From a virus, in IMG/VR virus record IMGVR_UViG_3300027413_000369, positions 1-45,936 of that record: a stretch of 45,936 nucleotides of DNA. The stretch is one strand, 5' to 3'. The notes under the pieces are model-generated. The model was given only the letters and a program-made list of their open reading frames with translations, did no database searches and had not been told where the DNA came from. Position numbers and translations under genes: made by a program. Positions 1 through 45,936 of the stretch are shown one piece after another; the stretch's first letter is position 1; every line of letters starts with the position of its first letter.

Positions 1-21
1 AGAGGTTGTAAAAAATAATTC

Positions 22-51
22 TTGACAAAGATGTTAAAATTGCCGTATAAT
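22..51 (+). promoter_or_regulatory. sigma70-like promoter P1
   Basis: TTGACA at 22-27 and TATAAT at 46-51 are separated by 18 bases. The -35 box lies in the extended context AATTCTTGACA that recurs at the other promoters here. It reads into the gene starting at 78. Confidence 0.88.
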
Positions 52-77
52 ATCTTTTCAAATTAAGGAGAATAACA

Positions 78-524
78 TTGGGCGACCGATTCTATACTCA
101 ACAACTACAAAGTCTGGGCGACTGCCCAGGTAACAAAAACCCTAACAAGAGGACACGCAAAGTGGCTTGGGATGACGATAAGAAAGCACAGGCAGTAAGT
201 CTGTATGAAGAAGCAGAACCAACTCCAGAAACATCTATGGAGATTGTAAAAGACATTGCAGAAGAATTAGACGAGTCACCTAACGGTGTTCGTATGATCT
301 TAACAAAAGCTGGCGTTTATGTTAAGAAAACACCTGCCGCTAAAGCTAGTGGTGGATCTAATGGAGCTGGTAGTACCCGTGTATCTAAAGCAGCAGCCGC
401 AGAAGCACTTATTGCCGCCCTCGGAGATGCAGGCCAAGAAGTAGACGAAGAAATCGTTGCTAAACTTACTGGCAAAGCATCTCAGTATTTTACCAAAGTA
501 ATTCAAGCAATTAACGAAGGCTAA
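78..524 (+). CDS. Helix-turn-helix-like protein of unknown function (148 aa)
   Basis: Translation starts at TTG 78, chosen because AAGGAG (65-70) sits 7 bases upstream. Residues about 28-84 (from VAWDDDKK to GVYVKK) form a helical unit resembling those repeated in the protein at 3027-3752: a W/F-D/T-D/E start, then an I(A)EEL segment followed by a stretch like NGVRMILTKAG, similar to recognition helices of helix-turn-helix or SANT-like folds. An alanine/glycine/serine-rich linker follows, then a second helical part rich in acidic residues. The gene is transcribed by P1 and ends directly at a hairpin terminator, so it forms its own short unit. DNA binding is inferred from the pattern only. No named family is recognised. 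Confidence 0.75.
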   Translation: MGDRFYTQQLQSLGDCPGNKNPNKRTRKVAWDDDKKAQAVSLYEEAEPTPETSMEIVKDIAEELDESPNGVRMILTKAGVYVKKTPAAKASGGSNGAGSTRVSKAAAAEALIAALGDAGQEVDEEIVAKLTGKASQYFTKVIQAINEG

Positions 525-563
525 ATACCGACCCTGCTAGATTCGTCTAGCGGGGTATTTTTG
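524..563 (+). terminator. Rho-independent terminator T1
   Basis: A strong stem, GCTAGA (536-541) with loop TTCG and TCTAGC (546-551), is extended by CCC/GGG pairs and an outer AATA/TATT pairing. A run of T follows at 558-562. It lies right after the first gene, and no clear promoter is visible between it and the next gene. Confidence 0.85.
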
Positions 564-634
564 TATCTAAAATATAGACCTTGCAGTAAGTAGATTCACA
601 ATGATGATTGCTGAAATACTACCAAGGAGCTATA

Positions 635-907
635 GTGAAAAAGCAAGAACTGGCACATTTAGTGCGCGACTATGGGGATGCCATTATTACTTATCGTAGT
701 GAGCACTCCAAAAAGTTAAAGTACAATGTTTGTACTTTGGACTTCACAACTCCCTATATTCAGAAAAAGAAGAATAGAGCCAAGGAAACTGACGACACTC
801 TTCTTTTCTTCTGCTGGGATACTGACTCATACCGATTACTCAGACCTTCAAATGTGTCTAGTGTAGTACCTTTATCATCTATTCTCAAAAATGAGGGTAG
901 ACGATAA
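635..907 (+). CDS. Conserved phage protein, function unknown (90 aa)
   Basis: The start is GTG 635, with AAGGAG at 624-629 placed 5 bases upstream; an upstream in-frame TTG at 608 has no ribosome binding site. The protein is small and mixed alpha/beta in appearance, with a basic middle (IQKKKNRAKE) and an aromatic-rich stretch (LLFFCWDTDSYRLL) leading into a hydrophobic C-terminus (SVVPLSSIL). Its TAA overlaps the ATG of the PC4-like gene (TAATG), so the two are probably translationally coupled. The layout suggests a small helper of replication or transcription, but no domain is recognised. Confidence 0.75.
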   Translation: MKKQELAHLVRDYGDAIITYRSEHSKKLKYNVCTLDFTTPYIQKKKNRAKETDDTLLFFCWDTDSYRLLRPSNVSSVVPLSSILKNEGRR

Positions 908-1206
908 TGGACTTATACCAGGCTCCTGAAGCATACTCTCGTGTTATACATTATGATGAAGTAAAAGAAATACAGATAAGGCTTACCATTAATACTTTTC
1001 GAGGCGTAGAGTATATGCACTTGCGTAAATACTATATGGATTTTGAAGAGGAATGGAAACCAACACCCGAAGGAGTAGCAATGCCTCTTGATCTTTCTAA
1101 CTCAAGAGAGATGTTTGCAGGCTTGATAGAGATACTATCTCTAGCAGAGTCTAAAAGTTTGATTGAAGAACACTTTTCAGATCTAATTCAGGATATGTAT
1201 AAATAG
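907..1206 (+). CDS. PC4/p15-like single-stranded DNA-binding protein (99 aa)
   Basis: Residues about 21-65 match the PC4 (transcriptional coactivator p15) fold: the beta-strand run IQIRLTINTFRGVEYMHLRK is followed by YYMDFEEEWKPTPEGVAMPLD, which carries the typical R(K)YY...WKPT(x)KG(I/V) signature. The remaining helical C-terminus would be the dimerisation part. PC4 proteins bind single-stranded DNA or melted duplex and act in transcription, replication or repair. The ATG overlaps the stop of the preceding gene. The next promoter starts within 5 bases of its stop codon. Which step this phage uses it for cannot be read from the sequence. Confidence 0.82.
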   Translation: MDLYQAPEAYSRVIHYDEVKEIQIRLTINTFRGVEYMHLRKYYMDFEEEWKPTPEGVAMPLDLSNSREMFAGLIEILSLAESKSLIEEHFSDLIQDMYK

Positions 1207-1209
1207 TTC

Positions 1210-1238
1210 TTGACAATCTTGCTAAAGTTCCGTATAAT
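1210..1238 (+). promoter_or_regulatory. sigma70-like promoter P2
   Basis: TTGACA at 1210-1215, a 17-base spacer and TATAAT at 1233-1238, in the recurring TTCTTGACA context. It drives the ligase gene at 1264, which has AGGAG at 1253-1257. Confidence 0.88.
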
Positions 1239-1263
1239 ATACTTTCTTATTTAGGAGAATACC

Positions 1264-2193
1264 ATGCAGAGCTTTTTAGACAAGATGAGCCAGTTGTACT
1301 ACGAAGGTACCCCCGCTATCTCTGATGCGGAGTTTGACCTTCTAGCAGACAAGCACAACTATACTAAAGTGGGCTACACTGTTACAGATGCTGTAAAGCA
1401 CGCGTACCAGATGTACTCTCTTCAGAAGTGCTTTGACCTCAACGATGCTCCTCTGCCTATTGATGAATGTATTGTTACCCCTAAGTTGGATGGTGCAGCA
1501 GTGTCTCTTCTATATGTTGACGGCAACCTTGAACTCGCTCTCACTCGTGGAGATGGTATTCAGGGTCGTGACATTACAGATAAGATGCGTCAGTTAGTCC
1601 CTAATGAGTGCAGAGATACTGGACTCATGCAGATTACTGGCGAAGTTGTTGCCCCAAGTAGTGTACCTAACTCTCGGAATTTTGCTTCGGGGTCGCTAGG
1701 ACTTAAAGGATCTTCGGGTCTAGAAGAGTTCAAGAAACGCCCGTTAGTATTTGTAGCATACGATGTTACACCAAGTTGGACTGCTAATTATGCTTGTGGC
1801 CTTGAGCTACTACATAAGATGGGTCTAAATGTGGTTACTCGCTTTAAAGCAGATGCCTATCCTCAGGATGGCAAAGTATATCGTCTCAAGTCAAATGCAA
1901 AATTCGATGCGTTAGGTTACACCGCTAAACACCCACGAGGTGCCTTTGCTCTGAAAGAGCAGGTCGCGGGAGTGGAGACCACGCTGTTGGATGTAGTATG
2001 GCAGTTGGGTAAGAGTGGAGTTGTTAGTCCAGTAGCTATCCTAGAGCCTTGTGTTATAGGTGAAGCTACAGTTGCTAGAGCAACTCTGCACAATATTGAG
2101 TATATACGCGACCTTGATCTTGAGATAGGTTGTAAGGTAGAGGTTATCCGCTCTGGCGAGATCATACCTCGGATTGTCAGGAGATTAGATTGA
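1264..2193 (+). CDS. ligA: NAD+-dependent DNA ligase, N-terminal part: adenylation and OB domains (309 aa)
   Basis: This seals nicks in DNA using NAD+. The protein opens with a short Ia region (YYEGTPAISDAEFDLL, the NMN-binding type motif). The HxYxMYSLQKCFD element comes before the adenylation lysine motif KLDG at residues 74-77. The C-terminal part, ending in GCKVEVIRSGEIIPRIV, corresponds closely to the OB domain of bacterial LigA, with the nearby ATLHN motif intact. It stops exactly where bacterial LigA would continue into the zinc finger, and that remainder is encoded separately at 2273-3022. Bacterial LigA is about 670 residues; the two parts here total 558. A split NAD+ ligase is known from phage T5. 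Confidence 0.95.
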   Translation: MQSFLDKMSQLYYEGTPAISDAEFDLLADKHNYTKVGYTVTDAVKHAYQMYSLQKCFDLNDAPLPIDECIVTPKLDGAAVSLLYVDGNLELALTRGDGIQGRDITDKMRQLVPNECRDTGLMQITGEVVAPSSVPNSRNFASGSLGLKGSSGLEEFKKRPLVFVAYDVTPSWTANYACGLELLHKMGLNVVTRFKADAYPQDGKVYRLKSNAKFDALGYTAKHPRGAFALKEQVAGVETTLLDVVWQLGKSGVVSPVAILEPCVIGEATVARATLHNIEYIRDLDLEIGCKVEVIRSGEIIPRIVRRLD

Positions 2194-2217
2194 TTGCTAC
2201 CTGCAAAAAAATAATTC

Positions 2218-2246
2218 TTGACAGAAACCTTAAAAGTCCGTATAAT
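2218..2246 (+). promoter_or_regulatory. sigma70-like promoter P3
   Basis: TTGACA at 2218-2223, a 17-base spacer and TATAAT at 2241-2246, preceded by the common AATTC. It lies between the two ligase halves, so the second half has its own promoter. Confidence 0.88.
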
Positions 2247-2272
2247 ACTATTTCAATTTCAGAGGAATCACG

Positions 2273-3022
2273 ATGACCATTATCGAAGCCCCAACAAACT
2301 GCCCTAGCTGTAGTTCGGTGTTAGAAAGTGTGAATCATCTTCTGTATTGTAAAAATCCACTTTGTGGTGAGAAAGTTGCAAAACTTATCGAACACTTTGC
2401 AAAGACTTTGAAGATCAAAGGTCTTGGCCCTGCTACTATTGCTAAACTAGATATTGTCTCCCTAGAGGAACTTTATGATAGAAGCGTAGAAGACATCGCC
2501 GAGTCACTAGGCTCAGAGCGACTTGCTGTAAAGTTAGTAGATGAGTTGCAACGCTCTCGCGGTGCTCCACTTAACGTGTTGTTGCCTGCATTTAGTATAC
2601 CTCTCATTGGTAAATCAGCATCGGAAAAACTATCCAAAGTCTGCGAAGACATCGAAGATATAGACTACGATATGTGCCGACAGGCTGGACTTGGTGAGAA
2701 GTCTACTGCTAATTTGTGTGAATGGCTTGAGAATGAATATTACCAAGTATCATTATTACCTTTTAGCTTCAAGTTTGAGAAGACTCAAACAACAAACATA
2801 ACCCACGGCACGGTTTGTATTAGTGGTAAACTTACCAGTTACAAAACGAAAGCCGAGGCTCATAACAAACTACAAGAGCTTGGTTATGCGGTCAAGACGA
2901 GCTTGACTAAGGATGTCACCATCCTAGTAAACGAAAGCGGAGTTGAATCTGCGAAAACTAAGAAGGCCAGAGATGCTGGCGTTCAAATCATAACTAACCT
3001 TTTAGATTTTATTGGAGAATAA
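2273..3022 (+). CDS. ligB: NAD+-dependent DNA ligase, C-terminal part: zinc finger, HhH and BRCT domains (249 aa)
   Basis: Four cysteines (CPSC near residue 9 and YCKNPLC near residue 31) form the LigA-type zinc finger. Helix-hairpin-helix segments follow (IKGLGPATIAKL at about 60 and later IGKSASEKL and LGEKSTANL). A BRCT domain covers about residues 175-249 (GTVCISGKL, then LTKDVTILV and a lysine-rich AKTKKARDAG stretch). These are the DNA-binding and clamp domains that in bacteria are fused to the adenylation domain. The protein has no catalytic lysine motif and should work only together with the product of 1264-2193. The ATG at 2273 follows an AGAGGA site. The symbol follows the T5 usage for the second half. 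Confidence 0.92.
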   Translation: MTIIEAPTNCPSCSSVLESVNHLLYCKNPLCGEKVAKLIEHFAKTLKIKGLGPATIAKLDIVSLEELYDRSVEDIAESLGSERLAVKLVDELQRSRGAPLNVLLPAFSIPLIGKSASEKLSKVCEDIEDIDYDMCRQAGLGEKSTANLCEWLENEYYQVSLLPFSFKFEKTQTTNITHGTVCISGKLTSYKTKAEAHNKLQELGYAVKTSLTKDVTILVNESGVESAKTKKARDAGVQIITNLLDFIGE

Positions 3023-3026
3023 TATC

Positions 3027-3752
3027 ATGGCACTTCCTAAGTGGACTGACGAGCGTACTACCGCTCTTACTGATTTTGTAGGTGATGAATCACCTGTATC
3101 CCAAGCAACTGTTGCAGAAGCAGCAGTAAACCTTGAAACCTCTACTCGTTCTATCTCTAGCAAATTGCGCAAGATGGGTCACGATGTAGAGCTGGCTTCT
3201 GCCAGTGCTTCACGCGCATTTAGCGATGCTCAAGAAGCTACCCTTGCAGCTTTTGTTTCTGACAACAGCGGCACTTACACTTATGCTGAAATCGCTTCTC
3301 ACTTTGAAGATGGCGCATTCTCAGCTAAGTCAATCCAAGGCAAGATTTTGTCTATGGAACTGACTGGTCACGTTAAGCCTGCTCCTAAAGTTGAGTCTGT
3401 TCGCACTTACTCAGCTGACGAAGAAGTTCTTTTCATTGGCATGGTCAATGATGGCGCTTTCGTAGAAGCTATCGCTAATGCACTAGACCGTTCAGTAAAC
3501 TCTGTACGTGGTAAAGCTCTTAGCTTGCTTCGTTCAGGCGACATCAATGCTATCCCTAAGCAGGAAGTTACTAAAGGCGCTTCTAAGGAAGATCCTTTGG
3601 CTGACATCGCTGACATTGGTAGCCAAACTGTCGAAGCTATCGCAGAGCAAATTGGTAAGACCGCCCGTGGCGTTAAGACTATGCTCACCCGTCGTGGCCT
3701 TTCAGCCGCTGACTATGATGGCGCTTCTAAGAAAGAAAAAGCTTCAGCTTAA
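3027..3752 (+). CDS. Protein of about four helix-turn-helix-like repeats, function unknown (241 aa)
   Basis: The start is ATG 3027 with GGAG at 3014-3017. The protein can be cut into about four similar units. Each of the first three begins with (W/F/Y)(T/S)(D/A)(E/A) and an acidic helix and ends with a recognition-helix-like segment: STRSISSKLRKMG, SAKSIQGKILSM and SVNSVRGKALSLL. The fourth ends with TARGVKTMLTRRG. The same kind of unit occurs in the protein at 78-524. The pattern suggests sequence-tolerant DNA coating or regulation, as with repeated SANT/HTH units. The gene follows the ligase half without a new promoter and is followed by a hairpin terminator. The C-terminus is lysine- and alanine-rich. 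DNA binding is inferred, not shown. Confidence 0.8.
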   Translation: MALPKWTDERTTALTDFVGDESPVSQATVAEAAVNLETSTRSISSKLRKMGHDVELASASASRAFSDAQEATLAAFVSDNSGTYTYAEIASHFEDGAFSAKSIQGKILSMELTGHVKPAPKVESVRTYSADEEVLFIGMVNDGAFVEAIANALDRSVNSVRGKALSLLRSGDINAIPKQEVTKGASKEDPLADIADIGSQTVEAIAEQIGKTARGVKTMLTRRGLSAADYDGASKKEKASA

Positions 3753-3771
3753 TCCTTCTTAGTTACACACA

Positions 3772-3804
3772 AGGGTAGGCTCTTCGGGGTCTACCCTACA
3801 TTTT
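3772..3804 (+). terminator. Hairpin terminator T2
   Basis: AGGGTAG (3772-3778) pairs with CTACCCT (3791-3797) around a TTCG-containing loop, followed by the short tract ACATTTT. The T tract is weak, so some transcription probably continues into the helicase gene, which has no visible promoter of its own. Confidence 0.7.
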
Positions 3805-3829
3805 AGATTTGAAATCGGGAGACTTTCAA

Positions 3830-5179
3830 TTGAACATCGCTAGTGCGCTTATTAAGCAAGTGCTTACGCTACAGGACTTTCAGACCTGGAGTGTAGCGCA
3901 TAAGCAATACTTTGCAACTGAGTATCATAGTCTGTATAAGATTATTGATAAGCATTGTGAAGAGTTCCATAGAATGCCTACGATTGAAGATCTAAAGTTT
4001 GAGATTCGTGATTCAGCTACTCGAGAGAAACTCTACGCAGTAGAAGCAGTCGAGGTCGATGCAGACCCTCAGATGCTTCTTGAGTATCTGAAGAACGAAT
4101 ACACTCAAAAAGAAATTCTGGACTCACTCGAAGATTATATTGAAAACTCTGTTGCATTTGAGAATGCTCAGGAATCAGTAAACCACCTACATCAGATCGT
4201 CCTAGACGTTGAAGATAAGGTTGATCTCGAAGACCCACAAGAAAGTATGCAACGTATTGACTTGTTTGAGCCAGAAGAAGATTTAGCCAGGTATATGGCC
4301 CTCGGACTCAATGAAGAGTACGACCACGACATAAAGTTCTCTCCTAGAGATCTTGTTATGTTCGGTGGTAAACGGGGTGCTGGTAAATCTGTCATTTGTG
4401 CAAACATTGCAACCAGTGTTTACGCTTCAGGTAGATCGGCTATGTATTTCACTATTGAGATGGATAGCCGGTCGATCCTCCAACGATGCTGTTCTATCGC
4501 TACAGAAGTTCCTTTTTCTCGCCTCCGTACTCAGAATCTGAGTGTTACCGAGTGGGAGAAAGTAGCTACGTGGTGGGCAGGTCGCTATGTTGATGGACAA
4601 GACCGCTTGAAGGAGTATAGACAACACCGTGACTTTGAGAAGTTGCATACATCACTAAAAAACACCTGCGAGCTTCTCCCGACTCAGCAGTTGGACGTAG
4701 TGTATGATGCATCTCTCACTCTCTCCAAGATTCGTGCAGAGCTTGACAAAAAAGTTAAGCCCTTGAATGTTGGCGTCATTATTGTTGACTATATTAATCA
4801 GGTAAAGCGGTCGAGTCTACCTTCTCGTGGAGGTCAGTACGATTGGACTGAACAGATCGAAGTAAGTAAAGCATTGAAGTCAATGGCACAAGAGTATGAC
4901 TGTACTGTAATATCTCCCTACCAAACAGACGCAACTGGTGAAGCACGATTCGCTAAAGGTATTCTTGATGCGGCAGATGCCGCTTATGCTTTGGAGACTT
5001 GGGATCATGAGGACGAGTGCATTACATTTAACTGTGTAAAAATGCGTTCAGCTTCCATGAACTCCTTCAGTTCTAAAGTAGATTGGGACAGCCTAAAGAT
5101 CGGCCCAGAGACTGCAATGACTCCTCAAGAGAAAGACGATTCCTCGCACAAGACTGGCGAAGACATTGATGATCTTTAA
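3830..5179 (+). CDS. dnaB: DnaB-like replicative DNA helicase (449 aa)
   Basis: This is a hexameric 5'-3' helicase of the RecA fold that unwinds the replication fork. The Walker A motif GGKRGAGKS lies near residues 178-186. The hydrophobic strand plus acid VGVIIVDYINQV is the Walker B / DnaB H2 region. The later ISPYQTD segment matches the glutamine (H3) motif, and a C-terminal ITFNCVKMRSAS stretch fits H4. The helical N-terminus is like that of T4 gp41/DnaB partners of primase. TTG 3830 is chosen as the start because GGGAG lies at 3817-3821; an upstream in-frame TTG at 3809 precedes that site. The primase is encoded two genes downstream. Confidence 0.93.
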   Translation: MNIASALIKQVLTLQDFQTWSVAHKQYFATEYHSLYKIIDKHCEEFHRMPTIEDLKFEIRDSATREKLYAVEAVEVDADPQMLLEYLKNEYTQKEILDSLEDYIENSVAFENAQESVNHLHQIVLDVEDKVDLEDPQESMQRIDLFEPEEDLARYMALGLNEEYDHDIKFSPRDLVMFGGKRGAGKSVICANIATSVYASGRSAMYFTIEMDSRSILQRCCSIATEVPFSRLRTQNLSVTEWEKVATWWAGRYVDGQDRLKEYRQHRDFEKLHTSLKNTCELLPTQQLDVVYDASLTLSKIRAELDKKVKPLNVGVIIVDYINQVKRSSLPSRGGQYDWTEQIEVSKALKSMAQEYDCTVISPYQTDATGEARFAKGILDAADAAYALETWDHEDECITFNCVKMRSASMNSFSSKVDWDSLKIGPETAMTPQEKDDSSHKTGEDIDDL

Positions 5180-5188
5180 AAATATTTC

Positions 5189-5217
5189 TTGACTTTTTAT
5201 CTTCTTTTGCGTATAAT
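5189..5217 (+). promoter_or_regulatory. sigma70-like promoter P4
   Basis: TTGACT at 5189-5194, a 17-base spacer and TATAAT at 5212-5217. It has the same TTCTTGAC context as the others but the spacer is T-rich. It should drive the primase-polymerase block. Confidence 0.85.
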
Positions 5218-5246
5218 ATACGGATACTTAAAAGGGGATAAAGCAT

Positions 5247-5525
5247 ATGGCACTTACATTCGGTAGTTTACGACACACTAGCTCAGGTAGAAAGCGAAAG
5301 CCTTTGCCCAAGTCTAAGCGTTACACGCCTAAATTTCAGCCCCTAGAAGAAACTACTACTTATCGTAGAGAGACTCCGCAGTATAAGTCTTGCGATCAGG
5401 GCGGCCATAATACAGAGTTAGTAGAAAAACCAAAGTTAGCTAGTAAATATACAATTGCACCTGCCTATAACAAAGGTGCTTATCAAGTAATCAGTACAGA
5501 AAACATTAAGGATATTGGACGTTGA
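5247..5525 (+). CDS. Small basic protein of unknown function (92 aa)
   Basis: The start is ATG 5247 after AAAGGGG. The N-terminal third is strongly basic (SSGRKRKPLPKSKRYTPK), which suits nucleic-acid contact; the rest is polar with many tyrosines and seems largely unstructured. The stop overlaps the TTG start of the primase (TTGA), so it is translated together with primase and may be a fork accessory protein. No family is recognised. Confidence 0.72.
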   Translation: MALTFGSLRHTSSGRKRKPLPKSKRYTPKFQPLEETTTYRRETPQYKSCDQGGHNTELVEKPKLASKYTIAPAYNKGAYQVISTENIKDIGR

Positions 5526-6349
5526 CAGTAGAAGAACTACTAACCTCAAAAGATGTTTATTTTATACCCAAAGGCGCAGATGCTATCGTTAGCTGTCTCA
5601 ATCCTGAGCACGCGGATAGAAATCCTAGTATGCGGATTGATAAGATTACTGGAGTATTCCAGTGCTTTTCCTGTGGTTATAAAGGAAACATTTTTACCCA
5701 TTTTGGTGAAAAGGCAAACCAACTACAACTAAGACGAGAATTACTAAAAAAGAAAATTAGAGAGAAGAGGTCTGAGTCGGTTGGTTTGTCTTTCCCCAAA
5801 AATATTATACCCTACACGGGTAGTTGGAGAGAAATCAAACCTGAGACATACAAGAAGTTTGAAGCTTTTCAACATCATGACCCTGACCATATCGGTCGTA
5901 TTGTATTTCCAGTACGAGATATATCAGGTAGAATTGTAGCATTTAATGGTCGTCACACTACAGGAGGCACACCAAAGTACATGATCTCGCCTGCGGGTGC
6001 GAAGATGCCTTTGTATCCTCCAGTAGATCCTATACAAGGTTCTGTCATATTGGTAGAAGGTATCTATGATATGGTTAATCTGCATGATAAAGGACTAGAC
6101 AATGCAGTGTGTTGCTTTGGAACAAAGAACATCAATGAAGATAAACTACGTATGCTTTCTATACAAGGTGTAGAGGAAGTAATTATCTTCTTTGATGGAG
6201 ACGATGCAGGTCAGAATGCTGCAAAAGAAGTGAAAGAGATGGCAGAGCGAGTAGGCTTGCTATCAAGAAATGTAGCTCTCAAGGACACAGATCCAGGTGC
6301 GCTACCCTTAAAATCAGTACAAACACTAAAGAGAAAATTATATGCCTAA
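5522..6349 (+). CDS. dnaG: DnaG-like DNA primase (275 aa)
   Basis: It makes RNA primers. A CHC2-type zinc site is visible: Cys25, His30, Cys48 and Cys51. A TOPRIM domain follows with the glutamate in ILVEGIYDMV near residue 179 and the acidic DGDDAGQNAA motif near residue 225. It is much shorter than cellular DnaG (about 580 residues), because the C-terminal helicase-binding domain is missing. The TTG 5522 start overlaps the previous stop (TTGA), and the stop overlaps the polymerase start by eight bases, giving a coupled primase-polymerase unit. The helicase is encoded just upstream on the same strand. Confidence 0.93.
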   Translation: MTVEELLTSKDVYFIPKGADAIVSCLNPEHADRNPSMRIDKITGVFQCFSCGYKGNIFTHFGEKANQLQLRRELLKKKIREKRSESVGLSFPKNIIPYTGSWREIKPETYKKFEAFQHHDPDHIGRIVFPVRDISGRIVAFNGRHTTGGTPKYMISPAGAKMPLYPPVDPIQGSVILVEGIYDMVNLHDKGLDNAVCCFGTKNINEDKLRMLSIQGVEEVIIFFDGDDAGQNAAKEVKEMAERVGLLSRNVALKDTDPGALPLKSVQTLKRKLYA

Positions 6350-8618
6350 AGTTGCATTAGTAGAAACTAAACCAAGTAAGACAAATTTCAAGAGGGAGTT
6401 CGATGATGAGTTCGAGTTTGATCAGTATCAGCTCTGTTCTGACCCCTACCTTAAAAAAGTACTAAAACGAGATTGCGATATCGAGATTGATATTGACGCA
6501 TACGACTGGATTATTGTCGTAGGTAGTGATGCACTCAAGTACTTTACCTCTGTGAATTCGGTCACAGAATACTCTGGCAAGAAAGTCGAAGAGAAGTTCC
6601 TGCCTGTCATTAACCCTGCCATGCTCGCATTCAAGCCCGAAGCACAACGCACATGGGATGACTCCAAGAAAAGTATCATAGAGTACATTACTGGTGATAA
6701 GCAAGACACAGTAATTACTACATACAATGCTTGGGGTATTCAAGATACGGAGGAAGCCAATGCTTTTATACGTGCTGCTATTGACGCCCCTCTTCCTTAC
6801 GTTGCTCTTGACTCGGAAACAACCGGACTTTATCCACGTGACGGCCATATGCTTGGCATTAGTCTTAGTTATGAAGCTGATCGCGGTGCATACATAGACA
6901 CCGAGTGTTTTGATGAAGAGACAGAACAACTGTTGCAAGAGCTGTTCGATAAGAAAACAGTAATATTCCACAATGCCAAGTTCGATATGGCATTCTTTGA
7001 GTATCATTTTAACTTCAGCTTCCCTAGCTTTGAAGATACAATGCTTCTACACTACTTGATTGATGAGAACCCAGGTACTCACGGTCTAAAGCAGTTATCT
7101 ATGAAGTATACTATCTATGGTGACTATGAGAAGCCAATGTACCAGTGGATCGATAACTATCGTAAACAAAATGGTATTCTCAAAAACGACTTCAACTGGG
7201 GAGATATTCCCTTTGATGTAATGAAACTATACGCCGGTATGGATGCTGCCTGTACTTTTCTGATCTACGAAAAGTTTGTAAAGATTAAGCAGAATAAGCG
7301 TCTAGCAAAAGTGTATGATAACATACTAATTCCTGGTTGCCGTTTTCTAACGGACATCCAAGACAATGGCGTACCGTTTGATAAGCAGCGTCTGCTGAAG
7401 TCTCAGTCTCTCATGCAAGATGAGATTGATGAAGCAGTAGCGGAACTATACAAGCATCCTGCCATCAGTAAATTTGAGCAAATTAATGGAAAAGATTTTA
7501 ATCCTAACAGTACTGTTCAGCTTCGTAGTTTATTGTTTGATTTCATTGGGCTTAATCCTACTGGAAAGAAAACAGGTACAGGTGCAAACAGCACAGATGC
7601 GGAAGTTCTTGGAGAATTGGCAAGCCAATCCGAAGTCCCTGCCCTCATCCTTGCTATCCGACAAAAGTCCAAAATTAAGAATACTTATTTGGACAAAATC
7701 TTCCCGCAGTTGGACAGAGATAGCCGCTTACGCACAGGTTTTAACCTTCACGGTACAACTAGTGGGCGCCTCAGTTCTAGTGGTAAACTCAATATGCAGC
7801 AATTGCCTAGAGATAATCCCATTGTAAAAGGTTGTATCAAAGCAGCTCCAGGACACAAAATTGTAGCAATGGATTTAACCACAGCAGAGGTGTATGTAGC
7901 TGCTGTACTCGCAAAAGACAAAGCACTTATGGACGTGTTTAAGTCTGGAGGTAACTTCCACAGTGCGATTGCACACAAAGTATTTAAGCTACCTTGCGAA
8001 GTAGGTGAAGTAGCAGAATTATACAGTATGCAACGTCAGGCGGCTAAAGCCGTAACCTTTGGTATCATGTATGGTGCTGGAGCAAATAAGATTAGTGAGC
8101 AAGTCACAAAAGACAGTGGTAAACCTTTCACTAGAAACGAGGCTCAAGAAGTCATTGATGACTACTTTAAAGAGTTCCACAGATTAAAATCATGGATTGA
8201 AGAGAATCAGAAGTTCATTCAACAAAATGGTTTCATTTACAGCTTCTTCGGAAGAAAAAGGAGATTACCAAATGTCGCATCGACAGACAAAGGCATCCAG
8301 AGTCATAGCGTTAGGTCTGGTCTTAATTTTCTGGTGCAGTCTGCTGCTTCTGATATTAACCTTCTAGGTGCTATTGACATGAGTGAGTGGATCAAAGCTA
8401 CTGGTAAGAAGGCTCGTATCTTTGCTCTCGTACACGATTCCATTCTAGCCGAAGTACCAGACGATGAAGTAGAGGAATATATGGAGCAGTTGGCCAAGTT
8501 TATACAGATGGACAGAGGTATTTCTATACCAGGAGCTCCTGTAGGCTGTGACTTTGAGATTGTTCACCAAGACTACTCAGGCGGAAAATTCGAGAAAATG
8601 TATGGCGAAAAAATCTAA
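6342..8618 (+). CDS. polA: Family A DNA polymerase with 3'-5' exonuclease (758 aa)
   Basis: Replicative polymerase. The exonuclease motifs are ALDSETTGL (Exo I, near residue 155), FHNAKFDMAFF (Exo II) and YAGMDAACTFL (Exo III). The polymerase motifs are A (MDLTTAEVYVAA, with the catalytic Asp), B (RQAAKAVTFGIMYG, with R, K and YG) and C (LVHDSILAEV). No 5'-3' exonuclease domain is present; that function is the separate gene at 18491. The first 130 or so residues precede the exonuclease and contain DWIIVVGSDALKYF, then a glycine, then FLPVINPAMLAFKP, resembling the C-terminal half of family 4 uracil-DNA glycosylases, as at the N-terminus of SPO1-type polymerases. The glycosylase active site is not visible. 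Confidence 0.95.
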   Translation: MPKVALVETKPSKTNFKREFDDEFEFDQYQLCSDPYLKKVLKRDCDIEIDIDAYDWIIVVGSDALKYFTSVNSVTEYSGKKVEEKFLPVINPAMLAFKPEAQRTWDDSKKSIIEYITGDKQDTVITTYNAWGIQDTEEANAFIRAAIDAPLPYVALDSETTGLYPRDGHMLGISLSYEADRGAYIDTECFDEETEQLLQELFDKKTVIFHNAKFDMAFFEYHFNFSFPSFEDTMLLHYLIDENPGTHGLKQLSMKYTIYGDYEKPMYQWIDNYRKQNGILKNDFNWGDIPFDVMKLYAGMDAACTFLIYEKFVKIKQNKRLAKVYDNILIPGCRFLTDIQDNGVPFDKQRLLKSQSLMQDEIDEAVAELYKHPAISKFEQINGKDFNPNSTVQLRSLLFDFIGLNPTGKKTGTGANSTDAEVLGELASQSEVPALILAIRQKSKIKNTYLDKIFPQLDRDSRLRTGFNLHGTTSGRLSSSGKLNMQQLPRDNPIVKGCIKAAPGHKIVAMDLTTAEVYVAAVLAKDKALMDVFKSGGNFHSAIAHKVFKLPCEVGEVAELYSMQRQAAKAVTFGIMYGAGANKISEQVTKDSGKPFTRNEAQEVIDDYFKEFHRLKSWIEENQKFIQQNGFIYSFFGRKRRLPNVASTDKGIQSHSVRSGLNFLVQSAASDINLLGAIDMSEWIKATGKKARIFALVHDSILAEVPDDEVEEYMEQLAKFIQMDRGISIPGAPVGCDFEIVHQDYSGGKFEKMYGEKI

Positions 8619-9549
8619 AACCCTAAAGAACTACTTATATCGCGTGGATTTAGACTTAACTGGTTTATGCAATCGTACTTGTTACTTTTGTCCTCGAACC
8701 TTTAAGTCTTACCCCAATGTTAACGAGCATATGAGTTTAGAAACTATAGAGATAGTGCTATCAGAACTAAGAGCTTTTGACTTTCGTGGCGTAATAGAGT
8801 TAGCCGGTAGAGGAGAGCCTACACTACATAAAGAATTTTCAAAAGTGGTAGACTTAGTTACTCAAGAACCTCGTAAGTGGAAAGTGAGAGTAACAACCAA
8901 TGGATATAGAATAGATAAACTTTGGCCGGTATATGCTAAAATTGATGAACTAATACTTAACACTTATACTAATCAGCAAGACTCTGATTATATGAGAGAA
9001 AAGTATGTGCATCTTCCTAATGGTAAAAGAATAGAACACTACTTCAAGCCTGACACTCTTTCTATAGAGGAGATAAACAATCTAGGGCCTCAGAAAGATA
9101 CCTCCGAAGAAAACGGAGGTTATTTTACTTACTTGTTCAATAACCGAGCAGGGGTGTTCAGTGAAAAAGGTGAAACAGCAGGATGCTATCATCCAATACG
9201 CCAAATATTTATAGATTATCACGGCAATTACCAAATGTGCTGTAATGATTGGAAGTACCAAATAAAAATAGGTAATGTACACGAAAGAAGTCTAATAGAT
9301 ATGTACGAAAATGACCCTAAGATTAATAGGATACGTTGGAGACTGTTGAACAATCAAAGAAGCGCTATTCTACCTTGTAAAATGTGTGATGATCAACAAG
9401 GCGCAAGCCCGGGTACGGTAAAATGGATGAACAAAGTAAAAAATCTAGACATATACCGTCACGGAATAATACCTTCAGCTAGAGAAGGGGCTAAGTACGA
9501 TGACGAGTTGCGGGGCACAGAGATGCGTCCTATCTTCATTGAAGAATAG
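8602..9549 (+). CDS. Radical SAM protein with SPASM-type C-terminus (315 aa)
   Basis: The start is ATG 8602, which overlaps the end of the polymerase gene. The 4Fe-4S/SAM motif CxxxCxxC is Cys23, Cys27 and Cys30 (LCNRTCYFCPR). A glycine-rich AGRGEPTLHKEF element follows, as in this superfamily. The C-terminal cysteines near residues 194, 212, 213, 257 and 260 (MCCNDW, then LPCKMCDD) look like a SPASM or twitch domain holding further iron-sulfur clusters. Such enzymes often modify peptides or proteins; the substrate here is unknown. A related but diverged copy is encoded at 10708-11625, separated by two genes. Confidence 0.88.
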   Translation: MAKKSKTLKNYLYRVDLDLTGLCNRTCYFCPRTFKSYPNVNEHMSLETIEIVLSELRAFDFRGVIELAGRGEPTLHKEFSKVVDLVTQEPRKWKVRVTTNGYRIDKLWPVYAKIDELILNTYTNQQDSDYMREKYVHLPNGKRIEHYFKPDTLSIEEINNLGPQKDTSEENGGYFTYLFNNRAGVFSEKGETAGCYHPIRQIFIDYHGNYQMCCNDWKYQIKIGNVHERSLIDMYENDPKINRIRWRLLNNQRSAILPCKMCDDQQGASPGTVKWMNKVKNLDIYRHGIIPSAREGAKYDDELRGTEMRPIFIEE

Positions 9550-9550
9550 A

Positions 9551-10048
9551 ATGATAGTTACGTATAAAACTCTTCGCTCCAGCATAGAGTATCCTGTATT
9601 TTTACTACCTTCAGGAAACTGGGAGTTGCATGATGGACTCCTTTTTATCGAAGATAAGATAGTAGACGATAGAAACAAAGAAGGACGAACTCTTGGTGCT
9701 AGGCGTATGCAGACTGCTCATAAGAATATTTTACCTTTAAAGAAAATGGTTACTTCATACAACGGCATACTCAAACAGAGTAAGAAGTACTTCATAGATA
9801 ACGTAGGGACAGCTTTTGTGTACGAAAAGACACGCTTTGCAACACTAAAATACTTAAAAATTAAAAGAGTGGAGAAGAGATATGTAGCTTCACTTGTATG
9901 GGTACAAGGACATAACACTCCTTTTACCGTTCCACGCCCTCCTGAAGATGGAATGCTTTGGGCAGGGGTTTTGCACTTACATGGACTTCCGTGGGTGCTT
10001 TATGAGTACTCGGAAACGAAACTCAAAGACTCAAAAAAGAAAGTATAA
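9551..10048 (+). CDS. Conserved phage protein of unknown function (165 aa)
   Basis: The start is ATG 9551, one base after the stop of the radical SAM gene. The basic N-terminal half contains TLGARRMQTAHKN. The middle (FVYEKTRFATLKYLKIKRVEKR) is a lysine-rich strand/helix. The C-terminal part has a dense aromatic/proline stretch (PRPPEDGMLWAGVLHLHGLP) ending in a basic tail. I recall similar proteins beside phoH in marine phages but cannot assign a fold or activity. It lies between the first radical SAM gene and phoH and is clearly part of the same operon. Confidence 0.78.
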   Translation: MIVTYKTLRSSIEYPVFLLPSGNWELHDGLLFIEDKIVDDRNKEGRTLGARRMQTAHKNILPLKKMVTSYNGILKQSKKYFIDNVGTAFVYEKTRFATLKYLKIKRVEKRYVASLVWVQGHNTPFTVPRPPEDGMLWAGVLHLHGLPWVLYEYSETKLKDSKKKV

Positions 10049-10051
10049 TAT

Positions 10052-10711
10052 ATGGGAAAACGAAGAAAAACTCTTGCAGGAGTCAACTTTGAACTGCAAG
10101 AAATAGAACCTTTAACACGTAACCAGCTAAAAGCATTTGAATCTAACAAGCACCTTGTTCTGCATGGACTTGCAGGAACAGGTAAGACGTTTATATCATC
10201 GTACCTAGCATATGATGATATGGCAAAAGGAGCCTTTCAAAAGCTAGTAATTATACGAAGTGCTGTACCTACAAGAGATATTGGATTCTTGCCAGGTACA
10301 GAGAAGGAAAAAGCCTCTGTTTACGAAGAGCCTTATAAAGATATTGCTAATGATCTGTTTGGTAGAGGCGACGCCTACGAAATACTAAAACAGAAAAACT
10401 TAGTAGAGTTTATGACTACTTCATTTATACGAGGAATTACACTCAGAGATGCAGTTATTCTTATTGATGAGTGTCAAAATATGTCTTTCCATGAGTTAGA
10501 TTCTATTATTACCCGTATGGGCGAGAACTGTAGAATCATATTTTGCGGAGACTTTAGACAGGCAGATCTTAGGGCAAACGGCCTCAAAGATTTCTTCCAA
10601 GTTCTAAAACGCATGGATCTGTTTACTTTTATCGAGTTCGAGGTAGAAGATATTGTCAGATCTGAATTTGTAAAAACTTACATTATCGCAAAGAATGAAC
10701 TAGACTTATGA
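10052..10711 (+). CDS. phoH: PhoH-like P-loop ATPase (219 aa)
   Basis: The Walker A motif GLAGTGKT is at residues 39-46, preceded by the family's typical LTRNQLKAFES (a Q-motif-like element). Walker B is VILIDECQNM, and the sensor-like CGDFRQADLR follows. The length fits phage PhoH. PhoH proteins are ATPases widespread in marine phages. Their role is not settled; an RNA helicase/nuclease role is known for bacterial relatives with extra domains, which this one lacks. It is flanked by a conserved hypothetical and the second radical SAM gene, whose ATG overlaps its stop codon (ATGA). Confidence 0.93.
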   Translation: MGKRRKTLAGVNFELQEIEPLTRNQLKAFESNKHLVLHGLAGTGKTFISSYLAYDDMAKGAFQKLVIIRSAVPTRDIGFLPGTEKEKASVYEEPYKDIANDLFGRGDAYEILKQKNLVEFMTTSFIRGITLRDAVILIDECQNMSFHELDSIITRMGENCRIIFCGDFRQADLRANGLKDFFQVLKRMDLFTFIEFEVEDIVRSEFVKTYIIAKNELDL

Positions 10712-11625
10712 AGATACCCACAGTAGCAGTAGACCAGTACGACTTCTTGGAACACAGAAGAAACCAAGAAGCCGCACACTGGTCAAAGAATACCAAAGAC
10801 TCGCCTCTGCGTTCTATACTTACTGTAGAAATTAATACTACAGAGTTGTGTAATAGAACGTGTGTATTCTGCCCTAGACATGATCCAGAGGTGTTTCCTA
10901 ACCGAAACCTTCATATGACCGTAAAAGGTGCTGTTACTATTGCTGAAGAGCTTGCTTCTAATGATTTTAAAGGCAAGATATCTCTCAGCGGGTTCGGAGA
11001 GAACTTACTCAATCCTCAGTTTCCACAAATAGTATCAGCTTTTAGAGAGAATTTACCAGATGCTACTATAGAGTGCAACACTAATGGGGATAGATTGACT
11101 GGGGAGTATGCAAAAGACTTGATCTCGCTACGGGGTCTCGACATCTTGTATATTAACCTCTATGATGGTATAGAGCAGATGGAACACTTTGATGAGATCA
11201 TGAAAGATATTCCACAGGATAGATACAAGTACCGTATGCATTGGGGTGATTTTGAGAAGCATGGTTTAATTCTGAACAATCGAAGCGGAGTTATGGACTG
11301 GGTAGGAGTAGAGGAAAGCAGTGTTACTGCGTTACAAGGTAAGCCTTGCCACTACCCCTTCTATAAAATGTTTGTCGATTGGAACGGAGATGTACTGTTT
11401 TGCAGTAATGATTGGGGCAGAGAGCACGTAGTAGGTAACTTATTACAAGATTCTCTGTACGATGTATGGTTCAGTAAGCCTATGACCAAGATTCGTAAAA
11501 AACTAATGAAGGGCGATAGATCTATGTCTCCCTGCAATAAATGTAGCGTAGACGGTTCTCTCTTTGGAAAACCCTCGTTTGAGCTAGTAAAGGAGCACTA
11601 TGAAAACATTAATAACCGGGACTAG
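10708..11625 (+). CDS. Second radical SAM protein with SPASM-type C-terminus (305 aa)
   Basis: The radical SAM cysteines are Cys48, Cys52 and Cys55 (LCNRTCVFCPR). A SGFGENLLNPQF element follows at the position of AGRGEPTLHKEF in its paralogue. C-terminal cysteines are seen in GKPCHYPFY, LFCSNDWG and PCNKCSVDG, again SPASM-like. Both phage copies share the layout: cluster motif, glycine element, a (F/I)DxxG(N/D) strand before the xCxNDW motif, and a final CxxC. Substrate and product are unknown. It has an extra N-terminal extension of about 25 residues relative to the first copy. It overlaps the next gene by 26 bases. Confidence 0.88.
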   Translation: MKIPTVAVDQYDFLEHRRNQEAAHWSKNTKDSPLRSILTVEINTTELCNRTCVFCPRHDPEVFPNRNLHMTVKGAVTIAEELASNDFKGKISLSGFGENLLNPQFPQIVSAFRENLPDATIECNTNGDRLTGEYAKDLISLRGLDILYINLYDGIEQMEHFDEIMKDIPQDRYKYRMHWGDFEKHGLILNNRSGVMDWVGVEESSVTALQGKPCHYPFYKMFVDWNGDVLFCSNDWGREHVVGNLLQDSLYDVWFSKPMTKIRKKLMKGDRSMSPCNKCSVDGSLFGKPSFELVKEHYENINNRD

Positions 11626-12127
11626 TACACTTTACTCTGCCCTTAACGATCTTATACCCATTGATACCTGTCGCATTGAAGATATACTCGAAGGTAGACT
11701 AGATATTAATGAGTATGGTTGTTTCATCAACTATGCACACGTTGGATTCAAGCAAGTAGAATTGCTAGAGTATGTATTCAATGAGTGGAGATTTGATCCT
11801 AACAGGATAATTTTTAACATATCTTCTCGTGCCGCCCAACCGAATATATCCAAAGGGTATATGTATGCCGCGCAGAAAGCAGCTTTGAATCATTATGCTA
11901 ATAACTTACACTGGAATTGTCCCGATAAAAGATGTAAGATTACCACAATGGATCTAGGAGGCGTAGCATTGCGCGGTGTTCCTAGTATGCGTTGGACTAC
12001 AGTGGCGGATACTCTTCTTAGCATTATGATACAAGATTTAGAGATTCCACACATATGTATGCAAGTACCTGAAAACTATATGTCAGTGCAGGCCGCTAAA
12101 GCTGCCTTAAAAGAGGCGACTTCGTGA
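11600..12127 (+). CDS. Reduced short-chain dehydrogenase-like protein (175 aa)
   Basis: The start is ATG 11600 with AAGGAG at 11589-11594. The fold order matches short-chain dehydrogenase/reductases: a first strand LITGTS, an INYAHVG strand in the place of NNAG, IIFNISSRAA with a serine, then the catalytic-type Tyr89-x-x-x-Lys93 (YAAQK), and an MDLGGVA turn in place of the usual PG. It is only 175 residues (the family is usually about 250), and the glycine-rich GxxxGxG nucleotide loop is not intact. It may therefore be a specialised or weakened member. It sits between a radical SAM gene and the UvsW-like helicase gene, whose GTG overlaps its TGA. Confidence 0.7.
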   Translation: MKTLITGTSTLYSALNDLIPIDTCRIEDILEGRLDINEYGCFINYAHVGFKQVELLEYVFNEWRFDPNRIIFNISSRAAQPNISKGYMYAAQKAALNHYANNLHWNCPDKRCKITTMDLGGVALRGVPSMRWTTVADTLLSIMIQDLEIPHICMQVPENYMSVQAAKAALKEATS

Positions 12128-13407
12128 AAGCAGTTATAAGTCACAGAATATACATGGATTGTACCGAAGAAGTACAGGAGAGGATCGACAAAGAACTCAC
12201 TTATACTATTCCTACGCACAATCCTCTTGATCCACCTGAGGTGATTAAGAATATGGGAATCATTCGTAACGGGTTAGTCTCCTTACCTATTGGACGTACG
12301 GATTTGATACCCTCAAATTACGAAATAGTCGATAGGCGAGTAAACAAGCCTGTAGAATTTCCCGAGTTTAAGTTTGATTTACGACAGAGCCAGAAGGATG
12401 TTTATGACGCAATCGAAGATAACGCCATAATCAACGCATGGGTCAGTTGGGGTAAGACATTTACAGGTTTAGCTATTGCAGGTAAGCTTGGTCAGAAGAC
12501 ACTTGTTGTTACTCACACTGTCCCTCTGCGTAATCAGTGGGCAAAAGAAGTAGAGAAAGTCTACGGAATTAAGGCTGGCATTATAGGCAGTGGAAAGTTT
12601 GAACTTGATGCTCCTATCGTCATTGGCAATACTCAGACACTATACCGAAACGTAGACAAGATTCGTAAAGAGTTTGGCACTGTCATACTAGATGAGATGC
12701 ACCATGTTAGTAGCCCGACCTTTAGTAAGATACTAGATACAAATTACTGTAGATATAAGATAGGACTATCGGGAACTATAGAAAGAAAGGATGGAAAACA
12801 CGTTGTATTCAGAGATTACTTTGGTAATACTCTTTTCAAGCCACCCAAAGAAAACTATATGACCCCTACAGTACACATTGTACCGTCAGAGATACGATTC
12901 ATGGATGGAGCTAGAATCCCTTGGGCTAACAGAGTTACAAAGCTGGCAAATGATGAAGAGTACAGACATACAATAGCACTTTTAGCCGCAGCTTATGCCG
13001 CTAAAGGCCACAAAGTCTTAGTAGTAAGTGATAGAGTAAGTTTTTTAAAGGCTTGTTCTGAACTTACCGGAGACAAATCAATATGCGTTACTGGAGATGT
13101 ATCGCATGAGGACAGAGAGACGCTTGTAGATGAAATACTCTACGGGGATAAGAATGTTCTTTACGGAACACAGGCTATCTTCTCAGAGGGTATATCCGTA
13201 GACACACTTAGCTGTCTTATACTGGCAACCCCTGTAAACAATGAACCACTATTGACACAGTTATGTGGACGAGTGATTCGGAAAAAGGAAGGTAAGATTG
13301 ATCCTGTTATTATAGACATACATCTAAAAGGAAATACTGCTCGAAAGCAAGCCTCTAATCGTGTAGGATTCTACATGAAGCAAGGCTGGGAGATAAAACA
13401 AATATGA
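12124..13407 (+). CDS. uvsW: UvsW-like superfamily 2 DNA helicase (427 aa)
   Basis: Likely branch-migration or recombination helicase. SQKDVYDAI is the entry motif and WVSWGKTFTG (near residues 107-116) is the Walker A loop, with tryptophan in an unusual place. VVTHTVPLRNQW is motif Ia and ILDEMHHV the DEAD-like box. GLSGTIERKDG is motif III. The second RecA lobe shows VLVVSDRVSF, GTQAIFSEGISV and LCGRVIRKK (motifs IV-VI with the arginine finger region). T4 UvsW has the same architecture. GTG 12124 overlaps the preceding TGA, and the TGA overlaps the next ATG. Confidence 0.9.
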   Translation: MKAVISHRIYMDCTEEVQERIDKELTYTIPTHNPLDPPEVIKNMGIIRNGLVSLPIGRTDLIPSNYEIVDRRVNKPVEFPEFKFDLRQSQKDVYDAIEDNAIINAWVSWGKTFTGLAIAGKLGQKTLVVTHTVPLRNQWAKEVEKVYGIKAGIIGSGKFELDAPIVIGNTQTLYRNVDKIRKEFGTVILDEMHHVSSPTFSKILDTNYCRYKIGLSGTIERKDGKHVVFRDYFGNTLFKPPKENYMTPTVHIVPSEIRFMDGARIPWANRVTKLANDEEYRHTIALLAAAYAAKGHKVLVVSDRVSFLKACSELTGDKSICVTGDVSHEDRETLVDEILYGDKNVLYGTQAIFSEGISVDTLSCLILATPVNNEPLLTQLCGRVIRKKEGKIDPVIIDIHLKGNTARKQASNRVGFYMKQGWEIKQI

Positions 13408-14195
13408 TAAGACCTAAATTTACATTTGAAGATTTAGTTGCTCCTATGACAGTAGAGGCTTTTCGTAGTTCTGTCAAAGGAAAAAAGCCTATAGTACTAA
13501 GGGGTGGCAACTTTAAGAAAAACTTCTTTAGTAACATCACAACTTGGAAGAATATTTCTGAGTATGTTGCTAATGACAGGGCTTCGTCAGGGTTACAAGT
13601 AATTAAACCTGATGGCGAAAAACTCTGTATGGAACGAAACAATCTACACAGCAAGCCTCATCCTGCCTGGACTGGCCCACACTGGTATGACAAAGATATG
13701 GTAAGCAATATATGGAGTAAGGGCGGGAGTATGATTCTTACAAAAGCATCCATGCTTAGTCCTAATATATCTGCTATAGCCTCTTCTTTGGAGACTGAGT
13801 TTGCAAAGAGTGCCGCAGATGCTCACTTTTATTGCTCACCAAGAAAAAATGCTGTTTCTTTTGAAGCTCATGCAGATCATGATGATAATTTCTTAGTACA
13901 TGCAATAGGCTCAGTACATTGGAAAGTTTATGATGTATTTGCTAGAAGTGAGATGAGAGAAGGCAGAAAAACTTTTATCAGTAGAATGACAATGAAAGAT
14001 GAAGAAGCTGGCAAGTATAAAACAGTTATTGATACAATTTTACACCCAGGAGACTTATTGTATATTCCTTCAGGTATGTTCCACAAAGCTGTTCCTGAGA
14101 CTGCAAGAGTTTCTATATCTGTACCGCTGCAAGAAAATACACGTCAGCTCCCCATAAATCGTAATTATTTTGACTTTGAAAAAAATAATTCTTGA
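13404..14195 (+). CDS. JmjC/cupin-like Fe(II), 2-oxoglutarate-type oxygenase (263 aa)
   Basis: The metal triad of this fold is visible: HxD at residues 155 and 157 (FEAHADHDDNF) and a distal histidine near residue 229 in IPSGMFHKAVPE. PGDLLYIP before the last histidine is the usual cupin_4/cupin_8 strand, and VHWKVYD follows the first part. Members hydroxylate proteins, peptides or other targets using 2-oxoglutarate; the target here is unknown. The ATG overlaps the UvsW stop (ATGA). The last codons carry the -35 box of promoter P5. It closes the unusual radical SAM/SDR/oxygenase block. Confidence 0.85.
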   Translation: MIRPKFTFEDLVAPMTVEAFRSSVKGKKPIVLRGGNFKKNFFSNITTWKNISEYVANDRASSGLQVIKPDGEKLCMERNNLHSKPHPAWTGPHWYDKDMVSNIWSKGGSMILTKASMLSPNISAIASSLETEFAKSAADAHFYCSPRKNAVSFEAHADHDDNFLVHAIGSVHWKVYDVFARSEMREGRKTFISRMTMKDEEAGKYKTVIDTILHPGDLLYIPSGMFHKAVPETARVSISVPLQENTRQLPINRNYFDFEKNNS

Positions 14196-14220
14196 CAAAA
14201 AGCTTAAAAGGAAGTATAAT
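14192..14220 (+). promoter_or_regulatory. sigma70-like promoter P5
   Basis: TTGACA at 14192-14197, a 17-base spacer and TATAAT at 14215-14220, in the common AATTC context. The -35 box overlaps the stop codon of the oxygenase gene. A putative GTG start follows the -10 box by one base. Confidence 0.82.
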
Positions 14221-14221
14221 A

Positions 14222-14623
14222 GTGCTCTTATTTGATTGGAAAAAGGTTTTTGATACGGCGCAAGGAAATATTGCTACTTGTAACATGATTATGGAAATGC
14301 TGGTAAACAGTCAGATCCCTCGTAACAAGTATGACCCTATCTATAAATATTCCTATAAAGACTTTACAGGCGATAGTTTTCTTCTTCATGGAGAAATGCT
14401 TCTTTACAATTCTTATAAGTACACACAAAAAGAACTTTGCATATATTACGCACTGGCTTCTCTTAGAAGTACAGCGGATTATTTTGCAACACAAAAAACT
14501 ACGCTAGACGCACTACATTGTCCTGTGCCTCTAGAAGAAATTAACGATAACAGGCTACTCATAGTACTACCCGACGAAATAACGTTGATCTATGAAGAAG
14601 TCACACTGGAGACTATACACTAA
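14222..14623 (+). CDS. Conserved phage protein of unknown function (133 aa)
   Basis: The protein begins with LLFDWKKVFDTAQGN, which looks like a genuine conserved N-terminus. An IPRNKYDPIYK segment and a tyrosine-rich helix (LLYNSYKYTQKELCIYY) follow. GTG 14222 is preferred because AGGA at 14209-14212 lies 9 bases upstream. An alternative is TTG 14192, which overlaps the preceding stop as TTGA but has no ribosome binding site. A transcript from P5 would begin near 14227, after this GTG, so the gene is probably translated from the upstream transcript. Its TAA overlaps the next ATG, placing it directly before the single-strand binding protein. Function unknown. Confidence 0.72.
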   Translation: MLLFDWKKVFDTAQGNIATCNMIMEMLVNSQIPRNKYDPIYKYSYKDFTGDSFLLHGEMLLYNSYKYTQKELCIYYALASLRSTADYFATQKTTLDALHCPVPLEEINDNRLLIVLPDEITLIYEEVTLETIH

Positions 14624-15249
14624 TGGCATTATCATTCAATAAGCAAACGGGCGGAGCCCAAAAATCCTCAATCTCATCTTTTCAGTACAAAGACGGTGAC
14701 AACAAAATGCGCGTAGTTGGCGACATTCTTGCACGTTATGTCTACTGGATTCAAGGCGAGAATGGTAAAAACATTCCTATGGAGTGTCTATCTTTTGATA
14801 GAAACTCTGAGCGATTCAACAATCAAGAAAAAGACTGGGTACGCGAGTACTATCCTGACCTTAAATGTGGCTGGAGCTATGCTACTCAGTGCATCGACAA
14901 CGGTGAAGTCAAAGTAGTAAACCTCAAGAAGAAGCTGTGGGAGCAAATTATTACTGCTGCAGAAGACTTGGGCGACCCTACAGACCCTGAAACTGGCTGG
15001 GATATTTGCTTCAAGCGAGTAAAGACTGGCCCATTACCTTACAATGTAGAGTATCAGTTGCAAGCATTGAAGTGCAAGCCTCGTCCTCTTACAGACGAAG
15101 AGCGTGCAGCTATTGCTGATCTGAAGTCTATGGATGATGTAATGACTCGTCCTACTGCTGATGCTCAGAAAGAGTTGCTTGATCGAGTTCGTAACCACGG
15201 TGACGAGACTGATGACGAAGCTCTTGACGCGGAGTTTAATGTAGGATGA
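14623..15249 (+). CDS. gp32-like single-stranded DNA-binding protein (208 aa)
   Basis: The core resembles phage gp32-type proteins: KMRVVGDIL near the start, a WSYATQCIDNGEVKVVNLK strand pair, then the GDPTDPETGWDICFKR element, followed by a basic strand. The C-terminus is acidic (DETDDEALDAEF), as expected for a tail that recruits replication partners. It would coat single-stranded DNA at the fork. It lies between a small conserved gene (TAATG overlap) and the SbcD-like nuclease gene (ATGA overlap), matching a recombination and replication role. The zinc-binding cysteines of T4 gp32 are not seen as a clear set, so the match rests on layout and the GDPTDP-type motif. Confidence 0.78.
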   Translation: MALSFNKQTGGAQKSSISSFQYKDGDNKMRVVGDILARYVYWIQGENGKNIPMECLSFDRNSERFNNQEKDWVREYYPDLKCGWSYATQCIDNGEVKVVNLKKKLWEQIITAAEDLGDPTDPETGWDICFKRVKTGPLPYNVEYQLQALKCKPRPLTDEERAAIADLKSMDDVMTRPTADAQKELLDRVRNHGDETDDEALDAEFNVG

Positions 15250-16205
15250 TTCTCTTTACGGCAGACTGGCACATCAAGCTGGGGCAAAAGAATGTTCCAG
15301 TAAAATGGGCTACAAACCGTTATCAAATGTTCTTCGATCAAGTTTACGAACTAGAAAAAGAATGTAATATGCACATAATCGGAGGCGATCTCTTTGATCG
15401 TCTTCCGAATATGGAAGAGTTGGAGCTTTACTTCAGGTTTATTCGTGGAGTAAAGATTCCAACTATTATTTATGATGGAAACCATGAAGCTACTAAGAAG
15501 AATAAGACTTTCTTTACTCAACTAAAGCAAGTTAGTAGAGATATTAATCCTCTTATTCATATAGTAGATGTGTCCTATGTAGACAATGATTTAGGTTTCG
15601 GTATACTACCTTATGCAGACTTACACCGCAAAGGTAGTATAGATCATTTTGATACGAGTCAGCCTTTATTCACTCATGTCAGAGGAGAGATACCTCCACA
15701 CGTTAAACCGGAAGTTGACTTAGATTTATTTGAAGACTTCCCTGTTGTATTTGCAGGTGATCTACACGCTCACAGCAACTGTCAACGTAATATTGTATAC
15801 CCAGGTAGTCCAATGACTACTTCTTTTCATAGAAGTAGAGTAAAAACAGGATATCTGCTTATCAACGAACAAGACTGGACTTGGATGTGGGAAGAGTTTA
15901 ACCTACCACAGCTAATTCGTAAGACAGTTACAAGTAGTGAAGATATGACTGCTACTGATTTTGATCACACGATCTATGAAGTAGAAGGGGATATGCAGGA
16001 TCTAGCTGGAGTAAAGAACTCAGAACTGCTAGATAAAAAAGTAGTAAAACGAAAGTCAGAAGCATCTCTTATTATGGATAAAGAGATGAGTATACAACAA
16101 GAACTAGTAGAATACCTAACGTACATACTAGAAATTAATCCTGAAAAAATACCAGACATCATAGGAACATACAATGATTACACTACAAACATTGAAATGG
16201 GATAA
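15246..16205 (+). CDS. sbcD: SbcD/T4 gp47-like recombination exonuclease subunit (319 aa)
   Basis: A metallophosphatase-type nuclease subunit. The metal-binding motifs appear in order: FTADWHIKLG (DxH), IIGGDLFDR (GDxxD), YDGNHEA (GNHE) and VFAGDLHAHSN (GDxHxH). Together with the SbcC-like partner at 16174-17964 it would form the Mre11-Rad50-type complex that processes DNA ends for recombination-dependent replication. The C-terminal third is helical and charged and probably contacts the partner. The ATG overlaps the preceding stop codon and its end overlaps the partner gene by 32 bases. Confidence 0.93.
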   Translation: MILFTADWHIKLGQKNVPVKWATNRYQMFFDQVYELEKECNMHIIGGDLFDRLPNMEELELYFRFIRGVKIPTIIYDGNHEATKKNKTFFTQLKQVSRDINPLIHIVDVSYVDNDLGFGILPYADLHRKGSIDHFDTSQPLFTHVRGEIPPHVKPEVDLDLFEDFPVVFAGDLHAHSNCQRNIVYPGSPMTTSFHRSRVKTGYLLINEQDWTWMWEEFNLPQLIRKTVTSSEDMTATDFDHTIYEVEGDMQDLAGVKNSELLDKKVVKRKSEASLIMDKEMSIQQELVEYLTYILEINPEKIPDIIGTYNDYTTNIEMG

Positions 16206-17964
16206 CTGCTTTAGTTATGGTTCTGGTAATGAGTTACAATTAGACGACAATACTGTTACACAAATCCTTGGTACTAACGGGATGGGCAAGTCGTCCATCC
16301 CGTTAATCATTGAGGAAGCACTGTATAACAAGAACTCTAAGGGTATCAAAAAAGCAGACATTCCTAATCGCTATGTGAATGACGGTTATAATATATCTTT
16401 GTCTTTTACTAAAGATGACGATAGTTATCAAATTACTGTTAATCGCAAAACAAACATTAAAGTCAAACTCGAAAAGAACGGTACTGATATCTCTAGCCAT
16501 ACGGCTACGAATACTTACAAGAGTCTTCAGGAGATTCTTGGAGTTGACTTTAAAACCTTTTCGCAGCTAGTATATCAAAATACTAATGCGAGTTTGCAGT
16601 TCTTAACTGCTACAGATGCAAATCGTAAGAAGTTTCTTATTGATCTTCTACATTTAGAAAAGTACGTTGAGTTATTCGAAGTATTCAAATCTGCATCTAG
16701 AGAAGTATCGAATACGTCATCTACCATAGCAGGGAAACTTGCAACAGTAGAAAAATGGTTAGAAACAAATAAATTGACCGATACATCCATACTACCCATG
16801 TTAGATTTACAAATTAATACATCTGAAGACGAAGAAGCTTTGCGTCATTGGATGACAGAGAAAGAAAATATCTCTGAAAAAAATAAAAAGATTCGAGAGA
16901 ATAATCAATATAAAACAATGCTCGATAAGATAGACATTGGTGCTATCTCTTCTAGTACAGTTTGTTGGGAGTCTTACGATGATTTACAAGAAGAGTTAGG
17001 GTCTTTACAAGCAGTCGCTACGGGTGCTCAACGGACTCTGGACAGATTAGAGAAAATTTCTGAAGAGTGTCCTACTTGTGGGCAGTCTATTGATGTCTCT
17101 TCTGAAAAAGCAATGATTGAAGGCGAGCGCACAAAGCGTGATGAAGCTCATGGCAAAGCTATGAAGATTCGTCCTCAAATTCAAGAGATTAAAGCAAACA
17201 ATGCAACTTTTGAACAAAACGAGAAAGACCGAAAGAATTGGGAAGACTTATATCGCTCGTACGACAAATCTCTGCCAACTGATATATTGGCGGAGTCCGA
17301 AGTGGATTCAAAAATCGCGGAACTGAAGAGTGTATTATCCGAAGCCAGAACCCAATTGGCAGAAAATGCAGCAGAAAACGAAAAACGAACAAGACTCAAC
17401 ACTCGTATTCAAGTAATACAAGAGCAGACAGCAGAGTTCGTTGAACAGCAAGAAGAGTACGATGGTAAACTCGCAGGTAACCAAAAACTAGAAGCGGATT
17501 TAGAAGTATTGAAGAAGTCTTTTAGCACAAATGGTTTACTTGCATACAAGATTGAAAACTTAGTTGGAGAACTCGAAGAGTTAGCAAACGAGTACTTGGC
17601 TGAACTTTCTGATGGCCGGTTTACACTAGAGTTTGTTGTTTCAAATGATAAGTTAAACGTACAAATCACCGATAACGGTAATGTAGTAGATATTCTAGCA
17701 CTTTCATCTGGCGAGTTGGCTAGGGTAAATACTGCTACTTTGATAGCTATTCGTAGACTGATGAGTAGTATCTCAAAGTCTAAAATCAATGTACTGTTTT
17801 TAGATGAAGTTATTAGTGTTCTTGATGATGCCGGAAAGGAACGTATAGTAGAAGTTCTACTACGAGAAGATATGAATACCTATCTAGTTTCTCATGGTTG
17901 GTCTCACCCACTGTTAGAAAAAATCGAAGTAGTCAAGGATGGAAACACTAGCGTATTGGAGTAA
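16174..17964 (+). CDS. sbcC: SbcC/T4 gp46-like recombination ATPase subunit (596 aa)
   Basis: Rad50-type ATPase partner of the upstream nuclease. Walker A is LGTNGMGKSS near residues 33-42. A coiled coil is broken by the zinc hook CPTCGQS near residue 299. The ABC signature is LALSSGELARVNTA, and Walker B is NVLFLDEVISVLDDAG. The H-loop lies in YLVSHGW. At 596 residues it is slightly longer than T4 gp46 (560) and far shorter than E. coli SbcC (about 1050), as the coiled coils are short. Confidence 0.94.
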   Translation: MITLQTLKWDNCFSYGSGNELQLDDNTVTQILGTNGMGKSSIPLIIEEALYNKNSKGIKKADIPNRYVNDGYNISLSFTKDDDSYQITVNRKTNIKVKLEKNGTDISSHTATNTYKSLQEILGVDFKTFSQLVYQNTNASLQFLTATDANRKKFLIDLLHLEKYVELFEVFKSASREVSNTSSTIAGKLATVEKWLETNKLTDTSILPMLDLQINTSEDEEALRHWMTEKENISEKNKKIRENNQYKTMLDKIDIGAISSSTVCWESYDDLQEELGSLQAVATGAQRTLDRLEKISEECPTCGQSIDVSSEKAMIEGERTKRDEAHGKAMKIRPQIQEIKANNATFEQNEKDRKNWEDLYRSYDKSLPTDILAESEVDSKIAELKSVLSEARTQLAENAAENEKRTRLNTRIQVIQEQTAEFVEQQEEYDGKLAGNQKLEADLEVLKKSFSTNGLLAYKIENLVGELEELANEYLAELSDGRFTLEFVVSNDKLNVQITDNGNVVDILALSSGELARVNTATLIAIRRLMSSISKSKINVLFLDEVISVLDDAGKERIVEVLLREDMNTYLVSHGWSHPLLEKIEVVKDGNTSVLE

Positions 17965-17966
17965 GG

Positions 17967-18137
17967 ATGAGCGCAGGTAGACGAAGAATGTGGTGGGCAC
18001 AACAAAATAACTGGGATCAAGCAGTATCAGACCCCAAGAAAGAAGAGGATGAAGATGGTAGATTCGAGAGCGAAGGGAGCGAGAGGCGAGTACCTAGTGA
18101 GGGACATGCTGAGGGAAGCGACCGGACTGAAATTTGA
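17967..18137 (+). CDS. Small ORF overlapping the nuclease gene (56 aa), tentative
   Basis: It begins two bases after the stop of the SbcC-like gene, at ATG 17967, with GGAG at 17958-17961 five bases upstream. The first part is aromatic and basic (MSAGRRRMWWAQQNNWDQA) and the rest strongly acidic and polar. Its last 80 or so bases lie in a different frame inside the nuclease gene. The good ribosome binding site and the lack of any other use for 17965-18054 support it. The overlapping C-terminal half may simply run on to the next available stop. Confidence 0.5.
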   Translation: MSAGRRRMWWAQQNNWDQAVSDPKKEEDEDGRFESEGSERRVPSEGHAEGSDRTEI

Positions 18138-18501
18138 GAGAGTGCCTGCCTCGGGCGCTCTTGAATATCTGAAAGGGGACTTATATGTCCCTAATCAGAG
18201 AAATCATTATTGCATAGAGGTAAAGAACTACAAAGACTCTGCTCTCACTGATAAGATATTTACACAACCTAAAACAAATAATCTTATCAGATGGTGGAAG
18301 AAAGTTGTAGTACAAGCAGCAGGTGGCGACCAAAAGCCAATGCTATTTTTTAAATATGATCGATCTAAAGTATTTGTAGTAACAGAGAATAAGCCAGAAA
18401 ACACAGAGGAGTATCTGTATATTCGTTTTTTGAATTGTTATGTACTACTAATGGAAGATTGGTTAAAAACAGAAAAGACGGAGTGGATAGGTGGCTTTTA
18501 A
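18055..18501 (+). CDS. PD-(D/E)XK nuclease, Holliday-junction-resolvase-like (148 aa)
   Basis: ATG 18055 is chosen because AAGAGG (18043-18048) lies 6 bases upstream; ATG 18049 is too close to it. The N-terminal KGARGEYLVRDML holds the first glutamate of the Hjc-like signature. The core GDLYVPNQRNHYCIEVKNYK supplies D...E-x-K, the catalytic PD-(D/E)XK set. A basic, tryptophan-containing stretch (NNLIRWWKKVVVQAAGG) follows. This fits a structure-selective endonuclease resolving branched DNA made by the recombination proteins encoded around it. It could equally be another nuclease of the same fold. It overlaps the 5'-3' exonuclease start. Confidence 0.8.
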   Translation: MVDSRAKGARGEYLVRDMLREATGLKFERVPASGALEYLKGDLYVPNQRNHYCIEVKNYKDSALTDKIFTQPKTNNLIRWWKKVVVQAAGGDQKPMLFFKYDRSKVFVVTENKPENTEEYLYIRFLNCYVLLMEDWLKTEKTEWIGGF

Positions 18502-19312
18502 TTTTAACGAACGCAACCAAGACGGTGTACTCATAGTAGATGCACTAAACTTAGCTTTTCGGTGGAAGCATCAAGGCAGAACAGATTTTCGTGATCAGTA
18601 TGTAGAAACAGTAAGGTCTTTAGCAACATCTTACAATTGTGGTAAAATTATTATTACCGCAGATTGGGGATCATCTAGCTACAGAAAAGAGATATTACCA
18701 GAGTACAAGCAGAATCGAAAAGATAAGTATGCTGAACAAACTGAAGCAGAGAAGCAAGCATTTATTGACTTCTTTGAAGAGTACGAAGAAACACTAGAAT
18801 TACTGTCAGAAAGCTATGACGTTCTTCGCTACAAAGGTGTAGAGGCAGATGATCTTGCTGCCCACCTTGTAAAGCAAAGAAAACAGTACGGATTAGAAAA
18901 TATCTGGCTGGTATCTAGTGACCGAGACTGGGACTTATTGATTCAGGACGGTGTAAGTAGATTTTCTTACGTTACTCGGAAAGAGGTAACAATAGATAAC
19001 TGGCATGAGCACTACGAAGTTAAACCAGAAGAGTATATCTCTTTCAAGTGTTTAACAGGTGATAAAGGTGATAATGTCCCAGGTATCAACGGCATAGGGC
19101 CGAAAAGAGCACAACAACTTATAGAACAGTATGGCGATGCCATGTCAATTTATGATTGTATACCCATCGAGGGCAAATACAAGTACATACAAGAATTGAA
19201 TGAAAACGCAGAAGTACTGCTAAAAAACTACGAGTTGATGGATTTAGTAACATATTGCGATGATGCAATAGGCAAGGACAATGTGTCCAATATTGAGGAG
19301 AGAATGGTATAA
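18491..19312 (+). CDS. FEN-like 5'-3' exonuclease / RNase H type (273 aa)
   Basis: It removes RNA primers and flaps, replacing the 5' nuclease domain absent from the polymerase. The metal-binding acids are in LIVDALNLAFRW, IITADWGSSSYRKEILPEYK and GVEADDLAAHLV, then LVSSDRDWDLL, and LTGDKGDNVPGINGIGPKRAQQL, the last of which is the helix-hairpin-helix. This matches the T5 D15/T4 RNase H/PolA-N family. The GTG 18491 start overlaps the end of the nuclease gene. The stop overlaps the ATG of the ribonucleotide reductase (TAATG). Confidence 0.94.
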   Translation: MAFNFNERNQDGVLIVDALNLAFRWKHQGRTDFRDQYVETVRSLATSYNCGKIIITADWGSSSYRKEILPEYKQNRKDKYAEQTEAEKQAFIDFFEEYEETLELLSESYDVLRYKGVEADDLAAHLVKQRKQYGLENIWLVSSDRDWDLLIQDGVSRFSYVTRKEVTIDNWHEHYEVKPEEYISFKCLTGDKGDNVPGINGIGPKRAQQLIEQYGDAMSIYDCIPIEGKYKYIQELNENAEVLLKNYELMDLVTYCDDAIGKDNVSNIEERMV

Positions 19313-21195
19313 TGGATCAGTATCAAAGTTTTATTCATAAGAGTAGATACGCCCGTTGGCTAGAAGAAGAAGGACGTCGTGAGACATGGGGAGAGACATG
19401 CAGTCGCTATGTTGACTTCTTTAAGGAAAGAGAGCAGTTAGATGATGAAAACGGACAAGAGATCTGGGATGCTATTCATGCACTAGAAGTTATGCCTTCT
19501 ATGCGTTGTATGATGACAGCAGGTGAAGCACTGAAGCGTGATAACGTAGCAGGATTTAACTGTAGTTACTTGCATATCGACCATCCACGAGCTTTTGACG
19601 AGCTAATGTATGTATTGATGTGTGGAACAGGTGTAGGCTTTAGTGTAGAACGTAACTTCATCAATAAGCTACCAGAAGTAGCAGAGACATTCCACAAAAC
19701 AAGTTCTACAATTGTAGTAAGTGATAGTAAGCTAGGATGGGCAAGTGCCTTCCGTGAGTTGATTGCCATGCTTTATGCCGGTAAGTTACCTCAGTGGGAT
19801 ATGAGCCGAGTACGTCCAGCAGGTGCTAGACTCAAGACTTTTGGTGGTCGAGCCAGTGGCCCAGAGCCTTTGCAAGACTTGTTCCGTTTCTGTGTAGAGA
19901 TATTCCAGAAATCAAAAGGACGTAAACTCACAAGTATTGAGTGCCATGATGTCTGCTGTAAGATTGCTGATATTGTAGTAGTTGGTGGTGTTCGTAGATC
20001 TGCTCTGATTAGTTTGTCTAATCTATCAGACCAACGTATGTCAAAAGCTAAGTCAGGTCAGTGGTGGGTAGATCAAGGCCAGCGTCGTTTAGCAAATAAT
20101 TCTGTAGCATATACAGAGAAGCCTGACTTTGAAGCTTTCTTAACTGAGATGAAGAATCTATACGAGTCTAAGTCTGGTGAGCGTGGCTTGTTCAGTCGTG
20201 TAGCGGCACAGAAGATTGCAGCTCGTAATGGCCGTAGAGATGCAGAACACGATTTTGGTACTAACCCTTGCTCTGAGATTATTCTACGAAGCAATGAGTT
20301 CTGTAATTTATCCGAAGTTGTAGTACGAGCAGATGATACACTAGAAACACTAAAAGAGAAAGTACGCAAAGCTACCATTATTGGTACATTGCAGTCTACT
20401 CTTACAGACTTTAGGTATCTACGGGTGCGCTGGAAGCGTAACACCGAAGAAGAGGCATTGCTTGGTGTAAGTTTGACAGGTATTATGGATCATGAAATTT
20501 TGGGTGGAGACCCAGAGTCACCAATGCTAGCAGTGTGGCTAGAGGAAATGAGAGATGTTAGTATTGCAACAAATAAAGAATGGGCTGAAAGGCTTGGTGT
20601 TAATCAGTCTGTGGCTATTACTTGTGTTAAGCCGAGTGGCACTGTTTCTCAGCTTGTTGACTCTGCTTCCGGCATACATCCTCGGTTTTCTAAGCATTAC
20701 ATTAGGAGAGTACGTTCAGACAAAAAAGACCCACTTGCGCTCTACATGGAACAAGCAGGGTTTCCCATGGAACAAGATGTAATGTCTCCTACCTCTGTAG
20801 TCTTTAGCTTTCCTGTAAAGGCTCCTGAAGCAAGTACTTGCGTAAAAGATGTAGGTGCAATGCATCAGTTAAAGCTGTGGAAGACTTATCAGAATCATTG
20901 GTGTGAACACAAGCCGAGTGTGACTGTATACTACACTGATAGTGAGTACTTACAAGTGTCGCAGTGGATTTGGGATAATTTTGATCTATGTTCTGGAATT
21001 AGTTTACTTCCAACAAGCGATCACACTTATCAGCAAGCTCCTTACGAGGACATTAGCGAAGAAGAATACAATAGATTAGTATCTGAAATGCCACAAAATG
21101 TAAACTGGGAAGATTTAGCTCAGTTTGAAAAAGAAGATAACACAACTGGATCTCAAGAACTTGCCTGTGTTGGCGGTGCTTGCGAGATCGTATAA
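19312..21195 (+). CDS. nrdJ: Adenosylcobalamin-dependent (class II) ribonucleoside-triphosphate reductase (627 aa)
   Basis: It makes deoxyribonucleotides from ribonucleotides using coenzyme B12, independent of oxygen. The MRCMMTAGEAL start region and the CSYLHID segment carry the first active-site cysteine. FGTNPCSEIILR carries the conserved NPCSEI motif. CVKPSGTVSQLVDSASGIHPR is the typical finger region, and the C-terminal ACVGGAC has the redox cysteine pair. Its length is near the monomeric Lactobacillus type (about 740), though shorter. It is one compact gene, so no small subunit is needed. Host cobalamin is required. Confidence 0.94.
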   Translation: MDQYQSFIHKSRYARWLEEEGRRETWGETCSRYVDFFKEREQLDDENGQEIWDAIHALEVMPSMRCMMTAGEALKRDNVAGFNCSYLHIDHPRAFDELMYVLMCGTGVGFSVERNFINKLPEVAETFHKTSSTIVVSDSKLGWASAFRELIAMLYAGKLPQWDMSRVRPAGARLKTFGGRASGPEPLQDLFRFCVEIFQKSKGRKLTSIECHDVCCKIADIVVVGGVRRSALISLSNLSDQRMSKAKSGQWWVDQGQRRLANNSVAYTEKPDFEAFLTEMKNLYESKSGERGLFSRVAAQKIAARNGRRDAEHDFGTNPCSEIILRSNEFCNLSEVVVRADDTLETLKEKVRKATIIGTLQSTLTDFRYLRVRWKRNTEEEALLGVSLTGIMDHEILGGDPESPMLAVWLEEMRDVSIATNKEWAERLGVNQSVAITCVKPSGTVSQLVDSASGIHPRFSKHYIRRVRSDKKDPLALYMEQAGFPMEQDVMSPTSVVFSFPVKAPEASTCVKDVGAMHQLKLWKTYQNHWCEHKPSVTVYYTDSEYLQVSQWIWDNFDLCSGISLLPTSDHTYQQAPYEDISEEEYNRLVSEMPQNVNWEDLAQFEKEDNTTGSQELACVGGACEIV

Positions 21196-21206
21196 GGAGT
21201 ATAAAA

Positions 21207-21431
21207 ATGAGTGAACAAGAGTTTGAAAAGCAACAGGTAACTATTGATGACGTAGATTATTACTACGAAGATCTACCGAAAGGTATACAACATGTACTAG
21301 GTCAAATAGGGTACGCTAGAGGTATGAAGGAAGATACTGAGCTGGAGGTGCAAAGATACGAAATGATGCAAGCAGGCTATGTAGTACAGTTAAAAGAAGA
21401 AATGGAAAGATATTTATCTGCCAATGACTAA
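21207..21431 (+). CDS. Small conserved phage protein of unknown function (74 aa)
   Basis: ATG 21207 is preceded by AAGGAG at 21194-21199. The protein starts with an acidic strand (VTIDDVDYYYEDLPKGIQ) then a helical section with QIGYARG and ending in a charged amphipathic helix (KEEMERYLSAND). Its pattern resembles small phage proteins of the DUF6447 type, but that is from memory and weak. It is the last gene of the rightward arm and ends 3 bases before the terminator stem. Confidence 0.72.
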   Translation: MSEQEFEKQQVTIDDVDYYYEDLPKGIQHVLGQIGYARGMKEDTELEVQRYEMMQAGYVVQLKEEMERYLSAND

Positions 21432-21434
21432 AAG

Positions 21435-21460
21435 AAAAGCCCCTTAATTGGGGCTTTTTT
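21435..21460. terminator. Bidirectional terminator T3 between convergent arms
   Basis: AAAAGCCCC (21435-21443), a 6-base loop and GGGGCTTTT (21450-21458), then TTTTTT on the + strand. Read leftward it is followed by TTTTCTTTT, so it can stop transcription from both arms. Confidence 0.93.
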
Positions 21461-21641
21461 ATAGACCTAAAACTCGTAAGAGAGGTAGCGGCTCCATTCC
21501 AAAAAATAAAATCCCTACACCATTTATAACTATTAATTTAAAAGCTAAACCTAAAACGAAAAACTTTAGTACAAATTTTAAGGTCCAAGGCTCTTTTCCT
21601 GTAAGTCTTTTCCACAAAGGAAAGTCCCATTTAGGTATCAT
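21459..21641 (-). CDS. Single-span membrane protein (60 aa)
   Basis: A short protein beginning with an amphipathic, tryptophan-rich head (MIPKWDFPLWKRL). A hydrophobic segment, VLKFFVLGLAFKLIVI and onward, at about residues 24-48 forms one transmembrane helix. Its ATG overlaps the stop of the Coq4-like gene (ATGA), and the stop codon lies inside the arm of terminator T3. It is the last leftward gene. A holin-like role is possible from size and topology, but no endolysin is visible nearby. It could equally be a membrane partner of the Coq4-like protein. Confidence 0.72.
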   Translation of the reverse strand: MIPKWDFPLWKRLTGKEPWTLKFVLKFFVLGLAFKLIVINGVGILFFGMEPLPLLRVLGL

Positions 21642-22468
21642 AGCACTCTACCAACCTTCCATTTAGCATCCTCGTACTCTGGGTGAATATTATCCATTCT
21701 AAAATCTTTTTCATGTAGTTTTACAAAAGATGCAAAACGAGTAGGAAAACCTATATTGTACTCTTTACGAGCTTCTTCTACATCTTTACCTATAATATCC
21801 AAGGGATTCATAGTCCACAGTGCAGGGTCTACATTTTTTACTATTTTCATGGCTTCTTTTCTTATTCGCATAGGCTCCCAGTTCTTATAGTCCCAACAGG
21901 CTCTTAATGCCAGCACCCAAGATGCATATCTAGGTCCCGAATGTTTAGTTGTGCCATATGTAACTACTTGTATAGCCATCTCGCCCAAAGACGTAGTATC
22001 GTAGCGAAATAGTATATGCTGAAAATCATGGCACAAAAAGACGTGCCTAGCTACATTTTTTCTTACTTCAAGCCTCCAATCGTCTCCACCAAAGTTACCT
22101 TTAACATGCTCATCAAAACGCTTAGCCCAAAGCTCCTCAAAAGACCATTGTTTAATCAGATGTCCATAATGCCCTCCTACAGTGTTAGGTGCGTAGGTAC
22201 TCATAGTTTCTTCATTAGTAATTACAGGTAATACCTGCTCAAGTTGATACTTCTTACTTTTGTCTTCTCTGCCCCATAGTATATCTCTACCCGCGGTAGA
22301 GGACATAAAATGACGCATTAACCTTAAGTTAGAAGGCAATTCCATCTGTGTTATCAACTCTCTAATAACATCTCCTGTTTCTAGCTGGTCTTTAGGTAGA
22401 TCGAGGTCGGTTTGTCCTTTACTCCACAAAACTCTTGTTAGCTTCCATATTTTAATTGGGTTCCACAT
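21638..22468 (-). CDS. coq4: Coq4-like ubiquinone-biosynthesis family protein (276 aa)
   Basis: The metal motif of Coq4 is complete: HDFQH followed by 11 residues and a glutamate (HDxxH-x11-E, ending SLGE), near residues 145-161. A typical YxxRHDxxH context and the neighbouring basic segments also agree. Coq4 is known in eukaryotes and many bacteria as a ubiquinone-biosynthesis protein and is proposed to act on the C1 position of the quinone ring. It is embedded in the phage tail/accessory operon: its ribosome binding site overlaps the previous stop codon and its own stop overlaps the 60-residue membrane gene. A role in the infected cell is unknown. Confidence 0.82.
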   Translation of the reverse strand: MWNPIKIWKLTRVLWSKGQTDLDLPKDQLETGDVIRELITQMELPSNLRLMRHFMSSTAGRDILWGREDKSKKYQLEQVLPVITNEETMSTYAPNTVGGHYGHLIKQWSFEELWAKRFDEHVKGNFGGDDWRLEVRKNVARHVFLCHDFQHILFRYDTTSLGEMAIQVVTYGTTKHSGPRYASWVLALRACWDYKNWEPMRIRKEAMKIVKNVDPALWTMNPLDIIGKDVEEARKEYNIGFPTRFASFVKLHEKDFRMDNIHPEYEDAKWKVGRVL

Positions 22469-22477
22469 ATTTTTCTC

Positions 22478-23164
22478 CTATTTATAGATTCGAGTAATTC
22501 GAACCCTGTTACTATTATTGTTAGTTAAAGTTGTGCTACTAGAAGTTAAGTTGTATATACGAAAGCCAGGTAACGCAGTATCCCCGCTATGTAACTCTCC
22601 CATAGTGTATAAGTGACACGTAGTGCCTTGCTTATCAATAGTTAGTGATGCCCCTGCCTCTATTGTTATAGACTCTACAGTATATAAAGTATAGTTATTG
22701 TTGTATATACCCATACAAACGAAGACACCTTCAGAAGTTGCTCTAAAAGTGCAGCTTGCTGAGTCTAGACCGTAGTTCATCCATAACGCAGTACCCCAAG
22801 AACTTAAAGCAATATCCGCATTAGCAAGAGTTTTAATGACTTTATGGTTGGCAAAATCTTTAGTTGCTATAAAATTGTCATTGTGTGTGACACTAATAAA
22901 AGTATCTATTTCTGCTTCCGTATATTGCCCAGAATCCCACTCCCACTCTATTTCCCAGGAACCGGATAGAGGCATATGCAGACTCCTCAGCTCCATAAGA
23001 AAAGAGTGAGTAGGGTGGTATACTATATTATTATTGTGATGAATAGCATCTGTAAGGCTGTCTCTTTTAATGTACTTTCCCGACGCGACATTATTAGATT
23101 TTCCAATAACCAAGTCTCCCTCGATATGAGGTACATCAAAACTAAAAGTAGTTGAAATAGCCAT
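22478..23164 (-). CDS. Probable structural or accessory protein, function unknown (228 aa)
   Basis: Start ATG 23164 overlaps the stop of the 30-residue gene upstream (TAATG). The protein looks beta-rich and soluble, with a charged/aromatic WEIEWEWDSGQ segment and a serine/asparagine-rich end (TSSSTTLTNNNSN) before RITRIYK. No signal peptide or membrane helix is visible. Its place among fibre, glycan-enzyme and Coq4-like genes suggests a virion or accessory protein, but no family is recognised. Confidence 0.75.
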   Translation of the reverse strand: MAISTTFSFDVPHIEGDLVIGKSNNVASGKYIKRDSLTDAIHHNNNIVYHPTHSFLMELRSLHMPLSGSWEIEWEWDSGQYTEAEIDTFISVTHNDNFIATKDFANHKVIKTLANADIALSSWGTALWMNYGLDSASCTFRATSEGVFVCMGIYNNNYTLYTVESITIEAGASLTIDKQGTTCHLYTMGELHSGDTALPGFRIYNLTSSSTTLTNNNSNRVRITRIYK

Positions 23165-23256
23165 TACAATTCCTCTGCAGGAGGTAGTGCTGGCGTTGGA
23201 GGAGCTCCGGAAGCTTCGTCTCCTTCATAAGTTGCAATTTCGTCTTCGGGTTCCAT
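23164..23256 (-). CDS. Small acidic, proline-rich peptide (30 aa)
   Basis: ATG 23256 is preceded at the right distance by AAGGAG (leftward strand, about 6 bases upstream). The peptide begins MEPEDEIATYEGDEAS and ends with a proline-rich stretch and EEL. Its stop overlaps the next ATG (TAATG), and the start follows the stop of the gene before it by one base, so it fills the gap exactly. Function unknown. Confidence 0.65.
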   Translation of the reverse strand: MEPEDEIATYEGDEASGAPPTPALPPAEEL

Positions 23257-23257
23257 A

Positions 23258-23974
23258 TTAGTCTCCTTTAGCGGCAAGCAGTGCAGGCCGCAGCTTACCC
23301 ACTCTAGTTTTCGTTTTATTGGCTAGAGCAAGTATTTGTTTTTCTCTGTACGGAGGCAGTCCTTTAGTATAGTCTGCCAGCTTATCGAAACAGTATGCAA
23401 ATGTTTCTATAGGTGTTGCTTTTCCTGTCAATAAGTTTGGTAGATAATTATAAACTGCTGCGGTTTCTCCCGCCATTCCATACTTAAAAGCCTCGTAACC
23501 CCCTATACAATCTTTGAGTATAGGGTCAGATTTATGATTAATATACCTAGGCATATATAATAGTTTTTTATCTGCTAATACGCCCGAATCTTTGTCAGGT
23601 ATTTCGAACCACTTGGCAGGGTTTATTATAAAGATACATAAATCTATAAAACCTTTTGTTATTGGGCTATCTACAAGTTTATAAGAGGTAGAATGTTTAG
23701 GATGGTCTACATAAACACCTTCTCTACTTACAGATAAAGCATATTTTTGCAGTTGTTCTTCTGGGGGAAGATCTCCATGTTTTATATCAAGAACTAAACC
23801 GCTTGTAACAACTAAAGAAATACCTTTTGCATGAGCTAAAGCTGTGCCTATTTTACTCTTCCCTTTAGCAGGAACAACCTTATACTTAACCCTAGGCATA
23901 TTCTTTTTTATAGAGTTTACAGTTAAAGCTGTAAGATCATTGCACTCAAGAATTATTATTTCTAGGCTTGACAT
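23258..23974 (-). CDS. Putative GT-A-like glycosyltransferase or related protein (238 aa)
   Basis: Start ATG 23974 with AAGGAG 7 bases upstream; an in-frame upstream ATG would lack this site. The first residues, LEIIILECNDLTALTVNSI, resemble the entry strand and helix of family-2-type (GT-A) glycosyltransferases, and a GKSKIGTALAHAKG stretch with LVVTSGLVL resembles the middle of that fold. No clean DXD is visible. It overlaps the preceding gene by 29 bases, so the two are probably translated together. It could act on glycan on the host surface or virion. The assignment is tentative. Confidence 0.5.
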   Translation of the reverse strand: MSSLEIIILECNDLTALTVNSIKKNMPRVKYKVVPAKGKSKIGTALAHAKGISLVVTSGLVLDIKHGDLPPEEQLQKYALSVSREGVYVDHPKHSTSYKLVDSPITKGFIDLCIFIINPAKWFEIPDKDSGVLADKKLLYMPRYINHKSDPILKDCIGGYEAFKYGMAGETAAVYNYLPNLLTGKATPIETFAYCFDKLADYTKGLPPYREKQILALANKTKTRVGKLRPALLAAKGD

Positions 23975-24821
23975 GAGGCATCTCCTTGTAGTGGTTGAAA
24001 AAAGCATCTATGTATTCTTGAGGATTTTCAGATACAGACGGGATTAGCCCTGCATACTTACAAGATAGAATAGCTTTTAGTCTATCTGTATTAGCTTTGC
24101 CCCCTTTCCATATTGTATTGTATAAGGCACTATATGTTAAATGCTTGTGGCCGTGCCCAAATAAATAAGTTTTCTTACCTTGAGCAAGAGCTACTATACC
24201 CATCTCGGAGTTCTCGCAACAGCCAACTATGCTTGCACTTGTCATAAGTTCATGTCCAGAAAGTTTTTTGTCTAATATATTCTCTGCTCCATACTTATGT
24301 TTCAAGTTGGCAACTAAACCAGGGGCTGTTATAGGGTGACACTTTAGTTTTGCCCCTTGTTTTATAGCGTTCTCCATTTTATTCCAGTCAAGAGCGTCCT
24401 GAATAATATTAGTACCAGGCAAGAAAATAACAAAATCATGTTCACATCTAGCTTTACGAAGCTTGTACTTGTCTACACTATTAGTGGCCAAGTCTTGAAA
24501 TATTCTCTCTCCCTCTTCCGTTATAGGTTCCTGTGACGCTTTCTGCATAATCTGATGGGTATGATAGGCTCCTGCTGCTCTAACATATATAAACTTTGCC
24601 ATTGCATCTGTATATAAATATCCATGAATTCGCTCTCTATCACCTAAGTCATACCAAACATCATACTCTACACGAGTACCGTTAGGTCCATTTTTAGGTA
24701 GAAGGTCTTTCATGTTAGCAAGAGTATCGTTTTCGTTGCCCCTAACTATATTTCCTGACTTGAAAAAGTGTGCCGCAGGATTACCTAGAACATCATTCTC
24801 AGCCAGTCTTTCTATGGGCAT
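23946..24821 (-). CDS. Putative capsule-polysaccharide/GT-B-like glycosyltransferase family protein (291 aa)
   Basis: The C-terminal half has the pattern seen in capsule polysaccharide and CDP-glycerol type transferases of the GT-B fold: LKCHPITAPG near residue 160, then an ENILDKKLSGHELM segment, an ASIVGCCENSEMGIVALAQG stretch, and KTYLFGHG. There is no signal peptide. ATG 24821 is preceded by GAGGAG inside the upstream coiled-coil gene. With the gene that follows it may form a two-enzyme module for glycan modification. The substrate is not evident. Confidence 0.55.
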   Translation of the reverse strand: MPIERLAENDVLGNPAAHFFKSGNIVRGNENDTLANMKDLLPKNGPNGTRVEYDVWYDLGDRERIHGYLYTDAMAKFIYVRAAGAYHTHQIMQKASQEPITEEGERIFQDLATNSVDKYKLRKARCEHDFVIFLPGTNIIQDALDWNKMENAIKQGAKLKCHPITAPGLVANLKHKYGAENILDKKLSGHELMTSASIVGCCENSEMGIVALAQGKKTYLFGHGHKHLTYSALYNTIWKGGKANTDRLKAILSCKYAGLIPSVSENPQEYIDAFFNHYKEMPHVKPRNNNS

Positions 24822-24960
24822 TTACTAACTCCTCTATTTTATCTTCCAAGTCTTCGATACGCTCTTCGGTTTCTCGAAAATGCTCCATGATTATTTCAAT
24901 GGTAGTCTCTAGTCTCCTAGACATACCTTTTAATTCTTCTTCTAATTTTATTCCGTCCAT
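24799..24960 (-). CDS. Small coiled-coil protein (53 aa)
   Basis: ATG 24960 overlaps the end of the threonine-rich fibre gene by 13 bases and its stop lies inside the start of the next gene, so it is nested in the operon. The protein is almost entirely a charged helix (SRRLETTIEIIMEHFRETEE, then EDLEDKIEELV) with regular hydrophobic spacing typical of a coiled coil. The ribosome binding site is weak. It could be a trimerisation or chaperone-like partner of the fibre, by position only. Confidence 0.62.
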   Translation of the reverse strand: MDGIKLEEELKGMSRRLETTIEIIMEHFRETEERIEDLEDKIEELVNAHRKTG

Positions 24961-27900
24961 TGTGAACCGTCCCAATATGATGTGTTATAGTCAGAACCTG
25001 ATGCAACTTCTGTAGTTGTTCCTGTACCTGTTACTCTCTCATATACAACAGTGTTGGTAGAGTTTGAAGTAGAAGTTGATAGGTTTGTTGTTCGTAACGT
25101 GGTAAAAACTGTCGTTACCGCAGTATTAGTTGCTACCGATGTACCTAAACTTGTGGCAAATGCAGTGTTAAATGCCGTAGTGGTCGTGCGGGTAGTAGTG
25201 TTATTAGTGTCAAAACCTGTATTATAAGTAGTAGTCGTTGAAACACTTGTACCTAAACTAGTATCAAACGTAGTATTAAATGAACTTACAGTGCTCTTAG
25301 TAGTGCCTAAACTTGTATTAAAGGTTGTTGTAGTATTTCTATTAGTATTAAATACTGTATTATACGAAGTAGTAGTAGCTACCGAAGTACTTAAAGAAGT
25401 ACCAAATGTAGTAGTAAACTCCGTAGAAGTACTAATTGTAGTATTAAATACCGTAGTAGTATTAAACGTTGTAGTAGTACCTAATGTGGTATTAAACGTA
25501 GTAGTAGTATTAAACGTAGTAGTTCTTGCAGTTCCTAGAGCAGTATCATACGCGGTGGTATACGTAGTAGTTGTATTAAACGCAGTAGTAGTATTATACG
25601 ATGTAGTAGTCGCTAAACTCGTATTAAACGTAGTAGTAGTATTAAATGTTGTAGTATACGTTGTTGTAGTAGACTGCGAAGTATTAAACGTAGTAGTTGT
25701 ACTTTTGCTAGTACCTCTGCTTGTAGAGACGGCTAAACTTGTGTTAAATACCGAAGTTGTGGCTTTACTAGTCGCTAAACTGGTATTGAATGTAGTAGTG
25801 TAAGTAGACGCGGTGCTACGACTAGTACTTGTATTAAATACAGAAGTTGTGGATCTGCTTGTAAGAGTTCCTAAAGTTGTTGCATATACAGTAGTAGTTC
25901 CTTTGTTCGTAACAATACCCGTATTGAACGTAGTAGTGTAAACAGTTGTACTACTTCTAGTTGTATTTGTTAAGAAAGCGCTTGTTGTACTTCTACTGGT
26001 AGCTGTAGTTAGTCCTGTATTATATACAGTAGTTGTACCTCTACTAGTACCTAAATCAGTATTAAATGTAGTAGTATACGTTGTTGTAGTAGCTATAGAA
26101 GTCCCTGTAGCATAAACTGTTGTAGTGTTTCTACTTGTGCCCGTTGCTCTTGAAGTAGTATAAACAGTGGTTGTACTTCTGTCTGTACCTATACTTGTTG
26201 TAAAAGTAGTGGTATACGTTGTTGTCGTGTTAAATGTTGTAGAAGTACTCTTGCTTGTTCCGGTAGCTCTACTTGTAGAGGTCGCTTTAGAAGTTACAAA
26301 AGTAGTAGTTGTACCCCTATCAGTAACAATACCTGTATTAAACGTAGTAGTAGTTCCAAAAGTTGTAGCTGTTCCTCTACTTTCCGCAGTTGCTATCGAA
26401 GTATTGAATACCGAAGAAGTTGTGTATGCAGTAGTAGTTGTAAATACTGTTCCACTTACTCTCGTAGTATTAGTAGTTCGACTTTCCGCCGTATTCCTCG
26501 CAGTATTATATACCGTAGAAGTAACATATGTCGTAGTAGTATTATACGAAGTAGTAGTATTTCTGCTTGTAGTAGTAGTTCGACTTTCTGCAGTATTTCT
26601 AGCAGTATTATACGAACTTAGGGTAGTTCTACTTGTAGCGGTAGTTCGACTTTCTGCAGTATTTCTAGCAGTATTAAACGAACTTAGGGTAGTTCTACTT
26701 GTAGCGGTAGTTCGACTTTCTGCAGTATTTCTAGCAGTATTAAAAGAACTTAGGGTAGTTCTACTTGTAGCGGTAGTTCGACTTTCTGCAGTATTTCTAG
26801 CAGTATTGAACGAGCTTACAGTATTTCTACTTGTAGCAGTGCTCCTACTTTCTGCGGTATTTCTGCTTGTAGTAGTGGTTCGACTTTCTGCAGTATTTTT
26901 AGAAGTAATAAAAGTGGTATTCCAACTTGTTGAAAATGCAGTAGTATAAGTAGTCGTTCTCGACGTATTAAAACTAGAGGCATAAGCAGTGACATACGCG
27001 GTAGTAAACGTAGTACTTACGGTAGTAACTGCTCGTCGACGAATATAGTAGGTAGCAAGAGTAGAGCCTTTAAACAATACCGAAGAAAATAATGAACCTC
27101 TATTATACTGATATCCTCCATGCGTAGAGAGGGTTCCATTACCACTACCGGTACCTACCGTAGCACCGTTCCAACTCAACGTAAACGTATGGTTATAAGC
27201 ATTTGTGCTTGTGACAAACCATTGGTAAAGGGGATGGCTATTGCTGAATTGATAAGATGTGTAACTACCATATCCTGAAGTATTTCTCGATGTACTTTTA
27301 CTTGTAGCCCTATAAGTATTTACAGAAGTACCAAAAGTCGTCGTTCTAGAAGTCACCCTGCTCGCACTTGCTCCCGTGCCTTTCGAAGTATTAAAAGCCG
27401 TAGAGGTAGTATAAGCTGTAGTAGTACCAAAAGCCGTAGAGGTAGTATAAGCTGTAGTAGTATTAAAAGCCGTTGTAGTGTTCTTCGAGGTACCAAACGT
27501 AGTGGCGGTCGTATAAGCTGTAGTAGTACCAAACGCCGTTGTAGTGTTCTTCGAGGTACCAAACGTAGTGGCGGTCGTATAAGCTGTAGTAGTACCAAAC
27601 GCCGTTGAAGTGTTCTTCGAGGTACCAAAAGTAGTGGCAGTAGTATAAGCTGTGGTAGTACCAAAACCCGTTGTAGTATTATTTGAAGTACCAAAAGTAG
27701 TGGCAGTAGTATAGGCTGTGGTAGTACCAAAACCCGTTGTAGTATTCTTTGAAGTACCAAAAGTAGTGGCAGTAGTATAGGCTGTAGTAGTACCAAAGCC
27801 TGTTGTAGTATTATTTGAAGTACCAAAAGTAGTGGCCGTAGTATAAGCTGTAGTAGTACCAAAAGCCGTAGAAGTAGTCTTAGAAGTACCTGTCGCTCGA

Positions 27901-29534
27901 CTTTCAGAAGTATTCTTAGACGTATTAAAAGTAGTACCAGTGGTATAAGCTGTAGTAGTACCAAAAGTAGTTGTCGTGTTTCTACTTGTAGACGTTCCTC
28001 TACTTTCCGCAGTGTTTCTAGAGGTATTAAACACGCTAGAAGTCACATAGGCGGTTGTCGTAGTTCTGCTCGTAGAAGTACCTCTAGACGTGGCAAAAGT
28101 ACTTGTATACGTAGTAGTTGTACTTTTCGAAGTATTAAATGCAGTAGTCGTATTAAATACAGTATTAGTGTTATAGGAGGTAGTAGTATTTCTGCTTGTA
28201 GCAGTTCCTCGACTAGTAAGCAATCCTGTATTAAAACTAGAAGTATATACGGTAGTGGTGGCTCTATCTGTATTAAATACTGAAGAAGTGTTATAGCTTG
28301 TAAGAGTAGTTTTACTTGTTGACGTGTTAAACACAGAAGTAGTACTACGATCCGTAATTATACCTGTTTCAAACGTGGTATTAAATGCAGTACTGGTAGC
28401 TCTTGTAGTTGTAAAAGTAGTAGTTGTACCAAAACCTGTAGTAGTATTTAAAGTGGTCGTAGTTGTAAAAGTAGTCGTTGTACTACGATCAGTAATTAAT
28501 CCGGTATTAAAAGTAGAAGTATATACAGTACTAGTAGACTTAGATGTGTCAAATACTGTATTTGTACTAAAGGTAGTAGTTGTACCTACAGAAGTACTTG
28601 TTGAAAATACAGTAGTAGTACCTACGTCGGTTAAAAGACCTGTATTAAAAGTAGTAGTGTAAGCGGTAGTAGTAGAAATTTCAGTAACAAAAACACTGTT
28701 TGTACTGAAGGTAGTATTGTACGCAGTTGTCGTAGACAGCGTAGTATTGAATGTTGTAGTTGTGCCTCTAGTAGTTATACTACTTGTTGCGGTTGCTCTA
28801 GTAGTATTATATACAGTATCGGTACTTTTACTCGTACCCGTAGCCCTGGACGTCAGGGTTGCTAGAGTAGTGAGATTGCTTGTTTGAAAATTTGTATCAA
28901 AAGTCGTTGTTCTACTTGTTGAAGTCACCCTAGCAGTATTAAAAGTAGTAGTGGTAGAACGAGAAGTACTAGTGTCTCTAGTTGTATTATAGACGGACGT
29001 AGTGGCTCTGCTTGTTAAAAGCCCTGTATCAAACACAGTATCAAAAGTAGTAGTGGTACTTTTGCTTGTAGATCTACTTGTTTCATATACTGTTCCACTC
29101 TCTCTAGTGGTTTCGTAAACGGTCAAGTAAGCTGTAGTAGTTGCTACACTTGTTCCTTTACTTGTTTCAAAAGCAGTATTAAAAGAGGTAGTAGTACTTT
29201 TACTAGTAGAAGCTGTCGTCTCAAAAGAAGTAGTAAAAGTAGTAGTGGTACTGACACTTGTTGATGTAAGAGTATCAAAAGTAGTATCAAACGTAGTCGT
29301 AGTACTTATATTAGTAGCTAGAGAGGTTTCGAAGGAGGTTGTAAAAGCTGTTACAGTGTTAAAAGTTGTAGTTGTGCTTCTGTCGGTAACATATATTCCC
29401 TCCCAAGCAGTATGAAAAGTATTAGCACCTTTTGCTAAGACAAAGTTAACCCCTCTAAGCGTCCCAGCATTGCCTTTAACAATAATCTGGGAAGGCTCAA
29501 CAAGACTTCCAGAGTGATAAACTTTAATAGTCAT
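24948..29534 (-). CDS. Giant threonine-rich repeat fibre protein with central globular island (1528 aa)
   Basis: Probably a tail-associated fibre. After a normal N-terminal domain (about residues 1-52, MTIKVYHSG to IYVTDR) comes a repeat arm to about residue 745, an aromatic-rich non-repeat island to about 840, and a second repeat arm to about 1490. A short C-terminal cap (VVYERVTG to GSQWTE) closes it. The arms are made of short pieces of TTxF(N/G)T or TTxYTT type, with SR or SK/NN turns; some sections repeat exactly every 22 residues. I see no cysteine and almost no proline. It lies among fibre genes between the 83-residue fibre protein and the coiled-coil gene. Relatives of this repeat style occur in marine phages, but the role is not established. 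Confidence 0.85.
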   Translation of the reverse strand: MTIKVYHSGSLVEPSQIIVKGNAGTLRGVNFVLAKGANTFHTAWEGIYVTDRSTTTTFNTVTAFTTSFETSLATNISTTTTFDTTFDTLTSTSVSTTTTFTTSFETTASTSKSTTTSFNTAFETSKGTSVATTTAYLTVYETTRESGTVYETSRSTSKSTTTTFDTVFDTGLLTSRATTSVYNTTRDTSTSRSTTTTFNTARVTSTSRTTTFDTNFQTSNLTTLATLTSRATGTSKSTDTVYNTTRATATSSITTRGTTTTFNTTLSTTTAYNTTFSTNSVFVTEISTTTAYTTTFNTGLLTDVGTTTVFSTSTSVGTTTTFSTNTVFDTSKSTSTVYTSTFNTGLITDRSTTTTFTTTTTLNTTTGFGTTTTFTTTRATSTAFNTTFETGIITDRSTTSVFNTSTSKTTLTSYNTSSVFNTDRATTTVYTSSFNTGLLTSRGTATSRNTTTSYNTNTVFNTTTAFNTSKSTTTTYTSTFATSRGTSTSRTTTTAYVTSSVFNTSRNTAESRGTSTSRNTTTTFGTTTAYTTGTTFNTSKNTSESRATGTSKTTSTAFGTTTAYTTATTFGTSNNTTTGFGTTTAYTTATTFGTSKNTTTGFGTTTAYTTATTFGTSNNTTTGFGTTTAYTTATTFGTSKNTSTAFGTTTAYTTATTFGTSKNTTTAFGTTTAYTTATTFGTSKNTTTAFNTTTAYTTSTAFGTTTAYTTSTAFNTSKGTGASASRVTSRTTTFGTSVNTYRATSKSTSRNTSGYGSYTSYQFSNSHPLYQWFVTSTNAYNHTFTLSWNGATVGTGSGNGTLSTHGGYQYNRGSLFSSVLFKGSTLATYYIRRRAVTTVSTTFTTAYVTAYASSFNTSRTTTYTTAFSTSWNTTFITSKNTAESRTTTTSRNTAESRSTATSRNTVSSFNTARNTAESRTTATSRTTLSSFNTARNTAESRTTATSRTTLSSFNTARNTAESRTTATSRTTLSSYNTARNTAESRTTTTSRNTTTSYNTTTTYVTSTVYNTARNTAESRTTNTTRVSGTVFTTTTAYTTSSVFNTSIATAESRGTATTFGTTTTFNTGIVTDRGTTTTFVTSKATSTSRATGTSKSTSTTFNTTTTYTTTFTTSIGTDRSTTTVYTTSRATGTSRNTTTVYATGTSIATTTTYTTTFNTDLGTSRGTTTVYNTGLTTATSRSTTSAFLTNTTRSSTTVYTTTFNTGIVTNKGTTTVYATTLGTLTSRSTTSVFNTSTSRSTASTYTTTFNTSLATSKATTSVFNTSLAVSTSRGTSKSTTTTFNTSQSTTTTYTTTFNTTTTFNTSLATTTSYNTTTAFNTTTTYTTAYDTALGTARTTTFNTTTTFNTTLGTTTTFNTTTVFNTTISTSTEFTTTFGTSLSTSVATTTSYNTVFNTNRNTTTTFNTSLGTTKSTVSSFNTTFDTSLGTSVSTTTTYNTGFDTNNTTTRTTTTAFNTAFATSLGTSVATNTAVTTVFTTLRTTNLSTSTSNSTNTVVYERVTGTGTTTEVASGSDYNTSYWDGSQWTE
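26584..26913 (-). repeat. 66-bp tandem repeat array B within the fibre gene
   Basis: Five copies of CTTTCTGC(A/G)GTATTTCT start at 26584, 26650, 26716, 26782 and 26848, exactly 66 bases apart. They encode 22-residue units of the form (S/T)xxSSFNTARNTAESR (residues about 885-985). Copies are near-identical, so the array is recent or homogenised. Confidence 0.9.
27472..27867 (-). repeat. 66-bp tandem repeat array A within the fibre gene
   Basis: Six 66-bp units start at 27472, 27538, 27604, 27670, 27736 and 27802, each beginning GTTG(T/A)AGT. They encode 22-residue units containing FGTTTAYTTATTFGTS (residues about 556-688). The units differ at scattered third positions, which suggests selection on the protein as well as duplication. 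Confidence 0.92.
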
Positions 29535-29535
29535 A

Positions 29536-29787
29536 TTAGACTATATACCAAACGTACCCTGCAGGCTTACCGTTTCCATTAGTAGGAGTTGTAGAAGTTA
29601 CTTCCCACATATCATTATCTATTTCAGATAGAGCATGAGGGTTAAGGGTGAGAATACTATTATCACCCTTTTTCATATACACCCTACCATCTGTGGTATT
29701 TATAGCAAGCTCTCCCAAGTCAATTTGGGCGGCAGTCGGAACATTGCCCGACGTTGCCGAGCGTTTTAATTTTATTGTTTGTGCCAT
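29536..29787 (-). CDS. Small tail-fibre-type protein (83 aa)
   Basis: The N-terminus MAQTIKLKRSATSGNVPTAA followed by LGELAINTTDGRVYMKKGD is the common entry domain of phage fibre proteins. It is shared with the 398-residue protein just upstream, which starts MAQTIKIKRS. Here the rest of the fibre is missing and a short WEVTSTTPTNGNG segment ends the protein. It may be an independent adaptor or a remnant of a longer fibre. It stands directly before the giant repeat fibre gene. Confidence 0.82.
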   Translation of the reverse strand: MAQTIKLKRSATSGNVPTAAQIDLGELAINTTDGRVYMKKGDNSILTLNPHALSEIDNDMWEVTSTTPTNGNGKPAGYVWYIV

Positions 29788-29836
29788 TTGGCTCTCCTAG
29801 TATTTGCGTATATACGCTAGGGGGTTATGTTTAGTT

Positions 29837-31033
29837 TTAGAATGTGCCGCCGTCAAGGGTGCCCGTAAACGTACTAGCAAAGTTAGCAGCAGTTAAAACT
29901 ACAGAAGTTGCAGTTCCATCACTTACAGTCCAGTTATCGTTGCTTTCATTCCATAAGAAAGATACGTTTGTTGCAGTTCCTCGTTCAATTTCGATACCAG
30001 CATTTGCAGAAGGAGTACCTGCTTCGTCTTTGTTAAGTACCATGATGTTGTCGCCAATAGCAACAGCGGTAGAATTAACAGTAGTAGTAGTACCTTGAAC
30101 TATAAGATTGCCTGTAATTGTAGCATTACCAGCAACCGAGATATTTGTAGAAGTAATGTCGTCAGAGGTTAGAGTGCCATCTACCGATACATTATTGAAT
30201 GTTACGTTAGAGTTGGTAGCAACTGCTTGACCAATACTAAACTCACCAGAATTACTAAGAGTTACTCCTGTGCCTCCAGATAGGTATGATTGTACATCAC
30301 TATCACCATACTGTGCGGCTGCTGTAAGAACTAGTTTACCATCAGCCCCATCCGCAACAGTAATATTACTATGGCCAGAGTGCTTAAGAATAGCATCTAC
30401 ACGAGTATCTGTTCTTGCGTTAGTATAATATAAATTACTAGATCCTTCTGCTACATCGTCTGTATCGAGTACTACTGCACCAGTTGCAGAGTTTACACTT
30501 GTTACAGCTGATGCCGCCTGAGAGAAAGAAATAACACCTGTAGTAGAGTTATAGCTTATATCACCAGAAGCACTAATTGCCCCTCTTGCTCTTGCAGTTG
30601 TATGATACAAGTTTGTACCTTCGCTTAAATCACTAGTACTTGCCGCGGCAATCCTAGCATCTGCTCTTGCATTAGTGAAGTATAACTTGGTTGAACCCTC
30701 ACTGAGGTCATCGGTATCATGTCCGGAGATGCTTGTAACAGTTCCGGCACTTCCGCTAACGTTACCTGTAATATTTGCAGTAATAGTTCCTGCACTAAAG
30801 TTACCAGAGCCATCACGTTTTACGAGCTTGCTTGCGGTGTTTGCAGAAGCTGCACCATCAATAACACCAGTATAGTATTGACCACCAATAGCAACTACGC
30901 CTGTAGTACCGTCTGGGTGTCCAATAAATAATTTATTACTAGTTGCTTTGCCCGAGTATGCTAATTCACCGGCTAATAGGGTAGTCGGTGTTGCGTTTGA
31001 TGTACTTCTTTTGATTTTAATTGTTTGAGCCAT
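29837..31033 (-). CDS. Tail fibre protein with repeated DLSEG/ARxxA elements (398 aa)
   Basis: It begins with the fibre entry domain (MAQTIKIKRS, GELAYSGKATSNKLFIGHPDG). The repeating elements (D)DLSEGSTKLYFTNARADAR, DLSEGTNLYHTTARARGAIS and DDVAEGSSNLYYTNARTD are typical of beta-structured phage and bacterial surface fibres. VSVDGTLTSDDITSTNISVA and ITGNLIVQGTTTTV then look like a C-terminal beta-helix. It ends GTLDGGTF, close to the ending of the 121-residue protein before it. It is probably a side fibre. Confidence 0.85.
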   Translation of the reverse strand: MAQTIKIKRSTSNATPTTLLAGELAYSGKATSNKLFIGHPDGTTGVVAIGGQYYTGVIDGAASANTASKLVKRDGSGNFSAGTITANITGNVSGSAGTVTSISGHDTDDLSEGSTKLYFTNARADARIAAASTSDLSEGTNLYHTTARARGAISASGDISYNSTTGVISFSQAASAVTSVNSATGAVVLDTDDVAEGSSNLYYTNARTDTRVDAILKHSGHSNITVADGADGKLVLTAAAQYGDSDVQSYLSGGTGVTLSNSGEFSIGQAVATNSNVTFNNVSVDGTLTSDDITSTNISVAGNATITGNLIVQGTTTTVNSTAVAIGDNIMVLNKDEAGTPSANAGIEIERGTATNVSFLWNESNDNWTVSDGTATSVVLTAANFASTFTGTLDGGTF

Positions 31034-31055
31034 TTAGGGGTCTCCGGGATTAGCC

Positions 31056-31421
31056 TTAAAAGGCTCCTGCGTCAAGTGTATCTGAGTCCCCGTCGGATGA
31101 GCCTACCATTATAGGTACCCATTGGAATACTCCACTGCTTGTTTCGCGATATATTTTATATTGATTATCATCTGTATCATACCATGTGTCCCCTTCGTTG
31201 ACTTGAGACCCTGTTGGTGTGTTATCTTGTCCAAAATTTTGTCCTGCTAGTTCTTCAAGAGCATCTTGCACGTTACCGGCGGAGAGACCTGAGACTGAAG
31301 ATATTCCCATGGCTGAAGCATTAGTATCTGCAAGGGCTATGTTAGCTGCACTGATCGTGGTACTATTTCCTGTGACTTCGATACCGTTTTGTATAGGGGT
31401 TGCTGTAATAGTAATTGCCAT
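31056..31421 (-). CDS. Short tail-fibre-type protein (121 aa)
   Basis: It carries the short element SGLSAGNVQDALEELAGQ (the common VQDALEEL fibre motif) and then GDTWYDTDDNQYKIYRETSSG, a strand pair often found in fibre tips. It ends SDTLDAGAF. The TAATG overlap with the gene before it places it in one translational unit with that gene. It looks like a small adaptor between baseplate and fibre, but this is inferred. Confidence 0.75.
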   Translation of the reverse strand: MAITITATPIQNGIEVTGNSTTISAANIALADTNASAMGISSVSGLSAGNVQDALEELAGQNFGQDNTPTGSQVNEGDTWYDTDDNQYKIYRETSSGVFQWVPIMVGSSDGDSDTLDAGAF

Positions 31422-31759
31422 TATCTAGTAACCTCTTGAGTAAGGTCGACTGACCCTTGTATAAGCCTTGTGACACTAGCATTATTAGCAGTAAAAATCT
31501 CCAAATCATAAACAAAAGTTCCTGCGGTTAGGCCAGAGCTAGTTGAATTTGGTAAAGACATAGTAACTGTTCCATTAGCAGGGCTAGCAATATTACAAGT
31601 AAACGTAGCGGCTATAGAAGTGGATGCCTTTGATGTTCTCATTTGAGCACGCGCAGAGTAGCCTGTCAGATTTTTAACTGATCCATCTTCTTTCACTGTA
31701 AAGTTTATCGCAAAGTCGGAACCTTGGTCGATAACTAAGTTGTAGCGGGCTGCACTCAT
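31421..31759 (-). CDS. Baseplate/fibre-attachment protein with Ig-like fold, probable (112 aa)
   Basis: Start ATG 31759 has GGAGG at the right distance. The pattern YNLVIDQGSDFAINFTVKED, SARAQMRTSKAS and FVYDLEIFTANNASVTRLIQ is that of small Ig-like beta proteins at the base of phage fibres (similar to BppU N-terminal type). It is the first gene after promoter P6, so it heads a fibre transcription unit. No enzymatic motif is visible. Confidence 0.72.
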   Translation of the reverse strand: MSAARYNLVIDQGSDFAINFTVKEDGSVKNLTGYSARAQMRTSKASTSIAATFTCNIASPANGTVTMSLPNSTSSGLTAGTFVYDLEIFTANNASVTRLIQGSVDLTQEVTR

Positions 31760-31779
31760 TTGATTTCCTCCATTACAGA

Positions 31780-31808
31780 ATTATAGCTAACTTGGGTTGT
31801 TATGTCAA
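31780..31808 (-). promoter_or_regulatory. sigma70-like promoter P6 (leftward)
   Basis: On the minus strand TTGACA (31808-31803), 17 bases and TATAAT (31785-31780), again in the AATTCTTGACA context. It gives the fibre genes a promoter separate from that of the tail genes. Confidence 0.87.
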
Positions 31809-31828
31809 GAATTATTTTTTTTATGGTA

Positions 31829-34800
31829 CTATAAATTAGATAGATTACCTATCTTTATTCGTTTTTGGCCGCTGCCGTCCACTACTAAGAGGCCATTGCT
31901 ATTCATAAAGGCTCTGCTATTTCCTGAAGAAGCTCCTCCGGCAGTTTGATGAGCAACTGCGACAGTGGAGGCTGGCGAGTTTCCAACACTACCAGTAAGA
32001 TTACCACCTAGGATAGTAGAGGTTGAGTCTTGGTTAGCTGTAGCACCCGCTGCGGCTCCGCTTGTAACTGTAGCAACAGCTGTATTATTTACAGTACCAG
32101 TAAGATTACCACCTAGGATAGTAGAGGTTGAGTCTTGGTTAGCTGTAGCACCCGCTGCGGCTCCGCTTGTAACTGTAGAAGCTGTTGTGCCTCCAATTGT
32201 ACTACTGCCCGTCATTGCAATTGTTCCTGCAATCGTTAGATTAGTTCCGTCCCATTTAACGTAGTTGTTAGCATCGCCTAAATTTAACTTATGAGTATTA
32301 GTATCATATCCTAAGAAGAAACCTGCATCATTATCTGTATAGGATGTTTTATTGCTAGTATAGAATGCCCCGCTGTTGTTTAGCTCTAAGTTACTACCAA
32401 CTTTTATGTTATTACCTATAATAGTATTTGCTGCTAGTTTGTCTGCACTTAAAGTACCGTCAACGATTACACTTCCGTCAAAAGTTTCTACAACAAGCGA
32501 GCTAAAGTCGCCAGTAGCAACACTTCCAGAGGCCGTTTGCGCAGAGCCCGTATAAACTCGGGTTCCTGCTTTATTAGCACTGTTATCAGTTACAGTTATT
32601 CGATCATTAGGACGAAGTGTAGAATCGTGCGCTGCTGAGATTACTGCTGCTGCTACTGCTTGAGCACTTGCAGTAGTAAAAGTACCTGCATAAGCCGCTG
32701 CAGTTGTAGCATTAATGTTGCTATCAGTGCTTTCTTCAAATGTAAATATGCCACCGCCTCGAACACCGTCTCCACCTCCTACAGCTAGTAGCTCTGCAGG
32801 TGACCATTCCGAATCTGGGATAGTATCTGTGTCGGCAGTATTAGCTGCAGTAGCTGTTCTTGCCCATAAGTAAGTCTCTGTACCGTTAGGAATGGTTGCA
32901 CTCCAACCATTGGCGTTTGTAAAAGAAACTCCTCCAGTATTAAACGTATAGGTAGTATTTCCACTAGGTTTGGTGCTTTCCGAGGAAGAATTTGTCTTTT
33001 TAAAGATAAATACAGGTGCAGAGTTTAGTCCATGGTCCCCAGGGCTTCCTATAAATTTAACATAAGTCAAACCGCTAGGAACACTACTAGGCGCTGAACC
33101 TGTCCACTCATAGAAGTTTACAAACTCTAAAGATCCTTGTGTAAAGCTGGCACTAGTACCGCTAGCATCTGCGGCATAAATAGGAATAACGCCTTCGCTG
33201 TCTCCGTCCTCGCCTATAAATTTAGTATAGGTCAAACCACTAGGAACACTGCTAGGTGCAGAACCTGTCCATTCATAGTAGTTTACAAAATCTCTTGAAC
33301 CTTGTGTAAAACTAGCATTGGTACCACTAGCATCTGCAGCATAAATTACTTTTACCCCGGAATCTGTTCCATCCGTACCGTCATTAACTGTAGCAGTACT
33401 TCCATCACTAAATGTTAAAGTTGTTTCTCCTGTGCTGGAATTGTAAGAGGTACTTACTGTCAAAGCATCTGCATTTCTAGCAAGAACAACAGGAGAAGAC
33501 CACTCATCAGCTAGGACTGTATCAGTGCTACCTGTTCCCGCAGCTGTAGCTGCTGTTATATATAAAGGATTAGTTCCGGAAGGTATTTCTTTTTCCCAAC
33601 TATTTGCTAAACTACTTGTTGTAATTTTCCCTGTATTTAGATTAACCGTAACAGCTCCTGGATTACTGGTTAATGCAGAACTCGATCTCTGGTATGCGTA
33701 GACAAGCGCTGCTTTAACGCCATCTAGGCCGGGTTCACCATCTAAAGTTTTGGTTATAGATATCTTGAAGGTAGCAATTGTAGCACCAGAAGCATTTTCT
33801 ATAATAGGCACGTCAAAAATAGCTTGAGTAACACTAGTACCCGATAAAAGAGTGCCTGAACTACTCGATATAGTAACTGTTCCGTTTGTGTTTATAGGCA
33901 CGACCGAGTTAGCGGGTGAAACGTTTGCAAAAGCTCCAAGTTTGTAAGTATTTGCAGCAGGGCTTGCACCTGCATCGTAAGTTAAAACAGTAGTTCCTTT
34001 AAGCACTGTAAAAGTACTAGAATAGTTTGATACACTACTTATAGTACCTGTGCTAGAAGCGGAGAAATTATGCGTACCATTAGTCGCTGTGACGGTGAAG
34101 CCGTTTACTCCTGCGGATCCATTTACTACAATCTTAGTACCTGTAAAGGTTACAACGTCAGTAGCAGTAAAAGTTTCAGAGCCTACAGTGTCTGTCATGT
34201 GTACAGATACTTTTTGCGGCATACTTCCAAAAGCATTGGGAGGTGTATAAGTATAGTTAGCGCTCGTTGCTCCGCTTATAACTACATCATTTAATTTCCA
34301 TACATACGTAACTGTACCGGCATCATTCGTTTTAGTACTTGTAATATTTGTAGTAGTGGTATATCCTGATTCAATACCTGTTTCATCATTTTGATATACA
34401 AAAGAGGTAGTAGTGCCGGGGTCTATACTAATACTTCTTACCGCATTTACCGAGAGACCAACACCTGTAATACCTTCTCCATTTGTGAAACCAGAATCAT
34501 CTGTATTTGGATAGTACAAAGAAGGTACATTTCTAAATTCTGAACCTGCTAAATTCAGTTGAGGCATGCGGACAACATAACGTATCCAGTAGTAACGAGT
34601 AGTTAACCCTGAGCCTACACTTATAGAGTCGGGGAAGGTATCTGTAGTTGAAGAGCCTATTTTTACTACGGAATCATCTGTAAAATTATTTACAGTTCCT
34701 CGATAAATCTCCACTTCATGAGAAGCACTTGTAAACGAGTCCGTATTTGTCCATGTAAGAATTACTTCTCCTTGATTTGTTTGAGTTGCTTGTAAGTTGG

Positions 34801-37800
34801 TGGGGCGAGCAGGTATAGGTAAAGGTTCTGGAGCTTGTCCAGCGCTTGGGTCTTCTATTACACCATACCCGTTTCCACCTTCTTCGATAACATAAGCACC
34901 ATCATTATGCTCATCTGCTGTTACATCGACTGTCCCATCCTTTTTAAAGTTAAGATTAGTAATACGAAATGCTTTGGAAGCATAGCCAAAACGAGAATAA
35001 GTAAATTCAATTATACTACCAGCAACTAGTAAGAGGCCTCTTGGTGCCATTGTGAACTGTATAGTTAAACCATATCGAGATTCATCTAAATACTGCTTAA
35101 TATTAAATCTAGCATTAAAGTAGTTTGTTATCCCTGGTAAACTAAATTGACCTTTCTTTTGAATACCTTTGTCTTCTTTAAGATAGGTAGAATTAAAGAA
35201 AGAGATACTTCTTCCCTCAAACTTATTATTAGGATCAATAATAGAAGTACTAACATAGTTTTTACTATTTTTTAGTCCTTTATCACTGAGTTTAATTGTA
35301 CCAATTATATCTTCTTCTGATATTTTTTCCGCAGTATCTACGGCTCCCTTTTTACTTTTAACTTCTAATTCGTACTTGCCCGAGGTGTATCTTAAAATAC
35401 CGTTAAACTGGTTCAACATCTTATTGATGTTATCAAATAAAGGTAACCTAGTATCAACTACTTGGTTCATTTGATGACGAGTAACATTTCTCTGAGAATT
35501 ATCGTCCCAACCAACGTATCTCCAATACTTTACATCATCTCCATCATACAACGAGTACCCCGACTCTGTATAACTAGATGTAAGAGTACTATACTTTTTC
35601 ACAAGAGGGTTACCATTAGCAGATACTTCTGAAAGATCTACTGATATAGTACTCCCTCCTACTCTCTTCAGGGCTAGACTGACTAAATGATTAGAGCTGG
35701 GGGCTGTAGGTACTATGGCGTCTGAACCTGAGTATACTTTCCCATTATGCCAATAAAGTTGACCACTTGCAAAAGTTTGCCAAGAGTTCCATTTAGTTCC
35801 TAGTTTACCTACAACATCTTTAAATACAACTTGTTTCTTCCCTCCTAAAGTAAGCACACTTTTTACTGTGCCCATAAATTGAGGGGTTCCTGTACCAGGG
35901 TATCTATAAACTTGATTAGTCGTAATACTAGTACTTGTAGGAACTGCTATTGTTACATCTGATCGAGTATCACACTCTCTAGCTGCTTGTGCCCACGCGT
36001 CTATATTTATATCATTAGTAACATCTAAACCCTTGCCATATCTTTTGCTAGTCATATAGTCTAATAGTTGCATAGCAGGATTAATTGTTACTCGTCTATC
36101 TCCTATAGAGCCTATTGAATACTCTAAGGATGTAGAAGGTAAATAATTATAGTCCCAGACAGCATCAACTATAGCAACTTTAGTAGTGCCATCATAGTCT
36201 ATAATTTTTCTTTCTTGGATATAAGGAGCTTCTCCGGAGTTATCAGTAAGAGTAATAATATTACCATTGTAATAATCATCAGTACTACTGGCTCCGCTAT
36301 CTAACTGTATGGCATTTTTAACATAAATTCTATCTATGCCCGGATCTGAAGTTAGTCGAGTAAGATCATCTACAATATTAGTGCTGGCATTATAAGAAAA
36401 ATCAGAATAGCTAGAAGCTACTAGACCGGAATTTGCAGAATCATAAATACCTACTATTGCTTCATCGTGACTAATCGCGTGTTCGAATGCTGTGCTCGGA
36501 GAAGTTAAAGTAACTTTTCTTCCTCGATTTGTTCCTGCCGCCACAGAAAAACTAGAATGGTATAAGTTTGCTCCTACGTCTGCGGCATTTTCTGTATGGT
36601 CCCAAGTTTGCATATGCCAATTACTAGTACTTTTTTGCATATAGAAAGATGTAGTTGTTCCTAAATTAGGAGCAGGAGAGAATCTAAATCTATGATCTCT
36701 GTTACCTTCACCATCAAAAGTAGACCACTTATCGATAATCATTACTGAAGCATCTGCCATACTACCATTTGATTTTTTAAGGGTTACAGTGTCCCCCAAA
36801 TTAAAAGTGCTGACATCTGCGTTTGTCTGGCTTGAGTCCTGTTTATAGCTATAGTCGTAGTTGTAGCACTCAGGGTCTCTACCTCGAACTACAAATTTCA
36901 TTTCAGGCAGAGTAGTTTCTCCCTCTGCAATAGTATATTTTCCTACAACATATGCTGTGTCTAATACTCTATGAGAAGGTGACCAGTATTGAGCTTTACC
37001 TGTGTAATAATCACTTTGAACTTTGAACTGGTTGCCTTGAGCCATCGAGACTAATTTATCATCTGCTTTTTGATTTTCTTTCCCAGAATGAAAAGTGAAA
37101 GAGGCATTTAAAGGGCTTCTAATACTATGAGTTCCTCTGTGAAGAATACCTGTGGCATCTCCTGTGGAAGAATTCCTAGCACCTGTGGCAATGCTAGAGT
37201 AGGTCACATCTTGATAATTAGTATAGTACTCTTGGTTAGCGTAATACATTGCTGCCTCACCGAGGTAAATACCAGTAAAATCCAGAGTAGACCCTGCAGA
37301 ACCTGTGTAGTGTGCTAGAGTATCTCCTCTATCCATTCTACCTGAACATATAATTTCAACACTATCTGCGTTAAAATTCGCTCCTGTAGTATCTCTAGTA
37401 TCAAAGTCTGCTTTGTCCAAACAAATGGTGCTATTATCTTCTAGATAAATATCTAGTACACCTGCAATAGGGCCTTCACAGAGAGCATCTGCTCTAAATA
37501 CTTCTGCCGAGTTACTTTTGTTTGTATCTACAAAGATAGGAAAAGAGTCTATTTTTTGAACACCATATACTACAGGTAGCATCTTTGCTTGAATATTAAA
37601 TTGAAGGTCTACTTGACGGGGAACATCTACTTCTACTTCTCGTAGTCTTTTGCCTCCAAACCAGCCTCCATTAATATCTACTTGTTTGTACTCTATTTCT
37701 ACCGTGTTATAAGTAGCTATATGATTAATTGCTGTGTTAGCATGTAGAAAACCTAAGTCTCCTGCATACTCTGGTTTAATTACAGATTCTATATCGGCGG

Positions 37801-38650
37801 AGCCATCAGAGCGTAAAGCTCTATGGGTTGCATCATCTGTCAGTCTACCTTGAACACGTAAGAAATCTCCCCAATGACTTGAGAGTGTCCATGTTATTTC
37901 TGAAGAATCTAACTTCTCGTTAATAGAAGCTCCGCTAGTAATACCTTTAAAGTAGAGATAAGGCTCACCGATAATAGCACGAGTATCAGGATTGATATGT
38001 ACTTTGTATATAATAACTTCACGATTAATATAACTAGTATAGGACGAGGATGTCTTATCTGTTAGTAATATGTTCAACTCTTCTGCGGCTAATGTGACCG
38101 TGTATGTCTGTGCTGTTCCATTAACGGAAATAGCACTAATTTGAGTAAAAGTAATAGTTTTACCGTCATTTTGAAAACTATCAATACGAACATAGGTGCC
38201 GTCGTTCGTATTACCAGAACCTGATAAAAGTATTTTGTCCCCTTCTTGAAACCCTTCTGCCGCCAAATCAACATTGCCTGTCATAACAGAAGAAGTAAAC
38301 GTAGCACTAGTAGTGGCAGAGGCTCCTAGACTTGCAGAGTCTAGTACTAAACTCATATTTGATGCTTTTGCTTGTATACTTTCGTTTACAGTACCTAACT
38401 TAGTAACTTTGTTTGCACGATATAGCTGAGCAGGTATAGCCCCGCCTTCCGTAGTTGTCGTACCGTCATCATACGAAATATCATATTGAGCATCGGTAAT
38501 ATAAGTATAATCAGTAGCTAAACCTTTTGACTTACCTCCGTACTGAACCACACTTTGAGGTTTTTCAAACTTAATAAGATGCGCTACAACAAAAGGATCA
38601 TAGTTCATCAGAGAATTTTTAAGAGTACTGTTAATTGTTCGGATTGTCAT
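31829..38650 (-). CDS. gpJ-like tail tip / host-specificity protein (2273 aa)
   Basis: It would sit at the tail tip and contact the host. The first part is a structural module ending in RADALCEGPIAGVLDIYLED, a hub-like sequence of gpJ proteins. A fibronectin-type domain lies near residues 1275-1355 (ARPTNLQATQTNQGEVILTW). Ig-like and beta stretches follow. Two copies of an IYAADASGT...EWTGSAPSSVPSGL unit sit 55 residues apart near residues 1770-1865. A VDGTLSADKLAANTIIG segment begins the distal end, and a 35-residue repeat ends it. Its ATG follows the stop of the tail tip gene (TAATG). It is the largest gene in the window. Confidence 0.9.
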   Translation of the reverse strand: MTIRTINSTLKNSLMNYDPFVVAHLIKFEKPQSVVQYGGKSKGLATDYTYITDAQYDISYDDGTTTTEGGAIPAQLYRANKVTKLGTVNESIQAKASNMSLVLDSASLGASATTSATFTSSVMTGNVDLAAEGFQEGDKILLSGSGNTNDGTYVRIDSFQNDGKTITFTQISAISVNGTAQTYTVTLAAEELNILLTDKTSSSYTSYINREVIIYKVHINPDTRAIIGEPYLYFKGITSGASINEKLDSSEITWTLSSHWGDFLRVQGRLTDDATHRALRSDGSADIESVIKPEYAGDLGFLHANTAINHIATYNTVEIEYKQVDINGGWFGGKRLREVEVDVPRQVDLQFNIQAKMLPVVYGVQKIDSFPIFVDTNKSNSAEVFRADALCEGPIAGVLDIYLEDNSTICLDKADFDTRDTTGANFNADSVEIICSGRMDRGDTLAHYTGSAGSTLDFTGIYLGEAAMYYANQEYYTNYQDVTYSSIATGARNSSTGDATGILHRGTHSIRSPLNASFTFHSGKENQKADDKLVSMAQGNQFKVQSDYYTGKAQYWSPSHRVLDTAYVVGKYTIAEGETTLPEMKFVVRGRDPECYNYDYSYKQDSSQTNADVSTFNLGDTVTLKKSNGSMADASVMIIDKWSTFDGEGNRDHRFRFSPAPNLGTTTSFYMQKSTSNWHMQTWDHTENAADVGANLYHSSFSVAAGTNRGRKVTLTSPSTAFEHAISHDEAIVGIYDSANSGLVASSYSDFSYNASTNIVDDLTRLTSDPGIDRIYVKNAIQLDSGASSTDDYYNGNIITLTDNSGEAPYIQERKIIDYDGTTKVAIVDAVWDYNYLPSTSLEYSIGSIGDRRVTINPAMQLLDYMTSKRYGKGLDVTNDINIDAWAQAARECDTRSDVTIAVPTSTSITTNQVYRYPGTGTPQFMGTVKSVLTLGGKKQVVFKDVVGKLGTKWNSWQTFASGQLYWHNGKVYSGSDAIVPTAPSSNHLVSLALKRVGGSTISVDLSEVSANGNPLVKKYSTLTSSYTESGYSLYDGDDVKYWRYVGWDDNSQRNVTRHQMNQVVDTRLPLFDNINKMLNQFNGILRYTSGKYELEVKSKKGAVDTAEKISEEDIIGTIKLSDKGLKNSKNYVSTSIIDPNNKFEGRSISFFNSTYLKEDKGIQKKGQFSLPGITNYFNARFNIKQYLDESRYGLTIQFTMAPRGLLLVAGSIIEFTYSRFGYASKAFRITNLNFKKDGTVDVTADEHNDGAYVIEEGGNGYGVIEDPSAGQAPEPLPIPARPTNLQATQTNQGEVILTWTNTDSFTSASHEVEIYRGTVNNFTDDSVVKIGSSTTDTFPDSISVGSGLTTRYYWIRYVVRMPQLNLAGSEFRNVPSLYYPNTDDSGFTNGEGITGVGLSVNAVRSISIDPGTTTSFVYQNDETGIESGYTTTTNITSTKTNDAGTVTYVWKLNDVVISGATSANYTYTPPNAFGSMPQKVSVHMTDTVGSETFTATDVVTFTGTKIVVNGSAGVNGFTVTATNGTHNFSASSTGTISSVSNYSSTFTVLKGTTVLTYDAGASPAANTYKLGAFANVSPANSVVPINTNGTVTISSSSGTLLSGTSVTQAIFDVPIIENASGATIATFKISITKTLDGEPGLDGVKAALVYAYQRSSSALTSNPGAVTVNLNTGKITTSSLANSWEKEIPSGTNPLYITAATAAGTGSTDTVLADEWSSPVVLARNADALTVSTSYNSSTGETTLTFSDGSTATVNDGTDGTDSGVKVIYAADASGTNASFTQGSRDFVNYYEWTGSAPSSVPSGLTYTKFIGEDGDSEGVIPIYAADASGTSASFTQGSLEFVNFYEWTGSAPSSVPSGLTYVKFIGSPGDHGLNSAPVFIFKKTNSSSESTKPSGNTTYTFNTGGVSFTNANGWSATIPNGTETYLWARTATAANTADTDTIPDSEWSPAELLAVGGGDGVRGGGIFTFEESTDSNINATTAAAYAGTFTTASAQAVAAAVISAAHDSTLRPNDRITVTDNSANKAGTRVYTGSAQTASGSVATGDFSSLVVETFDGSVIVDGTLSADKLAANTIIGNNIKVGSNLELNNSGAFYTSNKTSYTDNDAGFFLGYDTNTHKLNLGDANNYVKWDGTNLTIAGTIAMTGSSTIGGTTASTVTSGAAAGATANQDSTSTILGGNLTGTVNNTAVATVTSGAAAGATANQDSTSTILGGNLTGSVGNSPASTVAVAHQTAGGASSGNSRAFMNSNGLLVVDGSGQKRIKIGNLSNL
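31990..32178 (-). repeat. 84-bp perfect direct repeat at 105-bp spacing in the gpJ-like gene
   Basis: Bases 31990-32073 recur exactly at 32095-32178. The spacing is 35 codons, so the protein reads through both copies (TSGAAAGATANQDSTSTIL). The C-terminus could lose or gain one unit by recombination. Confidence 0.93.
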
Positions 38651-39390
38651 TAGGGTTGGGCCTCATCTAGCTTTAGAGAAAAGCTGTATAGATTCTGTGT
38701 ATTTAAGTCATATTCCTGTACGTCATTTTTTAGAACTACACGGAACTTTGGATCGTTAAACTCTACCTCTGAACCGGAGCCTGTGGCTACTGCTCTTTGA
38801 AGTGCAGGGGTAAAATGCACTCGGAGCTGGCTAGCAGTTGGTGCAGTGCCTCCAGATAGATAGTCAGCATCATGTTCAACACGAGTAACCTGATATACTT
38901 TTTTATGATTAGAGTCAGAGCTGTCTGCAATTGTAAATATATCTCCAGGCTTTGCTTTACCCTTTGTGTCTTTATCGTAGCTTGCATGAGTAATCAGAAT
39001 ATTTGTAGCTCCTGCAGCTCCAGCTGCGGCCATGGTAAATGTGTTACTTGCTACAAACGTAGCGAAAGTTGTATCACGAGGTGCTTTGTACTGAGGTAAA
39101 GAAACGAAAAAAGGAGTAAGTGATCCACGCTTTTGAAGCAAGAAACTGTAAATAGGTTCAAACTCATCTCGAGTCATCGGATTATATGAAATAGATATAT
39201 TCCATTTATGTCCAGACACTTCTCTACTAATAAGCCTGCCGGAGTTAGTTCTAGTATTCATCATTTTATGTTCAGATGCCAGCTTAACAGAAGAGTATCC
39301 AGGGCCTGCTGTTCCTCCAGCTTGCCCCGACTCTCCAATAGCGTTATTGGGATCTGGTAAAATATTTGTAAATTCAGTAAATGTACTCAT
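38650..39390 (-). CDS. Minor tail / tail tip protein (246 aa)
   Basis: It sits between the tape measure and the gpJ-like gene, the usual place of tail tip proteins. The region VSGHKWNISISYNPMTRDEF with LLQKRGSLTPFFVSLPQY reads like a distal-tail beta-sandwich segment. TFTMAAAGAAGATNILITHA forms a hydrophobic middle section. ATG and stop codons overlap both neighbouring genes (TAATG at each end). No exact family is recognised. Confidence 0.8.
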   Translation of the reverse strand: MSTFTEFTNILPDPNNAIGESGQAGGTAGPGYSSVKLASEHKMMNTRTNSGRLISREVSGHKWNISISYNPMTRDEFEPIYSFLLQKRGSLTPFFVSLPQYKAPRDTTFATFVASNTFTMAAAGAAGATNILITHASYDKDTKGKAKPGDIFTIADSSDSNHKKVYQVTRVEHDADYLSGGTAPTASQLRVHFTPALQRAVATGSGSEVEFNDPKFRVVLKNDVQEYDLNTQNLYSFSLKLDEAQP

Positions 39391-42300
39391 TAGTATGATT
39401 TATCCTGTACGCTTTCTAAAAAGAACTCTCCGTGTTCGTTAGCGGCCTCTCGTATCATTCCGATTATGTTTCCTCGTTGATTCATTAGTAAGTCTTCTAC
39501 ACCCGCAGAGTCTACTGCATTGATTGAAAAGTTTACGTTTGTTTGTCCTCCGGTACCTTGACCTGAAGGAATAATTTGTCCGGGGGTGTCTGGCATGAAC
39601 AATTCTGGTCCCTGCTCTCCTACAACATAACCACCACCGGCTCTGTGCTTATATCCTGCGAATGCACTAGTAGGTTTAAAGTCTGTCATTCCTGACCCTA
39701 TGCCCTGCTCTCCTCGTGCGTACGCAAGTTCTCCGCCTGCGTTCTGACCTTTAGCCAGATCAACTGAAGAACTACGTGAGCCTACTGCTATCGTGGATGG
39801 AGGAGCTGCTCCACCGACACTGCCGCCACCTTGGAAAGAAGTACTAGCAATCATAGAAAGTTGCTTTGCTCCCATCGCGGCTACCATGCCTGCCATTGCT
39901 ACGGCAACGGGAACATTATAGGGAGCAGGAATACTCTCCATGGCGGAGCTGTAAGCTGCCATAGCACCCATAGCTGTAGAAATTACCGTTTGAGCCATTT
40001 TCATTTTCTTATTGGTTTCAAACGCTTTTTTCTGCGTTGCAAGTTTTTTAGCTTCTAGAGCTTTAATTTTTGCTGTACTAGCCGCTGAGTGTCCGTCTCT
40101 TTTCTTTTCTGCGGCTATTTCTTCATCAAGGCCTGATACTTTTGCATCTGAACTGGCCTTAGAGATTGCTCCAAGACTTGAAATCATGGCCGCCGCTGCT
40201 CCAAGACCTGCTTGAACTTTAGTAGACATCTCAGCGCTTTTATCACCCATAACTTCGAAAGCAGTAGAGAAAGCAGTTTGTATATTAAGTGCCCCTTCTA
40301 TCGCGGAAGACATTAGAGCACCCTCAGGCCCAATAGCAGCTAGGTCTGTTGCTACGCCTGCAAGAATACCTTTTGCTTGTTTATTTCTAGCGTCACTTTT
40401 TCCTGCATCTCCAGCTGCAGACGTAATAGCGGCTTGTCCTGAAATTGCTGCTGCTGCTCCTGCTCCCATACCCGAACTTGTTGCATCCGCGGCTAGTTTA
40501 TCTGCAAGTTTCTGCCTTAATTCTATTTCTTTTTGAAGCTCTTTGTTAAGATCGTGTTGCTTATCTATTCTAACTTGAGTTCCTTTTGCCGCGAGGTTTA
40601 GTTCCTTAAGAGCTAGGGTTGCTCTATCATTCTGTAGTTTTAGTTCTTCTTTCATTAGTGCAATAGGGTCGGCTCCTACGGCTTTTTCTACCGACAAATC
40701 AGACATTGCCATTTCATTAGCTAGTATACCACTATTTAGCTCTTTTAATTTTTTCTGGAAGTTTTCTAGTTGAGCGACTGTTCCGTTTTCAAACCCATAA
40801 GCCGCAAGAATTTTCTTTGCTTGATCTTCCGTGGGCCCACCTTCCGATCCTGCAGCATTTATTTTATTTATAGCCTCCTCAACATTGTCCAGATGCTTTG
40901 CATAAGGTCCTAAAGTTGCGGTTTGATCTCCTATCAATTCTTTAGCTTTTTTTACTGTCTCATTAAATGTTTCAAATGCATTGACTGCTGAAGATGCATT
41001 ATTAGCAACTGCTCTAATAGCATCTGATAGTTTCTTATAGGCTTCCGGACCTCGATCACCTGATGCATACTCTTGAAATGCATCAGATACTTTTTGTTGT
41101 GCTCGCTCAAGCACTCCTAGAGCTGCTTTTCCATCAACTCCTGAGTCTTTTAAAGAAGCGCTCATGGTAGTAAAAGCTCCCATAATACTAGAGGCACCTT
41201 TAACTGCGGATTCTTCTAGTTTTTTCAAAGTTTCTTCGCTGAGATCTCCTCCTCTGGCAATTTCTGCTTGAGCCTGTATTATGTCTATAGAATCTGATAG
41301 CCCTGCGAACTGACTTGCTCCTTTACTTGATTTTTTATAGGATTCTTGCGCGTCTTTTAACTTAACTGTCGCCTCTGCTAAAACTAATATTCTGTCAGCG
41401 TCTGCTGCTGCTTGAGCAGTATCTAATGCCGTAGATATTTCAGTTAATAATCCTGCAACAGGTTTTAAGGTTGCTATCCAGGCTTCTGTACTATTTTTTG
41501 CGTGTCCAATACTTGTACTGTACTGCGCGGCTACTTTTGAAAATTCTTTAAATCTTTTATTATTAATCTCTGTGGCTTTTCCAAGTTTGGTGGTATCACC
41601 AAAAAGACTTTTAAATATGGGAGCAAGTAAAGAAAAAGCCATTAATACGCCAGCAATATAAGGCATAGCAGTAAGAAAGGCTGCACCTAGGAAGCGAACC
41701 GACATAGCCACTCCAGTAGTTATTGTTCGAGCATAAACCCCTGCAGTAGCAAAACCTGTTGTAGTAGCTGTTGCTGTAGTGTGGGCGACTGCTAGCTGTC
41801 TAAATGCTTCTTTTTGTATCTTTGCTGCGGCGGAAAGCCCATGCGTTTGCATAGTAGATATAGCACTACTATGTGTACTTTTTGCATTTGCAATATCGTA
41901 TAAATGAATTTCTTTGGTTAACTCATTTCTAACTTTTTTAGCAAGTTTTAACTTAACTATGTCTTTAGAGGTCATGTTAATAGACATATTTAAACTTTTC
42001 ATCATTCGATCTAGGTCTTTCTTCTCTCGAGTAGCTCCGTTTGCTACTTCGTTAAAAGCTTTTCCTAGTTTTTCGTGGGCTTTTACTCCCTTTAGAGATT
42101 GACCGACTAAATCTTGCGTAGCTTTTGACGCTTGCGCAGAGCTTTTTGCCATTCCTTCAAGGCCGCCTATCATTTGACCACTTATAGAGGCTCCAAATGC
42201 TGCTGCTAAACCGGCTAAGGCCATAGGAGTATCGGCTAAAAACTTTAAGAAAGGGCCTGCAAGAGTATTCAATCCTTCAATGAACGATTTTGTTAAATCA

Positions 42301-43070
42301 GAAAAACTAGCTGATAGTTGAGCATAAGCACTGGGGTCTAGTGCTTCTGATAGTGCGGAAAACTTACCTATACCATCTGCAATAATTGCATTTGTAAAAG
42401 CCATACGTCTTTCGAACTGGGTAAGTTCAGTATGACTTTTATTTACAGCAAGAGCATAGTCTCTTACTGCATCGTCAAGGCGTACCATGATACCTAATTC
42501 ATCAAGAATTTCTGGCTCAAGTTTTGCGGCACCTCTAGTAAGACGATCCATTGCATCGCCTAAATCTCTACCAAGAGCCATTGCAGCTCCTTTCGCTACT
42601 TTTGCCAGACCTTCCATTTGTGTTTGAGTGAAACCTGCTGAGATACCTACTGCGGTTGTTCTCATTGCTTGTTCAGCAGAAATAGCATTATCTGTGATTT
42701 CTTGAAGTTTATCAGCAACTATAGTAAGGTTTCTACCTGCGGCTCTACCCGTAAACTCCAAGCCTTCCTCTAGCTTACTAATTGCATCATTTCTCGAAAG
42801 AACACCAAAAGCCGCAGTTAACGCAAATACGTTAGCGGCTAAAGTAGCATAAGCAGGTACTAGACCATCTGTTATTCCTGTGGTCATTTTTGAGAAGTTT
42901 TTAGTAGAGTTAGAGGATATTCCTGCTACACCCTTCTGTTTCTTACTATAGTTATCGGCAGAAGCCCCAGCCTTGTTTAAGCCAGCAGCAGCTTTTTCAG
43001 CATTTTTACCAATAGCTTGTAAGCTACCGTCTTCCATGACTTTAAACTTGACTGTTATTGTATCTGCCAC
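39390..43070 (-). CDS. Tail tape measure protein (1226 aa)
   Basis: It sets tail length and helps DNA pass through the envelope. The protein is long and mostly alpha-helical, rich in alanine, lysine and glutamate. A hydrophobic membrane-like region lies about residues 445-490 (VRFLGAAFLTAMPYIAGVLM and FSLLAPIFKSLFG). The early domain (QEITDNAISAEQAM, AAMALGRDLGDAMDRLTRGA) is typical of phage tape measures. A glycine-rich tip with SFQGGGSVGG and VGEQGPELFMPDTPGQII closes it, as in many siphoviruses. The GTG start overlaps the preceding stop (TAGTG). Scaled to lambda (853 residues, about 150 nm) the tail would be around 200 nm. Confidence 0.95.
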   Translation of the reverse strand: MADTITVKFKVMEDGSLQAIGKNAEKAAAGLNKAGASADNYSKKQKGVAGISSNSTKNFSKMTTGITDGLVPAYATLAANVFALTAAFGVLSRNDAISKLEEGLEFTGRAAGRNLTIVADKLQEITDNAISAEQAMRTTAVGISAGFTQTQMEGLAKVAKGAAMALGRDLGDAMDRLTRGAAKLEPEILDELGIMVRLDDAVRDYALAVNKSHTELTQFERRMAFTNAIIADGIGKFSALSEALDPSAYAQLSASFSDLTKSFIEGLNTLAGPFLKFLADTPMALAGLAAAFGASISGQMIGGLEGMAKSSAQASKATQDLVGQSLKGVKAHEKLGKAFNEVANGATREKKDLDRMMKSLNMSINMTSKDIVKLKLAKKVRNELTKEIHLYDIANAKSTHSSAISTMQTHGLSAAAKIQKEAFRQLAVAHTTATATTTGFATAGVYARTITTGVAMSVRFLGAAFLTAMPYIAGVLMAFSLLAPIFKSLFGDTTKLGKATEINNKRFKEFSKVAAQYSTSIGHAKNSTEAWIATLKPVAGLLTEISTALDTAQAAADADRILVLAEATVKLKDAQESYKKSSKGASQFAGLSDSIDIIQAQAEIARGGDLSEETLKKLEESAVKGASSIMGAFTTMSASLKDSGVDGKAALGVLERAQQKVSDAFQEYASGDRGPEAYKKLSDAIRAVANNASSAVNAFETFNETVKKAKELIGDQTATLGPYAKHLDNVEEAINKINAAGSEGGPTEDQAKKILAAYGFENGTVAQLENFQKKLKELNSGILANEMAMSDLSVEKAVGADPIALMKEELKLQNDRATLALKELNLAAKGTQVRIDKQHDLNKELQKEIELRQKLADKLAADATSSGMGAGAAAAISGQAAITSAAGDAGKSDARNKQAKGILAGVATDLAAIGPEGALMSSAIEGALNIQTAFSTAFEVMGDKSAEMSTKVQAGLGAAAAMISSLGAISKASSDAKVSGLDEEIAAEKKRDGHSAASTAKIKALEAKKLATQKKAFETNKKMKMAQTVISTAMGAMAAYSSAMESIPAPYNVPVAVAMAGMVAAMGAKQLSMIASTSFQGGGSVGGAAPPSTIAVGSRSSSVDLAKGQNAGGELAYARGEQGIGSGMTDFKPTSAFAGYKHRAGGGYVVGEQGPELFMPDTPGQIIPSGQGTGGQTNVNFSINAVDSAGVEDLLMNQRGNIIGMIREAANEHGEFFLESVQDKSY

Positions 43071-43474
43071 TATTTCTTTCTCTTTAGCTTCTCCCTTTCC
43101 CGTTTAAGTTGATCTTGGGAAGTTTTGATAGCCCTTGACTCTAAATAAGTCAGTAGTTCTAAGAACAATTCATTGTCCTCTATTCCATACATTTCTAAGT
43201 AGTAGGGTAGGGTTGTAAAATCTTTTCCCAGATATCCTACATCTGGATATAGTCTATCAGCTAAACTACTAAAAGTTGTCAGTGCTTGTACTGCTATTTC
43301 AGGAAAATCCTCTATATCTGGAGGAATCTCCTCTGGGTTGGGCTCCTGCCCTAGTTGCTCGCACATCTTAAAATAACGCTCTCGCGTCATTTTTGACTCA
43401 CTGTTCTTGAAGTACTTTTCCAGCCGGTTTAGTAACTGAGTCTTTTGATCCTGTACGAAAGTTATCGAGATCAA
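43070..43474 (-). CDS. Second tail assembly chaperone frame, gpT-like (134 aa)
   Basis: This frame overlaps the gpG-like gene by 77 bases in another frame and stops exactly where the tape measure begins, the position of the lambda T frame. TTG 43474 has GAGG six bases upstream, so separate translation is possible; an ATG at 43390, 8 bases past the upstream stop, lacks a good site. The central part (PPDIEDFPEIAVQALTTF, YLEMYGIEDNELF) and the lysine-rich tail look like chaperone C-termini. Its frame is +1 (or -2) relative to the upstream gene, not the lambda -1 frame, so a frameshift fusion would need a different slip. Confidence 0.72.
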   Translation of the reverse strand: MISITFVQDQKTQLLNRLEKYFKNSESKMTRERYFKMCEQLGQEPNPEEIPPDIEDFPEIAVQALTTFSSLADRLYPDVGYLGKDFTTLPYYLEMYGIEDNELFLELLTYLESRAIKTSQDQLKREREKLKRKK

Positions 43475-43853
43475 AGACTACCTCATTGAGCCAAGTATCA
43501 AATTCAGTAGAAGACGATACTAAAGTTTCTGCATTTTCTTCGGAGTACTCTAGCTCTTTTTTAGGGTCTTGATCAGATATATCTACAAGTAGTAGTGTTT
43601 CAAGGTGCTCGAGTGCAAGTCCTTTCCAATTCTTAATTACAGAACGTGTAAACTCTGTAACAAACTTTTCTTCGTCTAGCTCTTCTACTGCTTGTCGTGT
43701 TTTTCTATCAAACTTAGTGCTGGTACACTTCTTACGAAGTCCATTAAGCTCTTTTCTTGATAGGTTTGCTACTTCTACTTTGAAGCCTTTCAAACCAGGA
43801 AAGTCAACCCAAACTGCTTTGGTATCGACCATTAATTTTTTTAAGTCCATCAT
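43398..43853 (-). CDS. Tail assembly chaperone, gpG-like (151 aa)
   Basis: A compact helical, acidic protein directly upstream of the tape measure, the place occupied by gpG in siphoviruses. LSRKELNGLRKKCTSTKFDR and KNWKGLALEHLETLLL fit the helical part of this family, and it opens with a small beta section (VWVDFPGLKGFKVEVANL). The stop at 43398 lies 77 bases inside the second chaperone frame. It probably coats the tape measure during tail assembly. The assignment rests on position, size and overlap. Confidence 0.8.
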   Translation of the reverse strand: MMDLKKLMVDTKAVWVDFPGLKGFKVEVANLSRKELNGLRKKCTSTKFDRKTRQAVEELDEEKFVTEFTRSVIKNWKGLALEHLETLLLVDISDQDPKKELEYSEENAETLVSSSTEFDTWLNEVVFDLDNFRTGSKDSVTKPAGKVLQEQ

Positions 43854-43859
43854 TGTTCC

Positions 43860-44786
43860 TTATATGTTGTTAAATTTAATTATATTGCCAAGATCGGCAG
43901 GGTTATCATTCATCTTCCAGTCGTAAGCTTGAGTAAAAACTTCAGCAACTTTATTTCTGTTTGTAAAGGTACAGCCTGTTAAATCAAACTGAAAACCTAT
44001 CTCATCAGTCTCTCCTGCTTTAATTACGATTGGAACTCCAGTTTTCCACTGTTGAGTATCACTATTAAAGTTGCTAAGTACATACTGTCCAATTGAACCT
44101 GAAAGAATTCGTTTCTTTAGTGTGAAACTAGAGGGGTACATTGAGGTGGCAGCATTTGTCACATTCAATGCATTATTGACAGTTTCATAGGGAGTCCACT
44201 CTATCTCATTCTGTAGCTCCACCGAAACTTCGTAGATCCCTTCTGTGAGAGGAGTGGAGTCTACTGATACCGATAAATAATCCATACGCTGATGCGTACG
44301 ATTTGCTGAACGGTTAACAACTGTAACTGCAGGGTTTGTACTCGCAGTAGGTAAAGTTGCTCCTCGTGTTAGCTTTGATGCTTCTCCGGCTAGTGTCAAC
44401 TTGAGGTTCTCTAATTTCTCAATTAAGAATGTCCCATTTGTTATAACACAAGTTTCCAGTTTGTAAACATCATTTGGTAGTTTTATGTACAAATCAAAAG
44501 TATTTAATGTATTTGTACCCGACTTATAATCTACTAAAAGATTAAAAACTACATCTAAGTCACTTTCTGTAAGAGCTGGTACTGTAAACTCAAAATTAGC
44601 AGCATTAGCTTTTGTTATGCTAGAAGCATCGTGCATTTTGCTTTGATCATGCAACGTCTTTTGAGGATACGTCTTATCCGTAAAAGTTTGGCTAAAACTT
44701 AGGTCTGAGGTAACGTCTAGTCTATACCTTGAACTATTGAAGACAAGGTAGACCTCCGCCTGTTTTAGTATATTATAAGTAGCCAT
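43860..44786 (-). CDS. Tail protein, probably tube- or tip-associated (308 aa)
   Basis: It is beta-rich with many threonines and serines and no membrane segment. An early NSSRYRLDVTSDLSFSQTF and a MDYLSVSVDSTPLTEGIYEV strand set suggest a virion beta-sandwich. It lies between the tube-like protein and the chaperones. ATG 44786 is preceded by GGAG, just after the hairpin in its leader. No specific family is recognised, so its exact place in the tail is inferred. Confidence 0.78.
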   Translation of the reverse strand: MATYNILKQAEVYLVFNSSRYRLDVTSDLSFSQTFTDKTYPQKTLHDQSKMHDASSITKANAANFEFTVPALTESDLDVVFNLLVDYKSGTNTLNTFDLYIKLPNDVYKLETCVITNGTFLIEKLENLKLTLAGEASKLTRGATLPTASTNPAVTVVNRSANRTHQRMDYLSVSVDSTPLTEGIYEVSVELQNEIEWTPYETVNNALNVTNAATSMYPSSFTLKKRILSGSIGQYVLSNFNSDTQQWKTGVPIVIKAGETDEIGFQFDLTGCTFTNRNKVAEVFTQAYDWKMNDNPADLGNIIKFNNI

Positions 44787-44803
44787 TTTTCTCCGGATAA
44801 TAA

Positions 44804-44827
44804 AAGGGGCTCGAAAAAGAGCCCCTT
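44804..44827 (-). terminator. Terminator-like hairpin inside the leader of the 308-aa tail gene
   Basis: On the minus strand AAGGGGCTC, a 6-base loop and GAGCCCCTT form a perfect 9-bp stem followed by TTATTATCC. It lies downstream of promoter P7 and just upstream of the ribosome binding site, so a transcript from P7 must pass it. It may act as an attenuator, a leaky terminator of upstream transcription, or an RNA stability element. Confidence 0.78.
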
Positions 44828-44846
44828 CTAACTTTTTCTATTTCAT

Positions 44847-44875
44847 AGTATAGTCGAAATGACCTCCTATGTCAA
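44847..44875 (-). promoter_or_regulatory. sigma70-like promoter P7 (leftward)
   Basis: On the minus strand TTGACA (44875-44870), 17 bases and TATACT (44852-44847), preceded by GTTC. It is placed in the gap after the tube-like gene and would transcribe the tail operon. Confidence 0.83.
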
Positions 44876-44884
44876 GAACTTTTT

Positions 44885-45936
44885 TTACGCACCTACATAC
44901 TTGATGGTAAGTTCGTCAGTCCCGTCAATCGCACTCGGTAGAGCGTGGAAGTTAGTCTCGAGAGAGATAACATCATCAATTGAGTGACTTGGTACTTCTA
45001 AGTGACAATCTGTCATTGCAAGCTCAAGACGAGGAGTACCCGTAGCGCCACCGACTTTAAACGCTAAGTCAAAGTTATTGGTGATTGTGGTAGTTCCTTC
45101 GATAATGTTCTCGAATAGATCCGCACTAGAGTTCGCTTCTGCGTTTAAGTAGCAAGTAAAGCTACCTGAAACAGATCGAGTTCCTGTTACATGGCCCAAA
45201 GGCTGGTTCACAACACCCAGAGTCTCTGGAGTCAAGAAGGTCATGTTGTTAGAAATAGTAACATTACCACCAGTAAGAACTAAATCATAAGTTACAGAAC
45301 CAGGACTAGTAGATGAAGCTGCTAGTGAAGTAAGACGGTTACGGATAAAGTTACTTGTGCTATTAACGGCTTCATAAATTGTAGCGGTTGGTGCAGTATC
45401 TTCAGTAATGATAGTACCCATACCAGACCAGTTAATAGTTGCAATACCGTCAATGTCAAAGTCTAAAGAGGCTTCGTTTACACAGCAGTTTGCAATCTTG
45501 TAAGTAGTTTTAGTACCTGAACCTGCGCCACCCATTACAAAGAAGATGTCAGCAGTACCTAAAGTGGTTTTGTTTGAGTTTGCGAATGTAATATCAAGAT
45601 CAGTAGTATCTGCGGTAAAGCCTGTAAAAGTGTTAGAAGAATAAGCAGCATCTCCTACCATCAAAGCCCATAGTACTTCTTCAACTGCGTGGTGCTTTGC
45701 TGCACCATCTGCGGCACCCGCGCCTGTACCTGCTGACGCAAATGGGCGTGCATAAGTAGAAAAGCTCCACTCTGCAGGTGCATACGAGTCAGTAAACATT
45801 TGTCGTCCTCGACGGCTGTTTCCAGCAGTATCAGACATTTCGTTCAGAGTAATCTCTGAAGCGTTTGTTGCTTGTGAGAAAGAAAATCCATCAAGAACAG
45901 GCATTTCCCAAATTGCGGAACCTATTTTAATGAAGA
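44885..45936 (-). CDS. Major tail (tube) protein, partial at the window edge
   Basis: The frame is open through the right edge: before ATG 45904 it reads FIKIGSAIWE then MPVLDGFSFSQ, and no ribosome binding site precedes that ATG, so the true start probably lies outside the window. The visible part has at least 349 residues. It is beta-rich, with TYDLVLTGGNVTISNNMTFL and a SFTCYLNAEANSSADLF stretch like phage tail tube proteins. The position right before the tail chaperones and tape measure supports that role. A tube protein of this length would carry an extra surface domain. Confidence 0.82.
   Translation of the reverse strand, partial: FIKIGSAIWEMPVLDGFSFSQATNASEITLNEMSDTAGNSRRGRQMFTDSYAPAEWSFSTYARPFASAGTGAGAADGAAKHHAVEEVLWALMVGDAAYSSNTFTGFTADTTDLDITFANSNKTTLGTADIFFVMGGAGSGTKTTYKIANCCVNEASLDFDIDGIATINWSGMGTIITEDTAPTATIYEAVNSTSNFIRNRLTSLAASSTSPGSVTYDLVLTGGNVTISNNMTFLTPETLGVVNQPLGHVTGTRSVSGSFTCYLNAEANSSADLFENIIEGTTTITNNFDLAFKVGGATGTPRLELAMTDCHLEVPSHSIDDVISLETNFHALPSAIDGTDELTIKYVGA

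Follow-up and report, generated by a model that had tools for sequence, protein, structure and literature searches.

In the needle of T4 gp37 (PDB 2XGF) the chain runs out and back, with a stem formed by residues 882-931 and 960-1009, 50 from each side of the tip (PMC6957217). The tip subdomain (932-959) is inserted between these stem arms and is thought to bind the receptor, and the base domain, D10, is made of residues from both sides (PMC6957217). Here we describe a threonine-rich protein encoded on a metagenomic viral contig from IMG/VR (45,936 bases; this whole stretch is referred to as the window) and a family of its relatives. We consider it highly probable that this protein forms both shaft and tip of a phage tail fibre, with a chain that goes out and returns as an antiparallel β zipper, is probably trimeric, and carries a swappable receptor-binding tip.

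The fibre gene and its family

The initial annotation, made from the letters of this DNA, described two long repeat arms on either side of a single island. Parsing of the arms confirmed this layout and placed a non-repeat island between an outgoing and a returning arm, with a conserved module at each end of the protein (Table 1). Threonine makes up 42% of the arms, and the whole protein contains two prolines and no cysteine.

Table 1. Features of the fibre gene and its neighbours in the window.
Feature	Position	Strand	Basis
Fibre ORF, 1528 aa	24948..29534	minus	ORF and translation; 61 distinct complete relatives
N-module (conserved, N-terminal; putative fibre base), residues 1-48	29391..29534	minus	Alignment A1; served as query in the search for relatives
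Outgoing Thr-rich arm, residues 49-754, units of 4 and 6 residues	27273..29390	minus	Unit parse; mirrored by returning arm
66-bp tandem array in outgoing arm, 7.1 copies (22 aa = units 6,6,6,4)	27423..27890	minus	
Tip domain (island), residues 755-835	27030..27272	minus	Homologous tips in alignment A3; AF2 pLDDT 84.6
Returning Thr-rich arm, residues 836-1495	25050..27029	minus	Unit parse; reversed 4/6 code of outgoing arm and complementary end residues
66-bp tandem array in returning arm, 5.0 copies (6,6,6,4 period; sequence differs from outgoing array)	26534..26864	minus	
C-module (YERVTGTG...DGSQWTE; putative fibre base), residues 1496-1528	24951..25049	minus	Alignment A2, mean column identity 78%
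Downstream partner 1, possible GT-B-like glycosyltransferase	23946..24821	minus	65 loci; weak Pfam Capsule_synth
Downstream partner 2, GT-A-like by eye only	23258..24007	minus	57 loci
83-aa protein directly upstream, possible adaptor	29536..29787	minus	PHROG tail fibre families, best E 5.6e-10; 25 loci

Relatives were found by searching the two end modules separately, which gave 41 (N-module) and 76 (C-module); a search with the island alone recovered zero relatives. A tblastn search of isolated phages with the whole protein returned no match, perhaps because BLAST masks the threonine-rich repeats. PDB, Pfam and PHROG contained no relative of the fibre, and the open-access literature on threonine-rich, palindromic or folded-back phage fibres held nothing relevant. 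The relatives come from IMG/VR, and one (L117) lies on a contig of 520 kb from a bacterium of the SAR92 clade. The previously undescribed family comprises 61 distinct complete members of 238-1781 aa. Nearly all 61 share one plan: an N-module, a threonine-rich arm, one island or turn, a second threonine-rich arm and a C-module. The lengths of the outgoing and returning arms, which range from about 70 to 834 residues, are almost perfectly correlated (r=0.9986, 27 relatives). Thus, the central position of the island is not due to chance.

The N-modules (alignment A1) are too diverse for scanning. Their profile matches 'Cake' proteins in the PDB with a summed E of 2.2e-8, with no single stretch passing. 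We take these to be designed β-propellers, in which case the N-module perhaps has a blade-like fold. Also identified were three divergent relatives with other repeats (L112, L113 and L114; FTNATGFTNNTSR-like in L113), perhaps with another unit length. L114 fails the mirror test described below, and L112 and L113 are incomplete.

A mirrored order of short and long units

The arms were divided into units with a two-state parser that had only the sequences as training data. They consist of six-residue units, x-T-T-T-S/T-Φ, with threonine at 98% of second and 89% of fourth positions, and four-residue units, x-T-S/T-Φ, with threonine at 97% of second positions, where Φ is a large end residue. Both arms of the window protein parse entirely into these units, with zero leftover residues. 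The 22-residue period noted in the initial annotation corresponds to units 6+6+6+4, encoded by 66-bp arrays. As all units have an even number of residues, the threonines and Φ of each would share one face of an extended strand. This face would carry Φ and the threonine of position 2 (and of position 4 in the longer unit), and the opposite face would be small and polar. Successive Φ levels would be separated by one threonine level in a four-residue unit and by two in a six-residue unit, so that the 4/6 series may act as a barcode of core layers shared by both strands.

Starting from the base, the outgoing arm shows the series of 4s and 6s that the returning arm shows in reverse. Using a base-anchored, ungapped comparison, in which the offset was one unit throughout for nearly all members, we found identity at 2685/2749 levels pooled over 44 members (97.7%). 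Comparison with the returning arms of other proteins gave 56%, and with the unreversed returning arm 48%. Long members include perfect mirrors of 164/164 (L007 and L011), 139/139 (L013), 129/129 (L002) and also 89/89 levels, and 119 consecutive levels are mirrored in the window fibre. Twenty members mirror perfectly and 55 of the 61 do so at 90% or above; identity is below 80% in three, namely L067 (18/23), L111 (13/17) and the divergent L114 (39/68). Shuffled and Markov-3 controls score far below the real proteins, except for two short members (L019 and L035). The symmetry does not depend on the parser: a direct correlation of large residues had its best lag at -1 in 13/13 proteins (r 0.62-0.93), and its parallel control was lower in each of the 13.

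Complementary end residues in the two arms

Assuming antiparallel strands, the register that follows places Φ of outgoing unit i opposite Φ of returning unit i+1. Exactly one of the two opposed residues is aromatic at 2540/2616 levels (97.1%; 50.7% after shuffling), and at other offsets this share is only 38-58%. Among 2081 levels of a strictly matched set there are 11 aromatic-aromatic and 3 basic-basic pairs. Within proteins there are also preferences for particular partners, as F:R (1100 observed, 926 expected), Y:K (266 and 163) and Y:H (167 and 86) pairs are in excess and F:H pairs are nearly absent (5 and 76). Each Φ level of the putative zipper would therefore receive an aromatic residue from one strand and a basic, or less often an aliphatic or small, residue from the other.

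Tandem arrays and matched insertions

The outgoing arm of the window protein is longer than the returning arm by about 40 residues (7 units), and the excess is confined to the two 66-bp arrays, which mirror one another apart from this 7-unit gap. If that one gap is allowed, the arms mirror in 131/132 unit lengths. It cannot be told whether the excess is real or reflects collapse of repeats during assembly. The near-identical fibres L002 and L003 differ in a single 22-aa repeat, which affects the returning arm and leaves the outgoing arm unchanged. Of the two, the longer is a perfect mirror, and the difference may be either an assembly collapse or an unmatched intermediate.

Elsewhere in the family, insertions or deletions in one arm are matched at the corresponding level of the other. 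L093 and L095 differ by 52 aa at level 34, and L009 and L082 by 76 aa at level 95, in each case in both arms.

Tandem arrays are present in both arms, so we considered whether the symmetry could be a by-product of repeat expansion by duplication, without structural pairing. This seems scarcely credible, as duplication cannot reverse the order of units and the indels are matched between the arms. Moreover, the mirrored arrays differ in sequence (TTATTF-GTSK-NTTTGF-GTTTAY in one arm, NTAESR-TTATSR-TTLSSF-NTAR in the other), with end residues that are complementary rather than similar.

Threonine-rich repeats with local DNA periods of 18, 22, 30 or 66 bases could also indicate a β-solenoid, or another rod of repeats running in a single direction, from which the island projects as a side domain. 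We judge this very unlikely. In such a rod it is neighbouring turns that pair, which leaves the arm-to-arm code, the complementarity and the matched indels without explanation, and the irregular order of the units, all of them even, gives no constant coil period. The initial annotation had suggested a β-solenoid or a sheet. The solenoid is disfavoured by the even units, the absence of regular turn residues and the arm-to-arm matching; an extended antiparallel pair of strands fits.

The mirror centre and the tips

Of 14 members with a short tip, 12 have a turn of the form xGK (once ANK) no more than one residue from the mirror centre; in the remaining two the turn is 2.5 (L014) and 9 (L035) residues away. 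Tip-less members have glycine-rich loops at the centre, such as GGKGGG, PGKGGG, TDGK and GGKP. In those members with a domain at the tip that were checked, the midpoint of the island is no more than 4 residues from the mirror centre, with the exception of the window protein (20.5 residues), where the displacement is due to the 7-unit excess.

These centres bear on whether the arms pair within a chain or between chains, a distinction that cannot be drawn from the symmetry of the sequence by itself. In an antiparallel homodimer, two straight chains would lie head to tail with residue i beside N-i and the islands halfway along the rod. The same mirrored code and complementarity would result, since both arrangements need only i/N-i pairing. 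A straight strand, however, would be expected to avoid glycine-rich loops at its centre, and these suit a hairpin. In addition, an AF2 model of the window tip (pLDDT 84.6) draws both flanking arm stretches (11-25 and 94-120) as strands of a single chain, and a rod with two equal ends would be hard to attach to a virion. We thus favour the hairpin and regard the dimer as unlikely.

The tips are of several kinds. The window tip falls in a diverse group of domains (A3, 32 sequences); L005, L007 and L013 have unrelated tyrosine-rich tips, and others have bare turns. A fold search of the PDB with the window tip yielded no match at E <= 0.001, and Pfam GP38 was not matched. One match was found among viral folds, a Gp38-domain protein of Rhizobium phage RL2RES. 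The proposal in the initial annotation that the island is the host-contacting tip gains support from this match to a phage protein with a Gp38 adhesin domain and from the modularity and diversity of the tips, although contact with a host has not been shown. As the profile comparison is weak, the likeness is a plausible lead towards receptor binding, not a proof.

A model of the fibre

The 4/6 code, the complementarity, the compensated indels and, in tip-less members, the glycine-lysine turn at the centre are established from the sequences, and all support the earlier suggestion of a chain that runs to a tip and back. β structure, pairing within one chain, a trimer, presence in the virion and receptor binding are inferred. 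In the hairpin model, the N- and C-modules together would form the base, from which the chain would leave as one long extended β strand, build the tip and return antiparallel to itself. Three chains would probably associate into a six-stranded needle, comparable to the stem of T4 gp37. The central domain, at the far end, would be the receptor-binding tip, and tips would be exchanged while the rule of the shaft is kept. An AF2 prediction for a whole short member (L030) has low confidence (pLDDT 33) and is uninformative as a model of the complete protein; its sole long hairpin is in exactly the predicted register (sum 254).

Taking 0.33 nm per residue, the window fibre would be about 220-230 nm long, and members of the family would span about 25-280 nm. 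We think it likely that the protein works as a 'stem-loop', in which the returning strand is determined, over as many as 164 levels, by the 4/6 length code and the pairing code of its outgoing counterpart. Length would be tuned across the 25-280 nm range by matched insertions and tips would be swapped, with the register kept without conserved sequence. From the outgoing half one can largely predict the length code of the returning half and the class of its residues. These fibres raise the question of how a single gene acquires matching insertions in its two arms.

Neighbouring genes and host

In nearly all relatives the fibre gene is followed directly by the two downstream partner genes, and the first starts 85-173 bases past the fibre stop where this was measured. 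Pfam Capsule_synth was matched weakly by 3/25 homologues of partner 1 (best E 7.9e-4); partner 2 has no match in Pfam or PDB. Given the weak similarity of partner 1 to capsule-synthesis glycosyltransferases, the Thr/Ser-rich outer face of the fibre could be O-glycosylated. The 83-aa protein encoded directly upstream of the fibre resembles the N-terminus of phage tail fibres. Also upstream are genes of a tail module, including those for DTP-pb9-like, LtfC-like and tail-fibre-like proteins, and this position beside tail tip genes agrees with a role as tail fibre. The DTP-pb9 domain and the LtfC-like protein give the tailed phage of the window a T5-like character. A 276-aa Coq4-like protein is encoded at 21638-22468 (Pfam E 4.1e-5), which is unusual for a phage.

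The relative on the SAR92 clade contig is close to capsid and head genes and is probably part of a prophage, which would provide a link to a host. Homologues of the downstream gene occur in KVP40-like Vibrio phages and in Stenotrophomonas phage DLP_6, without an adjoining threonine-rich mirrored fibre. DLP_6 encodes a very long unannotated repeat protein (L127:25894-28490 and L123:1-1655) that runs off both record ends. It has a possible Hint/intein-like end and lies shortly 5' of the downstream-partner homologue.

Comparison with known systems

The closest match to the window tip is the Gp38-domain protein of Rhizobium phage RL2RES (QGZ14132.1; BFVD A0A6B9J3D3), with a fold-match E of 1.5e-4, a probability of 1.0 and a query TM of 0.51. 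By eye, W-D/N-G and Y-x-R/K-G motifs are common to both, and the RL2RES gene adjoins a putative tail fibre gene. An hhalign comparison with alignment A3 gave only 6.6% probability (E 0.0056). Unlike the window fibre, the RL2RES protein has a glycine-rich Gp38-like sequence (Pfam GP38 E 0.0011, below the cut-off) and lacks threonine-rich arms; the window tip resembles only the inserted domain of RL2RES_230.

In the cultured Caulobacter phages Quill_5.2 and Lullwater, a short threonine-rich protein (WNV48177.1) is encoded just 5' of the downstream-partner homologue. In Quill_5.2 (L124:7328-7882) it has 184 aa that by eye form mostly four-residue units, and no N- or C-module was recognised. It may offer a laboratory model for the out-and-back type of fibre.

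No sequence homology of the fibre to T4 gp37 or its collar domain was detected in PHROG, Pfam or PDB. The HxH iron motif, a feature of the T4 gp37 core, does not occur in the window protein, and only one of 62 proteins (L114) has one. The likeness is in layout: in the family, as in gp37, the tip is inserted between stem arms that match in length, so gp37 already represents this kind of fibre in miniature. The arms here reach 834 residues, more than 15 times the length of those of gp37, and have a 4/6 code that gp37 lacks. The core would be built of threonine and aromatic/basic pairs, and the base modules differ. The pairing code of the fibre may be new in principle, as far as the open-access literature allows us to say. 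A family of fibres from marine phages is thereby defined, and its swappable tips are candidate receptor-binding domains. Compared with gp37, a fibre with no HxH motif and no family match presents a long self-complementary code and a core of threonine, aromatic and basic residues. Such a readable pairing rule for a long β fibre is rare in proteins, and it points to fibre rods of programmable length.
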